This document shows positions 1 to 46,300 of a stretch of DNA of 46,300 nucleotides, piece after piece. Position numbers and translations under genes: made by a program. Location: assembly GCF_001641085.1 (NCBI RefSeq), contig NZ_LXIE01000014.1:1-46300 (forward strand), read 5' to 3'. Source of the DNA: Aequorivita soesokkakensis. Its GTDB lineage: Bacteria; Bacteroidota; Bacteroidia; Flavobacteriales; Flavobacteriaceae. The notes under the pieces were generated by a model, which made no database searches, was not told where the DNA came from, and worked only from the letters and a program-made list of their open reading frames with translations. The stretch's first letter is position 1; each line of letters starts with the position of its first letter.

Positions 1-32
1 AACCGAGGTTTTTTAGTTTTACAGAGATTTTT

Positions 33-60
33 TCAACTCGTAAACTCATAAACTCATCGA
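33..60. repeat. Short degenerate word repeat (ACTC word, 8-nt period)
   Basis: Three copies of an 8-nt word stand in a row (ACTCGTAA, ACTCATAA, ACTCATCG) just before the stop of the SIMPL gene. This resembles the other short-word repeats in the gaps of this window, but the period here is 8 and not 7. The bases before it (AACCGAGGTTTTTT at the window edge) look like the right half of a terminator whose left half lies outside the window. No gene is visible in the first 61 bases. Confidence 0.45.
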
Positions 61-61
61 C

Positions 62-748
62 TTAATTCAACAGAAAGCTAACATTTACAGTAGTTTTAAT
101 CTCCATTTCGCCGAGGGCTATTGTTTGGTCACCACTTCCGGAGGAAGAATCACTCATTGCCATTTTATACATAGGTTGAGGTCCAACAGAATTATTAAAT
201 TCGCTTATGGAAACAGCTTTGCCTACTGTTTGGTTTAAAACAGAAGTATATTCTTCCGCCTTCATTTTAGCATTTTCAACCGCTTTTTTGCGGGCTTGGC
301 TTTCCAAGGCAGCTTTGTTTGAGGACGAAAATTGAACTCCGTCAATTCGATTGATTCCTGTGTCAATAAGGCCTTTCATAACAGCTTCGTATTTTTTTAA
401 ATCCCGTAATTTTACCGAAAGAGATTGATTGGCAGCAAAGGTGTAGGTTTTACTATTATAATCGTAATTTTTGCTCAAGTTCATATATTCCGTTTTCACA
501 TCTTTATCGGCTATGTCCATTTTCTTCAGAAATTTTAAAACCTCGCTAATCGTAGCATCGTTTTGTTCTTTCAAGGTTTTGGTGTTTTCACCTGTATTTT
601 CAACGCGAATGTTGATGGTAACTTCATCCGGAATTACACGAACAATGCCTTCGCCGGTAACGTCTATTGTATTTGGTGGTAAGGTGTTTTGCGCCATCAT
701 AGTGGTGGTTGTTATTGCTAAAATTAATAGTGTTTTTAAGGTTTTCAT
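62..748 (-). CDS. SIMPL domain (DUF541) periplasmic protein
   Basis: A 228-residue exported protein. Residues 1-19 form a signal peptide (MKTLKTLLILAITTTTMMA), and the mature part starts with the family's opening (IDVTGEGIVRVIPDEVTINI), typical of SIMPL/DUF541 proteins such as the BP26/OMP28 antigen group. The rest follows the family pattern of beta strands and a central helical segment (ARKKAVENAKMKAEEY, about residues 152-167). Family members sit in the periplasm or outer membrane and form ring-like oligomers; their biochemical role is not settled, though oxidative-stress links have been reported. It is transcribed in the same direction as the rhomboid gene behind it, 47 nt away, so the two may share a transcript. 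Length is normal for the family. Identification is firm; function is unknown. Confidence 0.88.
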   Translation of the reverse strand: MKTLKTLLILAITTTTMMAQNTLPPNTIDVTGEGIVRVIPDEVTINIRVENTGENTKTLKEQNDATISEVLKFLKKMDIADKDVKTEYMNLSKNYDYNSKTYTFAANQSLSVKLRDLKKYEAVMKGLIDTGINRIDGVQFSSSNKAALESQARKKAVENAKMKAEEYTSVLNQTVGKAVSISEFNNSVGPQPMYKMAMSDSSSGSGDQTIALGEMEIKTTVNVSFLLN

Positions 749-795
749 TTTTCTAAATTTTTGTTTGTTATTATTTGGCTTTTAGCTATTGGCTT

Positions 796-1431
796 TTAAA
801 TTTTACCTAATTTATGCAGAATGAACAAAAGAATTAAAGGAAGCGCCAGCAAAACAACAATCCATAAACTGGTTTCAAATAAATATGGGGCAAACAATAA
901 TGTTAAGGCATATCCTCCAATTGCTCCGCCAATGTGGGCGTCGTGGCCAATGTTTCCCATTCTTTTTTTCATTCCGTATATGGAATACAACAAATATGCC
1001 ATCCCAAAAAGCCAAGCGGGAACAAAGCCGTAGAATAAAATATTTGGTTCAAACAGAATTGAGGAATAAACTATTCCCATAACGGCACCACTCGCCCCTA
1101 TTGCGCTGTAATGGTATTCATCTTTATGAAAATAAAAGGACAAAAGATTCCCCACCAACAAACTGGCAACATAAATTATCACAAAATATGTCACACCCAA
1201 ATTGCCAATAACAACATTTGCAAAAAAATAGAGCGTAAGCATATTGAAGAGCAAATGTGAAAAATCTGCGTGCAGAAATGCAGAACTGAACATTCTAATC
1301 TGCTCGCCACGGCGAATTCCCGCGATGTTGAACTTATACTTTTCGAAAAAAGCGAAATCGCTGAAACCTTTCATAGAAATAATGACGTTGGCGGCGATGA
1401 TGACAATTGTAGCTATATCTAAATTCTGCAT
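796..1431 (-). CDS. Rhomboid-family intramembrane serine protease
   Basis: A 211-residue polytopic membrane protein with about six hydrophobic segments. The rhomboid signature is complete: the HLLFNM loop with Asn63, the GASG serine motif with nucleophile Ser114, and the AHIGG motif with catalytic His166. Rhomboids cut single-pass membrane proteins inside the bilayer through a Ser-His dyad. The length fits the compact six-helix bacterial form without an extra cytoplasmic domain, so the enzyme is predicted to be active. Its substrate cannot be inferred. It lies head-to-head with the acyltransferase gene (start region about 110 nt away), with a heptad repeat in between. No clear TAnnTTTG promoter was found in front of it. 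Confidence 0.93.
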   Translation of the reverse strand: MQNLDIATIVIIAANVIISMKGFSDFAFFEKYKFNIAGIRRGEQIRMFSSAFLHADFSHLLFNMLTLYFFANVVIGNLGVTYFVIIYVASLLVGNLLSFYFHKDEYHYSAIGASGAVMGIVYSSILFEPNILFYGFVPAWLFGMAYLLYSIYGMKKRMGNIGHDAHIGGAIGGYALTLLFAPYLFETSLWIVVLLALPLILLFILHKLGKI

Positions 1432-1477
1432 TTTGTATTGAAAACTTTATAGTTATTTATTAATTATGGATTTAAAC

Positions 1478-1512
1478 TGAATATTGAATATTGAACGTTG
1501 AATATTGAACAT
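1478..1512. repeat. Heptanucleotide tandem repeat (TGAAyrT word)
   Basis: Five perfectly phased 7-nt units: TGAATAT, TGAATAT, TGAACGT, TGAATAT, TGAACAT. They lie between the divergent rhomboid and acyltransferase genes. The longest open frame of the acyltransferase starts with a TTG inside this tract (1505), which is a reason to place the true start downstream at 1544. Confidence 0.8.
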
Positions 1513-1543
1513 TTATTTAATTAGTTTTGCGGTAACAATACTT

Positions 1544-2416
1544 ATGCAAAGATTGCTTTATATACTGGCATATCCAATTCTTTGGCTACTTTCCATCTTG
1601 CCGATGCGCATTTTGTACATCAAATCCACTGCGCTCTATTTTTTGGTGTATTATATTATTGGGTATCGTAAAAAAGTGGTAAAAGACAATTTGGCATTGG
1701 CTTTTCCCGAAAAGACGCAACAAGAAAGAAACCGCATAGCAAAGCAATTCTTCAAACATTTATGCGATGTTATTTTTGAAACCATAAAGGCATTTACAAT
1801 TTCTGAAAAGGAAATCCGGAAACGTTTTGTGGTTACCAATATTGAAATACTCGAACCCTATTATCAAAATGACAAAAGCATCCTTTTAATGGCTGGCCAT
1901 TATGGGAATTGGGAATGGAGCGGAATTTTGAACAAGTTGATGCAGCATCAAGCGCACGCCGTTTACAAACCTTTGGACAGCAAACAATTTGACGCTTTGG
2001 TAAAAAAAACTCGCGAACATTTTGGCGGAATCATAGTCAGCAACAAAAAAATTGTAGCTGTTCTTTTCCGAAAGTGGAAAAAAGGAATTAAAACCCTAAC
2101 CTATATTCTTTCCGATCAAACCCCAAAAGTAGGCGCTTTTAAACACCGAGATACGTTTATGGGAATTTACGTGCCAATGTTTACAGGAACAGAGGAATTG
2201 GCAAAAAAACTAGATTTTGCCGTACTCTACCTAAAAGTTGAAAAAGTGAAGCGAGGTTACTACACCGCCACTTTTGTTCCCTTGGTTGACAACCCAAAAG
2301 AATACCCAGATTTTCAAATTACCAGAATGTTTTTTGATGCTTTGGAAACCCAGATTCGCGAAAAACCTGAGTATTATTTATGGTCGCATAAGCGGTGGAA
2401 GCTGAGGAAAGTTTAA
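1544..2416 (+). CDS. LpxL/HtrB-like lipid A biosynthesis acyltransferase
   Basis: About 290 residues, lysophospholipid acyltransferase superfamily (lipid A lauroyl/myristoyl transferase type). It starts with an N-terminal hydrophobic anchor (MQRLLYILAYPILWLLSILP) and carries the catalytic H-x4-E motif in AGHYGNWEW. A conserved segment with SDQTPK and a C-terminal SHKRWK complete the family pattern. It should add a secondary acyl chain to lipid A precursor at the inner membrane. The frame is open upstream to a TTG at 1505, but that codon lies in a heptad repeat; the ATG at 1544 gives the normal family N-terminus and is preferred. A weak 6-bp hairpin (GGAAAT...ATTTCC, 2424-2440) follows the stop and may aid termination. 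Confidence 0.88.
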   Translation: MQRLLYILAYPILWLLSILPMRILYIKSTALYFLVYYIIGYRKKVVKDNLALAFPEKTQQERNRIAKQFFKHLCDVIFETIKAFTISEKEIRKRFVVTNIEILEPYYQNDKSILLMAGHYGNWEWSGILNKLMQHQAHAVYKPLDSKQFDALVKKTREHFGGIIVSNKKIVAVLFRKWKKGIKTLTYILSDQTPKVGAFKHRDTFMGIYVPMFTGTEELAKKLDFAVLYLKVEKVKRGYYTATFVPLVDNPKEYPDFQITRMFFDALETQIREKPEYYLWSHKRWKLRKV

Positions 2417-2557
2417 GAAAATTGGAAATAAAAAATTTCCTTGAATCAACTTATTAAGTTTTTATTTAAGAATTAACGATAACAAAAACCATTGACCTAA
2501 TTATTTAAAGGACAATTTCTACAAAAAGAATTACATAAAACTTTAGAGCCAATTTGA

Positions 2558-3865
2558 ATGAACAACGAACTAAATAATAAAATTTTTAATTTAGTTCCTT
2601 TAGTTACTAAAAAATTGGAACCAAAAAAACTTAAAGAAGATCCAAATGTGGATTTAGTTGGTATTCCTTTTTTATTCAATTTAGGAAAAGTCGAAAACAT
2701 AAAAAGGTCGAGATCTGATGGTTATGGCAACATAATTGAAGCCTATAAAAATGGTTTAGGTTTAGATATTCAAAACTATCGGAAACTAAGTGATATTGCT
2801 AATCAAATAATCGAGTTTGAACCTTATGCAAGTTTTGCTACTGTAAATTTTATCGAAGAACATTTATTTGAATGGATAATTGAAACTTATAAAAACAATA
2901 AAGCTAAAAATGAGCCTTTAAATTATTTGCAAGATACTTTTGAGAATGACCTTAAAGAATATCACTTCTATTTTAGAGTACACGCTTTAGGAATTAACTC
3001 AAAATTCAAAATCGGAAAAGTAGATTTTACATTTTTTTCAGATGATTTACTTTTAGATTATTCTAAAAAATTCAAAGAGCAGTTTCCCGAAAAACCAGAG
3101 AAAGAATTTGAACTAATCTTTAAAGATTATATTTCAAAGCCAATCGCAAAAGTTAGTTCTAAAGGAATACAGGATAAAGCAAAACGAAATGCACAAAGGC
3201 AAGTTAATGTAGCCATCGATTCTTTAAAATGCTTTCTAATAAAAGAATCTATAAATTCATCTTCAAAAATTATGGATGCGGAATATAGGTTTACTGATAA
3301 ATTTCCAAATTCATTCATTTACGACACAAGTTCTGAAAAATTTGACTTTAATCTACAATTTGAAAGAACAGACGGAATAAAGCCTATTTCATTGAATAAA
3401 GAAAAAATCGAAGAACTATTTAAATCTGGTTTGGGTGAGGTTTCGGATTTCATTTCGAACTCACCGACTAATGAATTGTCAAGACTAATTTTAAACACAA
3501 TTTCAAGTATTGGAACTTATTCTTCAACAAGAAATTTACACGAAAGAGTAGTAAAAATAATTTCGGCTTATGAAATTCTTTTTATCCCTTTAAAAAAGGG
3601 AAAAGGTAGAGGGCTGACTATTATTAAATTAAATGTTTTACCAAAAATAATTGAAGTGAATGAACTCCAAATGGCAATAAAATTGTTCGTAGAATTTTAT
3701 GATATAAGGGATAAATATCTACATAACGGTTTAGAGAAACACATCGATATTGATGACCTTTTTAAGGTTCAAAAAATTACAATATTTTTATTACAAAGAT
3801 TGATTAGATTAAATAAGGAATTGACTAACTCTCTAGATTTACTAAAATACTTTGAAATAAAATAA
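2558..3865 (+). CDS. Accessory protein with HEPN-like C-terminus, function unknown
   Basis: A 435-residue protein, strongly AT-rich compared with its neighbours and standing alone between the acyltransferase and glmM. No N-terminal domain is recognised. The last 120 residues are helical and carry RDKYLH (Arg384 to His389), an R-x4-H pattern followed by NG, the signature of HEPN domains of the ApeA-like kind. HEPN proteins are often RNases of toxin or phage-defence systems, though many are non-catalytic. The N-terminal region contains acidic and aromatic stretches but no signal peptide or membrane helix, so it is probably cytoplasmic. Composition, isolation and HEPN resemblance suggest a horizontally acquired defence-type gene; this is inference. 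The ATG at 2558 is the first in frame; no clear promoter was found. Confidence 0.55.
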   Translation: MNNELNNKIFNLVPLVTKKLEPKKLKEDPNVDLVGIPFLFNLGKVENIKRSRSDGYGNIIEAYKNGLGLDIQNYRKLSDIANQIIEFEPYASFATVNFIEEHLFEWIIETYKNNKAKNEPLNYLQDTFENDLKEYHFYFRVHALGINSKFKIGKVDFTFFSDDLLLDYSKKFKEQFPEKPEKEFELIFKDYISKPIAKVSSKGIQDKAKRNAQRQVNVAIDSLKCFLIKESINSSSKIMDAEYRFTDKFPNSFIYDTSSEKFDFNLQFERTDGIKPISLNKEKIEELFKSGLGEVSDFISNSPTNELSRLILNTISSIGTYSSTRNLHERVVKIISAYEILFIPLKKGKGRGLTIIKLNVLPKIIEVNELQMAIKLFVEFYDIRDKYLHNGLEKHIDIDDLFKVQKITIFLLQRLIRLNKELTNSLDLLKYFEIK

Positions 3866-3927
3866 AAACTGGCTTAAAAATATAAATATCAAAAGTAATT
3901 ACTTCAAAATTTTAGGTTTCTAAAAAA

Positions 3928-5316
3928 TTACAACCCCGCAATCCCCTCAATCTCTCCAATAATCCTATCCGCCAAAGCATCCGCCTCTTCCTGGCTTTTT
4001 GCTTCGGTATAAATCCTAATAATCGATTCTGTATTTGATTTTCGAAGATGCACCCAGTTTTCAGCAAAGTCAATTTTTACACCGTCAATCGTATTTATTT
4101 GTTCAGTAGCATATTTTGCTTCCATCGCTTTCAAAATTGCATCGACATCCAACTGTGGTGTTAATTCAATCTTCTTTTTGCTCATAAAATAAGCATTGTA
4201 TTTTTTCCGAAGTTCACTAACGGCAATTTTTTCTTCAGCTAAAAAGCTTAAAAACAAAGCAATCCCAACCAAACTGTCGCGACCGTAATGTAACTCTGGA
4301 TAAATAATTCCGCCGTTTCCTTCGCCGCCAATTACAGCATTTGTTTCTTTCATTTTTTCAACCACATTCACTTCGCCAACAGCGCTTGCAGTATAAGTTC
4401 CGCCGTGTTTTTCGGTCACATCGCGCAAGGCACGGGAAGACGACATATTTGAAACGGTGTTTCCGGGAGTGTTTTGCAACACATAATCGGCAACCGCAAC
4501 CAGCGTATATTCTTCGCCAAACATTTCGCCTTTTTCGTCAACAAATGCAAGTCGGTCCACATCGGGATCTACAACAATTCCAAAGTCTGCGTGGTTTTTT
4601 ACAACACTTTCCATCAAATCGCCCAAATGCTCTTTCAAAGGTTCCGGATTGTGTGGAAATTGTCCGTTTGGCGTGCAATGCAACTTTACGGGTTCAACGC
4701 CCAAAGCCTCTAAAAGCAAAGGCACCGCAATTCCTCCCGTGGAATTTACTGCATCAACAACCACTTTAAATTTGCAGCGTTTTATGGCATCGGCCTTTAC
4801 CAAAGGAAGATTCAATATTTCGTCAATGTGCAAATCTATGTACGCATCATTTTTATGGATTTCGCCTAAATGATCAACTTCTGCAAATTCGATAGTTCCA
4901 TTTTCTGCAATATCGAGAATTTGTTGTCCGGCTTCAGCGTTTAAAAATTCACCTTTATTATTTAGTAATTTAAGGGCGTTCCACTGTTTTGGATTGTGGC
5001 TTGCCGTTAAAATTATTCCGCCATCGGCATGTTCCAAAGCAACCGCAACTTCAACAGTTGGTGTTGTGGAAAGGTTTAAATCTATCACGGTAATTCCCAT
5101 TCCAACCAAAGTGTTCATTACCAATTGCTGGATCATTTCACCCGAAATTCTGGCGTCGCGACCCACTACAACTTTATAGGTGTCTTTGTCGCGTTGTTGT
5201 TTCACCCAACTTCCGTAGGCAGCTGCATATTTTACGGCATCAATTGGGGTTAGGTTTTCGCTTTGCAATCCGCCAATAGTTCCGCGAATTCCCGATATAG
5301 ATTTTATTAATGTCAT
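3928..5316 (-). CDS. glmM: Phosphoglucosamine mutase / phosphohexomutase
   Basis: 462 residues of the alpha-D-phosphohexomutase family. The phosphoserine loop is clear (TASHNPKQWNA, Ser106), as is the magnesium loop VDPDVDRLAF, the sugar-binding GGEGNGG loop and a C-terminal phosphate-binding segment with RKSNTESIIRIYTEA. GlmM converts glucosamine-6-phosphate to glucosamine-1-phosphate for UDP-GlcNAc, and so for peptidoglycan and lipid A. The family also includes phosphomannomutases with near-identical motifs, so substrate choice is inferred from the full-length similarity to Bacteroidota GlmM and not from a single residue. The gene is monocistronic as far as can be seen. Its 3' end converges on the HEPN-like gene with 62 nt between them, where a 12-bp palindrome (AAGTAATTACTT, 3893-3904) lies. 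Confidence 0.9.
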   Translation of the reverse strand: MTLIKSISGIRGTIGGLQSENLTPIDAVKYAAAYGSWVKQQRDKDTYKVVVGRDARISGEMIQQLVMNTLVGMGITVIDLNLSTTPTVEVAVALEHADGGIILTASHNPKQWNALKLLNNKGEFLNAEAGQQILDIAENGTIEFAEVDHLGEIHKNDAYIDLHIDEILNLPLVKADAIKRCKFKVVVDAVNSTGGIAVPLLLEALGVEPVKLHCTPNGQFPHNPEPLKEHLGDLMESVVKNHADFGIVVDPDVDRLAFVDEKGEMFGEEYTLVAVADYVLQNTPGNTVSNMSSSRALRDVTEKHGGTYTASAVGEVNVVEKMKETNAVIGGEGNGGIIYPELHYGRDSLVGIALFLSFLAEEKIAVSELRKKYNAYFMSKKKIELTPQLDVDAILKAMEAKYATEQINTIDGVKIDFAENWVHLRKSNTESIIRIYTEAKSQEEADALADRIIGEIEGIAGL

Positions 5317-5346
5317 TTTGTACTGTTTTTGGTTTGTGGCATTTTA

Positions 5347-5388
5347 TACTTTACATTTCGTATTTCGTACTTCACACTTCGTATTTCA
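5347..5388. repeat. Heptanucleotide tandem repeat (TAyTTCG word)
   Basis: Six phased 7-nt units: TACTTTA, CATTTCG, TATTTCG, TACTTCA, CACTTCG, TATTTCA. The tract fills the gap between the acyltransferase stop and the glmM start, both on the minus strand. It uses a different word from the other heptad tracts of the window. Confidence 0.8.
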
Positions 5389-5392
5389 AAAG

Positions 5393-6463
5393 TTATTTTC
5401 TAAATTTATTTTTCAATTTTAAAAAGTAAAGCTCAAAGTAAGTGTAAGACAAATGAGCGATCAACAATGTGCCTGCGAAAGTAAGCAGATGTATTAAAAA
5501 TATGGTTAAATTTTCATTAAGGTTTTGGAGCATTTCCAGTTTCAGAAACAAAAATACAACAGCATTTAAAACAATGGCGTGAAACATATAGATTCCATAG
5601 GAAATACTTCCGAAGTGATTTAAAATTTTACTCTTCACCTCCACCCCGCGATTGTTAAAGGCAAGCGAATGGATAAAGAATGCAAACAGCAAGCAAGTAA
5701 ATGCTGCGCGAAGCCATAAAGGTGCTATCAAAAACCAATCGGTTACAAAATAAAGCAAAGTCGCAACGCAAATTACTAATGGAAAAACCGCCGAGCGTTT
5801 TAAAAATTCCAGTTTTTTCTTTTCTTCCAGAATTGCAATCACGCCACCAGAAAAAAGGTAGAAAAAAACAAATTTGAATTTATGAAGCACCTCAAAAAAA
5901 TCAGACCAATAAAGAATGAAATACCCAAGTAGCAACACGGTCAAAATCCTTAAAATCCATTTCACATTTATAAAAAATAGAAGTGGCGCAATAACGAGAT
6001 AGAATTGTTCCTCAATCCCGATGGACCAAAGAATTTCAAGTATGCCGCCGGGTTCGTAGGTTGTTGCGAAGACATTCGGAAGGAAAAAAATGTTGTAAAA
6101 AAGCGCTTCTTTCCACGTGTAATTTATTTCAAAAGGAATATTTAGAAATGGCAAAAGCACATTATAAAAAAACAGTCCAAACCCTAAAACGAGATAATAA
6201 AGCGGAAAAATCCGCAGAATTCTTCGAACGTAAAAATCCTTGATTGAAAATGTATTTCGAATTTTTGCACGATAAATAAGCCTGATTATTAAAAATCCGC
6301 TCAATACAAAAAACATATAAACCGCTTCCACTCCACGATGAAAGATGGGAAGCCCATCAAAATAAGGCAATCCCTGATGGGCGGAAAGTTGGGGCAAGTG
6401 AAAGAGCAACACGAGGGAAGCAAGGAAAAACCGCAATGGGTCCAAATTGGGTAATCGGTTCAA
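5393..6463 (-). CDS. Membrane acyltransferase, family 3 (OafA-like)
   Basis: 356 residues with about ten transmembrane helices and the acyltransferase-3 N-terminal signature NLDPLRFFLASLVLLFH, including the conserved Arg and the His at the end of the first helix. A GIEEQFYL segment near residue 151 is the second family hallmark. These proteins O-acetylate or otherwise acylate sugars of surface polysaccharides or LPS. There is no extracytoplasmic SGNH domain, so this is the short form. The start is a TTG at 6463; no ATG gives a sensible N-terminus. A TATTTTTG element (TAnnTTTG) lies about 20 nt before it on the minus strand. It is divergent from the AcpH gene, with only 40 nt between the two start codons. 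Confidence 0.85.
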   Translation of the reverse strand: MNRLPNLDPLRFFLASLVLLFHLPQLSAHQGLPYFDGLPIFHRGVEAVYMFFVLSGFLIIRLIYRAKIRNTFSIKDFYVRRILRIFPLYYLVLGFGLFFYNVLLPFLNIPFEINYTWKEALFYNIFFLPNVFATTYEPGGILEILWSIGIEEQFYLVIAPLLFFINVKWILRILTVLLLGYFILYWSDFFEVLHKFKFVFFYLFSGGVIAILEEKKKLEFLKRSAVFPLVICVATLLYFVTDWFLIAPLWLRAAFTCLLFAFFIHSLAFNNRGVEVKSKILNHFGSISYGIYMFHAIVLNAVVFLFLKLEMLQNLNENLTIFLIHLLTFAGTLLIAHLSYTYFELYFLKLKNKFRK

Positions 6464-6503
6464 TTTTCAGTTTTTACAGCTCAAAAATACATATATTTAT
6501 TGA

Positions 6504-7088
6504 ATGAATTTTTTAGCCCATATCTATCTTTCCGGCAACGAAGAAGGCGTTATTATCGGCAACTTTATTGCTGACGGAATTAAAGGAAAAAAGTATTTAA
6601 AGTATCCGCCACAAATTGCAAAAGGAATTTTATTGCACCGTGGCATTGACAGTTTTACGGACGCGCACCCTACTGTTCATCAAAGCACGGCGCGTCTTCA
6701 CAAAAATTACAGTCATTACAGTGGTGTAATTGTAGATATATTATACGATCACTTTTTGGCTAAAAATTGGAGCAATTATTCAGATCAACCTTTGAATGAA
6801 TATGTGCAGGATTTTTATGGATTACTTCGGAAAAACTTCACGATTCTTCCCGCGAGAATCCAAAAAATGATGCCTTATATGATCGCCGATAATTGGCTGC
6901 TAAGCTACGCGACCGTTGAAGGAATCAGTAAAATTTTGGCGCAGATGAACGTGCGTACCAAAGGGGTTTCAAAAATGAATTTGGCGGTTGCGGAACTCGA
7001 AGAATATTACGATGAATTTGAAGCTGAATTCACTTCCTTTTTTGATGAATTAATTGCCTTTTCCAACCAAAAACTAAACGAACTATGA
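6504..7088 (+). CDS. Acyl carrier protein phosphodiesterase (AcpH-like)
   Basis: 194 residues, the normal length of ACP phosphodiesterase. The N-terminal MNFLAHIYLSG, the metal-site pattern GNFIADGIKG, the LHRGIDSFTDAHP segment and the DILYDHFLA helix are all present; they are the conserved His/Asp positions of this HD-like metal-dependent hydrolase. AcpH removes the 4'-phosphopantetheine group from holo-ACP, resetting ACP in fatty acid synthesis. It overlaps the following gamma-glutamyltransferase gene by 4 nt (ATGA), so the two are translated from one message. Upstream, TATATTTA sits 4 nt before a TTG that precedes the ATG, an imperfect promoter element. Confidence 0.88.
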   Translation: MNFLAHIYLSGNEEGVIIGNFIADGIKGKKYLKYPPQIAKGILLHRGIDSFTDAHPTVHQSTARLHKNYSHYSGVIVDILYDHFLAKNWSNYSDQPLNEYVQDFYGLLRKNFTILPARIQKMMPYMIADNWLLSYATVEGISKILAQMNVRTKGVSKMNLAVAELEEYYDEFEAEFTSFFDELIAFSNQKLNEL

Positions 7089-8800
7089 GATTATCATCAC
7101 TCGCCCTGATTGTATTTTTGCTATTCGCCTGCAAAGAAAACCCCAATGCACAACCCATAGTTGAAAAACCAAAAGTAGAAACAAAACAAGCAGTAATTGC
7201 AGACAGCGCAATGGTAGTTTCAGCACGCGCCGAAGCTTCCAAAATTGGAACGGAAATTCTAAAAATGGGCGGCAATGCTTTTGATGCTATGATTGCAACA
7301 AATATGGCTTTAGCCTTAACTTATCCCAACGCCGGTAACTTAGCAGGCGGAGGATTTTTGGTTTATAGAACCCAATATGGCGAAATTGGCTCGTTGGACT
7401 ATCGCGAAAAAGCGCCAATGGCCGCCACAAAAAACATGTATCTCGATAAGGATGGAAATGTTATTCCGAACAAAAGTTCCATCGGCGCAATGTCAGTAGG
7501 TGTTCCCGGAACGGTTGCCGGAATGTTTGCAGCCCACGAAAAATTTGGAAGTTTGCCAATGGAAGTAATTTTAAAACCCGTGATAGAGCTTGCAAAAAAG
7601 GGCTATATAATCACCGAAAAAGAAGCCAAAGAATTGGAAATGTATGTTGCCTATTTTGAAGAAGTAAATGGCGAAACTATTCTTTATTCCGAAGGTTTAA
7701 AAACTGGCGATACGTTGAGAAATATTGCTTTGGCAAGTACTTTGGAACGAATTTCCAAAAACGGCCGAGCCGAATTTTACGAGGGCGAAACTGGCCAAAA
7801 AATTATTTCATTTTTAAAAGAAAAAGGTGGAATTATCACTTTGCAAGATTTGGAAGCTTACGAAGCCCAATGGCGCGAACCGATTGTTTTTCAATATAAA
7901 GATTTAAAAGTAATTTCCATGGCGCCACCTTCCAGCGGCGGTATCTGCTTGGCACAGATTTTAAAAATGGTGGAGCCTTATCCTATTTCCGAATACGGCC
8001 ATAATTCAGAAAAATACATTCAAGTTTTGGCTGAGGCAGAACGCCGTGCGTATGCTGATAGAAGTTATTATTTGGGCGACCCGGATTTTGTGAATATCCC
8101 GACTGATTCATTACTTTCCGAAGCCTATATTTCCCATAGAATGGATAGCTTTTCCTTTGAAGCAGCAACGCCTTCCTCTGAAATTAAACCTGGTGTAATT
8201 ATGGGGTATGAAAGTCCGGAAACCACACATTTTTCAATAGTAGATTCTTTTGGAAATGCGGTTTCTGTTACCACCACGCTCAATTCAACATTCGGTTCCT
8301 TATTGTATGTAAACGAACTCGGTTTCTTCTTAAACAATGAAATGGACGATTTTAGCGCAAAACCAGGCGAGCCCAATGTTTATGGCTTGGTTGGCGGACA
8401 GGCAAATGCCATTGCACCCCAAAAAAGAATGCTCAGCTCCATGACGCCCACCATTGTTGAAAAAGACGGAAAGCTTTGGATGGTTGTTGGAACTCCCGGC
8501 GGTGCAACCATAATCACTTCCGTAGCACAAACCATTTTGAATGTTTACGAATTTAATATGGATATGCAAGAAGCCGTTGATGCTCCCCGCTTCCATCATC
8601 AATGGTTGCCGGATGCCATTCGGTATGAATTTGAAAGATTTCCTAAAGATTTAATTGAGGAATTGACACAAAAAGGCTATCCCGAGAATATCGATACAGA
8701 CCCAATAATTGGCAAATTGGACGCAATCTTAATCCTTCCCAACGGAAAGTTGCAAGGTGGGGCCGATAGTCGGGGTGATGATACTGCCAAAGGTTATTAA
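7085..8800 (+). CDS. ggt: Gamma-glutamyltransferase, lipoprotein
   Basis: 571 residues. Residues 1-16 are a lipoprotein signal ending in the lipobox LFAC (Cys16), so the enzyme is anchored to a membrane from the periplasmic side. The Ntn-hydrolase fold is evident: the GGNAFDAMIATNMALALTYP segment of the large subunit, then autocleavage before the nucleophile Thr380 (ESPETTHFSIVD), TTTLNSTFGS, and the SSMTPTIV and TPGGATI motifs of the small subunit. GGT hydrolyses glutathione and other gamma-glutamyl compounds or transfers the glutamyl group. Translationally coupled to AcpH by a 4-nt overlap; no functional link between the two is known. Full length and apparently active. Confidence 0.94.
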   Translation: MRLSSLALIVFLLFACKENPNAQPIVEKPKVETKQAVIADSAMVVSARAEASKIGTEILKMGGNAFDAMIATNMALALTYPNAGNLAGGGFLVYRTQYGEIGSLDYREKAPMAATKNMYLDKDGNVIPNKSSIGAMSVGVPGTVAGMFAAHEKFGSLPMEVILKPVIELAKKGYIITEKEAKELEMYVAYFEEVNGETILYSEGLKTGDTLRNIALASTLERISKNGRAEFYEGETGQKIISFLKEKGGIITLQDLEAYEAQWREPIVFQYKDLKVISMAPPSSGGICLAQILKMVEPYPISEYGHNSEKYIQVLAEAERRAYADRSYYLGDPDFVNIPTDSLLSEAYISHRMDSFSFEAATPSSEIKPGVIMGYESPETTHFSIVDSFGNAVSVTTTLNSTFGSLLYVNELGFFLNNEMDDFSAKPGEPNVYGLVGGQANAIAPQKRMLSSMTPTIVEKDGKLWMVVGTPGGATIITSVAQTILNVYEFNMDMQEAVDAPRFHHQWLPDAIRYEFERFPKDLIEELTQKGYPENIDTDPIIGKLDAILILPNGKLQGGADSRGDDTAKGY

Positions 8801-9077
8801 ATATTTCCGCTCTTAAACGAAATCTTGTGCATTACATCGAAAGCTGTATATTTGGCTCGCAAAAAAGGTTAGATTTGAGGGAATTAACCGTGGATTTTTA
8901 CAAATTTAAGATCGAGACTTTTTGAAGAAACTATTCATATTCGCCTTTGCGGAAGCTTAAATATTCTTTTTTTATCTCCTATTGCAAAAAAATAACAATC
9001 TCTTTTTTGCAGTAAATTCTTTTTGTTTCATAAATCCATTTTTAGTATCTCTTCGCCATATATGGCGATTTTAGCCT
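8801..9077. other. Gap without a convincing gene; hairpin and 14-bp palindrome before the next start
   Basis: 277 bases. No open frame looks like a gene; the left half has some coding-like composition but stops occur in every frame. Two palindromes are present: TGCAAAAAA and TTTTTTGCA arms around 8984-9012, which could be a weak terminator-like hairpin, and a perfect 14-bp palindrome CGCCATATATGGCG at 9054-9067, only 10 nt before the start codon of the next gene. Confidence 0.5.
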
Positions 9078-10091
9078 ATGAGAAATAAATCTTTTCTAAA
9101 GGATTTGTATTCCATTATCGCGTTTGTGGTAAGTGGGGCTCTTTGTGCAGGGCTAATTTTTCTTCTTTACGAAAAAAACGAAAACACACTAGGTTTTGAA
9201 ACTACATTAAAAAACCTAACCACCATTTTTATAGGTGTGAGCGGTTTCCTCTCAGCAATTTTAATGGTTTTTTTGGCCACTTCAGCAATGACTTTGAAAT
9301 CAAACAAAGCCAAAATAATTGACAAAATAAGCAAGACGACACAAAAGATGCATAATTTCAGAAGTATTGCTGAAATTATGTTCAACTCAAATATTTGGCT
9401 TCCGGGCTTAAAGGATTATATTGAAAAGGAATTTGCAGAGCTTTCCTATTTTGACGTAAAAGAATTCTATAAAGGAAAGTCAAAATTGGCGATTGAGTTT
9501 CTTCAGGAAACACATCATTACGGCGAAACAGAAAACATTTATTTGGAATTGAAATCCTTGTTGATGACGAGCCCAAAGGAAAAGCACATTCCAGAAAATA
9601 TAAATTACCCAGTTTTTTACAACAACAACATTATAGATAAGTGGGTTGAGCATAAATCCGGTTCGGGACTTTGGTATGTTTTTGGTTATAAATATGGCGC
9701 TTATAAAGATTCCATAAACCTAGAAGCCATTTTTGAAAGACATCAAGAAAAAATTCTCACTTTAGCAAATACAATAGATGGTGAGCTTTTTGAAAATTCT
9801 TCCTTTAATGAAGTTTTTTTCGCTAAACTTTGGGAGCATTTAACAAAAGATGTTATCCCTAAACTATACCAATTTCAGAGCCAAATGCAGAGAAAAACAC
9901 CGCGATTGGTGCGTTATTTATATATAATTTTTTTACTGCTGATGGTTTTCGGGGTATTGCTTCCGCTTATTTATTTGATGATTGATTTTTCAACTTGGGC
10001 AATTATTGTGGGTTATTCCATTGTTATTAGCACCATTTTCTACATTGCAGTAACCTTTCACGATTTTCTTTCCAAAGAAGTAAATCAGTAA
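9078..10091 (+). CDS. Four-helix membrane protein of unknown function
   Basis: 337 residues; not recognised. Two N-terminal transmembrane segments (about residues 10-31 and 49-70), a long charged cytoplasmic or periplasmic middle of about 200 residues, and two C-terminal membrane segments (about 275-298 and 304-326). The middle has helical, Lys/Glu-rich composition without a known motif. There is no signal peptidase site, so it is an inner membrane protein. It stands alone between ggt and uvrA. The ATG at 9078 is preceded by a perfect palindrome (9054-9067) that could be an operator or a 5'UTR hairpin. Composition is similar to the flanking genes apart from being somewhat AT-rich. Confidence 0.6.
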   Translation: MRNKSFLKDLYSIIAFVVSGALCAGLIFLLYEKNENTLGFETTLKNLTTIFIGVSGFLSAILMVFLATSAMTLKSNKAKIIDKISKTTQKMHNFRSIAEIMFNSNIWLPGLKDYIEKEFAELSYFDVKEFYKGKSKLAIEFLQETHHYGETENIYLELKSLLMTSPKEKHIPENINYPVFYNNNIIDKWVEHKSGSGLWYVFGYKYGAYKDSINLEAIFERHQEKILTLANTIDGELFENSSFNEVFFAKLWEHLTKDVIPKLYQFQSQMQRKTPRLVRYLYIIFLLLMVFGVLLPLIYLMIDFSTWAIIVGYSIVISTIFYIAVTFHDFLSKEVNQ

Positions 10092-10164
10092 ATTTTTAAG
10101 AAAAAATCGTCAAAAATTAACACCTACAGGATGGCATGCATTCTTTATTTTCGGTTCAATTAAG

Positions 10165-10172
10165 TACCTTTG
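10165..10172 (+). promoter_or_regulatory. uvrA -7 element (TACCTTTG), predicts a leaderless mRNA
   Basis: TACCTTTG matches the Bacteroidota TAnnTTTG element and ends 6 nt before the uvrA ATG (10179). Transcription would start at or within a base or two of the start codon. No good -33 TTG is seen at the usual spacing. Confidence 0.55.
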
Positions 10173-10178
10173 CAAGCT

Positions 10179-13040
10179 ATGCTGAAAAATGAGGATTTTA
10201 TTGAAGTTTTGGGCGCCCGCGTCCACAACTTAAAGAACATTGACGTTCGAATTCCACGAGAAAAATTAGTAGTAATTACAGGGCTTTCCGGCAGCGGAAA
10301 ATCCTCTTTGGCATTTGATACTATTTATGCCGAAGGACAGCGCCGTTATATTGAAACATTTTCTGCTTATGCACGTCAGTTTTTGGGAAGTTTGGAACGG
10401 CCCGATGTAGATAAAATTGAAGGCCTTTCCCCCGTAATTGCAATTGAGCAAAAAACTACAAGCAAAAGTCCGCGTTCTACTGTAGGCACCATTACAGAAA
10501 TTTATGATTTTCTTCGTCTTTTTTATGCACGTGCAAGTGATGCGTATAGCTACAACACGGGCGAAAAAATGGTCAGTTACAGTGATGAGCAAATAAAACA
10601 GCTTATACTGGAAGATTTTGCCGATAAAAAAGTGAGCGTTCTCGCTCCAATAATCCGTTCCCGAAAAGGACATTACCGCGAGCTTTTTGAACAGATTGCC
10701 AAACAAGGTTTTCTAAAAGTTCGCGTGGATGGCGAGGTTCGAGATATTGTAAAGGGAATGAAAGTGGACCGCTACAAAACCCACGATATTGAAATTGTAA
10801 TTGACAGATTAAAAGTTCCCTCTCCTTCCGAAGCTTCAGCGAAGGAAGGCAAAGAAAGCGATAACACCAAACGTCTTTCGGAAACCATAAATACAGCAAT
10901 GTACCACGGCGATGATGTGCTGATGGTCTTGGACAACGACACCCATGAAGCACGCTATTTCAGCCGTTCGTTGATGTGTCCGTCTTCGGGAATTTCCTAT
11001 CCAAATCCGGAGCCGAACAATTTTTCGTTCAACTCGCCAAAAGGGATGTGCCCAAACTGTAAAGGGCTTGGAAAACTTTACGAAGTAAATTTGAACAAGC
11101 TCGTTCCAAATCCAAAACTTTCCATAAAACAAGGAGCCTTGGCCGCGCACGGCCCACAAAAGAACAATTGGGTTTTTAAGCAACTTGAATTGATTGCGGA
11201 ACGCTTCAACTTTAAGTTGAGCGATCCGTTTGAAAGCATTCCGCAGCAAGCAAAAGATGTAATTTTTTTCGGTGGAAATGAAAAATTTGATGTCGCTTCC
11301 AAGGAACTTGGCATTACCCGAAGCTATAAAATAGATTTTGAGGGCGTTGCTAGCTTTATTCAAAATACATTTGATGCCAATGAAACCACTTCCCTAAAAC
11401 GTTGGGCCAAGGAATATATGGACAAAATTCCCTGCCCTGAATGCAACGGAACAAGGCTTCGGAAGGAATCGCTTTATTTTAAAGTAAACGGAAAAAACAT
11501 CGCCGAACTCGCCAATATGGACGTGGTTGAATTGGCGGAATGGTTCGCAAATCTCGACAAAAGCCTTTCTGAGACACAACTTAAAATCGCTTCGGAAATT
11601 ATAAAGGAAGTGCGTTCAAGACTTCAGTTTTTGGTGGATGTTGGGTTAACGTATTTGGCTTTGGATCGCAGTTCAAAATCGCTTTCGGGTGGTGAAGCGC
11701 AGCGAATTCGTTTAGCAACGCAGATTGGTTCGCAGTTGGTGGGGGTGCTGTATATTTTGGATGAGCCCAGCATTGGCCTGCATCAGCGCGACAATGAACG
11801 CTTGATTTTTTCACTTAAACAATTAAGGGTAATCGGGAACTCTGTTATTGTTGTGGAGCACGACAAAGATATGATTGAAAGTGCCGATTACGTTATTGAC
11901 ATTGGGCCCGCGGCGGGAAGACATGGCGGCGAGATTGTTTCCGAAGGCACTCCCAAAGAAATAGAAAAACACAACACACTTACCGCAGATTATTTGAGCG
12001 GAAAGAAAAAAATTGAAATCCCAAAAAAACGCAGAAAAGGAAACGGAAAGACCCTAACGTTGAAAGGTGCTTCGGGAAATAACCTTAAAAATATTTCAGT
12101 TGAATTTCCATTGGGAAAAATGATAGGTGTGACGGGCGTTTCGGGTAGCGGAAAATCTACGCTTATAAACGAGACCCTCTACCCTATTTTAAACGCACAT
12201 TTTTTCAACGGAGTAAAAAAACCGATGCCGTACAAAAAGATTGAAGGGCTTGAGAATATCGATAAAGTGATCGATATAAACCAGTCGCCCATCGGCAGAA
12301 CGCCTCGAAGCAATCCGGCAACATATACTGGCGTTTTTTCAGAAATACGGAGTCTTTTCGCCAAAACTCCCGAAGCGATGATCCGTGGATACAAACCCGG
12401 CCGTTTCAGTTTCAACGTTGCCGGCGGACGTTGTGAAACCTGTAAAGGTGCCGGTTTACGCGTTATTGAAATGAATTTCCTGCCCGATGTTTATGTGGAA
12501 TGTGAAACCTGTCAAGGGAAACGTTTCAATCGTGAAACGTTGGAAATTCGTTACAAAGGCAAATCTATTTATGACGTTTTGGAAATGACCATCAATGAAG
12601 CAGATGTCTTTTTCGAGAACATTCCAAAAATACACCGAAAAGTAAAGACAATTAAAGATGTAGGATTGGGTTATATTACGCTCGGCCAGCAATCCACAAC
12701 GCTTTCGGGCGGAGAGGCGCAACGCATAAAATTGTCCACAGAGCTTTCCAAACGCGATACCGGCAATACTTTTTATATTTTGGACGAACCCACAACCGGG
12801 CTTCATTTTGAAGACATCCGCGTATTGATGATTGTACTGAACAAACTGGTTGATAAAGGCAATACGGTGTTGATAATTGAACACAATCTGGACGTTATCA
12901 AAACCGTTGACTATATAATAGACATTGGTCCCGAAGGAGGAAAACAGGGCGGAAAAATTATGGCTTTGGGTACACCAGAGGAAATTGCTGATGACAAAAA
13001 AAGCTATACGGCGCGATTCCTTAAAAAAGAGCTACATTAG
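10179..13040 (+). CDS. uvrA: Excinuclease ABC subunit A
   Basis: About 953 residues, the usual UvrA length. Two ABC ATPase modules: Walker [15 protein letters not shown] near the N-terminus and [14 protein letters not shown] in the second half, with signature motifs [16 protein letters not shown] and [14 protein letters not shown] and Walker B segments [11 protein letters not shown] and [11 protein letters not shown]. Zinc-finger cysteines are visible (CPNCKG, CPECNG, CETCKG, CETCQG). UvrA dimers find DNA damage and load UvrB for nucleotide excision repair. The frame runs back to a TTG at 10170, which lies inside the promoter element, so the ATG at 10179 is chosen. The gene appears to be transcribed alone. 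Confidence 0.97.
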
Positions 13041-13041
13041 T

Positions 13042-13105
13042 TGATGGATGTTGGGTGCTGGATGAATTATATTTAATACTGATTACTGAATTACTGAAAA
13101 CTGAA
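13042..13105. repeat. Two heptanucleotide repeat blocks (TGnTGGA and TACTGAA words)
   Basis: Between uvrA and the LOG gene. First block: TGATGGA, TGTTGGG, TGCTGGA, TGAATTA in phase (13042-13069). Second block: TACTGAT, TACTGAA, then after a 1-nt slip TACTGAA and AACTGAA (13077-13105), ending just before the next start codon. Two different words lie side by side in one gap. Confidence 0.7.
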
Positions 13106-13108
13106 TAA

Positions 13109-13798
13109 ATGAGAAATGAACAAACGCCTAAAAACTGGAACGAGGTAAAAACAAACGACTCTTGGGCGATTTTTAAAATCATGGGAGAGTTTGTAAACGG
13201 TTATGAAAAAATGAGCCGTATTGGTCCCTGTGTTTCAATTTTTGGATCTGCACGAACAAAACCCGACCATAAATATTACAAGCTTGCCGAAAGCATCGCC
13301 AAAAAAATTACCGAAAATGGCTATGGTGTCATTACCGGCGGTGGCCCCGGAATTATGGAAGCTGGAAACAAAGGCGCACATTTGGCTGGCGGTACTTCCG
13401 TAGGTTTAAACATTGCATTGCCTTTTGAACAGCATGATAACCCGTATATTGACAGCGATAAAAGTATTGATTTTGATTACTTTTTTGTTCGGAAAGTAAT
13501 GTTCGTGAAATATTCGCAGGGGTTTGTGGTAATGCCCGGAGGTTTTGGAACACTGGATGAATTCTTTGAAGCCCTAACCTTAATACAGACCCATAAAATT
13601 GACAAATTTCCAATAATACTTGTTGGTACCGAGTTTTGGGGAGGTCTTTTTGAATGGGTGAAAACAACGCTTTTACACGCCAATAATAACGTGAATGCCG
13701 AAGATTTAGACCTTGTGCATTTAGTGGATACCGAAGATGAAGTTCTTACTATTTTGAATGAATTCTACAACGAATACAATCTAAGCCCGAACTTTTAA
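13109..13798 (+). CDS. LOG-family protein (TIGR00730 nucleotide phosphoribohydrolase type)
   Basis: 229 residues with the Rossmann-like fold of the LOG/TIGR00730 family, often mislabelled lysine decarboxylase. The defining motif PGGFGTLDE is present (about residues 147-155), with GGGPGIMEAGNKGA and the SIFGSART start of the nucleotide-binding core. Family members cleave nucleoside 5'-monophosphates; the plant-type enzyme releases active cytokinin, and bacterial roles are uncertain. The catalytic Arg/Glu pair of the family is kept (FFVRK and GTLDE). It is followed after 16 nt by the M1-like barrel protein, so the two are probably co-transcribed. Confidence 0.9.
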   Translation: MRNEQTPKNWNEVKTNDSWAIFKIMGEFVNGYEKMSRIGPCVSIFGSARTKPDHKYYKLAESIAKKITENGYGVITGGGPGIMEAGNKGAHLAGGTSVGLNIALPFEQHDNPYIDSDKSIDFDYFFVRKVMFVKYSQGFVVMPGGFGTLDEFFEALTLIQTHKIDKFPIILVGTEFWGGLFEWVKTTLLHANNNVNAEDLDLVHLVDTEDEVLTILNEFYNEYNLSPNF

Positions 13799-13814
13799 TC
13801 TTCATAAAAAATTC

Positions 13815-16628
13815 TTGATACTTAAACGTTTTTTATATAGTATTCTTTTATGCCTTTCAGTCCAGGCAGTGGCCCAGCATACCCTAACAATTGATGCCAC
13901 GCTGAATCCATCGCAAAGAACTATTTCAATAAAACAGCAGCTTACCTATAAAAACACTTCCGCAGATACATTAAAAGAAATATTCCTGTTTGATTGGGCA
14001 AACAGTTTTTCTTCCAAAGTCACGCCCTTGGGCAAACGTTTTGCCGAAAACTATGAGAGCGCATTTCATTTTGAAAAGGAATCGGAACGCGGAAAAACTA
14101 CCATTGAAAAAATTTATACCAATTCCACAGTTCCCCTGCAATGGCAAAGAGGCGCTGCTGTTGATATTCTGAAAGTTATCCCGGAAACACCTCTAAAACC
14201 CGGTGACAGTTATACTTTTAATTTGGAATATACCGTAAAAGTTTCTGACGATAGATTTACGCGTTATGGAGTTGATAAACAAAATGATTACAAGCTTCGC
14301 TACTGGTACATAGCTCCAGCGGTTTATGATGGTGAATGGCAGGTTTACAGCAATAAGAACACTGATGATTTATTCTTAACTCCTTCAGATTTTTCCATAA
14401 AACTTCACATTCCGAAGAATTATACCGTCACTTCCGATTTTGATGTGGTCTCAGAAAATATTTCAGAAAACATAAAAAACCTTGAGCTTTCAGGAAAGGA
14501 CAGAACAAATTCGGTATTGTATATTGAGAAAAATTCAAACTTTGAAACCATTGAAACCGATAAATTACAGATTGTCACCAATCTGCAAAACAGCAAGGTA
14601 AATCCGCCCGTGCAGGCTTTGATGATTGATCGGGTTGTTCACTTTTTAGATTCAAAACTGGGGGCATATCCACATAAAAAAATGGTCATTAGTGAAACCG
14701 ATTACCGTACAAATCCGGTTTATGGCCTCAACCAATTGCCAAGTTTTATAAGCCCTTTCCCAGATGGGTTTGAATATGACATGGAGCAACTAAAAACAAT
14801 AACCCGCAATTATATTGACAATACGCTGATTCTAAATTCACGCGAGGATTATTGGTTGCAGGATGCCTTGCAGATTTATTTGATGATGGAATATGTTGAT
14901 ATCTATTATCCAAAAATGAAGATAATAGGTAACCTGAGCAATTGGTGGATCATCCGTTGGGCACATGCGGCAGACTTGGAATTTAATGACCAATACCCAA
15001 TACTTTACCTCAATATGGCCCGCAACAATATTCATCAGCCACTTACCGCATCAAAGGATTCTTTGCTGAAATTCAATATGAATATCGCCAACGGATACTA
15101 CGGTGCAAGCGGGTTAAAATATTTGAATGATTATTTGGGCGATGATGTTTTGAAAAAAAGTATCAAGGAATTTTATTCCGAAAACAAAATGAAACCTATA
15201 AAATCTTCAGATTTTGAAGCGTTTCTTTCCGAAAAAACTGTGCTTCCAATCAATTGGTTTTTTGAGGATTTTGCGAACACCCGGACAACCATCGATTTCA
15301 AAATAAAGAAGGTAGAAAAGAAAGGAGATTCGCTGCAGGTTTTCATCATAAACAACAAAAAATCTGAGCTTCCCGTTTCGTTGTACGGTTTAAATAAAGA
15401 TGAAATTGTTTTTCAAACTTTTACAAAACCTTTTGACAGTATTACCACCATAACAATTCCTTCGGAAAATATTCGAAAGTTGGCGTTGAATTACGAAGGA
15501 AGAATCCCGGAATACAATCGCCGCAACAATTTTAAGGCAGTAAAAGGTTTGTTGAACAAGCCAATTCAATTCCGTCTTTTTCAAGATATTGAAGATCCAA
15601 ATTACACCCAGTTTTTCTTTATGCCAATTTTTGAATATAATCTTTACGATGGCATTTCAACGGGTTTGCGCCTTTACAACAAAACAGTGCTTCCAAAAGC
15701 GGTGCATTACAGTTTGGAGCCGCAATTCGGTTTTAGAAGTAAAACGCTTGTGGGAAGTGCTTCCATAAGTTATACCCAAACTATGGATCAAGGCGGATTA
15801 TATGCAATGCGGTATGGTTTTTCTGGAAATTATTACTCCTATGATCGTGGATTATTTTACAAACGTTTTACGCCATATATAACTTTCGCTTTCCGTAACG
15901 ACGATTTAAGGGACAACGAAAAACAGTTTATAAATCTTCGGAATGTAAACGTTTATCAGGACGAAGACCCTAATAATCCACAACAAGAGCCCAATTACAG
16001 TGTTTTTAATATTCAATATGTATATTCAAACCCAAACCTGATAAATTATTTTAGAGGAGTTGTGGATTATGAAATTTCTTCAAAGTTCAGCAAAGTTTCC
16101 ATGAATCTTGAATACCGAAAACTCTTTTTAAGCAACCGTCAACTTAATCTTCGCTTTTTTGCAGGAGCATTCCTTTTTAACGATACACGGGAGAATGAGG
16201 ATTTTTTCAGCTTTGCGTTGGATCGTCCAAATGATTATCTTTTTGATTACAATTATTATGGACGAAGTGAAGATACCGGACTTTTCAGCCAACAATTGAT
16301 TATTGCCGAAGGTGGTTTTAAATCACAACTGGAACCGGCCTATGCCAATAGCTGGATAGCTACGGTTAATGCCAGCACAAACATCTGGAAATGGATCTAT
16401 GCCTATGGCGATGCTGGACTTGTTCACAACAAAGCCCGAGGTACAAACGCAGTTTTTGACAGTGGCATCCGCTTAAGTTTGGTGGCCGATTATTTTGAGC
16501 TTTATTTTCCCGTTTATTCAAGTTTAGGTTTTGAGCCCAGCTTGCCACATTATGATGAAAAGGTGCGGTTTATAGTAACTTTGAGCCCAAAAACATTACT
16601 CGGATTGTTTACAAGAAGATGGTATTAA
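13815..16628 (+). CDS. M1-peptidase-like protein without zinc site, fused to an outer-membrane beta-barrel
   Basis: 937 residues with a signal peptide (MILKRFLYSILLCLSVQAVAQ). Residues from about 22 to 500 look like an M1 aminopeptidase: N-terminal beta-sandwich, then a helical domain. However, where M1 enzymes have HExxH the protein reads ITRNYIDNT (about residues 327-335), and the usual WLNEGFA becomes WLQDALQ. All zinc ligands are lost, so peptidase activity is not expected. The last 300 residues alternate aromatic and polar residues as in a surface-antigen type beta-barrel and end in an aromatic residue (RRWY), as outer-membrane barrels do. Start is TTG at 13815, which yields the signal peptide; no ATG does. 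Likely an outer membrane protein with a periplasmic or surface domain; role unknown. Confidence 0.75.
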   Translation: MILKRFLYSILLCLSVQAVAQHTLTIDATLNPSQRTISIKQQLTYKNTSADTLKEIFLFDWANSFSSKVTPLGKRFAENYESAFHFEKESERGKTTIEKIYTNSTVPLQWQRGAAVDILKVIPETPLKPGDSYTFNLEYTVKVSDDRFTRYGVDKQNDYKLRYWYIAPAVYDGEWQVYSNKNTDDLFLTPSDFSIKLHIPKNYTVTSDFDVVSENISENIKNLELSGKDRTNSVLYIEKNSNFETIETDKLQIVTNLQNSKVNPPVQALMIDRVVHFLDSKLGAYPHKKMVISETDYRTNPVYGLNQLPSFISPFPDGFEYDMEQLKTITRNYIDNTLILNSREDYWLQDALQIYLMMEYVDIYYPKMKIIGNLSNWWIIRWAHAADLEFNDQYPILYLNMARNNIHQPLTASKDSLLKFNMNIANGYYGASGLKYLNDYLGDDVLKKSIKEFYSENKMKPIKSSDFEAFLSEKTVLPINWFFEDFANTRTTIDFKIKKVEKKGDSLQVFIINNKKSELPVSLYGLNKDEIVFQTFTKPFDSITTITIPSENIRKLALNYEGRIPEYNRRNNFKAVKGLLNKPIQFRLFQDIEDPNYTQFFFMPIFEYNLYDGISTGLRLYNKTVLPKAVHYSLEPQFGFRSKTLVGSASISYTQTMDQGGLYAMRYGFSGNYYSYDRGLFYKRFTPYITFAFRNDDLRDNEKQFINLRNVNVYQDEDPNNPQQEPNYSVFNIQYVYSNPNLINYFRGVVDYEISSKFSKVSMNLEYRKLFLSNRQLNLRFFAGAFLFNDTRENEDFFSFALDRPNDYLFDYNYYGRSEDTGLFSQQLIIAEGGFKSQLEPAYANSWIATVNASTNIWKWIYAYGDAGLVHNKARGTNAVFDSGIRLSLVADYFELYFPVYSSLGFEPSLPHYDEKVRFIVTLSPKTLLGLFTRRWY

Positions 16629-16659
16629 TTGAAACCCGAAAAATTCATAAATTCACAAA

Positions 16660-16884
16660 ATGCAATTTCTAAACAACTGGCGAATTATTCTCCTTTTATG
16701 CATAACGCTTGGCTTGGCGCCTTTCTTTACAGAACCGCACATTTGGGGCAAACTGAAATGGATTGCTGGTGGCGCCAAAGGAATGCAAGCTGCGGATTGG
16801 TTTGACGTTTTGCTTCACGGATTCCCTTTTGTTTTATTGGTTAGATTGCTGATTATTAAACTTCTTTCAAAGAAAAACAACTAG
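16660..16884 (+). CDS. Small two-helix membrane protein, unknown
   Basis: 74 residues with two hydrophobic segments (about 7-22 and 51-66) separated by a loop rich in Gly, Trp and Lys (HIWGKLKWIAGGAKGM). It ends in a basic tail. Small proteins of this form are common in flavobacteria, but no function is known. It follows the barrel protein by 31 nt in the same direction and precedes the E1 gene by 100 nt, where a separate promoter for E1 is seen. A short tract with the words ATTCATA and ATTCAC (8-nt spacing) lies just before its start. Confidence 0.65.
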   Translation: MQFLNNWRIILLLCITLGLAPFFTEPHIWGKLKWIAGGAKGMQAADWFDVLLHGFPFVLLVRLLIIKLLSKKNN

Positions 16885-16914
16885 TTTTAAAAACCTGTTT
16901 TCCCTGAAATTCAC

Positions 16915-16923
16915 TGTGGATAA
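16915..16923 (-). promoter_or_regulatory. Single perfect DnaA-box sequence upstream of the E1 promoter
   Basis: TGTGGATAA is the reverse complement of the DnaA box TTATCCACA. It lies 7 nt upstream of the -33 TTG of the E1 promoter. Only one box is present, so this is not an origin; it may be chance or a DnaA-responsive site. Confidence 0.25.
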
Positions 16924-16930
16924 CTAAGCG

Positions 16931-16961
16931 TTGTGAAACACGCCCGATTTCGTTATTTTTG
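16931..16961 (+). promoter_or_regulatory. Promoter of the E1 gene (TTG-N20-TATTTTTG)
   Basis: TTG at 16931-16933 and TATTTTTG at 16954-16961, spaced 20 nt, match the Bacteroidota promoter. Transcription would start near 16967, giving a leader of less than 20 nt before the ATG at 16985. Confidence 0.65.
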
Positions 16962-16984
16962 TAAACCATAAAAATTTTAAAACG

Positions 16985-19399
16985 ATGCAGACAAACCCAA
17001 AGACTAACGGCGAGATTTCTTTTGAAGATTTTAAAAAAGAAGTGCTGAATGATTACAAAATAGCAGTAACCAGCCGCGAGTGTAGTCTGTTGGGCCGTCG
17101 CGAAGTGTTGACGGGAAAAGCAAAATTCGGAATTTTTGGCGATGGAAAGGAAGTGCCACAATTAGCGTGGGCAAAAGCATTCCAAAATGGTGATTGGCGA
17201 AGCGGATACTACCGCGACCAAACTTTTATGATGGCGATCGGGAAATTGACCATCGAGCAGTTTTTTGCAGGTCTTTATGCACATACTGACATTAAAGCAG
17301 ACCCAATGAGCGCCGGAAGACAGATGGGCGGTCACTTTGCAACACATAGTTTAAATGAGGACGGCAGTTGGAAAAACCTTACCGCTCAAAAAAATAGCAG
17401 TGCCGATATTTCACCCACCGCAGGCCAAATGCCCCGTTTATTGGGTTTGGCGCAAGCTTCAAAAATTTTCAGAAATGTAAAAGGGATTGAAGATAAAACC
17501 AATTTCTCCATAAACGGTAATGAAGTTGCATGGGGAACCATAGGAAATGCTAGTACAAGTGAAGGCCTTTTCTGGGAAACCATAAATGCAGCCGGAGTTT
17601 TACAAGTACCAATGGTGATGAGTGTTTGGGACGATGAATACGGAATTTCCGTTCACGCAAAATATCAAACTACCAAAGAAAATATTTCAGAAATACTTAA
17701 AGGATTTCAACGCACAGAAGAAGAAAACGGTTACGAAATCATACGCGTAAAAGGCTGGGATTATCCAGAGCTTATTGAGGTTTACAACCGTGCTTCACAA
17801 ATTGCGCGCGAAGAGCACGTTCCCGTTTTGATTCACGTGCAACAACTTACGCAACCGCAAGGCCACAGCACAAGCGGTTCGCACGAACGCTACAAAAGCA
17901 AGGAGCGTTTGGAGTGGGAAGCAAAATATGACTGCAACGTAAAAATGCGGGAGTGGATGATAGCCAGCGATATTGCTTCGGAAGAAACCCTTGTAGAAAT
18001 TGAAAACGATATAAAGAAAAAAGTCCGCGATGGTAAAAAAGCGGCTTGGGAAGCTTTCCTTGCGCCACAAAAAAAAGAACAGGAAGAAGCGGTAGTTCTG
18101 CTTGGCAACTTAGCCGAAAACAGCGCCAATAAAGTTTTCATTGAAAAAATAAAAAACGAACTGGCTTCAGAAAAGGAACCTTTGCGCAGAAATATTCTTG
18201 CAGCGGCACGTAAAGCGTTGCGATATAGCGTTGGTGAAGCTTCTTCAGAAAAGAAACAATTACAGGATTGGATCAATAATTATTTCGAAATAATCCAGCC
18301 AAAATACAGCGCCCACCTTTATAGTGAGGCAAAAGAAAATGCAAAAACCATAAAAGAAGTCCTTCCCTCCTACGCCAATGACGCCGAGGATGTAGATGGC
18401 CGTGTTATTATCCGCGACAACTTTGACGCTATATTCAGTAAACATCCAGAAGTTTTGATTTTTGGGGAAGATGCCGGAGAGATTGGCGACGTAAACCAAG
18501 GTTTGGAAGGAATGCAGGAAAAATACGGCAAACTAAGGGTTGCCGATGCAGGAATTCGCGAAGCTACTATTCTTGGGCAGGGAATTGGAATGGCGATGCG
18601 TGGCCTCCGCCCTATCGCCGAAATTCAGTATTTAGACTATATATTGTATTGTCTTCAAATAATGAGTGATGATTTGGTGACGGTGCGTTACCGAACCAAC
18701 GGTACCCAAAAAGCCCCATTGATTGTTCGTACCCGTGGCCACAGACTGGAAGGTATTTGGCACAGTGGCTCACAAATGGGCGGTTTGATCCATTTACTAC
18801 GCGGAATGTATATACTTGTACCGCGAAATATGACCAAAGCCGCAGGTTTTTACAATACATTGTTGGAAACTGACGAACCCGCTTTGGTTATTGAATGCTT
18901 GAACGGTTACCGTTTAAAGGAAAAAATGCCGAACAATCTGGGCGAAATTAGAACGCCAATTGGTGTTGTTGAAACTATTAAAGAAGGAACGGACATTACC
19001 TTGGTTTCTTACGGAAGCACTATAAGAATTGTGGAAGAAGCCGCAAAAGAACTGCAACAAGCAGGAATAGATGCCGAAATTATTGACGTGCAATCCCTAC
19101 TTCCTTTAGACTTGAATCATGATTTGGTAAAAAGTGTAGCCAAAACCAACCGTTTGCTTGTTATTGACGAAGACGTTTCTGGCGGAGCCTCAGCTTATAT
19201 ACTTCAAAACATTTTGGATGTTCAGGGCGGTTATAAACACTTGGACAGCAAGCCACAAACGCTTGCCGCGAAAGATCATCGTCCAGCTTATGGAACGGAT
19301 GGCGATTACTTTAGCAAGCCTTCCGTTGAAGATGTTTATGAAAAGGTTTATGAAATTATGCATGAATCAAATCCGTTAGATTTTCCAAAATTGCGATAA
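16985..19399 (+). CDS. Fused alpha/beta E1 component of a 2-oxoacid dehydrogenase
   Basis: 804 residues. The first half is an E1-alpha thiamin diphosphate domain (GYYRDQTFMMAIG, GRQMGGHFATHS, and a TPP-site region around NASTSEGLFWETIN); the second half is an E1-beta domain (FGEDAGEIGDVNQGLEGMQEKYG, IREATILGQGIGMAMRG, and C-terminal transketolase-type fold with YGSTIRIVEEAAKEL). It decarboxylates a 2-oxoacid and passes the acyl group to lipoyl-E2. The alpha/beta fusion is common in Bacteroidota. The substrate (branched-chain 2-oxoacids or pyruvate) cannot be fixed from motifs; the branched-chain type is more likely given alpha/beta similarity. It has its own promoter and a strong terminator, so it is monocistronic; E2 and E3 are not nearby. 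Confidence 0.93.
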   Translation: MQTNPKTNGEISFEDFKKEVLNDYKIAVTSRECSLLGRREVLTGKAKFGIFGDGKEVPQLAWAKAFQNGDWRSGYYRDQTFMMAIGKLTIEQFFAGLYAHTDIKADPMSAGRQMGGHFATHSLNEDGSWKNLTAQKNSSADISPTAGQMPRLLGLAQASKIFRNVKGIEDKTNFSINGNEVAWGTIGNASTSEGLFWETINAAGVLQVPMVMSVWDDEYGISVHAKYQTTKENISEILKGFQRTEEENGYEIIRVKGWDYPELIEVYNRASQIAREEHVPVLIHVQQLTQPQGHSTSGSHERYKSKERLEWEAKYDCNVKMREWMIASDIASEETLVEIENDIKKKVRDGKKAAWEAFLAPQKKEQEEAVVLLGNLAENSANKVFIEKIKNELASEKEPLRRNILAAARKALRYSVGEASSEKKQLQDWINNYFEIIQPKYSAHLYSEAKENAKTIKEVLPSYANDAEDVDGRVIIRDNFDAIFSKHPEVLIFGEDAGEIGDVNQGLEGMQEKYGKLRVADAGIREATILGQGIGMAMRGLRPIAEIQYLDYILYCLQIMSDDLVTVRYRTNGTQKAPLIVRTRGHRLEGIWHSGSQMGGLIHLLRGMYILVPRNMTKAAGFYNTLLETDEPALVIECLNGYRLKEKMPNNLGEIRTPIGVVETIKEGTDITLVSYGSTIRIVEEAAKELQQAGIDAEIIDVQSLLPLDLNHDLVKSVAKTNRLLVIDEDVSGGASAYILQNILDVQGGYKHLDSKPQTLAAKDHRPAYGTDGDYFSKPSVEDVYEKVYEIMHESNPLDFPKLR

Positions 19400-19428
19400 A
19401 ATCCACACTTTAAAGATTTTGAAAATCA

Positions 19429-19450
19429 TAGGGGGATTTCCCCCTATTTT
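19429..19450 (+). terminator. Terminator after the E1 gene
   Basis: Stem TAGGGGG (19429-19435) with CCCCCTA (19440-19446), 4-nt loop ATTT, followed by a short T run. It separates E1 from the asnB leader. Confidence 0.75.
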
Positions 19451-19470
19451 CAATTTAATTCAAAAAATAA

Positions 19471-19502
19471 TTGCTTTTAGTCCTATAATTATTTTACATT
19501 AG
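19471..19502 (+). promoter_or_regulatory. Candidate promoter of the asnB leader transcript
   Basis: TTG at 19471-19473 and TACATTAG at 19495-19502 (21 nt apart). The -7 element differs from TAnnTTTG at one position. It would place the transcription start near 19508, about 25 nt before the leader-peptide ATG. Confidence 0.4.
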
Positions 19503-19532
19503 CAATTCAATTATAAAAACAAAAACAAGTTT

Positions 19533-19583
19533 ATGTTGCATTTCAGCCTAAATACAAACAATAATAATAACGTGCTGCCGTAA
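19533..19583 (+). CDS. Asn-rich leader peptide of the asnB attenuator
   Basis: A 16-residue open frame, MLHFSLNTNNNNNVLP, with six Asn codons (AAT, AAC, AAT, AAT, AAT, AAC) among the seven codons from 19551 to 19571. It ends in TAA 22 nt before a strong intrinsic terminator and about 120 nt before asnB, the gene for asparagine synthetase. A run of codons for the end product, followed by a terminator and an alternative hairpin, is the classic arrangement of ribosome-mediated transcription attenuation. If charged Asn-tRNA is scarce the ribosome would stall on the Asn codons and allow read-through. It is too short to be found by ordinary gene callers. There is no Shine-Dalgarno sequence, as is normal for this phylum. 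Confidence 0.8.
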   Translation: MLHFSLNTNNNNNVLP

Positions 19584-19584
19584 T

Positions 19585-19620
19585 AAAAACTTGTCGCGAT
19601 ATATGGCCTGTCAAGTTTTT
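19585..19620 (+). promoter_or_regulatory. Antiterminator hairpin of the asnB attenuator
   Basis: AAAAACTTG (19585-19593) pairs perfectly over 9 bp with CAAGTTTTT (19612-19620), using part of the 5' arm and loop of the terminator; the two hairpins exclude each other. The left arm starts right behind the leader-peptide stop codon, so a ribosome at the stop would cover it, while one stalled on the Asn codons would not. The left arm can also pair with ACAAGTTT (19525-19532) just before the leader ATG, giving a 1:2 pairing as in classical attenuators. Confidence 0.7.
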
Positions 19621-19640
19621 TCTTGACAGGCTTTTTTTTT
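19606..19640 (+). terminator. Attenuator terminator upstream of asnB
   Basis: Perfect 10-bp stem GCCTGTCAAG (19606-19615) with CTTGACAGGC (19622-19631), loop of six T, followed by nine T. A very strong intrinsic terminator placed between the Asn leader peptide and asnB. Confidence 0.9.
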
Positions 19641-19641
19641 A

Positions 19642-19672
19642 CATCCCCCTTGCCCCCTTCAAAGGGGGAATG
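19642..19672. repeat. C-rich/G-rich palindromic element, REP-like
   Basis: CATCCCCC, then CCCCCTT (19653-19659) and AAGGGGG (19662-19668) forming a hairpin, then AATG. It lies between the attenuator terminator and the asnB ATG. Elements with CCCCCTT...AAGGGGG are known to me as a common intergenic repeat in flavobacterial genomes; only one full copy is in this window. Confidence 0.45.
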
Positions 19673-19706
19673 TCAATACTAACTAATCAATTAAAAAATA
19701 GAAATT

Positions 19707-21374
19707 ATGTGTGGAATTGTATGTGCATTCAAATTAAAAGAGCCCGCAGAGGCCTTAAGACTTCAGGTATTGTCAATGGCAAAATGTATCCGTCACCGCG
19801 GGCCGGACTGGAGCGGAATTTTCAGTAACGACAAAGCAATTATGGCGCACGAACGCCTCGCCATTGTAGATCCCACTTCTGGCAAGCAACCGCTTTTCAG
19901 CAGTGATGGCAACCTCGTTTTAGCAGCCAATGGCGAAATTTATAACCATATGGCTCTTCGGAAACAATTCAAGGATTATGAATTCCAGACCAAAAGCGAC
20001 TGCGAGGTAATCCTTCCGTTATATAAAGAAAAAGGTGCCAGCTTCCTCGATGAAATGAACGGCATCTTCGGCTTTGCGCTTTATGATATTGAAAACGACA
20101 ACTATTTTATCGCCCGCGACCATATGGGCATTATTCCACTTTATTATGGTTGGGACCAAAACGGAACCTTTTACGTAGCTTCCGAATTAAAAGCTTTGGA
20201 AGGCGTTTGCACAAAAATAGAACTCTTCCCGCCCGGTCATTATCTGGACAGCCGCGAAGGCGAACTGAAACGCTGGTACTCCCGCGATTGGATGGAATAT
20301 GAAAACGTAAAGGAAAACGAAACAAAAATTGCCGAACTCCGCAAAGCCTTGGAAGCAGCAGTACACCGTCAATTGATGAGCGATGTGCCATATGGAGTTT
20401 TACTTTCCGGCGGCCTGGACAGCAGCATCACTTCCGCCATCGCAAAAAAATATGCCGAAAAACGTATTGAAAGCGAAGACACCGAAGGCGCTTGGTATCC
20501 ACAGCTTCACAGTTTCGCTATCGGACTTGAAGGCAGCCCCGATCTTGCAGCTGCACAAAAAGTGGCAGATCATTTAAAGACCGTTCACCACGAAATAAAA
20601 TTCACAATTCAGGAAGGAATCGATGCCATCCGCGATGTGATTTATCACTTGGAAACCTACGATATTACCACCATCCGTGCCAGTACACCTATGTATTTAA
20701 TGGCCCGCGCCATTAAGGCGATGGGTATAAAAATGGTACTAAGCGGTGAAGGAGCTGACGAAATTTTTGGCGGCTACCTCTATTTCCACAAAGCCCCCAA
20801 TGCAGAGGAATTCCACAAGGAAAACGTGCGCAAGTTGGACAAACTACATATGTATGATTGCCTCCGCGCCAACAAATCCCTAGCCTCTTGGGGAATTGAA
20901 GGCCGTGTACCCTTTCTCGATAAGGAATTTATGGACGTCGCTATGCGCATAAACCCGCAGGACAAAATGATAAACGGCGAACGCATGGAAAAGTGGGTAT
21001 TGCGAAAAGCCTTTGAAGACATGCTCCCCGAAAGCGTTGCCTGGCGACAAAAGGAACAATTTAGCGATGGTGTGGGCTACAGTTGGATAGACACCCTAAA
21101 GGAAATGGTAAACGAAAAAGTAACCGACGAACAGTTGGCAAACGCCAAATACAAATTCCCCCTCCAAACCCCCACCAGCAAGGAAGAGTTTTACTACCGA
21201 AGCATTTTCGCAGAACATTTCCCCAGCGACACCGCTGCCCTAAGCGTGCCCAGTGTACCCTCGGTGGCATGCAGCAGCCCCATTGCTTTGGAGTGGGATG
21301 CCAGCTTTAAGAATATGAACGACCCAAGCGGCAGGGCGGTAAAAAATGTCCATACAGATGCTTATGCGAAGTAG
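19707..21374 (+). CDS. asnB: Glutamine-hydrolysing asparagine synthetase B
   Basis: 555 residues, matching AsnB length. Class II glutamine amidotransferase domain with catalytic Cys2 (MCGIVCAF), RHRGPDWSG and ANGEIYNH; then the ATP-pyrophosphatase synthetase domain with LSGGLDSS, LSGEGADEIFGGYLYFHKAP and the EGRVPFLDKEF segment. It makes asparagine from aspartate, glutamine and ATP. The initiator Met must be removed to expose Cys2. Preceded by the Asn leader peptide, antiterminator and terminator, so expression is predicted to rise when Asn-tRNA charging is low. Followed by a good terminator (21488-21522), so it is a single-gene unit. Codon use is somewhat GC-richer than that of its neighbours. 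Confidence 0.96.
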   Translation: MCGIVCAFKLKEPAEALRLQVLSMAKCIRHRGPDWSGIFSNDKAIMAHERLAIVDPTSGKQPLFSSDGNLVLAANGEIYNHMALRKQFKDYEFQTKSDCEVILPLYKEKGASFLDEMNGIFGFALYDIENDNYFIARDHMGIIPLYYGWDQNGTFYVASELKALEGVCTKIELFPPGHYLDSREGELKRWYSRDWMEYENVKENETKIAELRKALEAAVHRQLMSDVPYGVLLSGGLDSSITSAIAKKYAEKRIESEDTEGAWYPQLHSFAIGLEGSPDLAAAQKVADHLKTVHHEIKFTIQEGIDAIRDVIYHLETYDITTIRASTPMYLMARAIKAMGIKMVLSGEGADEIFGGYLYFHKAPNAEEFHKENVRKLDKLHMYDCLRANKSLASWGIEGRVPFLDKEFMDVAMRINPQDKMINGERMEKWVLRKAFEDMLPESVAWRQKEQFSDGVGYSWIDTLKEMVNEKVTDEQLANAKYKFPLQTPTSKEEFYYRSIFAEHFPSDTAALSVPSVPSVACSSPIALEWDASFKNMNDPSGRAVKNVHTDAYAK

Positions 21375-21487
21375 GGAGAAGTAAAATATAATTTTTTTCT
21401 CGGCCTATTTATATTTTTTGTAAATTTAGGTTATTCTTAAAATTTGCCATGGTTTTAAGGCAGAGTTAAACAATTTATTAAAAGGTC

Positions 21488-21522
21488 AAACGCCAGTGAT
21501 TTTGTTTCACTGGCGTTTTTTT
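21488..21522 (+). terminator. Terminator after asnB
   Basis: Stem AAACGCCAGTG (21488-21498) with CACTGGCGTTT (21508-21518), followed by a T run to 21522. About 110 nt after the asnB stop. Confidence 0.85.
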
Positions 21523-21622
21523 ATGCGCTTCCCTCAACCTTTCGTTGATAACTTCCTGAAACCTATTCTTTAACAACTTGGGTTTTGGGGTATATTTGAA
21601 GAGAAACAATAAAAGATATAAT

Positions 21623-21652
21623 GCGGATAAACACCATATGGTGTTTATCCGC
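21623..21652. repeat. Perfect 30-bp palindrome
   Basis: Two 15-nt arms without a spacer: GCGGATAAACACCAT and its reverse complement. It touches the left inverted repeat (21653-21669) of the following AT-rich gene. It could form a cruciform or hairpin and may be part of the boundary of an inserted unit. Confidence 0.8.
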
Positions 21653-21669
21653 TTGTTGCCATTAATTTT
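21653..21669. repeat. Left 17-bp inverted repeat around the secreted-protein gene
   Basis: TTGTTGCCATTAATTTT, the exact reverse complement of 23138-23154. It ends 12 nt before the ATG of the gene it flanks. Confidence 0.75.
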
Positions 21670-21681
21670 GATAAAAAACAA

Positions 21682-23136
21682 ATGAAGAGATTTTTATTTA
21701 TTACAATTTTATTATGCCAAAGTTTAATCATAGCGCAAAACGAATCTGATTTTAAAATATATGAAAGTCCAGCTTATAACGACGAAGTAAAAACTGATAG
21801 CGTAAGAGCTATATACACTTCTGATTTAGGTAATACTGGAATTGTGAGAAATGACGAAAAACGAATTGTATTTGATTTATTTAACGAGAAATTATCAAAG
21901 ATTCACACAAAGATTATTGAGACAGACCGTAAAGAAACTTATATTGGAGATATTTTTTTCAATAATCAAATTAATGTTTTTACAGAGACGTTTCCAGATA
22001 AAGACGTAAAAGTACTTTCCTGTTATGTTTATAATTTAATTGACAAAACAGATAGAAAAATTGAGTTATCATCAACTACAATTGATAAAAGGTTAAGTCT
22101 TTTTTCTAATGAAAAAGGTGCGGAATTTTCAATTTCACCAAATATGAACTATTTCTCAATAACCAATTATACCATTCACAGAGATGAGATTTTTTATCAT
22201 GTTAGTGTATTCGATTCCAAAACTTATAAATTGATTTATGACCAACAAATTACCCGGAATGAAAACAAATTTTATTCACTTTCAGAAATTAAAATTGATA
22301 ACGAAAAAAACGTATTCGTATTAAGCGAATCCTTTTATGATGAGGAATCTCCTAAACTAAAAAGTGAAGAAAATAGACATTTTATTTTAGAAAAATTTAA
22401 TGGGAATAATTATTCAAAATTGAATTTAGATTTGGAAGGTAAGCACATTAAATCCTTAAAAACTGTCGTGAATGAAAATGATTATAATGTTTACGGTTTT
22501 TATTCTGATTCGGGTTTGAATGCAATTAAAGGTGTTTGTAATATTTTAGTTGACATGAATAAATTTGAAATAATTGAGAAAAACTTGCAAGATTTGCCAG
22601 CACAAGTTTATGAAGATTTGTTTGGTAATGACAAAGTAGATAAGAAAAAAGATGAAGAGTTGTTTAATTTCAAAATAGATTATATTCTAAATGACAGTCA
22701 AGACAATGTTTATCTGTTGGCTGAACAATTTTACATAACTTATAATAATAATCAAAAGGTTGAGCATTATGATGATATTTTAATAATCAAATTCAACTCC
22801 AATGGCAATTTAGATTGGGGAAGAAGTATTTTTAAAAAGGATTATAGAACTTCCTATAAAGCCTTTCTCAAAAATGATGATTTGCACATCATTTTAAATT
22901 CAGGAAAAGAGCTAAAAGAACTCGAAGACGGCAGAACCAAAACATCTCAAGGATTTTTTGAATCATCCGCTTTATATGATTTTGTTTATAATAGTTCTGG
23001 AAATAATTCAATTCACAAACTTCAAAACAACAAAAAGAACACTTATTATTTGCCAAAATTTGGTAATTATATAAATGGTAAATTTATTATGATAAGTGAT
23101 TCACGGAATGAACGACAGTTTATGTCATTGGAGTAA
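21682..23136 (+). CDS. Secreted protein of unknown function in an inverted-repeat-bounded unit
   Basis: 484 residues, very AT-rich compared with asnB. The first 19 residues are a signal peptide (MKRFLFITILLCQSLIIAQ). The rest has repeating short beta-strand segments with patterns such as NNQINVF, ENDYNVYGFY and DSQDNVYLLAEQF, as in beta-propeller-like or secreted repeat proteins; no catalytic motif is recognised. There is no membrane helix after the signal. The gene is tightly framed: a 17-bp inverted repeat ends 12 nt before the ATG, and its partner starts one base after the stop codon, with a perfect palindrome outside the left copy. Composition and boundaries suggest a transferred cassette-like unit; this is inference. 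Confidence 0.6.
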   Translation: MKRFLFITILLCQSLIIAQNESDFKIYESPAYNDEVKTDSVRAIYTSDLGNTGIVRNDEKRIVFDLFNEKLSKIHTKIIETDRKETYIGDIFFNNQINVFTETFPDKDVKVLSCYVYNLIDKTDRKIELSSTTIDKRLSLFSNEKGAEFSISPNMNYFSITNYTIHRDEIFYHVSVFDSKTYKLIYDQQITRNENKFYSLSEIKIDNEKNVFVLSESFYDEESPKLKSEENRHFILEKFNGNNYSKLNLDLEGKHIKSLKTVVNENDYNVYGFYSDSGLNAIKGVCNILVDMNKFEIIEKNLQDLPAQVYEDLFGNDKVDKKKDEELFNFKIDYILNDSQDNVYLLAEQFYITYNNNQKVEHYDDILIIKFNSNGNLDWGRSIFKKDYRTSYKAFLKNDDLHIILNSGKELKELEDGRTKTSQGFFESSALYDFVYNSSGNNSIHKLQNNKKNTYYLPKFGNYINGKFIMISDSRNERQFMSLE

Positions 23137-23137
23137 A

Positions 23138-23154
23138 AAAATTAATGGCAACAA
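23138..23154. repeat. Right 17-bp inverted repeat around the secreted-protein gene
   Basis: AAAATTAATGGCAACAA, the exact reverse complement of 21653-21669, starting one base after the stop codon of the gene. No 30-bp palindrome is found on this side. Confidence 0.75.
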
Positions 23155-23262
23155 AGAACTGAGGTAAAAAACAACTAATTTCTTCAATAAATTTTGACAG
23201 TATTATTCTACGCTTACAGATTGAGATAATAGACCCGTAAGCTATTTTTTTTGTGTATTCAA

Positions 23263-23385
23263 TTATTTTACCGCAAGCACCGAAACGAATTCCGCGTCAT
23301 AGGGCAGGCCACTCGTGCTCAAGACATAAATATTACCTTCCCCCCAGCTAACACAAGTTTGCAACGTGTGCTCACATCCTAAACC
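23263..23385 (-). pseudogene. Remnant of a gene C-terminus
   Basis: On the minus strand a 40-codon frame ending in TAA encodes a protein-like tail (LQTCVSWGEGNIYVLSTSGL, then PYDAEFVSVLAVK). It resembles the end of a beta-propeller or lactonase-type protein and its base composition is more gene-like than the AT-rich tract beside it. There is no start codon, and upstream it runs into a stop and then into the heptad repeat tract. Most likely the left-over end of a deleted gene; the parent family is not identified with certainty. Confidence 0.35.
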
Positions 23386-23401
23386 TCACCTCCCACACAA
23401 A

Positions 23402-23605
23402 ACTTTCATATTTTCACTCCATACTTTCACAAATTAGCTTCATACTTTCATATTTTATGCAATAACTTTCATAAAATACTTTTACATTTTAAATTTTACA
23501 TTTATCATTTTAACTTTATATTCCTATATTTTCATATTCTAACATTAAACTTTCACTTTTTTCTTTTATACTTTCACATTTTCCTTTTCTACTTTCAAAA
23601 ACATA
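23402..23605. repeat. Degenerate heptad repeat tract with 21-nt spacing (ACTTTCA word)
   Basis: About 200 bases of 7-nt words of the ACTTTCA / CATTTTA type. Exact ACTTTCA occurs at 23402, 23423, 23444, 23464, 23549, 23570 and 23591; ATTTTCA occurs at 23528. Spacings are 21, 21, 20, 85 (about four times 21), 21 and 21 nt. The tract fills most of the gap in front of the XRE regulator gene. Apart from the gene remnant and this tract, the 520-base gap 23137-23657 holds nothing recognisable. Confidence 0.65.
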
Positions 23606-23657
23606 CTTGCAACATTCCAAATAAAACAATAATTTAGTAAAACAAAACCCAAGCAGT

Positions 23658-24020
23658 ATGATAACACTAAACCTAGAACAAGTATTCAAGGCCCGTGGCA
23701 TAGACAAAGGCTATTCACTTATGATAAAACACGGCATATCAAGCAGCGCAGCGGGCAACCTACTCTACAGAGCGCCCCGCAGCATCCGCCTAAAACATAT
23801 AGAAATACTTTGCAAGCACCTAGTCTGCGAACCAAGCGACCTCTTCGCCTATACCCCAGAAAAAAATGAGACCCTAAATGAGAACCACCCCCTACAAAAA
23901 CTCATCCGCGACCAAGCAGAGGCCAACCTAAAACAAGCCATAAGCAACCTAAGCTACCAAGAGCTCATAGCGATCACAAAAAACATCAGCAAGAACAAAA
24001 AAGAAGACAATTCACATTAA
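23658..24020 (+). CDS. XRE-type helix-turn-helix regulator
   Basis: 120 residues. Residues about 5-65 match the Cro/C1-type HTH of the short YozG-like group: a helix-turn-helix around KHGISSSAAGNLLYRAPRSIRLKH, then the hallmark LKHIEILCKHLVCEPSDLFAY. The C-terminal 50 residues are helical and charged (NHPLQKLIRDQAEANLKQAI) and may serve in dimerisation. Such proteins are small DNA-binding repressors. No partner toxin or phage gene is adjacent. It is 71 nt upstream of the STAS-like gene, in the same direction, so they may be co-transcribed. Upstream lies the ACTTTCA repeat tract. Confidence 0.78.
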   Translation: MITLNLEQVFKARGIDKGYSLMIKHGISSSAAGNLLYRAPRSIRLKHIEILCKHLVCEPSDLFAYTPEKNETLNENHPLQKLIRDQAEANLKQAISNLSYQELIAITKNISKNKKEDNSH

Positions 24021-24091
24021 TTTTAAAAAGCAGTCCTAAAATAATAGTCAAAACTTCCGTATCTTTAGGAAACTAACCAATACAGAGTACT

Positions 24092-24487
24092 ATGGGCATG
24101 TTTCACTATTACGAATTCAAGGAGTCACAAGTTTTTATTTTTGATAATTTCCTTGTGAACCAAATCAAGGAAGGAATTACTGTAATCCCTGCCCACAATG
24201 ACAAACTGCGCAAAGTGATAGACAAACATTTTGCAAACAAAAAAATGGTCTATATCTCGAATAGATATTTTAACTACGCAGTAGATCCCCTAACCTATCT
24301 CGAAACCTCAAAAATCCACAACCTTGTGGCTATGGCCATTGTGGCCGATACCGCTATCGCAAAATCAAACGCAGCTCTGGAAAGTATGTTCTATAAAAAG
24401 AAATTTGAAGTATTTGAGACCCTAAGCGAAGCAATGGCTTGGGTTCAAATACAACTTGCAGAAAGCGAAGTCACAAAAGAAAATTAA
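24092..24487 (+). CDS. SpoIIAA/STAS-like small protein, paralogue 1
   Basis: 131 residues. Shares a pattern with the protein at 29030-29434: a YISNRYFNYAVDP segment in the middle, then a valine-rich strand (MAIVADTAIAKSNAALES) and KKKFEVFETLSEAMAWV at the end. The alternation of strands and helices and the length suggest the STAS-like (SpoIIAA-like) fold common as lone small proteins in flavobacteria. No function is known. No signal peptide; cytoplasmic. Its 3' end converges on menB with 19 nt between stops. A TATCTTTA sequence about 25 nt before the ATG is an imperfect promoter element. Confidence 0.6.
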   Translation: MGMFHYYEFKESQVFIFDNFLVNQIKEGITVIPAHNDKLRKVIDKHFANKKMVYISNRYFNYAVDPLTYLETSKIHNLVAMAIVADTAIAKSNAALESMFYKKKFEVFETLSEAMAWVQIQLAESEVTKEN

Positions 24488-24506
24488 AAAAAGTCTAAGT
24501 ACTAAA

Positions 24507-25346
24507 TTACGGCAGCCACTTTTTATCGAAATTAGGTTTCCTTTTTTCAAGAAAAGCATCCCGCCCTTCTTTCGCTTCGTCCGTCATATAGGCAAGTCTT
24601 GTAGCTTCACCGGCAAAAACCTGTTGGCCCACCATTCCGTCATCGGTTAAATTCATTGCAAACTTCAACATTTTTATGGAAGTTGGGCTTTTTGCCAAAA
24701 TCTCCTGCGCCCACTCATAAGCAGTGTCTTCAAGTTCAGCGTGAGGAATCACGGCATTCACCATTCCCATTTCAAAAGCTTCCTGTGCAGAATAATTTCT
24801 TCCAAGGAAAAAGATTTCGCGGGCACGCTTCTGCCCTACCATTTTAGCTAAGTAAGCACTTCCGTAGCCGCCGTCAAAACTTGTAACATCAGCATCGGTC
24901 TGTTTAAAAATGGCGTGTTCCTTGCTGGCCAAAGTTAAATCGCAAACCACGTGCAAACTATGTCCGCCACCAACGGCCCAACCCGGAACTACACAAATAA
25001 CGGCTTTCGGCATAAAACGAATCAACCGCTGTACATCAAGAATATTCAAACGATGATAACCATCCTCACCCACATATCCTTGGTGGCCGCGTGCCTTTTG
25101 GTCGCCACCGCTACAAAAACTATAAACACCATCTTTGGAAGAAGGCCCTTCGGCAGAAAGCAAAACCACACCAACGGAAGTATCTTCCTGTGCATCGTGA
25201 AAAGCATCCAGTAGTTCGGCAGTTGTCTTTGGGCGAAACGCATTGCGCACATCGGGCCTATTAAAAGCAATACGTGCCACGCCATTTGCTTTTTTATAGG
25301 TTATATCTGTATATTCTTTAACGGTTTTCCAGTTGGGTGAAGACAT
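24507..25346 (-). CDS. menB: 1,4-dihydroxy-2-naphthoyl-CoA synthase
   Basis: 279 residues, crotonase superfamily. Typical MenB motifs: RPDVRNAFRPKTTAEL, FCSGGDQK (oxyanion hole and CoA site), the VVPGWAVGGGHSLHVVCDLTLAS helix region, DADVTSFDGGYGSAYLA, and the C-terminal FLEKRKPNF. It closes the second ring of the naphthoquinone from o-succinylbenzoyl-CoA in menaquinone synthesis. The frame extends 24 codons upstream to 25418, but the ATG at 25346 starts the normal MSSPNWKTVKEYTDI N-terminus. A TATCTTTG element is present about 18 nt upstream. It is separate from menD and menF, which lie 4 kb further on the same strand. Confidence 0.95.
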   Translation of the reverse strand: MSSPNWKTVKEYTDITYKKANGVARIAFNRPDVRNAFRPKTTAELLDAFHDAQEDTSVGVVLLSAEGPSSKDGVYSFCSGGDQKARGHQGYVGEDGYHRLNILDVQRLIRFMPKAVICVVPGWAVGGGHSLHVVCDLTLASKEHAIFKQTDADVTSFDGGYGSAYLAKMVGQKRAREIFFLGRNYSAQEAFEMGMVNAVIPHAELEDTAYEWAQEILAKSPTSIKMLKFAMNLTDDGMVGQQVFAGEATRLAYMTDEAKEGRDAFLEKRKPNFDKKWLP

Positions 25347-25364
25347 AATTCTTATTTTTGTTTT

Positions 25365-25372
25365 CAAAGATA
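25365..25372 (-). promoter_or_regulatory. menB -7 promoter element (TATCTTTG)
   Basis: On the minus strand TATCTTTG matches TAnnTTTG, 18 nt before the menB ATG. No convincing -33 TTG at the usual spacing. Confidence 0.5.
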
Positions 25373-25446
25373 TAAATTGTTTGTGGTTTATGGTTTGTTG
25401 TTTAACCGTTGAAGCCACAAACCCTAAACATAAATTTCATAAAATA

Positions 25447-26565
25447 ATGAAACATTTTCTTTCTTTTTTCGCAATTCTTTTCACAATCACCCTTACCGCA
25501 CAGCAGCCATATAAATTTACTACCATTACTGACTTGGAGGCCACACCTGTAATAAGCCAGGGAATTACGGGAACGTGCTGGAGTTTTAGCAGTACTTCTT
25601 TTTTGGAAAGTGAAATAATTCGCCTTACGGGAAAGAAAATAGATTTGAGTGAAATGTACCAAGTGCGAAATACCTACCCTCTTAAAGCAGAAAACTATAT
25701 TATGCGCCAAGGTCGCGCGCAGTTTGGCGAAGGCGGTTTGGCGCACGATGTAATGAATTCCGTAGAAAGAAATGGTTTGGTTCCCGAAGAAGCTTTCAGT
25801 GGTTTATTTGTTGGCGAAACAGTTTACAACCACGCCGAAATGGTTGCAGTGCTTGAAGCAATGCTAAAAACATATGTGGACAATCCCGGAAGAAAACTCA
25901 GTAAAAAATGGCGATCAGCGATTGAAGGGGTTTTGGACGCGTATATTGGTAAAAACTTAACCAATTTCACTTTTGAGGGAAAACAATACACGCCACAAAC
26001 ATTTTTGGCAATGACCAAAATACAGCCAGCGGATTATGTAAATCTCACAAGTTTTACGCAGGCACCATTCTACTCACAATTTATATTGAACATTCCAGAC
26101 AACTGGAGTAACGGCAGCTTTTATAATGTTCCGTTGGATGAAATGATGGCGACAATTGACAATGCGTTGGAAAAAGGTTTCACTGTAGAATTGGATTGCG
26201 ATGTAAGTGAAAAAACATTTTCCTCAAAAGATGGCGTAGCTGTTATTCCCGAAAATGCCGAAAATAATGTGAAAGCGTTGCAAGGCATTTATCCCGAAAA
26301 GAAAATCACCCAGGAATATCGGCAGGAAGAGTTTGAAAATTATGACACTACCGATGACCATTTAATGCACATTACAGGAATATTGCAGGACCAAAACGGC
26401 ACAAAATATTATAAGGTAAAAAACAGTTGGGGAACAGATGAAACGCGTGTTGCCAATGGCGGATACATATATTTTAGTGAGGCTTATATGCGTTTAAAAG
26501 CAATAAGTGTTACAGTGCATAAAGATGCCTTGCCAAAAAACACGGCAACAAAACTTAATCTGTAA
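25447..26565 (+). CDS. C1-family cysteine peptidase, bleomycin hydrolase/PepC type, secreted
   Basis: 372 residues. Signal peptide MKHFLSFFAILFTITLTA; then the papain-like fold: Gln38 and Cys44 in SQGITGTCWSFSS, His in DDHLMHITG, and Asn in KVKNSWG, so the Gln-Cys-His-Asn set is complete. The large insertion between Cys and His and the ending match bleomycin hydrolase/aminopeptidase C, an enzyme that removes N-terminal residues and forms a hexameric barrel in relatives. The signal peptide implies a periplasmic or exported form, unlike the cytosolic PepC of other bacteria. The longest frame starts at 25333, but that would put a non-signal extension in front; the ATG at 25447 is chosen. Divergent from menB. 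Confidence 0.88.
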   Translation: MKHFLSFFAILFTITLTAQQPYKFTTITDLEATPVISQGITGTCWSFSSTSFLESEIIRLTGKKIDLSEMYQVRNTYPLKAENYIMRQGRAQFGEGGLAHDVMNSVERNGLVPEEAFSGLFVGETVYNHAEMVAVLEAMLKTYVDNPGRKLSKKWRSAIEGVLDAYIGKNLTNFTFEGKQYTPQTFLAMTKIQPADYVNLTSFTQAPFYSQFILNIPDNWSNGSFYNVPLDEMMATIDNALEKGFTVELDCDVSEKTFSSKDGVAVIPENAENNVKALQGIYPEKKITQEYRQEEFENYDTTDDHLMHITGILQDQNGTKYYKVKNSWGTDETRVANGGYIYFSEAYMRLKAISVTVHKDALPKNTATKLNL

Positions 26566-26599
26566 AAAAATATGACAATAAAGTTGGCTCAACTTTTGT

Positions 26600-26607
26600 T
26601 ATCTTTG
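26600..26607 (+). promoter_or_regulatory. -7 element TATCTTTG of the secreted 158-aa protein
   Basis: TATCTTTG ends 5 nt before the ATG at 26613, so the mRNA is predicted to be leaderless or nearly so. Confidence 0.5.
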
Positions 26608-26612
26608 AAGCG

Positions 26613-27089
26613 ATGAAAAAATTATTGTTTATAATATTGTTTTTCCCGTTAATTGCCGCTGCGCAGTTGGATTTTGAGAGCAATAAATTTAAACTTGATG
26701 TTGTGAAACTTCCCGAGATTGAAAGTTTGATGACTACTTCCCTACCTTCCAATTCAAATTTTACCAATAAATATTCCAATAAAATTCCTTCTTTTAAACT
26801 AAGCAAGGAAAATTACCGCGAGCCCGTAAGTATGTTTGAGGCCATAAGTAGTTACCAACAGCCTACCTCAAACATTCAGATAAGTCTGGATCCGCGTGAA
26901 TATGGAGTTTTTGGTGGCAACAGCAGCTATTCTGCAGATAGCGCAACTTCCGTTAAAAATATTGCCTATAAAGAATCCCGAGGTTTTTTACGGCCTGAAT
27001 TAATATACCCTTATAACTATTACCAACGCCCCACCAGAAGAAGTGGTTTCTACGTAGGTTATGGGGTCTATGGAACGCCTTCACAGTAA
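26613..27089 (+). CDS. Secreted small protein of unknown function
   Basis: 158 residues. Signal peptide MKKLLFIILFFPLIAAAQ, then a low-complexity mature part rich in Ser, Asn and Tyr, ending in an aromatic and Gly-rich tail (YPYNYYQRPTRRSGFYVGYG). No known domain. The mature part starts with QLDFESNKFKLDVVKLPEIES. It has its own promoter element. It follows the C1 peptidase by 47 nt in the same direction. Possibly a periplasmic or surface protein; function not inferred. Confidence 0.6.
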   Translation: MKKLLFIILFFPLIAAAQLDFESNKFKLDVVKLPEIESLMTTSLPSNSNFTNKYSNKIPSFKLSKENYREPVSMFEAISSYQQPTSNIQISLDPREYGVFGGNSSYSADSATSVKNIAYKESRGFLRPELIYPYNYYQRPTRRSGFYVGYGVYGTPSQ

Positions 27090-27172
27090 TTAAATATCTT
27101 TTTTCTAAGTACAATCTGATGATCAATTTTAAAATAAATTAAGTTTTGTTTTATTTAGTTAGGATTCCTTAC

Positions 27173-27180
27173 TATATTTG
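27173..27180 (+). promoter_or_regulatory. -7 element TATATTTG of the thioredoxin-like gene
   Basis: TATATTTG lies 39 nt before the ATG at 27220. A TTG at 27146-27148 is 24 nt upstream, slightly far for the usual spacing. Confidence 0.4.
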
Positions 27181-27219
27181 TTGAAGCGATATTGCTTTCA
27201 ATCTTAAATTCTTTTAATT

Positions 27220-27453
27220 ATGAAAAAGTCAGTTTTTTATCACGCCGGTTGTCCGGTTTGTATTAGTGCCGAACATGAAATCCTTGGACTTATGGATCCT
27301 TCTTCCGTTGAAATTGTTCATTTGGGAGAGGACAAATCAAAAATCCAACAAGCTGAAAATGCAGGCGTAAAATCCGTGCCCGCTTTGGTTACCCCTACTG
27401 GCAACGTACTCCATATAAATTATGGAGCTTCAATGGCCGATGTTAAAGGTTGA
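27220..27453 (+). CDS. Small thioredoxin-fold protein with CxxC
   Basis: 77 residues. Thioredoxin/glutaredoxin-like: an N-terminal strand leading to GCPVC (Cys11 and Cys14), a helix, a second strand with VEIVHLGEDK, and a cis-Pro loop KSVPALVTPTGNVLHINYG. It is shorter than most thioredoxins and resembles glutaredoxin-like thiol oxidoreductases. No signal peptide, so it is cytoplasmic. It is followed by the promoter and gene of a MarR regulator that carries a cysteine cluster, which suggests a redox theme; this is inference. Confidence 0.75.
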   Translation: MKKSVFYHAGCPVCISAEHEILGLMDPSSVEIVHLGEDKSKIQQAENAGVKSVPALVTPTGNVLHINYGASMADVKG

Positions 27454-27479
27454 AAATTCAATTAGGAATACTAACTTTG
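27450..27479 (+). promoter_or_regulatory. Promoter of the MarR gene (TTG-N19-TAACTTTG)
   Basis: TTG at 27450-27452, overlapping the stop codon of the upstream gene, and TAACTTTG at 27472-27479, 19 nt apart: an exact match to the Bacteroidota promoter pattern. Confidence 0.7.
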
Positions 27480-27506
27480 CCTGTTAGGGCTTAATCCTTA
27501 ACAGGC
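27479..27506. promoter_or_regulatory. Inverted repeat in the MarR leader (operator or terminator)
   Basis: GCCTGTTA (27479-27486) and TAACAGGC (27499-27506), 12 nt apart, start at the last base of the -7 element and end 6 nt before the MarR start codon. It could be the operator for autorepression, as MarR proteins bind inverted repeats, or the terminator of the thioredoxin-like gene (a short run TTTATT follows). Confidence 0.55.
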
Positions 27507-27512
27507 TTTATT

Positions 27513-28118
27513 ATGGAAAAAAGTGTTTTTGACACCTCCTTTCAACAGGAAAGTGTGAGCAACAAAATAGTAGTTGGATTGGAACGGATTTCCGAAGTTT
27601 TCCGAACACTGCTCTGGGCAGAAGCCAAAAATTCTGGGGTAAGCCCAATTCAGATTCAAATCCTCATTTTTATTGCCTACCATAAAAGCTCACTATGCAC
27701 GGTTAGCTATTTGGCAAAGGAATTTGATGTAACCAAACCCACCATCAGCGATGCTGTGAAATCTTTGGAACAAAAAAAACTGATTTTAAAAGATTTTTCA
27801 AAACCTGACAGCCGAAGTTATCTCATAGCTCTTTCGGAAAAGGGAAAAGAATTGGTTTCTGTTACAGAAAATTACGCCAATCCGTTAAAAAAGCAATTTG
27901 ATACATTCGATGAATCGCAACTGGAAATCGTTTATGAAGCCATCGTAAAACTTATCTACAATTTAAACAAAGCTGGGATAATCAGCGTACAACGAACCTG
28001 TTTTGCATGTAAATTTCACAGTAAAAAAGAAGGTGGCGATTATTGTGAATTTCTTCAAAAGCCTTTAAAGACCGAAAGCATTCGCGTTGACTGCCCTGAA
28101 TTTGAAGAAAAAATTTAA
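27513..28118 (+). CDS. MarR-family regulator with C-terminal cysteine cluster
   Basis: 201 residues, longer than the usual 140-160. Residues about 40-125 form the MarR winged helix (KNSGVSPIQIQILIFIAYH, YLAKEFDVTKPTISDAVKSL, wing with KPDSRSYLIALSEKG). The extra C-terminus holds four cysteines, FACKFH preceded by a Cys, then YCEF and DCPEF, a spacing that could bind zinc or an Fe-S centre or act as a redox switch. MarR proteins repress genes until a ligand or oxidant releases them. Its own promoter overlaps an inverted repeat (27479-27506). The gene overlaps the convergent cvfB-like gene by 4 nt at the stops. Confidence 0.83.
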   Translation: MEKSVFDTSFQQESVSNKIVVGLERISEVFRTLLWAEAKNSGVSPIQIQILIFIAYHKSSLCTVSYLAKEFDVTKPTISDAVKSLEQKKLILKDFSKPDSRSYLIALSEKGKELVSVTENYANPLKKQFDTFDESQLEIVYEAIVKLIYNLNKAGIISVQRTCFACKFHSKKEGGDYCEFLQKPLKTESIRVDCPEFEEKI

Positions 28119-28945
28119 ATCAATTCTATTCCGTCTTCCTTAATCACAATCTGCTTGTCTTTATAAAGCGTTCCAATTGCTTTTTTAAAGCTTTTCTTGC
28201 TCATCCCCAACATATTTTTGATAGTATCGGGATCAGATTTATCGTGAAGCGGTAAAAATCCACCCGCTGCTTCCAATTCTTCACGAATAAAGTTTGCATT
28301 GGGCTCAATGCTTTTATATCCGGGCGTTTGCAGCACAAGATCAATTTTATTGTCGGGGCGTATTTTTTTTATGAATGCCTTCATTTTATCACCCGTTCGG
28401 ATGTCCTCAAAAATATCTTCAATATAGATAAGTCCTTTGTGAACACCGTTTACAATTGCGTTAGCTCCTTTTTCGGTAAGGTGTGTCACCAAAATATCAA
28501 CTTCCTGAAAAGGCTCAACGGTCAAGGTTTCATTTTGAAGAAAGTGATTGGTTTTACTGCTTCCTACCAAACGGTTGGTTTTTTCATCAATATATAGGTA
28601 AACAATGTACCAATTACCTTTTTTCATTGGGCGCGCTTGCTCCTTAAAGGGAACAAAAAGCTGTTTTTCCAGCCCCCAATCCATAAAAGCACCATATTCC
28701 GTTACATCGCTACAGTGCAAATAACCAAAAGTATTCAATTGCAGAAAAGGATCGAGCGTGGTGGCGATGGGACGTTCTTCATTATCCAGATAAATGAAAA
28801 CCGAAATTTCATCACCTATTTCATATTCCTCCGGTTTATATTTATGTGGCAAAAGCACCACATTTTCCTCGTCATCGCCCAAATAAAGACCCGGTTCGGT
28901 TTCCCGAAGTATCTCTAAAATATTGTATTCGCCCAGTTTTATCAT
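28115..28945 (-). CDS. CvfB-like S1-domain RNA-binding protein
   Basis: 276 residues built of repeated S1/OB-like domains and a C-terminal winged helix, as in the CvfB (conserved virulence factor B) family. The N-terminus reads IKLGEYNILEILRETEPGLYL; an S1-like block contains DVTEYGAFMDWGLEKQLFVPF; a third contains GANAIVNGVHKGLIYIEDIF; the end has the winged-helix segment GMSKKSFKKAIGTLYKDKQI. Family members bind RNA and affect expression of other genes; a direct target is not known. TACCTTTG ends 5 nt before the ATG, suggesting a leaderless mRNA. Confidence 0.85.
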   Translation of the reverse strand: MIKLGEYNILEILRETEPGLYLGDDEENVVLLPHKYKPEEYEIGDEISVFIYLDNEERPIATTLDPFLQLNTFGYLHCSDVTEYGAFMDWGLEKQLFVPFKEQARPMKKGNWYIVYLYIDEKTNRLVGSSKTNHFLQNETLTVEPFQEVDILVTHLTEKGANAIVNGVHKGLIYIEDIFEDIRTGDKMKAFIKKIRPDNKIDLVLQTPGYKSIEPNANFIREELEAAGGFLPLHDKSDPDTIKNMLGMSKKSFKKAIGTLYKDKQIVIKEDGIELI

Positions 28946-28950
28946 AGCTG

Positions 28951-28958
28951 CAAAGGTA
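28951..28958 (-). promoter_or_regulatory. -7 element TACCTTTG of the CvfB gene
   Basis: TACCTTTG on the minus strand, separated from the start codon by 5 nt (AGCTG read on +). Predicts a leaderless transcript. Confidence 0.55.
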
Positions 28959-29029
28959 CTGTTTTATAGTTAAAAAAAATGTGAAACACGTATATCGAAA
29001 TGAAACTAAAAATGTAAATTCACGTTGAA

Positions 29030-29434
29030 ATGCAAAAAATTACGCAACATAACCTTCCTAATGATTTCCAATTGAAAAGTAAATTGGAAACAGATATTGG
29101 CGTTGTTTATTTTTATGGAAATATCGTTGTGTTTGAAGCAAATGAAGGCGTAACGCTTTCCTATAAAACAGGTTTCTCTGTTTTATTGAAAGGCCTCACA
29201 ATAGTGGGAACTAAACCATTTGTTTATATTTCAAATAGAACAAACTCATATTCCATAAAACCAATGGATTATAAATATTTGAACAAAGTGCCAACTTTAA
29301 AATGTGTTGGCATTGTTACTTATAGCGAAGTTGGACATTCCAATGCAGAACTGGAATCCAATTTCTGCAAAAAACCATTCCGGATTTTTGAAAATTTAAC
29401 CGAAGCCGTTATTTGGGGAAAGGGTTTTTTATAG
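29030..29434 (+). CDS. SpoIIAA/STAS-like small protein, paralogue 2
   Basis: 134 residues. Shares with the protein at 24092-24487 the pattern YISNR...YSIKP, a central hydrophobic strand (LKCVGIVTYSEVGHSNAELES) and the ending KKPFRIFENLTEAVIWG. The two are homologous members of the same small family. No signal peptide or membrane segment. Its stop overlaps the end of menD by a few bases, the two genes being convergent. Function unknown; a STAS-like fold is inferred from the strand/helix pattern only. Confidence 0.6.
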   Translation: MQKITQHNLPNDFQLKSKLETDIGVVYFYGNIVVFEANEGVTLSYKTGFSVLLKGLTIVGTKPFVYISNRTNSYSIKPMDYKYLNKVPTLKCVGIVTYSEVGHSNAELESNFCKKPFRIFENLTEAVIWGKGFL

Positions 29435-31093
29435 GATATATTTGAAATAATCCAAAAGCACTTTATCGTTTACCGTTGAAGGCGTGAAAATTTCAAGCAA
29501 GGCTGGCCCTTCATCACTATCAAAAAAATCATTAATTCTTTTGGTTAAATTATCTTCGGAATCAATGGTTTGGTAACTAAATCCGTACATTTCCGAAAGC
29601 TGTTTTGCACTTAGATTGTGCTTCGTTTCAAAATAAGTATCAAAAAGCTGGGAATCCTTTTCTCCCGGAAGTATTCTGAAAATGCCTCCACCACCGTTGT
29701 TCACAACAATAATTTTGAAATTCTTCGGAATGTAATTGTTCCAAAGTGCATTACTGTCATAGAAAAAACTGAGGTCGCCCGTTAAAAAAACCGTTGGCAA
29801 TTTTGAAGCATAGCCGGCGCCGATTGCCGTGCTCATACTGCCATCAATTCCGCTGGTGCCGCGGTTGCAAAACACTTCTGCCGAAACAGGAATGTCAAAA
29901 AGTTGCGCATACCGAATCGTGGCGCTATTGCTCAACTGCAATTGGATGTTTTGTGGAAGCTGTTTAAAAATTTTAGAAAAAACCATAAAATCAGAATACG
30001 GAATTTCATTTTCATAAAACTCGTGACGCTGCAATCTATGCGTTTTTATGGCTAACCATTGGTTTTGATACTCGCTATCTATCTTTCGCGTCTTCGGAAG
30101 AAATTCAGCAAAAAAATTATTTATGGTTAATTTGAAATGTTTATCCAACACAAAGTAAGTATTGTATGCCTTTTTGGAATCAACATGCCAATGCTCTTTA
30201 GGCGGAAAACTGCGCAAAAATGCTTTTATCTTTTTAGAGACCACCATTCCACCAAAGCTTAGCAAAATATCTGGCTGTAATTTTTTGAAATCTTCTTCCG
30301 TTAATGAAGCAATGAGTTGGTCAATGGCTGAAATAAAATTTTCATCATGTAGATTTGATGTGGTTTCGGTCAAAACCAAAACGCTTTCATCTTTTGAAAG
30401 TTGGTCAATAAAACGCTGTTCCACACTATTTGGTGGCAAAACGCCGACTAGAACCATCTTTTTTTCACTTCTGTTCCATATTTCGGCATAAGAAAAAAAA
30501 TCTTCCTCAAAAGTTTTTGTGTTTTTTCGAGGCACTACGTTTTGTGGCCAAACCAATTGGTTTTCAGTAGTGTGATAAAGCGGTTCAGAAAAAGGTACGT
30601 TAATATGTACAGGGCCATTTAGCTCTATTGCTGTGTTCAGTGCAATGTTAACCTCCGTCTCATTTTTAACCTGAAAATCTTCCCCTTCAACACAATTTGC
30701 GCTGTAAAGAATATGGTTTTCAAAAACATTTTCCTGCCGAATGGTCTGTCCGTCGCCAATATCTATATAATCCGAAGGTCTATCTGCGGAAATAACAACC
30801 AACGGAATATCGCTATAATATGCTTCCGCCACGGCGGGATAATAATTGAGCAAGGCCGAACCGGAAGTACAAATAACCGCGACCGGCTTCTGAAGCTGCT
30901 GCGCCATTCCCAACGCGAAAAAAGCGGCACAGCGCTCATCAACAATGCTGAAACACTTAAATTGCGGATGTTCACCAAAACCAATGGTAAGCGGTGCATT
31001 GCGCGATCCCGGGGAAATTATTATGTGGTCTATACCCTTGTCCAAACATAATTGTACAAGCGTTTGTGAGAGAATTTTATTTGAGAATTTCAT
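29429..31093 (-). CDS. menD: 2-succinyl-5-enolpyruvyl-6-hydroxy-3-cyclohexene-1-carboxylate synthase
   Basis: 554 residues, thiamin diphosphate enzyme. N-terminal pyrimidine domain with IIISPGSRNAPLTIGF and DERCAAFFALGMAQ; central domain; C-terminal PP domain with NRGTSGIDGSMSTAIGAGYA, TGDLSFFYDSNAL and VVNNGGGGIFRILPG, the metal and TPP motif. It joins isochorismate and 2-oxoglutarate in menaquinone synthesis, the step after MenF, whose gene lies 31 nt upstream on the same strand. A TACCTTTG element sits 6 nt before the ATG, so menD also has its own promoter. Confidence 0.96.
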   Translation of the reverse strand: MKFSNKILSQTLVQLCLDKGIDHIIISPGSRNAPLTIGFGEHPQFKCFSIVDERCAAFFALGMAQQLQKPVAVICTSGSALLNYYPAVAEAYYSDIPLVVISADRPSDYIDIGDGQTIRQENVFENHILYSANCVEGEDFQVKNETEVNIALNTAIELNGPVHINVPFSEPLYHTTENQLVWPQNVVPRKNTKTFEEDFFSYAEIWNRSEKKMVLVGVLPPNSVEQRFIDQLSKDESVLVLTETTSNLHDENFISAIDQLIASLTEEDFKKLQPDILLSFGGMVVSKKIKAFLRSFPPKEHWHVDSKKAYNTYFVLDKHFKLTINNFFAEFLPKTRKIDSEYQNQWLAIKTHRLQRHEFYENEIPYSDFMVFSKIFKQLPQNIQLQLSNSATIRYAQLFDIPVSAEVFCNRGTSGIDGSMSTAIGAGYASKLPTVFLTGDLSFFYDSNALWNNYIPKNFKIIVVNNGGGGIFRILPGEKDSQLFDTYFETKHNLSAKQLSEMYGFSYQTIDSEDNLTKRINDFFDSDEGPALLEIFTPSTVNDKVLLDYFKYIL

Positions 31094-31099
31094 GGATTA

Positions 31100-31107
31100 C
31101 AAAGGTA
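31100..31107 (-). promoter_or_regulatory. -7 element TACCTTTG of menD
   Basis: TACCTTTG on the minus strand, 6 nt before the menD ATG, in the short gap behind menF. Predicts an internal start of transcription with a leaderless mRNA. Confidence 0.5.
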
Positions 31108-31124
31108 CAAAGAAGCCCAAAATA

Positions 31125-32192
31125 TTATAGCATTGGCTTCAATACTTGTAGCATCGTTTGCATTTTATTTTGCGTTTCCTGCCACTCTTCCTGCGGTTGG
31201 GAAGCGAGTGTTATGCCACCGCCCACAAAAAGACGTGCCGTGTTATCAAAAATCTTCATACAACGCAGATTGACCATTAATGAAGCCGCTGCACCATTTT
31301 CCATAATTGGACCTAAAAAACCTGTGTAAAATTCTCTCGGATAGCCTTCATTGTCAACAATAAAATCCTTTGCTATTTTTTTTGGACTCCCACAAATGGC
31401 AGGGGTTGGATGAAGTGCCGCAGCAACCGTGGTTAAAGTTGCTTTCCCATTTTTTAGAATTCCAGTAATATCGGTTCGTAAATGTAGTACTGATCCTGCG
31501 CGATGTGTATGTGGGTTTGAAACTTTTAAAACTGAAGTAACCTTCTGCAAACTGGTGGTAATGGCATCGGTAACCAATTGCTGCTCGTCCAATTCTTTCG
31601 GGCCCCAAAGTACAGGTTCTTTATTTGTAAATGGTTGCGTTCCCGCCAGGGCCATTGTTTTAAAGGAATCATTCTCAACCTGAACCAATGTTTCGGGTGT
31701 GGCGCCGCACCAAATTCCAGTTTCGGGATGATACCAAACATATCTAAAAGCTTTGGGGTAAGCCGAAAACAATTGTTTTATTAAAATTTCCAATGAAAAG
31801 TTATTCAAAGAAAAATCCTTATGTCGGGAGATTACAATTTTATTCGCCTTTCTTTTTTTAATTGTGTCGAGGGTTTTCTCAAAAAGCTTAATGTATTTAT
31901 TTTTTTCCTTAATATCTTTTAAAATGACAACAGGGCTTAAATCGATTTCTTCTTTAATCAGTTGACATTGATAGCTTTCAGCATCACTTTGAGGTATATA
32001 TAAAGCTGTTTCACTATATTCAAAGGGAGCAAAAACAAATCCATTATCGGTAAATGCGGTTATCCTATGCGTATGATTGTCTTTTTGCAAAAGTGCATTT
32101 ACACTTTCACTTTCGGGCAATGAAAAAATCACAAACGGTATTTTTTTTATATAATGCTGCGAAATTTTTTCGATCAGTAGGTTAAAGTCCAT
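31125..32192 (-). CDS. menF: Isochorismate synthase
   Basis: 355 residues, chorismate-binding enzyme. Conserved C-terminal core: KIVISRHKDF, YHPETGIWCGATPETLV, TMALAGT, LWGPKELDEQQLV, HLRTDITG, ALHPTPAICGSPK and the ending GGGITLASQPQEEW, as in MenF/EntC/DhbC. It converts chorismate to isochorismate, the first committed step to menaquinone. The menD gene follows 31 nt downstream and the thioesterase gene precedes it with overlapping stop and start (TAATG), so the three genes form an operon. No siderophore genes are nearby, which supports the menaquinone role. Confidence 0.92.
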   Translation of the reverse strand: MDFNLLIEKISQHYIKKIPFVIFSLPESESVNALLQKDNHTHRITAFTDNGFVFAPFEYSETALYIPQSDAESYQCQLIKEEIDLSPVVILKDIKEKNKYIKLFEKTLDTIKKRKANKIVISRHKDFSLNNFSLEILIKQLFSAYPKAFRYVWYHPETGIWCGATPETLVQVENDSFKTMALAGTQPFTNKEPVLWGPKELDEQQLVTDAITTSLQKVTSVLKVSNPHTHRAGSVLHLRTDITGILKNGKATLTTVAAALHPTPAICGSPKKIAKDFIVDNEGYPREFYTGFLGPIMENGAAASLMVNLRCMKIFDNTARLFVGGGITLASQPQEEWQETQNKMQTMLQVLKPML

Positions 32193-32617
32193 TACTTATT
32201 TTTGGGTAAGGTAAGGGTTGTGAGTTTTATTTGTGATACCAATGCGCCTTCCTCATTGGTTATTTTTATTTGCCAAAGCTGTGTGGTCCGTCCTTTGTGA
32301 ATAATGCTGGCATGGGCATAAACATAGCCATCGCGAACGCTTTTAACGTGGTTTGCGGCAATTTCAATTCCGCGTATAACAATTTCTTCTGAATTCAAAA
32401 AAAAGTAAGCGCCAGCACTGCCCACACTTTCTGCCAAAGCCACCGAAGCACCCCCGTGCAGTACACCATCAGGTTGGTGAACCCTTGGAGTTACAGGCAT
32501 TCTGGCAACTAAAAAATCATCACCTACTTCCGTGAACTCTATTTCTAAGGTTTCCATTAAAGTGTTCTTGCACATTTTTTTTGAAATTGCAAGAATTTCG
32601 TCTTTGGTGTACTTCAT
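32192..32617 (-). CDS. Hotdog-fold thioesterase, probably DHNA-CoA hydrolase
   Basis: 141 residues, PaaI-type hotdog fold. The segment HQPDGVLHGGASVALAESVG is the hallmark: the Asp/Glu-facing helix and the HGG turn of the hotdog thioesterases, including Glu in the helix (AESVGS). The start of the menaquinone operon with menF and menD makes 1,4-dihydroxy-2-naphthoyl-CoA hydrolase the natural reading: it would remove CoA from the MenB product. The TAA overlaps the menF ATG by one base. Specificity is inferred from context, not from residues. Confidence 0.85.
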   Translation of the reverse strand: MKYTKDEILAISKKMCKNTLMETLEIEFTEVGDDFLVARMPVTPRVHQPDGVLHGGASVALAESVGSAGAYFFLNSEEIVIRGIEIAANHVKSVRDGYVYAHASIIHKGRTTQLWQIKITNEEGALVSQIKLTTLTLPKNK

Positions 32618-32635
32618 TCTATTGGATTACATTTG
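32604..32635 (+). promoter_or_regulatory. Candidate promoter of the esterase gene (TTG-N21-TACATTTG)
   Basis: TTG at 32604-32606 (inside the thioesterase gene) and TACATTTG at 32628-32635, 21 nt apart, pointing to the esterase at 32663. Confidence 0.45.
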
Positions 32636-32662
32636 TAAAAATACAAAATTGAAGTTTACAAA

Positions 32663-33304
32663 ATGAGCATTCAAAAAGAGGTTTCCTATACTGCCACAAA
32701 TACCTATCATACGCTTAATGAGCTTACCGAAAAAACTAAGAATATTTGGATTGTTTTCCACGGAATGGGTTACTTGAGCAAATATTTCATCAATTATTTT
32801 TCAGAACTCAATGCTGAGGAAAATTACATCATTGCACCACAAGCGCCTTCCAAATATTATCAAGACAAAGCTTTCAAACACGTTGGGGCTTCTTGGCTGA
32901 CACGTGAGAATACGCTGATGGAAACACAGAATATTTTGAATTATGTGGATTCCGTTTTTGAAAAAGAAATTATTGGAAAAACAAAAAACCTTATTGTTTT
33001 AGGATATTCACAAGGTGTTTCCATTGCAGCGCGATGGGTGGCAAGCCGAAAAATACAGTGTGATAAATTAATTCTCCATTCGGGAGGAATTCCAAATGAA
33101 CTTCAAGCTGCTGATTTTGAATTCCTGAAACCTTCCGCCAAAGTTATTTATCTATATGGAAATAACGATCAGTACATCACGGAAGCCCGTAAAACCGAAG
33201 AACAGCTAAAAGGAAGCAAACTCTTTAAAGACCGCTTAAACATTGAGGTTTTTGAAGGTGCACATGAAGTAAACAGACAATTCCTATTAAAGATTTCAAA
33301 ATAG
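32663..33304 (+). CDS. Alpha/beta-hydrolase, phospholipase/carboxylesterase type
   Basis: 213 residues. The fold is shown by the oxyanion region VFHGMGY, the nucleophile elbow LGYSQGVS (Ser), the Asp segment YGNNDQYI, and the His in GAHEVN, so the catalytic triad is complete. It matches the small carboxylesterase/acyl-protein-thioesterase group. No signal peptide; cytoplasmic. Substrate unknown. It is divergent from the menaquinone operon, whose first start codon is 45 nt away. Confidence 0.85.
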   Translation: MSIQKEVSYTATNTYHTLNELTEKTKNIWIVFHGMGYLSKYFINYFSELNAEENYIIAPQAPSKYYQDKAFKHVGASWLTRENTLMETQNILNYVDSVFEKEIIGKTKNLIVLGYSQGVSIAARWVASRKIQCDKLILHSGGIPNELQAADFEFLKPSAKVIYLYGNNDQYITEARKTEEQLKGSKLFKDRLNIEVFEGAHEVNRQFLLKISK

Positions 33305-33398
33305 TTTACTATTTTTAGTGCATTTCATCGAATAATTTTGCGCATTAACTTCTTTTGCATTTCTTTTACTACGCTTTAACAACCAATAGCCCCAAACT

Positions 33399-34112
33399 AT
33401 GAAAAAGCTAATACTAACCTGCGTATGTATGTTTATAGCGTCAATAGTTTTGGCGCAAGTGAGCAAAGAAGAAAAACAAGTTCTTTTAAATCTTTATACC
33501 GCTACCAATGGTTTAGAATGGAATAACCAGTGGAACCTTGAAAAACCTGTGGAAACCTGGTATGGAATTACCGTGGAAAAAAACAAGGTTGTTGGTATTA
33601 ATTTGTTGTTTAACAATTTAAACGGGAAGTTGCCAGCTTCTTTGGGACAGTTGGAAAATTTAAGAAAACTGGAGCTTTCCTTCAATCCAATTTCCGGAAG
33701 CATTCCTGCAGAGTTTGGTAATCTTGAACAACTGGAAGTCTTGGCAATCAACGGTACGGCTGTAAGCGGAAGTATTCCAGCGTCTTTGGGTAATCTTTCC
33801 AACTTAAAACAATTGCATCTAAGCAGCAATCAATTAAGTGGCACAATTCCCGAAAGCCTTGGTAATCTTAAAAAAATTGAAGTATTCAACGTGTTTGATA
33901 ACGATCTTTTTGGCACATTGCCACAGGGGCTGGCCAGTTGCCAAAACCTAAAGCAACTAATGGTTGCGGAAAATAATTTTAATAACCCCAATGATTTTTC
34001 AGTGATACTACTGTCAAATTCGGGAGCAAAAATAGATTTACTTGAAAATTCCCCACATATTGAATCTTCCCAATCCATAATTGCTGTGGAACGGGATGAA
34101 AATGAAGACTAA
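33399..34112 (+). CDS. Secreted leucine-rich repeat protein (plant-type LRR)
   Basis: 237 residues. Signal peptide MKKLILTCVCMFIASIVLA, an N-terminal cap (LLNLYTATNGLEWNNQWNL) as in plant-type LRR proteins, then about five repeats of the LxGxIPxxLGNLxxLxxLxLxxN kind, for instance ISGSIPAEFGNLEQLEVL and LSGTIPESLGNLKKIEVF, and a short acidic tail. Such repeats make a curved binding surface, and these proteins are common as exported or cell-surface proteins in flavobacteria. There is no C-terminal secretion domain, so it probably stays periplasmic or outer-membrane bound. A strong terminator follows. Confidence 0.88.
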   Translation: MKKLILTCVCMFIASIVLAQVSKEEKQVLLNLYTATNGLEWNNQWNLEKPVETWYGITVEKNKVVGINLLFNNLNGKLPASLGQLENLRKLELSFNPISGSIPAEFGNLEQLEVLAINGTAVSGSIPASLGNLSNLKQLHLSSNQLSGTIPESLGNLKKIEVFNVFDNDLFGTLPQGLASCQNLKQLMVAENNFNNPNDFSVILLSNSGAKIDLLENSPHIESSQSIIAVERDENED

Positions 34113-34139
34113 CACTATTCTATTATTTCCTCATTTCCG

Positions 34140-34168
34140 AGCGGCCCTTTTTAAGGGCCGCTTTTTTT
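34140..34168 (+). terminator. Terminator after the LRR gene
   Basis: Stem AGCGGCCCTT (34140-34149) with AAGGGCCGCT (34153-34162), loop TTT, followed by a T run to 34168. Confidence 0.88.
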
Positions 34169-34237
34169 AAAAACACGTTAAAAAACATATTTTACAGTTA
34201 AAATACATTGTAAGAAAAAAATATTTAGTAGATTGTC

Positions 34238-34351
34238 CCTGGTCTTTGAACCAAGTGGACCCCACCCACTCCAAAGACCTTAAAGCTTAATATTTGGTTA
34301 AAAAACAAGCTTTTAAATTGAGCGGCTCTTTTAGGGTCGCTCTTTTTTTTT
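34238..34351 (+). ncRNA. Candidate structured small RNA or leader RNA
   Basis: Between two terminators (34140-34168 and 34320-34351) lies a stretch with a clear two-part hairpin: GGTCTTTG (34241-34248) with CAAAGACC (34272-34279), and inside it AGTGG (34254-34258) with CCACT (34266-34270). Also AAAGCTT/AAGCTTT (34282-34288, 34307-34313). A weak promoter (TTG at 34208, TAGATTGT at 34229) would start an RNA of about 110 nt ending at the second terminator. It may be a stand-alone small RNA or an attenuating leader of the PqqB-like gene. No open frame of note is present in it. Confidence 0.35.
34320..34351 (+). terminator. Second terminator, before the PqqB-like gene
   Basis: Stem GAGCGGCTC (34320-34328) with GGGTCGCTC (34334-34342) with two G-U pairs, loop TTTTA, then nine T. 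It resembles the terminator at 34140 in sequence. It lies 65 nt upstream of the next start codon. Confidence 0.8.
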
Positions 34352-34416
34352 ATTTGAATGTTATCTGCTATGTTTTCTATATTCCAAATGAAGCTGATTT
34401 AGTTATATTTATGGTT

Positions 34417-35406
34417 ATGATAAAATTTTCAAAATCACTTTTCAATAAACTTTATTGCTTCACAATTGTATTGCTTTTAATCATCTCCTGTCAAGATAAG
34501 CAAGCTTCCAATGAAAGAGCACCGGAAAAGCCCAACAATAGCGATACTTCCCTTGTACTTCTTGGGACCATACAGGATGGTGGTTCCCCTCACATAGGCT
34601 GTAAAAAGGATTGTTGCAAAAACCTCTTTGACCATCCCGACCCAAAAAGACAAGTGATTTCTTTGGGACTATTCGATAGTAGTACCAAAAAGAAATATCT
34701 ATTCGATGCCACACCAGACATTACAACACAAATGAAAGCTTTAAAAAACTTTGGTGTGCAAAGCGAAAATGAGCTTGCGGATGGCATTTTTTTGACCCAC
34801 GCCCATATAGGTCATTATACAGGCTTAATGTATTTGGGTAAAGAAGCTACAAATTCAAAAGACATCCCGGTATATGCAATGCCGCGGATGAAGACTTTTC
34901 TCGAAAACAATGGGCCTTGGAGCCAGCTTGTTAGTCTGAACAATATTGATATAAAAACTTTGGAAAACGAAACACCCATAAAACTTTCCAGCGAAATAAA
35001 AGTTACACCCATTCTCGTGCCACACAGAGATGAGTACTCCGAAACGGTTGGTTACCACATTCAGGGACCGAACAAAAGCGCCTTGTTTATCCCAGATGTT
35101 GACAAATGGGATAAGTGGGACAAAAACATTGTTGAAGAAATAAAAAAAGTGGATTATGCCTTTTTGGATGCCACCTTTTACAGCGGGGAGGAAATAAGTG
35201 CTCGCGATATATCTGGAATCCCCCACCCTTTTGTTATCGAAAGCTTGGAACGTTTTAAAGATTTAAACGAACAAGAAAGAAGTAAAATAATTTTTATCCA
35301 TTTTAACCATACCAATCCTTTGATTGATATTAATAGCGAAGAAACTAAAAACGTCTTGCAACAAGGGTTTCGGGTTGGGCAGATTGGGGAGGTTTTTGAA
35401 TTGTGA
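34417..35406 (+). CDS. PqqB-like metallo-beta-lactamase-fold lipoprotein
   Basis: About 329 residues. Starts with a lipoprotein signal ending in LIISC (Cys25). The metallo-beta-lactamase fold is shown by LGTIQDGGSPHIGC, the metal motif THAHIGH, a later His (VPHRDEY) and DVDKW, as in PqqB and its relatives. In the HxHxDH motif the Asp is Gly (HAHIGH), a form I know in this PqqB-like subfamily. No other pqq gene is present, so PQQ synthesis is unlikely and the function is open: possibly a periplasmic hydrolase. The frame runs back to 34294, but that would pass through a terminator; ATG 34417 gives a proper lipoprotein signal (34411 is an alternative). Confidence 0.8.
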   Translation: MIKFSKSLFNKLYCFTIVLLLIISCQDKQASNERAPEKPNNSDTSLVLLGTIQDGGSPHIGCKKDCCKNLFDHPDPKRQVISLGLFDSSTKKKYLFDATPDITTQMKALKNFGVQSENELADGIFLTHAHIGHYTGLMYLGKEATNSKDIPVYAMPRMKTFLENNGPWSQLVSLNNIDIKTLENETPIKLSSEIKVTPILVPHRDEYSETVGYHIQGPNKSALFIPDVDKWDKWDKNIVEEIKKVDYAFLDATFYSGEEISARDISGIPHPFVIESLERFKDLNEQERSKIIFIHFNHTNPLIDINSEETKNVLQQGFRVGQIGEVFEL

Positions 35407-35412
35407 TGTTCT

Positions 35413-35664
35413 TTTAGTTTGAATAGATTATAAACTAGTCTAACAAACAGTTTTATTAGTCTAATTGTCAATGTTATTAGTCTAACAGACAGTATCATTA
35501 GTCAAATAATCAATATAATTAGTCTAAATGTCGATGCTATTAGTCAAAACGTCAATTTTATTAGTCTAAACATCAATGTTATTAGTTAAACGGTCAATAG
35601 TATTGACTAAAAAGTTAGTTTTATTAGTTTAACTATCAATAGTATTAGTCTAACTGCCTATTAA
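35413..35664. repeat. Twelve-unit 21-bp tandem repeat array
   Basis: Twelve units of exactly 21 bp without a break (35413, 35434, 35455 ... 35644). Consensus: ATTAGTC, TAAnnnT, CAATnnT, that is three heptads. The first heptad is best kept, and together with the next bases makes the near-palindrome TTAGTCTAA. Units differ from each other at many places, mostly in the middle heptad, but length never changes. No unit spacing and no cas genes, so this is not CRISPR. Stops occur in all frames of the array. The rest of the gap 35407-35803 (about 140 bases after it) shows nothing else. Confidence 0.85.
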
Positions 35665-35803
35665 CCTATCAAATAATAGCTATTTACTACTCCAAACCAT
35701 TTTTTAATTATATTTACCCTTCCTCCCCCATTCCGGCGTCTTAAAGATTATTGAGAGCTTAGATAATTTAAATTAAACAAAATATTTAATTAGTAATTCT
35801 ATA

Positions 35804-36766
35804 ATGACAACGAAAGAAGCGATTTTAAAAAGTTTAGATGAATTGAAAGGACTAAGTAATTACATGGAAATTCATGATCATATTATCCAAAATGGTTATT
35901 ATGATTTTGGAACTGCTAAAACGCCTCCAGCTACTATTTCTGCTCAATTAGGCGAATTTATAAGGAATGGAGATACACGAGTTAAAAGAATAAAACAAGA
36001 AAATGGAAGCTATTCCTATTATTTAACTAAAAATGAATCTGAAATTGGAATAGAAGTTTTAACTGGTTCTTCTGAAATTACTGAACCAATTAAAACAAAA
36101 CGTAAAACCTATAATGAAAGAGACTTACATAGACTTTTGAGTAGTTATTTAAAGAATACAAAAATTTACTCAAAAACGATTTTTCACGAACAATCAAAAT
36201 ACGGAAAAGACAATAATCAAATATGGACACATCCAGATATGGTTGGCATTAAATTTTTGAACTTACACACTAAGGTTAGTCAAAATTTTCTAAAATCAAT
36301 TAATAGAATTGACACTTTTAAATTGAGCTCTTATGAAATCAAAAAAGAAATTAATTCTGATTCTGAACTTAAAAAAGCATATTTTCAAGCAGTATCGAAT
36401 TCAAGTTGGACAAATTATGGTTATTTAGTTGCATTTGAGTTTAGTGATAGTTTATCAGATGAAATGGAGAGACTTAATCAATCATTTGGCATTGGTATCA
36501 TTGAATTAAATTCAAATCCGTATCAAAGTAAGATTCTGTTTCCTGCTAATTATAGAGAACTTGATTTTAAAACTATTGATAAATTATGCAAAATCAATAA
36601 GGAATTTGAACAGTTTATAGAACAAACAGATAAATTAATGACAGCCCAAGAACGTTATTACAAATCAACTGAAAAGGAGCTGGATGAGTTCTGTGATAAA
36701 TATTTTGAAAATGACACAGAAATTGAGAATTATTGTAGAGATAAAAACATTCCAATTGCAAATTAA
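35804..36766 (+). CDS. HARE-HTH protein with PD-(D/E)xK-like C-terminus (HrgA/COG2958-like)
   Basis: 320 residues, AT-rich. Residues 1-75 match a HARE-HTH winged helix (TTKEAILKSLDELKG, TISAQLGEFIRNGDTRVKRI), a domain seen in restriction-associated and chromatin proteins. The C-terminal half has HPDMVGI (Asp145) and, 33 residues later, YEIKKE (Glu178, Lys180), spaced as the PD and ExK elements of a PD-(D/E)xK nuclease. The arrangement fits the COG2958/HrgA-like family, first noted beside restriction-modification loci. No methylase gene is near. A lone accessory gene, probably acquired; a role in DNA degradation or modification-dependent restriction is inference. It is flanked by the 21-bp array and a two-way terminator. 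Confidence 0.68.
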   Translation: MTTKEAILKSLDELKGLSNYMEIHDHIIQNGYYDFGTAKTPPATISAQLGEFIRNGDTRVKRIKQENGSYSYYLTKNESEIGIEVLTGSSEITEPIKTKRKTYNERDLHRLLSSYLKNTKIYSKTIFHEQSKYGKDNNQIWTHPDMVGIKFLNLHTKVSQNFLKSINRIDTFKLSSYEIKKEINSDSELKKAYFQAVSNSSWTNYGYLVAFEFSDSLSDEMERLNQSFGIGIIELNSNPYQSKILFPANYRELDFKTIDKLCKINKEFEQFIEQTDKLMTAQERYYKSTEKELDEFCDKYFENDTEIENYCRDKNIPIAN

Positions 36767-36783
36767 AAAACTAGTCAGAAACT

Positions 36784-36817
36784 AAAAAAAACCGCAACCC
36801 TTTCAGGTTGCGGTTTT
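36784..36817. terminator. Two-way terminator between the HARE-HTH gene and dnaK
   Basis: Stem AACCGCAACC (36790-36799) with GGTTGCGGTT (36806-36815); T run on the plus side and A run (T run on the minus strand) on the left, so it can stop transcription from both convergent genes. Confidence 0.85.
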
Positions 36818-36840
36818 CACATTAATCTATTTCTAGAAGC

Positions 36841-38751
36841 TTACTTTACCTCTTCAAAATCTACGTCTTCAACATCGCTATTTTCTTCTCCGTTAGAAGA
36901 AGCATTACCAGCATCCTGTGAAGCATCACCCGCTGGAGCGCCTTGCTCTGCTTGGGCTTTGTACATTTCTTCAGAAGCAACTTTCCAAGCTTCGTTTATT
37001 TTATCCAAAGCAGGTTGAATATTGCTTACCTCCTTGGTTTCGTAAGCTTTTTTCAATTCTTCCAAAGCATTCTCGATTGGTTTCTTTTTATCATCAGATA
37101 ATTTTTCGCCAAACTCTTTCAGTTGCTTTTCAGTCTGGAAGATCATTGCATCTGCTTCGTTCAGTTTTTCAACTTTTTCCTTGGCAGCCTTATCACTTTC
37201 AGCATTTGCTTCCGCATCAGCTTTCATCTTTTTGATTTCCTCTTCGGTAAGACCAGAAGAAGCTTCAATACGGATGTCCTGCGTTTTGTTGGTAGCCTTA
37301 TCGGTAGCGCTCACTTTAATGATACCGTTGGCATCAATATCAAACGTTACTTCAATTTGTGGCGTACCGCGCTGCGCTGGTGGAATACCATCCAAATGGA
37401 AACGACCTATTGTTTTGTTGTCGTTTGCCATTGGGCGTTCACCCTGCAATACGTGGATCTCAACACTTGGCTGATTATCTGCCGCAGTAGAGAATACCTG
37501 ACTTTTCTTGGTAGGAATGGTTGTGTTGGCCTCAATCAATTTGGTCATTACACCGCCCATAGTTTCAATACCAAGTGAAAGTGGCGTTACATCTAAAAGA
37601 AGTACATCTTTCACATCTCCGGTTAAAACACCACCTTGAATTGCAGCACCTACGGCCACAACTTCGTCTGGGTTTACACCTTTACTAGGTTTTTTTCCGA
37701 AGAATTTTTCCACTGCTTCCTGAACTGCAGGAATACGGGTGGAACCACCTACTAATATTACTTCATCTATATCGCTTTTGCTTAATCCAGCAGCTTTCAT
37801 TGCTTTTTCGCAAGGCGCGATTGTTCTTTTTACAAGATCTTCAATCAGTTGCTCAAACTTAGCACGTGTTAGCGTTTTTACCAAGTGTTTTGGTCCGCTG
37901 GCGGTAGCCGTTACGTATGGCAAGTTGATTTCGGTTTGCGTTGAAGAAGACAATTCAATTTTTGCTTTTTCAGCAGCTTCCTTCAAACGTTGCAGCGCCA
38001 TTGGGTCCTTGCGAAGGTCAAAATCTTCTTCAGCCTTAAACTCGTCTGCCAACCAGTTGATTATTTTTTGGTCAACATCGTCACCACCCAAGTGCGTATC
38101 ACCATCAGTTGCAAGAACTTCAAAAACGCCATCACCCAATTCAAGGATACTAACGTCGTGCGTACCACCACCAAAGTCAAATACTACAATTTTTTGGTCA
38201 GTTCCTTTTTTATCAAGACCGTATGCAAGTGCAGCGGCAGTTGGCTCGTTTATAATTCTTTCCACTTTAAGTCCGGCAATCTCACCCGCTTCTTTGGTTG
38301 CGTGGCGCTGGCTGTCGTTAAAATATGCTGGAACAGTAATTACCGCACGGGTTACTGGCTGACCCAAGTAGTCTTCGGCAGTTTTCTTCATTTTCTGAAG
38401 AATCATCGCGCTCAATTCCTGCGGTGTGTACATACGTCCATCAATATCAACACGGGCGGTGTCGTTGTCACCTTTAACCACTTTGTATGCTGCGTGTTCC
38501 GCTTCGCTTTTTGATTCGGAATATTTGTTCCCCATAAATCTTTTTATGGAGCTAATGGTCTTTGTAGGGTTTGTAACCGCCTGACGTTTTGCAGGGTCGC
38601 CTACTTTAATTTCGCCACCTTCCACAAATGCAATTACGGAAGGAGTTGTTCTTTTTCCTTCGGCATTAGGAATAACTACTGGCTCGCTACCTTCCATTAC
38701 GGCAACGCAGGAGTTGGTTGTACCTAAGTCGATTCCAATTATTTTACTCAT
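36841..38751 (-). CDS. dnaK: Chaperone DnaK (Hsp70)
   Basis: 636 residues, full length. N-terminal [17 protein letters not shown], the ATPase motifs [18 protein letters not shown] and [11 protein letters not shown], the linker [13 protein letters not shown], the substrate-binding domain, and the C-terminal EDVDFEEVK tail. DnaK with DnaJ and GrpE refolds proteins; those partners are not in the window. Upstream, on the minus strand, is a -24/-12-like promoter (TGGCAC at 38824 going left) and a CTGCC palindrome, pointing to sigma-54-type regulation. It ends at a two-way terminator. Confidence 0.98.
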
Positions 38752-38810
38752 ATCTATAGTTTATTGTTATTATTTAAATCTGAAAATTTTTATTTACGGT
38801 CTGTATAAGA

Positions 38811-38824
38811 CAATGATTGTGCCA
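38811..38824 (-). promoter_or_regulatory. Sigma-54-like promoter candidate of dnaK (TGGCAC-N5-TTG)
   Basis: On the minus strand TGGCACAATCATTG matches the -24 TGGCAC and, after 5 nt, the TTG of the -12 element; the usual GC of the -12 is GT here, so the match is not complete. It lies about 60 nt before the dnaK start. Confidence 0.4.
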
Positions 38825-38830
38825 GCGGAA

Positions 38831-38883
38831 AACTACTGCCATGATGGCAGAAACTTTTTTTGAATATATTGTTGGCAGTAGTT
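38831..38883. promoter_or_regulatory. CTGCC palindrome and nested inverted repeat upstream of dnaK
   Basis: CTGCCATGATGGCAG (38836-38850) is a perfect 15-bp odd palindrome. Its left half extended, AACTACTGCC (38831-38840), is repeated as the exact inverse GGCAGTAGTT at 38874-38883. The sites lie upstream of the dnaK promoter candidate, where an activator of a sigma-54 promoter, or a heat-shock regulator, would bind. Confidence 0.55.
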
Positions 38884-38888
38884 AAGCA

Positions 38889-38965
38889 CCAAATCTCAAA
38901 TTCCAAATTTCAAGAAAAAATAGGTCAACACTTTTGGAATTTGGAATTTGAAGATTTGGAATTTA
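38889..38965. repeat. Heptanucleotide repeat in inverted arrangement (CAAATTC word)
   Basis: CAAATCT, CAAATTC, CAAATTT in phase at 38890-38910, then the same word inverted (TTTGGAA, TTTGGAA, TTTGAAG) at 38933-38960. The second block is the 3' end of umuC. The stretch 38889-38909 is identical over 21 bases to 42151-42171. Confidence 0.8.
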
Positions 38966-40223
38966 CCCGCAAAAGTTCCCCCCACTGCGTAGTGTAACGC
39001 GGGCTTCTTTCCTTTTTAATAAGCTCCCATTCATTGATTCGCGTTCCCACCAAACCTGAAGAAATGGTCGCTTTTCCAAATTTTCTGTTGATGGCATCAA
39101 AAGTTTCTATCAGCTTTGGGTTGTTCAGTTTTGAAGGCTGGTGAAACAGATTGCCTTGCACGTAATCCTGCGGAATAATACCCGTAAGGTTCACCCCCAC
39201 TTTTTTGTAGCGATAACCCGGTTTATAGATTTCTACCAATGCCTTCCGCGCAGCTGAAATAATTTTGAAGGTATCATTTGTGGGAACTTCTAGGGTCACC
39301 GTGCGACTGTTTGAATATTGCTGGTCCACATTACTGTGATAATTGGTAATGATGAAAACCTGCACATAGGTAGCGCAGGATTTTTGGGCGCGAAGCACTT
39401 CGCTCACTTCGCTGATGTAATAGGCGCAGGCTTCCTCAATGCGTTCCAAATCCGGCAATTTTATACCGAAGGATTTTGCGGTGCCTATTCCTTTTTTGGG
39501 CGGCGGTTGTGTTATAAATTCATTGCATGGTTCTCCCCTCAACTCACGCCAAGTGCGCTCGCCCACCACGGTCATTTCCTTTCGGACCCATTGAAGCGGT
39601 AATTGGGTAAACTGAAAAGCATCAAAAACGCCTATATTTTTCAACCGTTCGGCATGCTTTCTGCCGATGCCCCAAACATCTCCTATCTTGCACCATTTCA
39701 GCGCCTCAATTCTTTTTTCTTCGGAATCTATTACACATACGTGGTTGTTTTCCGCTATTTTTTTCGACATTTTGTTGGCTAGTTTTGCCAGTCCTTTGCT
39801 AGGCGCAATTCCAACACCCACCGGCAATCCTGTATTTTTAAAAATTGTGTCTTTTATTTCGTGTCCGTAATTCTTCAACGAAACATTTTTCATTCCCGAA
39901 AAATCCGCAAAGGCTTCATCAATACTGTACACTTCCACATTTGGGGAAAACGTTCCGAGGATATTCATTACCCGCTGCGACATTTCGCCATAAAGCGTAT
40001 AATTTGAGGAGAAAAAATTCACTTTATGGGCAATCAATTGATCCTTTATTTTAAAAACAGGTTCAAACATGGGGATGTCCGTAATTGCTTTAGCTTCTTT
40101 GTTTGCGGCAATCACGCAGCCATCATTATTGCTAAGCACCACAACGGGTTTTCCCAAAAGGTCGGGACGAAAAACCTGTTCGCAACAGGCGTAAAAACTG
40201 TTACAATCTACCAAGGCAATCAT
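38925..40223 (-). CDS. umuC: Y-family DNA polymerase, UmuC (Pol V subunit)
   Basis: 432 residues. Starts with IALVDCNSFYACCEQVFRPDL and has the Y-family motifs SNNDGCVIAANKEAKA and EVYSIDEAFADFSG (catalytic acidic residues), the HhH segment GIGRKHAERLKNIG and the little-finger region. A translesion polymerase of the SOS type. The true start is the ATG at 40223, whose first bases overlap the umuD stop (ATGA), not the in-frame codon 12 residues upstream. The last dozen residues (NSKSSNSKFQKC) are encoded by the CAAATTC heptad repeat and are not part of the conserved protein. Confidence 0.94.
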   Translation of the reverse strand: MIALVDCNSFYACCEQVFRPDLLGKPVVVLSNNDGCVIAANKEAKAITDIPMFEPVFKIKDQLIAHKVNFFSSNYTLYGEMSQRVMNILGTFSPNVEVYSIDEAFADFSGMKNVSLKNYGHEIKDTIFKNTGLPVGVGIAPSKGLAKLANKMSKKIAENNHVCVIDSEEKRIEALKWCKIGDVWGIGRKHAERLKNIGVFDAFQFTQLPLQWVRKEMTVVGERTWRELRGEPCNEFITQPPPKKGIGTAKSFGIKLPDLERIEEACAYYISEVSEVLRAQKSCATYVQVFIITNYHSNVDQQYSNSRTVTLEVPTNDTFKIISAARKALVEIYKPGYRYKKVGVNLTGIIPQDYVQGNLFHQPSKLNNPKLIETFDAINRKFGKATISSGLVGTRINEWELIKKERSPRYTTQWGELLRVNSKSSNSKFQKC

Positions 40224-40594
40224 CGGGCGTAATGGATTATATAAGTGATAATTCCCCAAACGGTGAACTCTTCCTCTTCTTCAGAAAAACCAAACGGAAT
40301 GCGTTGTATCTTAAATTCCCCTTCTTGAATTATTAATGCCAAGTCATCAAAATTTCGTGATAACGAACGGTCAATAATCAATACATCTTTATTGAGAATA
40401 TTGTGTTCCTTAAAGGCATTTCCATCCACCCGAACAAAAAAAGTAGCATCGCGGTTCACAACAAGCTCTTGGTTTAAATCAATTGTGGGTTCCAAATAAT
40501 GTGTTGCGGGGCTTGCAAAACCAGTCTGTTTTGAAACGCCCGGCTCGTGCCTACTTTTTACTTTTGTGAGTTTGCCTGAAGTGAAGATTTCCAT
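40220..40594 (-). CDS. umuD: UmuD-like protein with both protease catalytic residues replaced
   Basis: 124 residues, LexA/UmuD S24 fold. It aligns with E. coli UmuD without gaps over the key parts: KQTGFASPA (the cleavage-site position before Gly25), DLNQELV, ATFFVRVDGNAF, KDVLIIDRSL. At position 60, where UmuD has the nucleophile Ser (GDSM), this protein has Ala (GNAF); at position 97, where it has the base Lys (TVKRL), this one has Gln (KIQRI). Self-cleavage is therefore not expected. Overlaps umuC by 4 nt. TATTTTTG lies 5 nt before the ATG and is covered by a palindrome. Whether it still supports Pol V in an uncleaved form is open. Confidence 0.9.
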   Translation of the reverse strand: MEIFTSGKLTKVKSRHEPGVSKQTGFASPATHYLEPTIDLNQELVVNRDATFFVRVDGNAFKEHNILNKDVLIIDRSLSRNFDDLALIIQEGEFKIQRIPFGFSEEEEEFTVWGIITYIIHYAR

Positions 40595-40598
40595 AATT

Positions 40599-40606
40599 CA
40601 AAAATA
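40599..40606 (-). promoter_or_regulatory. -7 element TATTTTTG of umuDC
   Basis: On the minus strand TATTTTTG, 5 nt before the umuD ATG. The left part of operator site 1 (AATAGGAA) overlaps it. Confidence 0.55.
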
Positions 40607-40637
40607 GGAATATTTCCTATTTTATGGAATATTTCCA
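40603..40637. promoter_or_regulatory. Paired palindromic operator of umuDC (GGAATATTTCC twice)
   Basis: Site 1: AATAGGAA, TAT, TTCCTATT (40603-40621), arms of 8. Site 2: TGGAA, TAT, TTCCA (40625-40637). The core GGAATATTTCC is identical and the centres are 19 nt apart, close to two helix turns. They cover the -7 and -33 positions of the umuDC promoter, as a repressor site would. Confidence 0.65.
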
Positions 40638-40692
40638 ATAATAATTATGAACAAATACTACTTTCCTTTTAGCGGGATAGCGCAAAATTTCT

Positions 40693-40700
40693 TAGGTTTG
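40693..40700 (+). promoter_or_regulatory. -7 element TAGGTTTG of sdaA
   Basis: TAGGTTTG matches TAnnTTTG, 16 nt before the sdaA ATG. No -33 TTG at the usual spacing. Confidence 0.45.
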
Positions 40701-40716
40701 AATTAAGATTGAATTT

Positions 40717-42141
40717 ATGGAAAGTATCAGCGTTTTTGACATGCTAAAAATAGGAGTTGGGCCGTCCAGCTCCCACACTTTGGGTCCGTGGCGCGCGGCG
40801 TTGCGTTGGATTGGAGAGTTGAAAGAAAAAAACCAGTTTGAGGAAGTTACCGAAATTTCAGTAGATCTGTACGGTTCATTATCCCTCACAGGCAAAGGCC
40901 ACGCCACCGATATTGCGGTAATGCTCGGGCTTTCGGGTTTTGACCCTGTAACTTTTCCTATTGAAAATATTGAAAAGGAAATTGATTTTATCAATTCAGA
41001 AAATAAATTGAAACTGAACGGCGAATTGGAAGTACCCTTTTTTCCGAAACAAAACATCATCTTCAACCGAAAGTTTTTGGAATTTCACCCCAACGGAATG
41101 ACTTTTAGGGCCACGTTGAAAGATGGTTCCAAAAAATCTTCTTCTTTTTATTCAATAGGCGGCGGTTTTACTGTAAAAAAAGAACGGAAGCGCAAAAAAA
41201 TTAAATTGGCAAAATTTGCCCAATTCCCCTTCCCTATTGAAAAAGGAACGGAACTATTGGCATATTGCAAAGCCGAAGGAAAAAGCATTTCTGAAATAGT
41301 TTTGGAAAACGAAAAATCACTGCGAAGCGAAGCCGAAATAAACGACGGTTTAAAGAAAATCTGGAATGTAATGCTAGATTCCATGTACGTTGGCGCCCAT
41401 ACGGAAGGCACCTTGCCGGGCGGACTCAACGTAACGCGCCGTGCTTTTGAAATGAACAAGAACCTAATTGGCGACAGCAAATACACAAATGCCGAGGAAT
41501 GGATTGCCGCAATCAGAAACACCGAAGTAAAGTTCCGTCAAATTCTGAAATGGGTTTCGTGTTTTGCCTTGGCCGTAAACGAAGTAAATGCATCATTGGG
41601 ACGGGTTGTTACCGCTCCCACAAACGGAAGCGCAGGGGTTATTCCTGCCGTGATGATGTATTATATGGTGATTGAAAATCACGATGCAAACTTTGAGGAT
41701 GTCCGTAAATTTTTGCTTACTTCGGGCGAAATCGGGAGTATTTTCAAAAAAGGCTCTACTATTTCCGCTGCTATGGGCGGCTGCCAAGCAGAGATTGGAG
41801 TTTCCTCTTCAATGGCGGCTGGAGCTTTGTGCGAATTGATGGGCGGAACTCCAGAACAATGCTTAATGGCCAGTGAAATTGCAATGGAACATCATTTGGG
41901 CATGACTTGCGACCCGATTGCCGGCTTGGTTCAAATTCCTTGTATTGAGCGCAATGCAATGGGTGCCATAAAAGCAATCAACGCCTGTGAAATGGCTCTG
42001 GACAGTGATCCAAGTAAAGCCAAAGTACCGCTTGATAAAGTGATTGCCACTATGTGGGAAACCGCAAAAGATATGACGTCTAAATACAAAGAAACCAGTG
42101 AAGGTGGCTTAGCGGTGCAAGTAAATATAAGTGATTGTTAA
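40717..42141 (+). CDS. sdaA: L-serine dehydratase, iron-sulphur type
   Basis: 474 residues, single-chain form. N-terminal beta domain with [22 protein letters not shown]-terminal catalytic domain with [49 protein letters not shown] and [18 protein letters not shown]. The cysteines of the last segments, with those in GGCQAE, are the usual ligands of the [4Fe-4S] cluster. It converts L-serine to pyruvate and ammonia. It has its own promoter element, is divergent from umuDC, and the short gap holds the umuDC operator. A CAAATTC/CGTAAAT heptad repeat follows the stop. Confidence 0.95.
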
Positions 42142-42144
42142 AAT

Positions 42145-42200
42145 AAAATTCCAAATCTCAAATTCCAAATTCCAAAAATCGTAAATCGTAAATCGTAAAT
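42145..42200. repeat. Heptanucleotide tandem repeat (CAAATTC then CGTAAAT)
   Basis: Eight units in one unbroken 7-nt phase: AAAATTC, CAAATCT, CAAATTC, CAAATTC, CAAAAAT, CGTAAAT, CGTAAAT, CGTAAAT. The word changes in mid-array while the phase stays. The first part is identical over 21 bases to 38889-38909. Confidence 0.88.
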
Positions 42201-42658
42201 TATTTGCAATCTTCTTTTCTTCGGGAATCTATAATGTGAATTATCTTCCAACCCTCATCAAATTTTGTGAGCGTAAAGGAATTTGCGCCACAATGGCTAA
42301 AATTTCCGTTGAACCAAAATTCATAGGGAGTCCAAACATGGGCCAGATTTCCGTCAATTTCAATTTTATAGCCAAGTAAACGTTCATCCCATTTCTGATC
42401 GGCGGGACGGTAAGCAATAGCATTTACAAAATTATTTGCTTCCTCGCTATTTAACTTATGGCTTCCGTTTTTATCAGTAAAAACAGTTTGCATTATTATA
42501 TTTTCTGCCATTACCGACTTCATTAAAACGGTATCTCCTTTGTGAAAACCTTCAAAAAAAGTGTCGATTACATTTTTTGCGTCTGTATCGGAAAAAGCAT
42601 TTTGCGAAAAGGAATTTGTAAAAGCGCTAAAGCAAAGTAAAAAGACGGAAAACTTCAT
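42200..42658 (-). CDS. NTF2-like/SnoaL-like exported protein
   Basis: 152 residues. Signal peptide MKFSVFLLCFSAFTNSFS, then an NTF2-like fold: helix with VIDTFFEGFHKGDTVLMKSVM, strands with IIMQTVF, LLGYKIEIDGNLAHVWTPYEFW and NSFTLTKFDEGWKIIHIIDS. Members form a cone-shaped pocket used as enzyme or ligand-binding module; no catalytic residue set is visible, so the role is unknown. Located in the periplasm. Divergent from panB and ending in the CGTAAAT repeat. Confidence 0.75.
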   Translation of the reverse strand: MKFSVFLLCFSAFTNSFSQNAFSDTDAKNVIDTFFEGFHKGDTVLMKSVMAENIIMQTVFTDKNGSHKLNSEEANNFVNAIAYRPADQKWDERLLGYKIEIDGNLAHVWTPYEFWFNGNFSHCGANSFTLTKFDEGWKIIHIIDSRRKEDCK

Positions 42659-42720
42659 AAGTACATATTAAAAGAGTGAACTTCAAAATTAGTACTTTTA
42701 CCCTCCAATTTGTTACAACT

Positions 42721-43539
42721 ATGAGCACAGCAAAAAAAGAATACAAGCGCATCACTACCAAAACGCTGGTAGATATGAAAAAGAAAGGCGAAAAAATCTC
42801 TATGCTTACGGCCTATGATTTTACGATGGCTAAAATTGTGGATAGCGCCGGGATAGATGTGATTTTGGTTGGCGATTCTGCCAGTAATGTAATGGCCGGT
42901 CACGAAACTACACTACCTATAACTTTAGATCAGATGATTTATCACGCCGCTTCTGTGGTTCGTGCTATTGAGCGAAGTTTGGTTGTGGTTGATTTGCCTT
43001 TCGGAAGTTACCAAAGTGACCCGAAAGAAGCGCTTCGTTCAGCAATTAGAATTATGAAAGAAAGTGGAGGACACGCTGTGAAACTTGAAGGCGGAAAAGA
43101 AATAAAAGAATCGATAAAACGGATTTTAAACGCAGGGATTCCCGTGATGGGCCACTTGGGCTTGACGCCACAATCCATCTATAAATTTGGAACATATACC
43201 GTTCGCGCAAAAGAAGAAGAGGAAGCAGAAAAATTGCTTGAAGACGCAATTTTACTTGAAAAAGCAGGTTGTTTCGCAGTGGTTTTGGAAAAAGTTCCCG
43301 CCAAATTGGCAAAAGAGGTTGCTGAAAAAATTAGCATCCCCGTAATAGGCATAGGTGCCGGGAATGGTGTGGATGGCCAAGTTTTGGTTACCCACGATAT
43401 GATTGGGATGACGCACGAATTCAATCCGCGCTTTCTTCGACGTTATTTGGATTTATATACTGAAATGAAAAGTGCTTTCAGTAAATACAGCGCAGACGTG
43501 AAAAGCGGTGATTTTCCAAACGATACTGAACAATACTAA
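42721..43539 (+). CDS. panB: 3-methyl-2-oxobutanoate hydroxymethyltransferase
   Basis: 272 residues. Conserved PanB segments: [64 protein letters not shown] and [19 protein letters not shown], with the metal ligands Asp and the catalytic Glu. It makes ketopantoate, the first step to pantothenate and CoA. The frame begins at 42676, but the ATG at 42721 ([12 protein letters not shown]) gives the family N-terminus. Probably transcribed alone or with the pseudouridine synthase gene behind it. Confidence 0.95.
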
Positions 43540-43550
43540 TTATAAGACCT

Positions 43551-43640
43551 TTAGATTATTGGATTTTTAGATTATTAGAAAGAAATCCAGCAATCTAAAA
43601 TTCTAACAATACAACATTCTGATAATCCAACAATCCAAGC
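43551..43640. repeat. Degenerate repeat region with inverted words
   Basis: TTAGATTATT occurs twice (16 nt apart), later inverted forms (AATCTAAAA, AATCCAACAATCC) follow, with the 7-nt-spaced pairs AATCCAA/CAATCCA and AACAATA/CAACATT. The tract extends right up to the 5' end of the pseudouridine synthase gene. Confidence 0.5.
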
Positions 43641-44326
43641 TACATAGCACCAAAGACAATCTTCAAGTTTTATTTGAAGACAATCATTTAATTGTTGTAA
43701 ACAAACGGCCCGGTGATATTGTGCAGGGCGACAAAACGGGCGATGCTCCTCTTTCCGAAGTTGTAAAGGAATATATTGCGGAAAAATACAACAAACCAGG
43801 GGCGGTATTTCTTGGAGTAGTTCACAGATTAGACCGACCTACAAGCGGAATTGTAGTTTTTGCAAGAACGTCAAAAGCATTGGCACGATTGAATAAAATG
43901 TTTTCAGAAAGGGAAACCGAAAAAATATATTGGGCAATCGTGAAAAACACGCCGCCCAATACGGAAGATACTTTGAAGCATTATTTAAAAAGAAACCCAA
44001 AACAGAACAAATCCTTCGCGCATATTAAAGAAGTACCGGACAGTAAAAAAGCGGTGCTTCATTACAAAATTTTGAAAAAACTGGATAATTACTATTTGCT
44101 GGAAGTGATTCTTGAAACGGGCAGACACCATCAAATCCGTTCACAACTTTCGGCCATTGGCTGCCCTATTAAAGGCGATTTAAAATACGGTTTTGATAGA
44201 AGCAATGCAGATGGAAGTATTCATCTTCACGCGAAAAAGTTAAGTTTAGTTCATCCGGTCCAAAAAGAGGAAATTACTATTGAAGCGCCAACTCCCGATG
44301 ATGCGGTTTGGAATGCGTGCAATTAA
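43619..44326 (+). CDS. RluA-family pseudouridine synthase lacking a standard start codon
   Basis: About 235 residues when begun at CTG 43619. The RluA catalytic motif HRLDRPTSGIVVFA (catalytic Asp) and ETGRHHQIRSQL are complete. The first canonical start is the GTG at 43721, but the conserved N-terminus (VLFEDNHLIVVNKRPGDIV) is encoded upstream of it in the same frame. Between an in-frame TAA at 43604 and that GTG there is no ATG, GTG or TTG; only ATT (43616), CTG (43619), ATA (43622) and ATC (43625). The gene abuts a repeat tract that seems to have replaced the original start. It either uses a rare start codon or is damaged. Start position uncertain. Confidence 0.8.
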   Translation: MIIQQSKLHSTKDNLQVLFEDNHLIVVNKRPGDIVQGDKTGDAPLSEVVKEYIAEKYNKPGAVFLGVVHRLDRPTSGIVVFARTSKALARLNKMFSERETEKIYWAIVKNTPPNTEDTLKHYLKRNPKQNKSFAHIKEVPDSKKAVLHYKILKKLDNYYLLEVILETGRHHQIRSQLSAIGCPIKGDLKYGFDRSNADGSIHLHAKKLSLVHPVQKEEITIEAPTPDDAVWNACN

Positions 44327-44976
44327 AGCTTTATCAAATTTTTCTTTAAAGCAAAGATTACCAAACCGACCCTGTTTTTTATTTTGAGACGTTTAAAAAG
44401 GTCTTGCCTATAGCCGTCTATGGTTTTTGGGCTTAAATCCATTACATCTGCTATTTCCTTATAGGTCATTTCTGAACAGGCCAACTGTATAAAGGTCAGC
44501 TCGTTTTCCTTAAAATTCATAATCATTCCCTCCTCATCGGGACTGATGGAATGCAACAAGGTTTCGGAAACTTTCTCTGAATGGTAAAACCCTCTTTCCA
44601 TCAATTCATTCAATGCTGTATTTAAAATTTCAGGGTGAATATCTTTCAGCAAATATCCTTTTGCGCCTTTGCGGAGCATTTTCAGGATTGTTTGCTCATC
44701 ATCTTCCATAGAAAGTGCTAGTACCTTTATTTTTGGATAATTTGCTGTAATCCACTCAGCTGTTTCAAACCCATTCATTACGGGCATATTTATATCGAGC
44801 AAAACAATTTCGGGCAACACTTCCCTTTCCTCTATAAAGTCTTTAAATTCTTTCCCGTTCTTTGCGTGGAAAAGTACTCTGAAATGTGAAAAGGAATTGA
44901 TGAGTTTTTCCAATGAGCGCGCAAAAAGAGAGTGGTCGTCAACAATTGCAACAGTATGTTTGTCTGCTAAGTTCAT
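44323..44976 (-). CDS. LuxR/NarL-type response regulator
   Basis: 217 residues. Receiver domain with VAIVDDHSLFARSLEKL (acidic pair Asp13/Asp14), phospho-acceptor Asp61 in VLLDINMPVMNG and KGAKGYLLKD (Lys). The C-terminal LuxR/GerE HTH reads LTFIQLACSEMTYKEIADVMD, followed by KTIDGYRQDLFKRLKIKNR. It would bind DNA when phosphorylated by the kinase encoded just upstream, with which it overlaps by 4 nt. Convergent with the pseudouridine synthase, stops overlapping by 4 nt. Target genes unknown. Confidence 0.93.
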   Translation of the reverse strand: MNLADKHTVAIVDDHSLFARSLEKLINSFSHFRVLFHAKNGKEFKDFIEEREVLPEIVLLDINMPVMNGFETAEWITANYPKIKVLALSMEDDEQTILKMLRKGAKGYLLKDIHPEILNTALNELMERGFYHSEKVSETLLHSISPDEEGMIMNFKENELTFIQLACSEMTYKEIADVMDLSPKTIDGYRQDLFKRLKIKNRVGLVIFALKKNLIKL

Positions 44977-45773
44977 TGGGAATTTTTATATGGATAACTC
45001 AAAAATAATTGGGTGCCTTTTCCTACTTCCGAAACAATTGAAAAATCTGCATTAATAAGGGCGGCTCGACTTCTCATGGTTTCCATTCCAGAACTGTCTG
45101 TTTTTACGGAAGTGTCAAAACCTACACCATCATCAATTGCAGTTATATCCAAGGATTTTTCTTTATAATCTAAATGTACGAATAATTTTGAAGCTCTTGC
45201 ATGTTTCACAACATTTGATAGGAATTCTTGAAGAATTCGAAAAATAATGATCTCGTTTTCGCTGTTTATTGGTATTATATCTCCAGTAATCTTTAACGAA
45301 GCGTCCAAATAACCCAATCTTTTAAATCGGTCAAGTTCCACTTGCAGCGATGCCAAGAGTCCATTTTTAAGCACTACATCGTTATTGAGCACTTTTGAAA
45401 GCGTTCTTATTTCTTGTACGGTTTCCTGCACGATGCTTTTGGTTTCACTTACTTGATCATGGAAATTCATAGGGATGGCATTCATCAAAACATTCAGTTG
45501 AATATTTGCGACAGAAAGTAACTGTCCCACATTGTCGTGCAATTCCCAAGCAATGTTCTTAAGGGTTTGTTCCTGAATTTCTATTTGAGAGTCTGCAAGT
45601 TCGCGCTGGTAGCGTTGCTCTGCTTCATAGCGTTCCTTTAAAAATTTATTTTTTCGCCGTTGAAAAGCTACAACAAAAACAATTGCAAAAACTGTAAAGA
45701 ACAGCAATACCGCAATAAAGTAAACTATTAAAAGCTTTTCTTGGGGAAGTAAGGGTCCTTTTTCCGTAAGCAT
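44973..45773 (-). CDS. Sensor histidine kinase, HisKA_3 type
   Basis: 266 residues. One N-terminal membrane segment (about 14-37), a coiled-coil linker rich in Glu, Gln and Arg (ERYEAEQRYQRELADSQIEI), then HisKA_3 with phospho-acceptor His79 (AWELHDNVGQLLS), and HATPase with EFLSNVVKHARAS (N box) and DDGVGFDTS. A NarL-type partner kinase without a large periplasmic sensor; the signal is probably supplied by the membrane protein encoded upstream, whose gene overlaps by 46 nt. Three genes, one operon. Confidence 0.93.
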   Translation of the reverse strand: MLTEKGPLLPQEKLLIVYFIAVLLFFTVFAIVFVVAFQRRKNKFLKERYEAEQRYQRELADSQIEIQEQTLKNIAWELHDNVGQLLSVANIQLNVLMNAIPMNFHDQVSETKSIVQETVQEIRTLSKVLNNDVVLKNGLLASLQVELDRFKRLGYLDASLKITGDIIPINSENEIIIFRILQEFLSNVVKHARASKLFVHLDYKEKSLDITAIDDGVGFDTSVKTDSSGMETMRSRAALINADFSIVSEVGKGTQLFLSYPYKNSQ

Positions 45774-46300
45774 ATTAAAAATCCAGCTATATAGATGGAA
45801 TAAAGTAAATAATTGATCCCAAAGATAACCTGTCTATACAAACTGACAAAACTGGGGTCAATGGAATTACTGTAATAAGAGCTATAAAGAAATAAAGGGG
45901 TCGTACATAGGTGGAAGATCAATGCTCCCACCGAAACATAGAAGGGCAAACTTTTTTGAACCTGCAATATCTGGTCACTTTTCAGCAATTCCAAATAATA
46001 GAAAGCAATGCTGAGGAAGACGAGCAAGGTTCCCAATATATTGGAGATTGGCATGAATTTTATAAAGAATTCCCCCGAAAAAACAATTTCCAAAATACTT
46101 ACTATTAAAAACACAACCGAAACCCGATTAAGAATAACGATAGAACTTTTGGAAGACAAATACCACTTAAAATAATTTATATAGAATAAATAACTTATTA
46201 TGGAAGAAATATTTCCCCACCAGTAATTTGTCTCGAAGGGAGTTCCTTTTAAAAAATGCAAAAATCCAGTATTTACAAAATAGGCATACCAACTAAAAAG
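45728..46300 (-). CDS. Multi-pass membrane protein, 5' part outside the window
   Basis: The frame is open to the window edge, so the gene starts beyond 46300 and only the last 190 or so codons are seen. At least five membrane segments are present, separated by short loops, followed by a basic end (LRKKDPYFPKKSF). The type resembles the 7TM membrane-sensing domains found with flavobacterial histidine kinases. It overlaps the kinase gene by 46 nt, so the two may be one signalling unit, the membrane protein being the sensor part. Role inferred from context only; the TTG at 46261 is probably not the start. Confidence 0.65.
   Translation of the reverse strand, partial: LFSWYAYFVNTGFLHFLKGTPFETNYWWGNISSIISYLFYINYFKWYLSSKSSIVILNRVSVVFLIVSILEIVFSGEFFIKFMPISNILGTLLVFLSIAFYYLELLKSDQILQVQKSLPFYVSVGALIFHLCTTPLFLYSSYYSNSIDPSFVSLYRQVIFGINYLLYSIYIAGFLICLRKKDPYFPKKSF

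Follow-up and report, generated by a model that had tools for sequence, protein, structure and literature searches.

The analyzed DNA, a 46.3-kb stretch from Aequorivita soesokkakensis that is referred to here as the window, carries asnB, which encodes a glutamine-hydrolysing asparagine synthase B of 555 amino acids. A preliminary description of the sequence had stated that this gene makes asparagine, in agreement with its match to NF006949 (931.9 bits, cut-off 499); the nearest named AsnB, from Aequorivita aurantiaca, is 96% identical. A terminator-like hairpin follows the gene, so asnB is probably a single-gene unit. Immediately past the upstream gene there is a terminator-like 8-bp hairpin (19428-19447) with a poor T tract. 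Two frames beside asnB are less readily classified: that at 21682-23136 (484 amino acids) has no Pfam or NCBIfam match, and that at 13815-16628 (937 amino acids) has only a weak match to Peptidase_M1. The features of the asnB locus are:

19471-19502, + strand, probable sigma-A-type promoter (TTG at 19471-19473; -7 box TACATTAG at 19495-19502)
19525-19532, + strand, arm 1 (protector), pairing with 19587-19594 over 8 bp
19533-19583, + strand, leader peptide frame MLHFSLNTNNNNNVLP, 16 codons, with ATG at 19533 and the TAA stop codon at 19581-19583
19585-19593, + strand, arm 2, the 5′ side of the antiterminator (inverted-repeat program)
19612-19620, + strand, the part of arm 3 that pairs with arm 2, overlapping the loop and upper stem of the terminator
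19606-19631, + strand, terminator hairpin, 19606-19615 with 19622-19631, 10 bp and a 6-nt loop (inverted-repeat program and covariation)
19632-19640, + strand, T9 tract of the terminator (from the sequence)
19707-21374, + strand, asnB, glutamine-hydrolysing asparagine synthase B, the presumed target of the leader (NF006949, TIGR01536)
21488-21518, + strand, terminator-like hairpin downstream of asnB (consensus scan only)

The 16-codon frame, its six Asn codons within seven, and the coordinates of every arm and of the terminator had all been given in the preliminary description and proved exact, base for base. The six Asn residues of MLHFSLNTNNNNNVLP lie within codons 7-13, the control codons being codon 7 and codons 9-13. 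The 9-bp antiterminator (19585-19593 with 19612-19620) was found by program as inverted repeats, and arm 1 is included in a longer repeat, 19525-19537 with 19582-19594, in which 13 nt are 85% complementary. The 131-nt leader folds with -33.2 kcal/mol (z -4.6), a stability equalled in none of 200 shuffles. None of 5000 dinucleotide shuffles of 19400-19706 produced an ATG-started frame, 8-30 codons long, with at least five Asn in seven codons, and within the 46.3-kb window (both strands; ATG, GTG or TTG starts) six Asn in seven codons is unique to the leader frame, which is counted a second time from its own internal TTG. The Rfam scan of the window gave no family at gathering score; the weak match that scored best over the leader, CyaR (E 0.00033, 31.8 bits with 47 needed), was taken as a chance hit.

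In Flavobacterium psychrophilum, a TAnnTTTG consensus has been reported at positions -12 to -5, and genes of the host group have been described as devoid of Shine-Dalgarno sequences (PMC9723704). By the spacing of the -7 box in that paper, transcription of the asnB leader would start near 19507. Of 22 genus leaders that were compared, 21 have the box as TAnnTTAG at the corresponding position, and the exception, L132, has TAnnTTCG. Between the terminator and asnB lies a palindromic stretch, CATCCCCCTTGCCCCCTTCAAAGGGGGAATGT (19641-19675), of which the genome contains two further partial copies (on contigs C23 and C12). Similar inserts occupy the same place in the genus members L114, L117, L128, L130 and L131 and are absent from others; the stretch is probably a small mobile repeat.

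The leader is located upstream of asnB in all 23 Aequorivita-group genomes with an asnB match. An asnB match is missing from the other five of the 28 genus genomes, and four of these five also lack a match to the RNA core at E 0.001. The fifth, G171, has three weak core matches, two of them nearly co-located on opposite strands, as would be expected of a symmetric terminator. Three of the asnB-less genomes (G152, G159 and G171) are also without a Bacteroid-trp match, which G164 has; the three may have in common a loss of amino-acid synthesis or of its control. Asparaginyl-tRNA synthetase was found in all nine genus genomes tested.

For a wider search, a covariance model (R1) was built from the last three codons, the stop codon, arm 2 and the terminator, with the Asn run not included. 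Among 397 sampled genomes of the family, at least 40 carry the leader, each with an Asn-rich frame before asnB; this number is a lower bound, with still weaker matches (L198 and L199 in the window's own genome among them) lying outside the count. In all 38 genomes with an R1 E-value no higher than 7.2e-9, the match comes with an Asn-rich frame followed by asnB, as it does in two further genomes at E 1.1e-6 and 1.5e-6. A training stretch occurs letter for letter in 16 of the 40 leader-bearing genomes, and the other 24 contain none. Inspection of 20 weaker R1 places identified seven true leaders and 13 places with no asnB within the 1.7 kb retrieved. The strong matches to the RNA core all sit before asnB. 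Across 296 genomes of the order, other family members included, the only match at E 1e-6 was the window's own genome, and a wide spread through the order was rejected. Comparison of the upstream regions of 132 asnB loci, which include some duplicates between collections, revealed the leader in 47, and in 14 of the 80 named loci among them; three loci with short upstream DNA (L041, 7 nt; L056, 174 nt; L067, 337 nt) are counted as leaderless. Six leaderless loci (L027, L031, L032, L072, L073 and L076) contain a frame with three Asn in seven codons, and in none of these is it followed by the CTTG arm. Of the 13 loci labelled Flavobacterium, only one, from a MAG (L010), has the Asn leader.

Drift within the leader was followed in 67 distinct sequences, 65 of them distinct among 82 that were found by pattern, together with L142 and L147, which have a G before CTTG. 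Since the pattern demanded at least three Asn in seven codons and CTTG after the stop codon, both features are selected in the 65 leaders, and the R1 search is the cleaner test. The preliminary description had suggested checking in relatives whether the Asn run, the position of the stop and the exclusive hairpins are kept while the sequence drifts, and all three are retained. The peptide varies from 11 to 19 codons and from three to 10 Asn codons, written as 308 AAU and 121 AAC, and 68 non-Asn codons lie between the first and last Asn (65 leaders). The start codon is ATG in 66 leaders and GTG in one. The stop codon is TAA in 46, TAG in 21 and TGA in none; the absence of TGA may be due to ancestry or to a need for a particular release factor.

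The spacings are far more uniform. In 63 of the 67 leaders, 2 nt separate the stop codon from the 8-nt arm 2 core, and in 55 the last Asn codon lies 14 nt from arm 2. Seven others have a single Asn beyond the run, in a GNP or GNT ending; there the last Asn is at 8 nt, and the run itself stops 14 nt away. Measured from the end of the Asn run, the gap is thus 14 nt in 62 of 67, the remaining five having 20, 20, 16, 13 and 11 nt. In L009 and L170, one codon fewer is accompanied by 3 nt more, and the 14-nt gap is kept. Shared ancestry may account for part of this constant spacing.

Pairing was assessed in alignment A1, which contains 39 distinct sequences after eight of the 47 had been left out (four from the same genome twice and four identical stretches). 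For the terminator, 99.7% of the cells are paired, five of the 10 pairs are changed on both sides (mean in shuffles, 2.8), and 36 cells carry such changes (10.8 in shuffles). The antiterminator is paired in 99.0% of the cells, mostly through invariance. Only one of its eight pairs is changed on both sides, a level reached by 396 of 500 shuffles; the number of cells with both-side changes (5 versus 1.3; 2 of 500 shuffles) and the covariation score (0 of 500) are above the shuffles. The sequence support for the antiterminator is thus mainly its conservation, with all eight pairs present in 64 of the 67 leaders. In one column of arm 3, only A or G occurs, either of which pairs with the U of arm 2, and the partner in arm 4 tracks it as U or C. 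This restriction, together with the change of the partner, indicates that arm 3 must serve two partners.

The effect of a translating ribosome was estimated by a masking calculation, in which the RNA under and behind the ribosome is removed, no pairing across the ribosome is allowed, and the leading edge is assumed to lie 15 nt past the first P-site base. The preliminary description had proposed that a ribosome at the stop codon hides the antiterminator arm and one stalled on Asn codons frees it. In the calculation, the predicted antiterminator probability with the ribosome at the stop codon is at most 0.1 in 67 of 67 leaders, and it stays at or above 0.7 through the whole Asn run in 61 of 67; the six leaders that fall below 0.7 are L122, L132, L133, L142, L157 and L175. 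The third arm of that description, 19525-19532, is well supported within the genus, where pairing between arms 1 and 2 is better than 95% of shuffles in 20 of 23 leaders. Overall, this level is reached in only 34 of the 67 leaders, so the protector arm does not seem essential to the design. When no ribosome is present, the pairing of arms 1 and 2 is favored in 20 of the 67 leaders, the antiterminator in 36 and neither in 11; the corresponding numbers for the 23 leaders of the genus are 13, four and six. The untranslated leader is therefore predicted to be off in this species and in much of the genus and on in many relatives.

We consider it highly likely that the leader senses charged tRNA-Asn and governs asnB through ribosome-mediated transcription attenuation. 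At the level of sequence, its parts, the mutual exclusivity of the hairpins, their conservation and spacing, and the link to asnB are established; translation of the frame, stalling, the kinetics and the size of the effect are what we infer. RNA polymerase would start ∼25 nt upstream of the leader start codon, and a ribosome would trail it. With ample Asn-tRNA, the ribosome would reach the stop codon with its leading edge over arm 2 (19585-19593), arm 3 would then pair with arm 4, and transcription would stop at the T tract. With scarce Asn-tRNA, it would stall within the run, whose final Asn codon is 14 nt away from the arm 2 core. While an Asn codon occupies the A site, the leading edge of the ribosome would be just short of arm 2, which would be covered when the ribosome is at the stop codon. 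Arm 2, left free by the stalled ribosome, would pair with arm 3 ahead of the synthesis of arm 4, and transcription would continue into asnB. If this leader is left untranslated, arm 1 is predicted to capture arm 2, and the gene would be off. Asparagine synthesis is thus very probably switched on when charged Asn tRNA is short, and asparagine itself would presumably act as the regulating metabolite. In the 65 leaders compared, the mean energy of the antiterminator is -7.9 kcal/mol versus -19.5 kcal/mol for the terminator side, and it overlaps only the upper four of the terminator's 10 pairs. Therefore, the switch would be kinetic, the antiterminator forming first and blocking the terminator by timing and sterics; this is the least secure step of the mechanism.

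The alternative that fares best attributes stalling to generally slow or blocked translation, caused by nascent poly-Asn, drugs or cold, rather than to a lack of charged tRNA-Asn. Long Asn runs may themselves be slow, residues other than Asn lie near the run in several leaders, and the 36 leaders in which the ribosome-free RNA favors the antiterminator would have asnB switched on by a block of initiation. However, an Asn run is coupled to an Asn-making gene in all 40 family genomes, and the drift of run length and neighboring residues makes a specific arrest peptide unlikely; we regard this explanation as improbable. Still less credible is a leader bound by a protein or ligand (a T-box, riboswitch or RNA-binding repressor), in which the frame would be incidental. 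The segment CTTGTCGCGATATA between arms 2 and 3 is conserved in the genus beyond what pairing needs, which would suit such a leader, but in some relatives it is replaced by CTTGTACCCTATA with frame, spacing and hairpins unchanged, and there is no Rfam match at gathering score. That the hairpin is the ordinary terminator of the upstream gene next to a chance (AAT)n stretch, as the AT-rich surroundings and a run length that varies like a short repeat might suggest, can be practically dismissed, given the absence of such a frame from the shuffles, the mixing of AAU and AAC, the 14-nt and 2-nt spacings, the upstream gene's own terminator-like hairpin (albeit with its poor T tract), and the position of all strong core matches before asnB; once the relatives are taken into account, conservation already refutes it.

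As a putative charged-tRNA sensor, the asnB leader can be compared with the trp, his, leu, thr and phe attenuators of enterobacteria, in which control codons precede alternative terminator and antiterminator hairpins and the position of the ribosome decides between them. The asnB leader shares the control codons, the alternative hairpins and, as predicted, the ribosome-position logic. It differs in that its codons are for Asn, arm 1 precedes the start codon, and arm 2 comes just after the stop codon, so that arm 2 would be exposed or hidden directly by the ribosome; in addition, a convincing arm 1 is missing in many relatives. Firmicutes have asn genes with T-box leaders, which also sense tRNA charging through transcription attenuation, but do so by direct tRNA binding and have no leader peptide. 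T-box models gave no gathering-score match in the window and none over the leader among the matches listed up to E 5.

The genome also contains a Bacteroid-trp RNA (RF01692; G000:C12:166889-167005, 52.4 bits, cut-off 49) with the peptide MNTFTQNTWWWKNLRQNS. It is similar to the asnB leader in that a terminator hairpin comes after a short peptide in which the product amino acid is repeated (WWW), and differs in coding for Trp instead of Asn and in its sequence and arms. Like the T-box models, RF01692 had no gathering-score match in the window and, among the listed matches up to E 5, none over the asnB leader. Bacteroid-trp was listed by Weinberg and others in 2010 (PMC2864571) and has been likened to the E. 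coli trp leader (PMC6414381), and short frames reminiscent of leader peptides have been noted in B. thetaiotaomicron (PMC7366714). In Flavobacterium psychrophilum, which belongs to the same family (Flavobacteriaceae), strong clues were reported for leader-peptide attenuation at amino-acid operons, and pheA and hisG are among the genes named as having structured leaders; asnB is absent from the main text of that paper (PMC9723704). No earlier description of an Asn leader peptide was found in the leader-peptide and attenuation literature searched, a scope that lies outside supplementary tables and the 2010 attenuator survey of Lopatovskaya, Seliverstov and Lyubetsky. The mechanism is of the known trp/his type; the Asn specificity and the protector-less form look new, and with this leader asparagine would join the amino acids that are sensed through leader peptides.

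The history of the trait was examined in an AsnB tree (FastTree, 148 proteins, 67 with the leader and 81 without), which is a gene tree, not a species tree, with a modest branch support of 74; the trait is explained by one change, whereas shuffling gave a mean of 49. This is consistent with a single origin and no subsequent loss within the proteins on the tree. A further 80 asnB upstream regions from outside this clade (60 from the family and 20 from the class) yielded 79 with a readable start (60 and 19), L202 being left out. In 15 of these 79, some frame has three or four Asn in seven codons, and a terminator-like hairpin before asnB accompanies it in L211 only.

We think it likely, with less assurance than for attenuation as such, that this is an apparently undescribed Asn-specific attenuator with one origin in an Aequorivita-centred clade, in which the 14-nt gap serves as a ruler that sets the stalled edge while the length of the run is free to vary, about half of the leaders are two-state, with no strong protector arm, and the leader of the distant genome G817 suggests repeated invention. 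If so, loss of translation would turn asnB on in the two-state leaders and off in this species. The clade would offer a natural series, with or without a protector arm and with three to 10 control codons, that is suited to testing the parts of an attenuator.

The G817 leader (L211, G817:C205), from a distant member of the Bacteroidia, encodes an Asn peptide, MKTQTHNNNRFFALASR, ∼106-160 bases upstream of asnB. It has its own terminator and antiterminator, of other sequence, and arm 2 lies within the end of the frame. A narrow pattern for such a leader matched only G817 among 395 class genomes, and G750, the sole other asnB-bearing genome of its family, is without one. In the masking calculation for this single genome, the antiterminator has a predicted probability of 1.0 on the Asn codons and 0 at the stop codon. 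The N-terminus of MKTQTHNNNRFFALASR is like that of Trp leader peptides (MKT/MNT.T).
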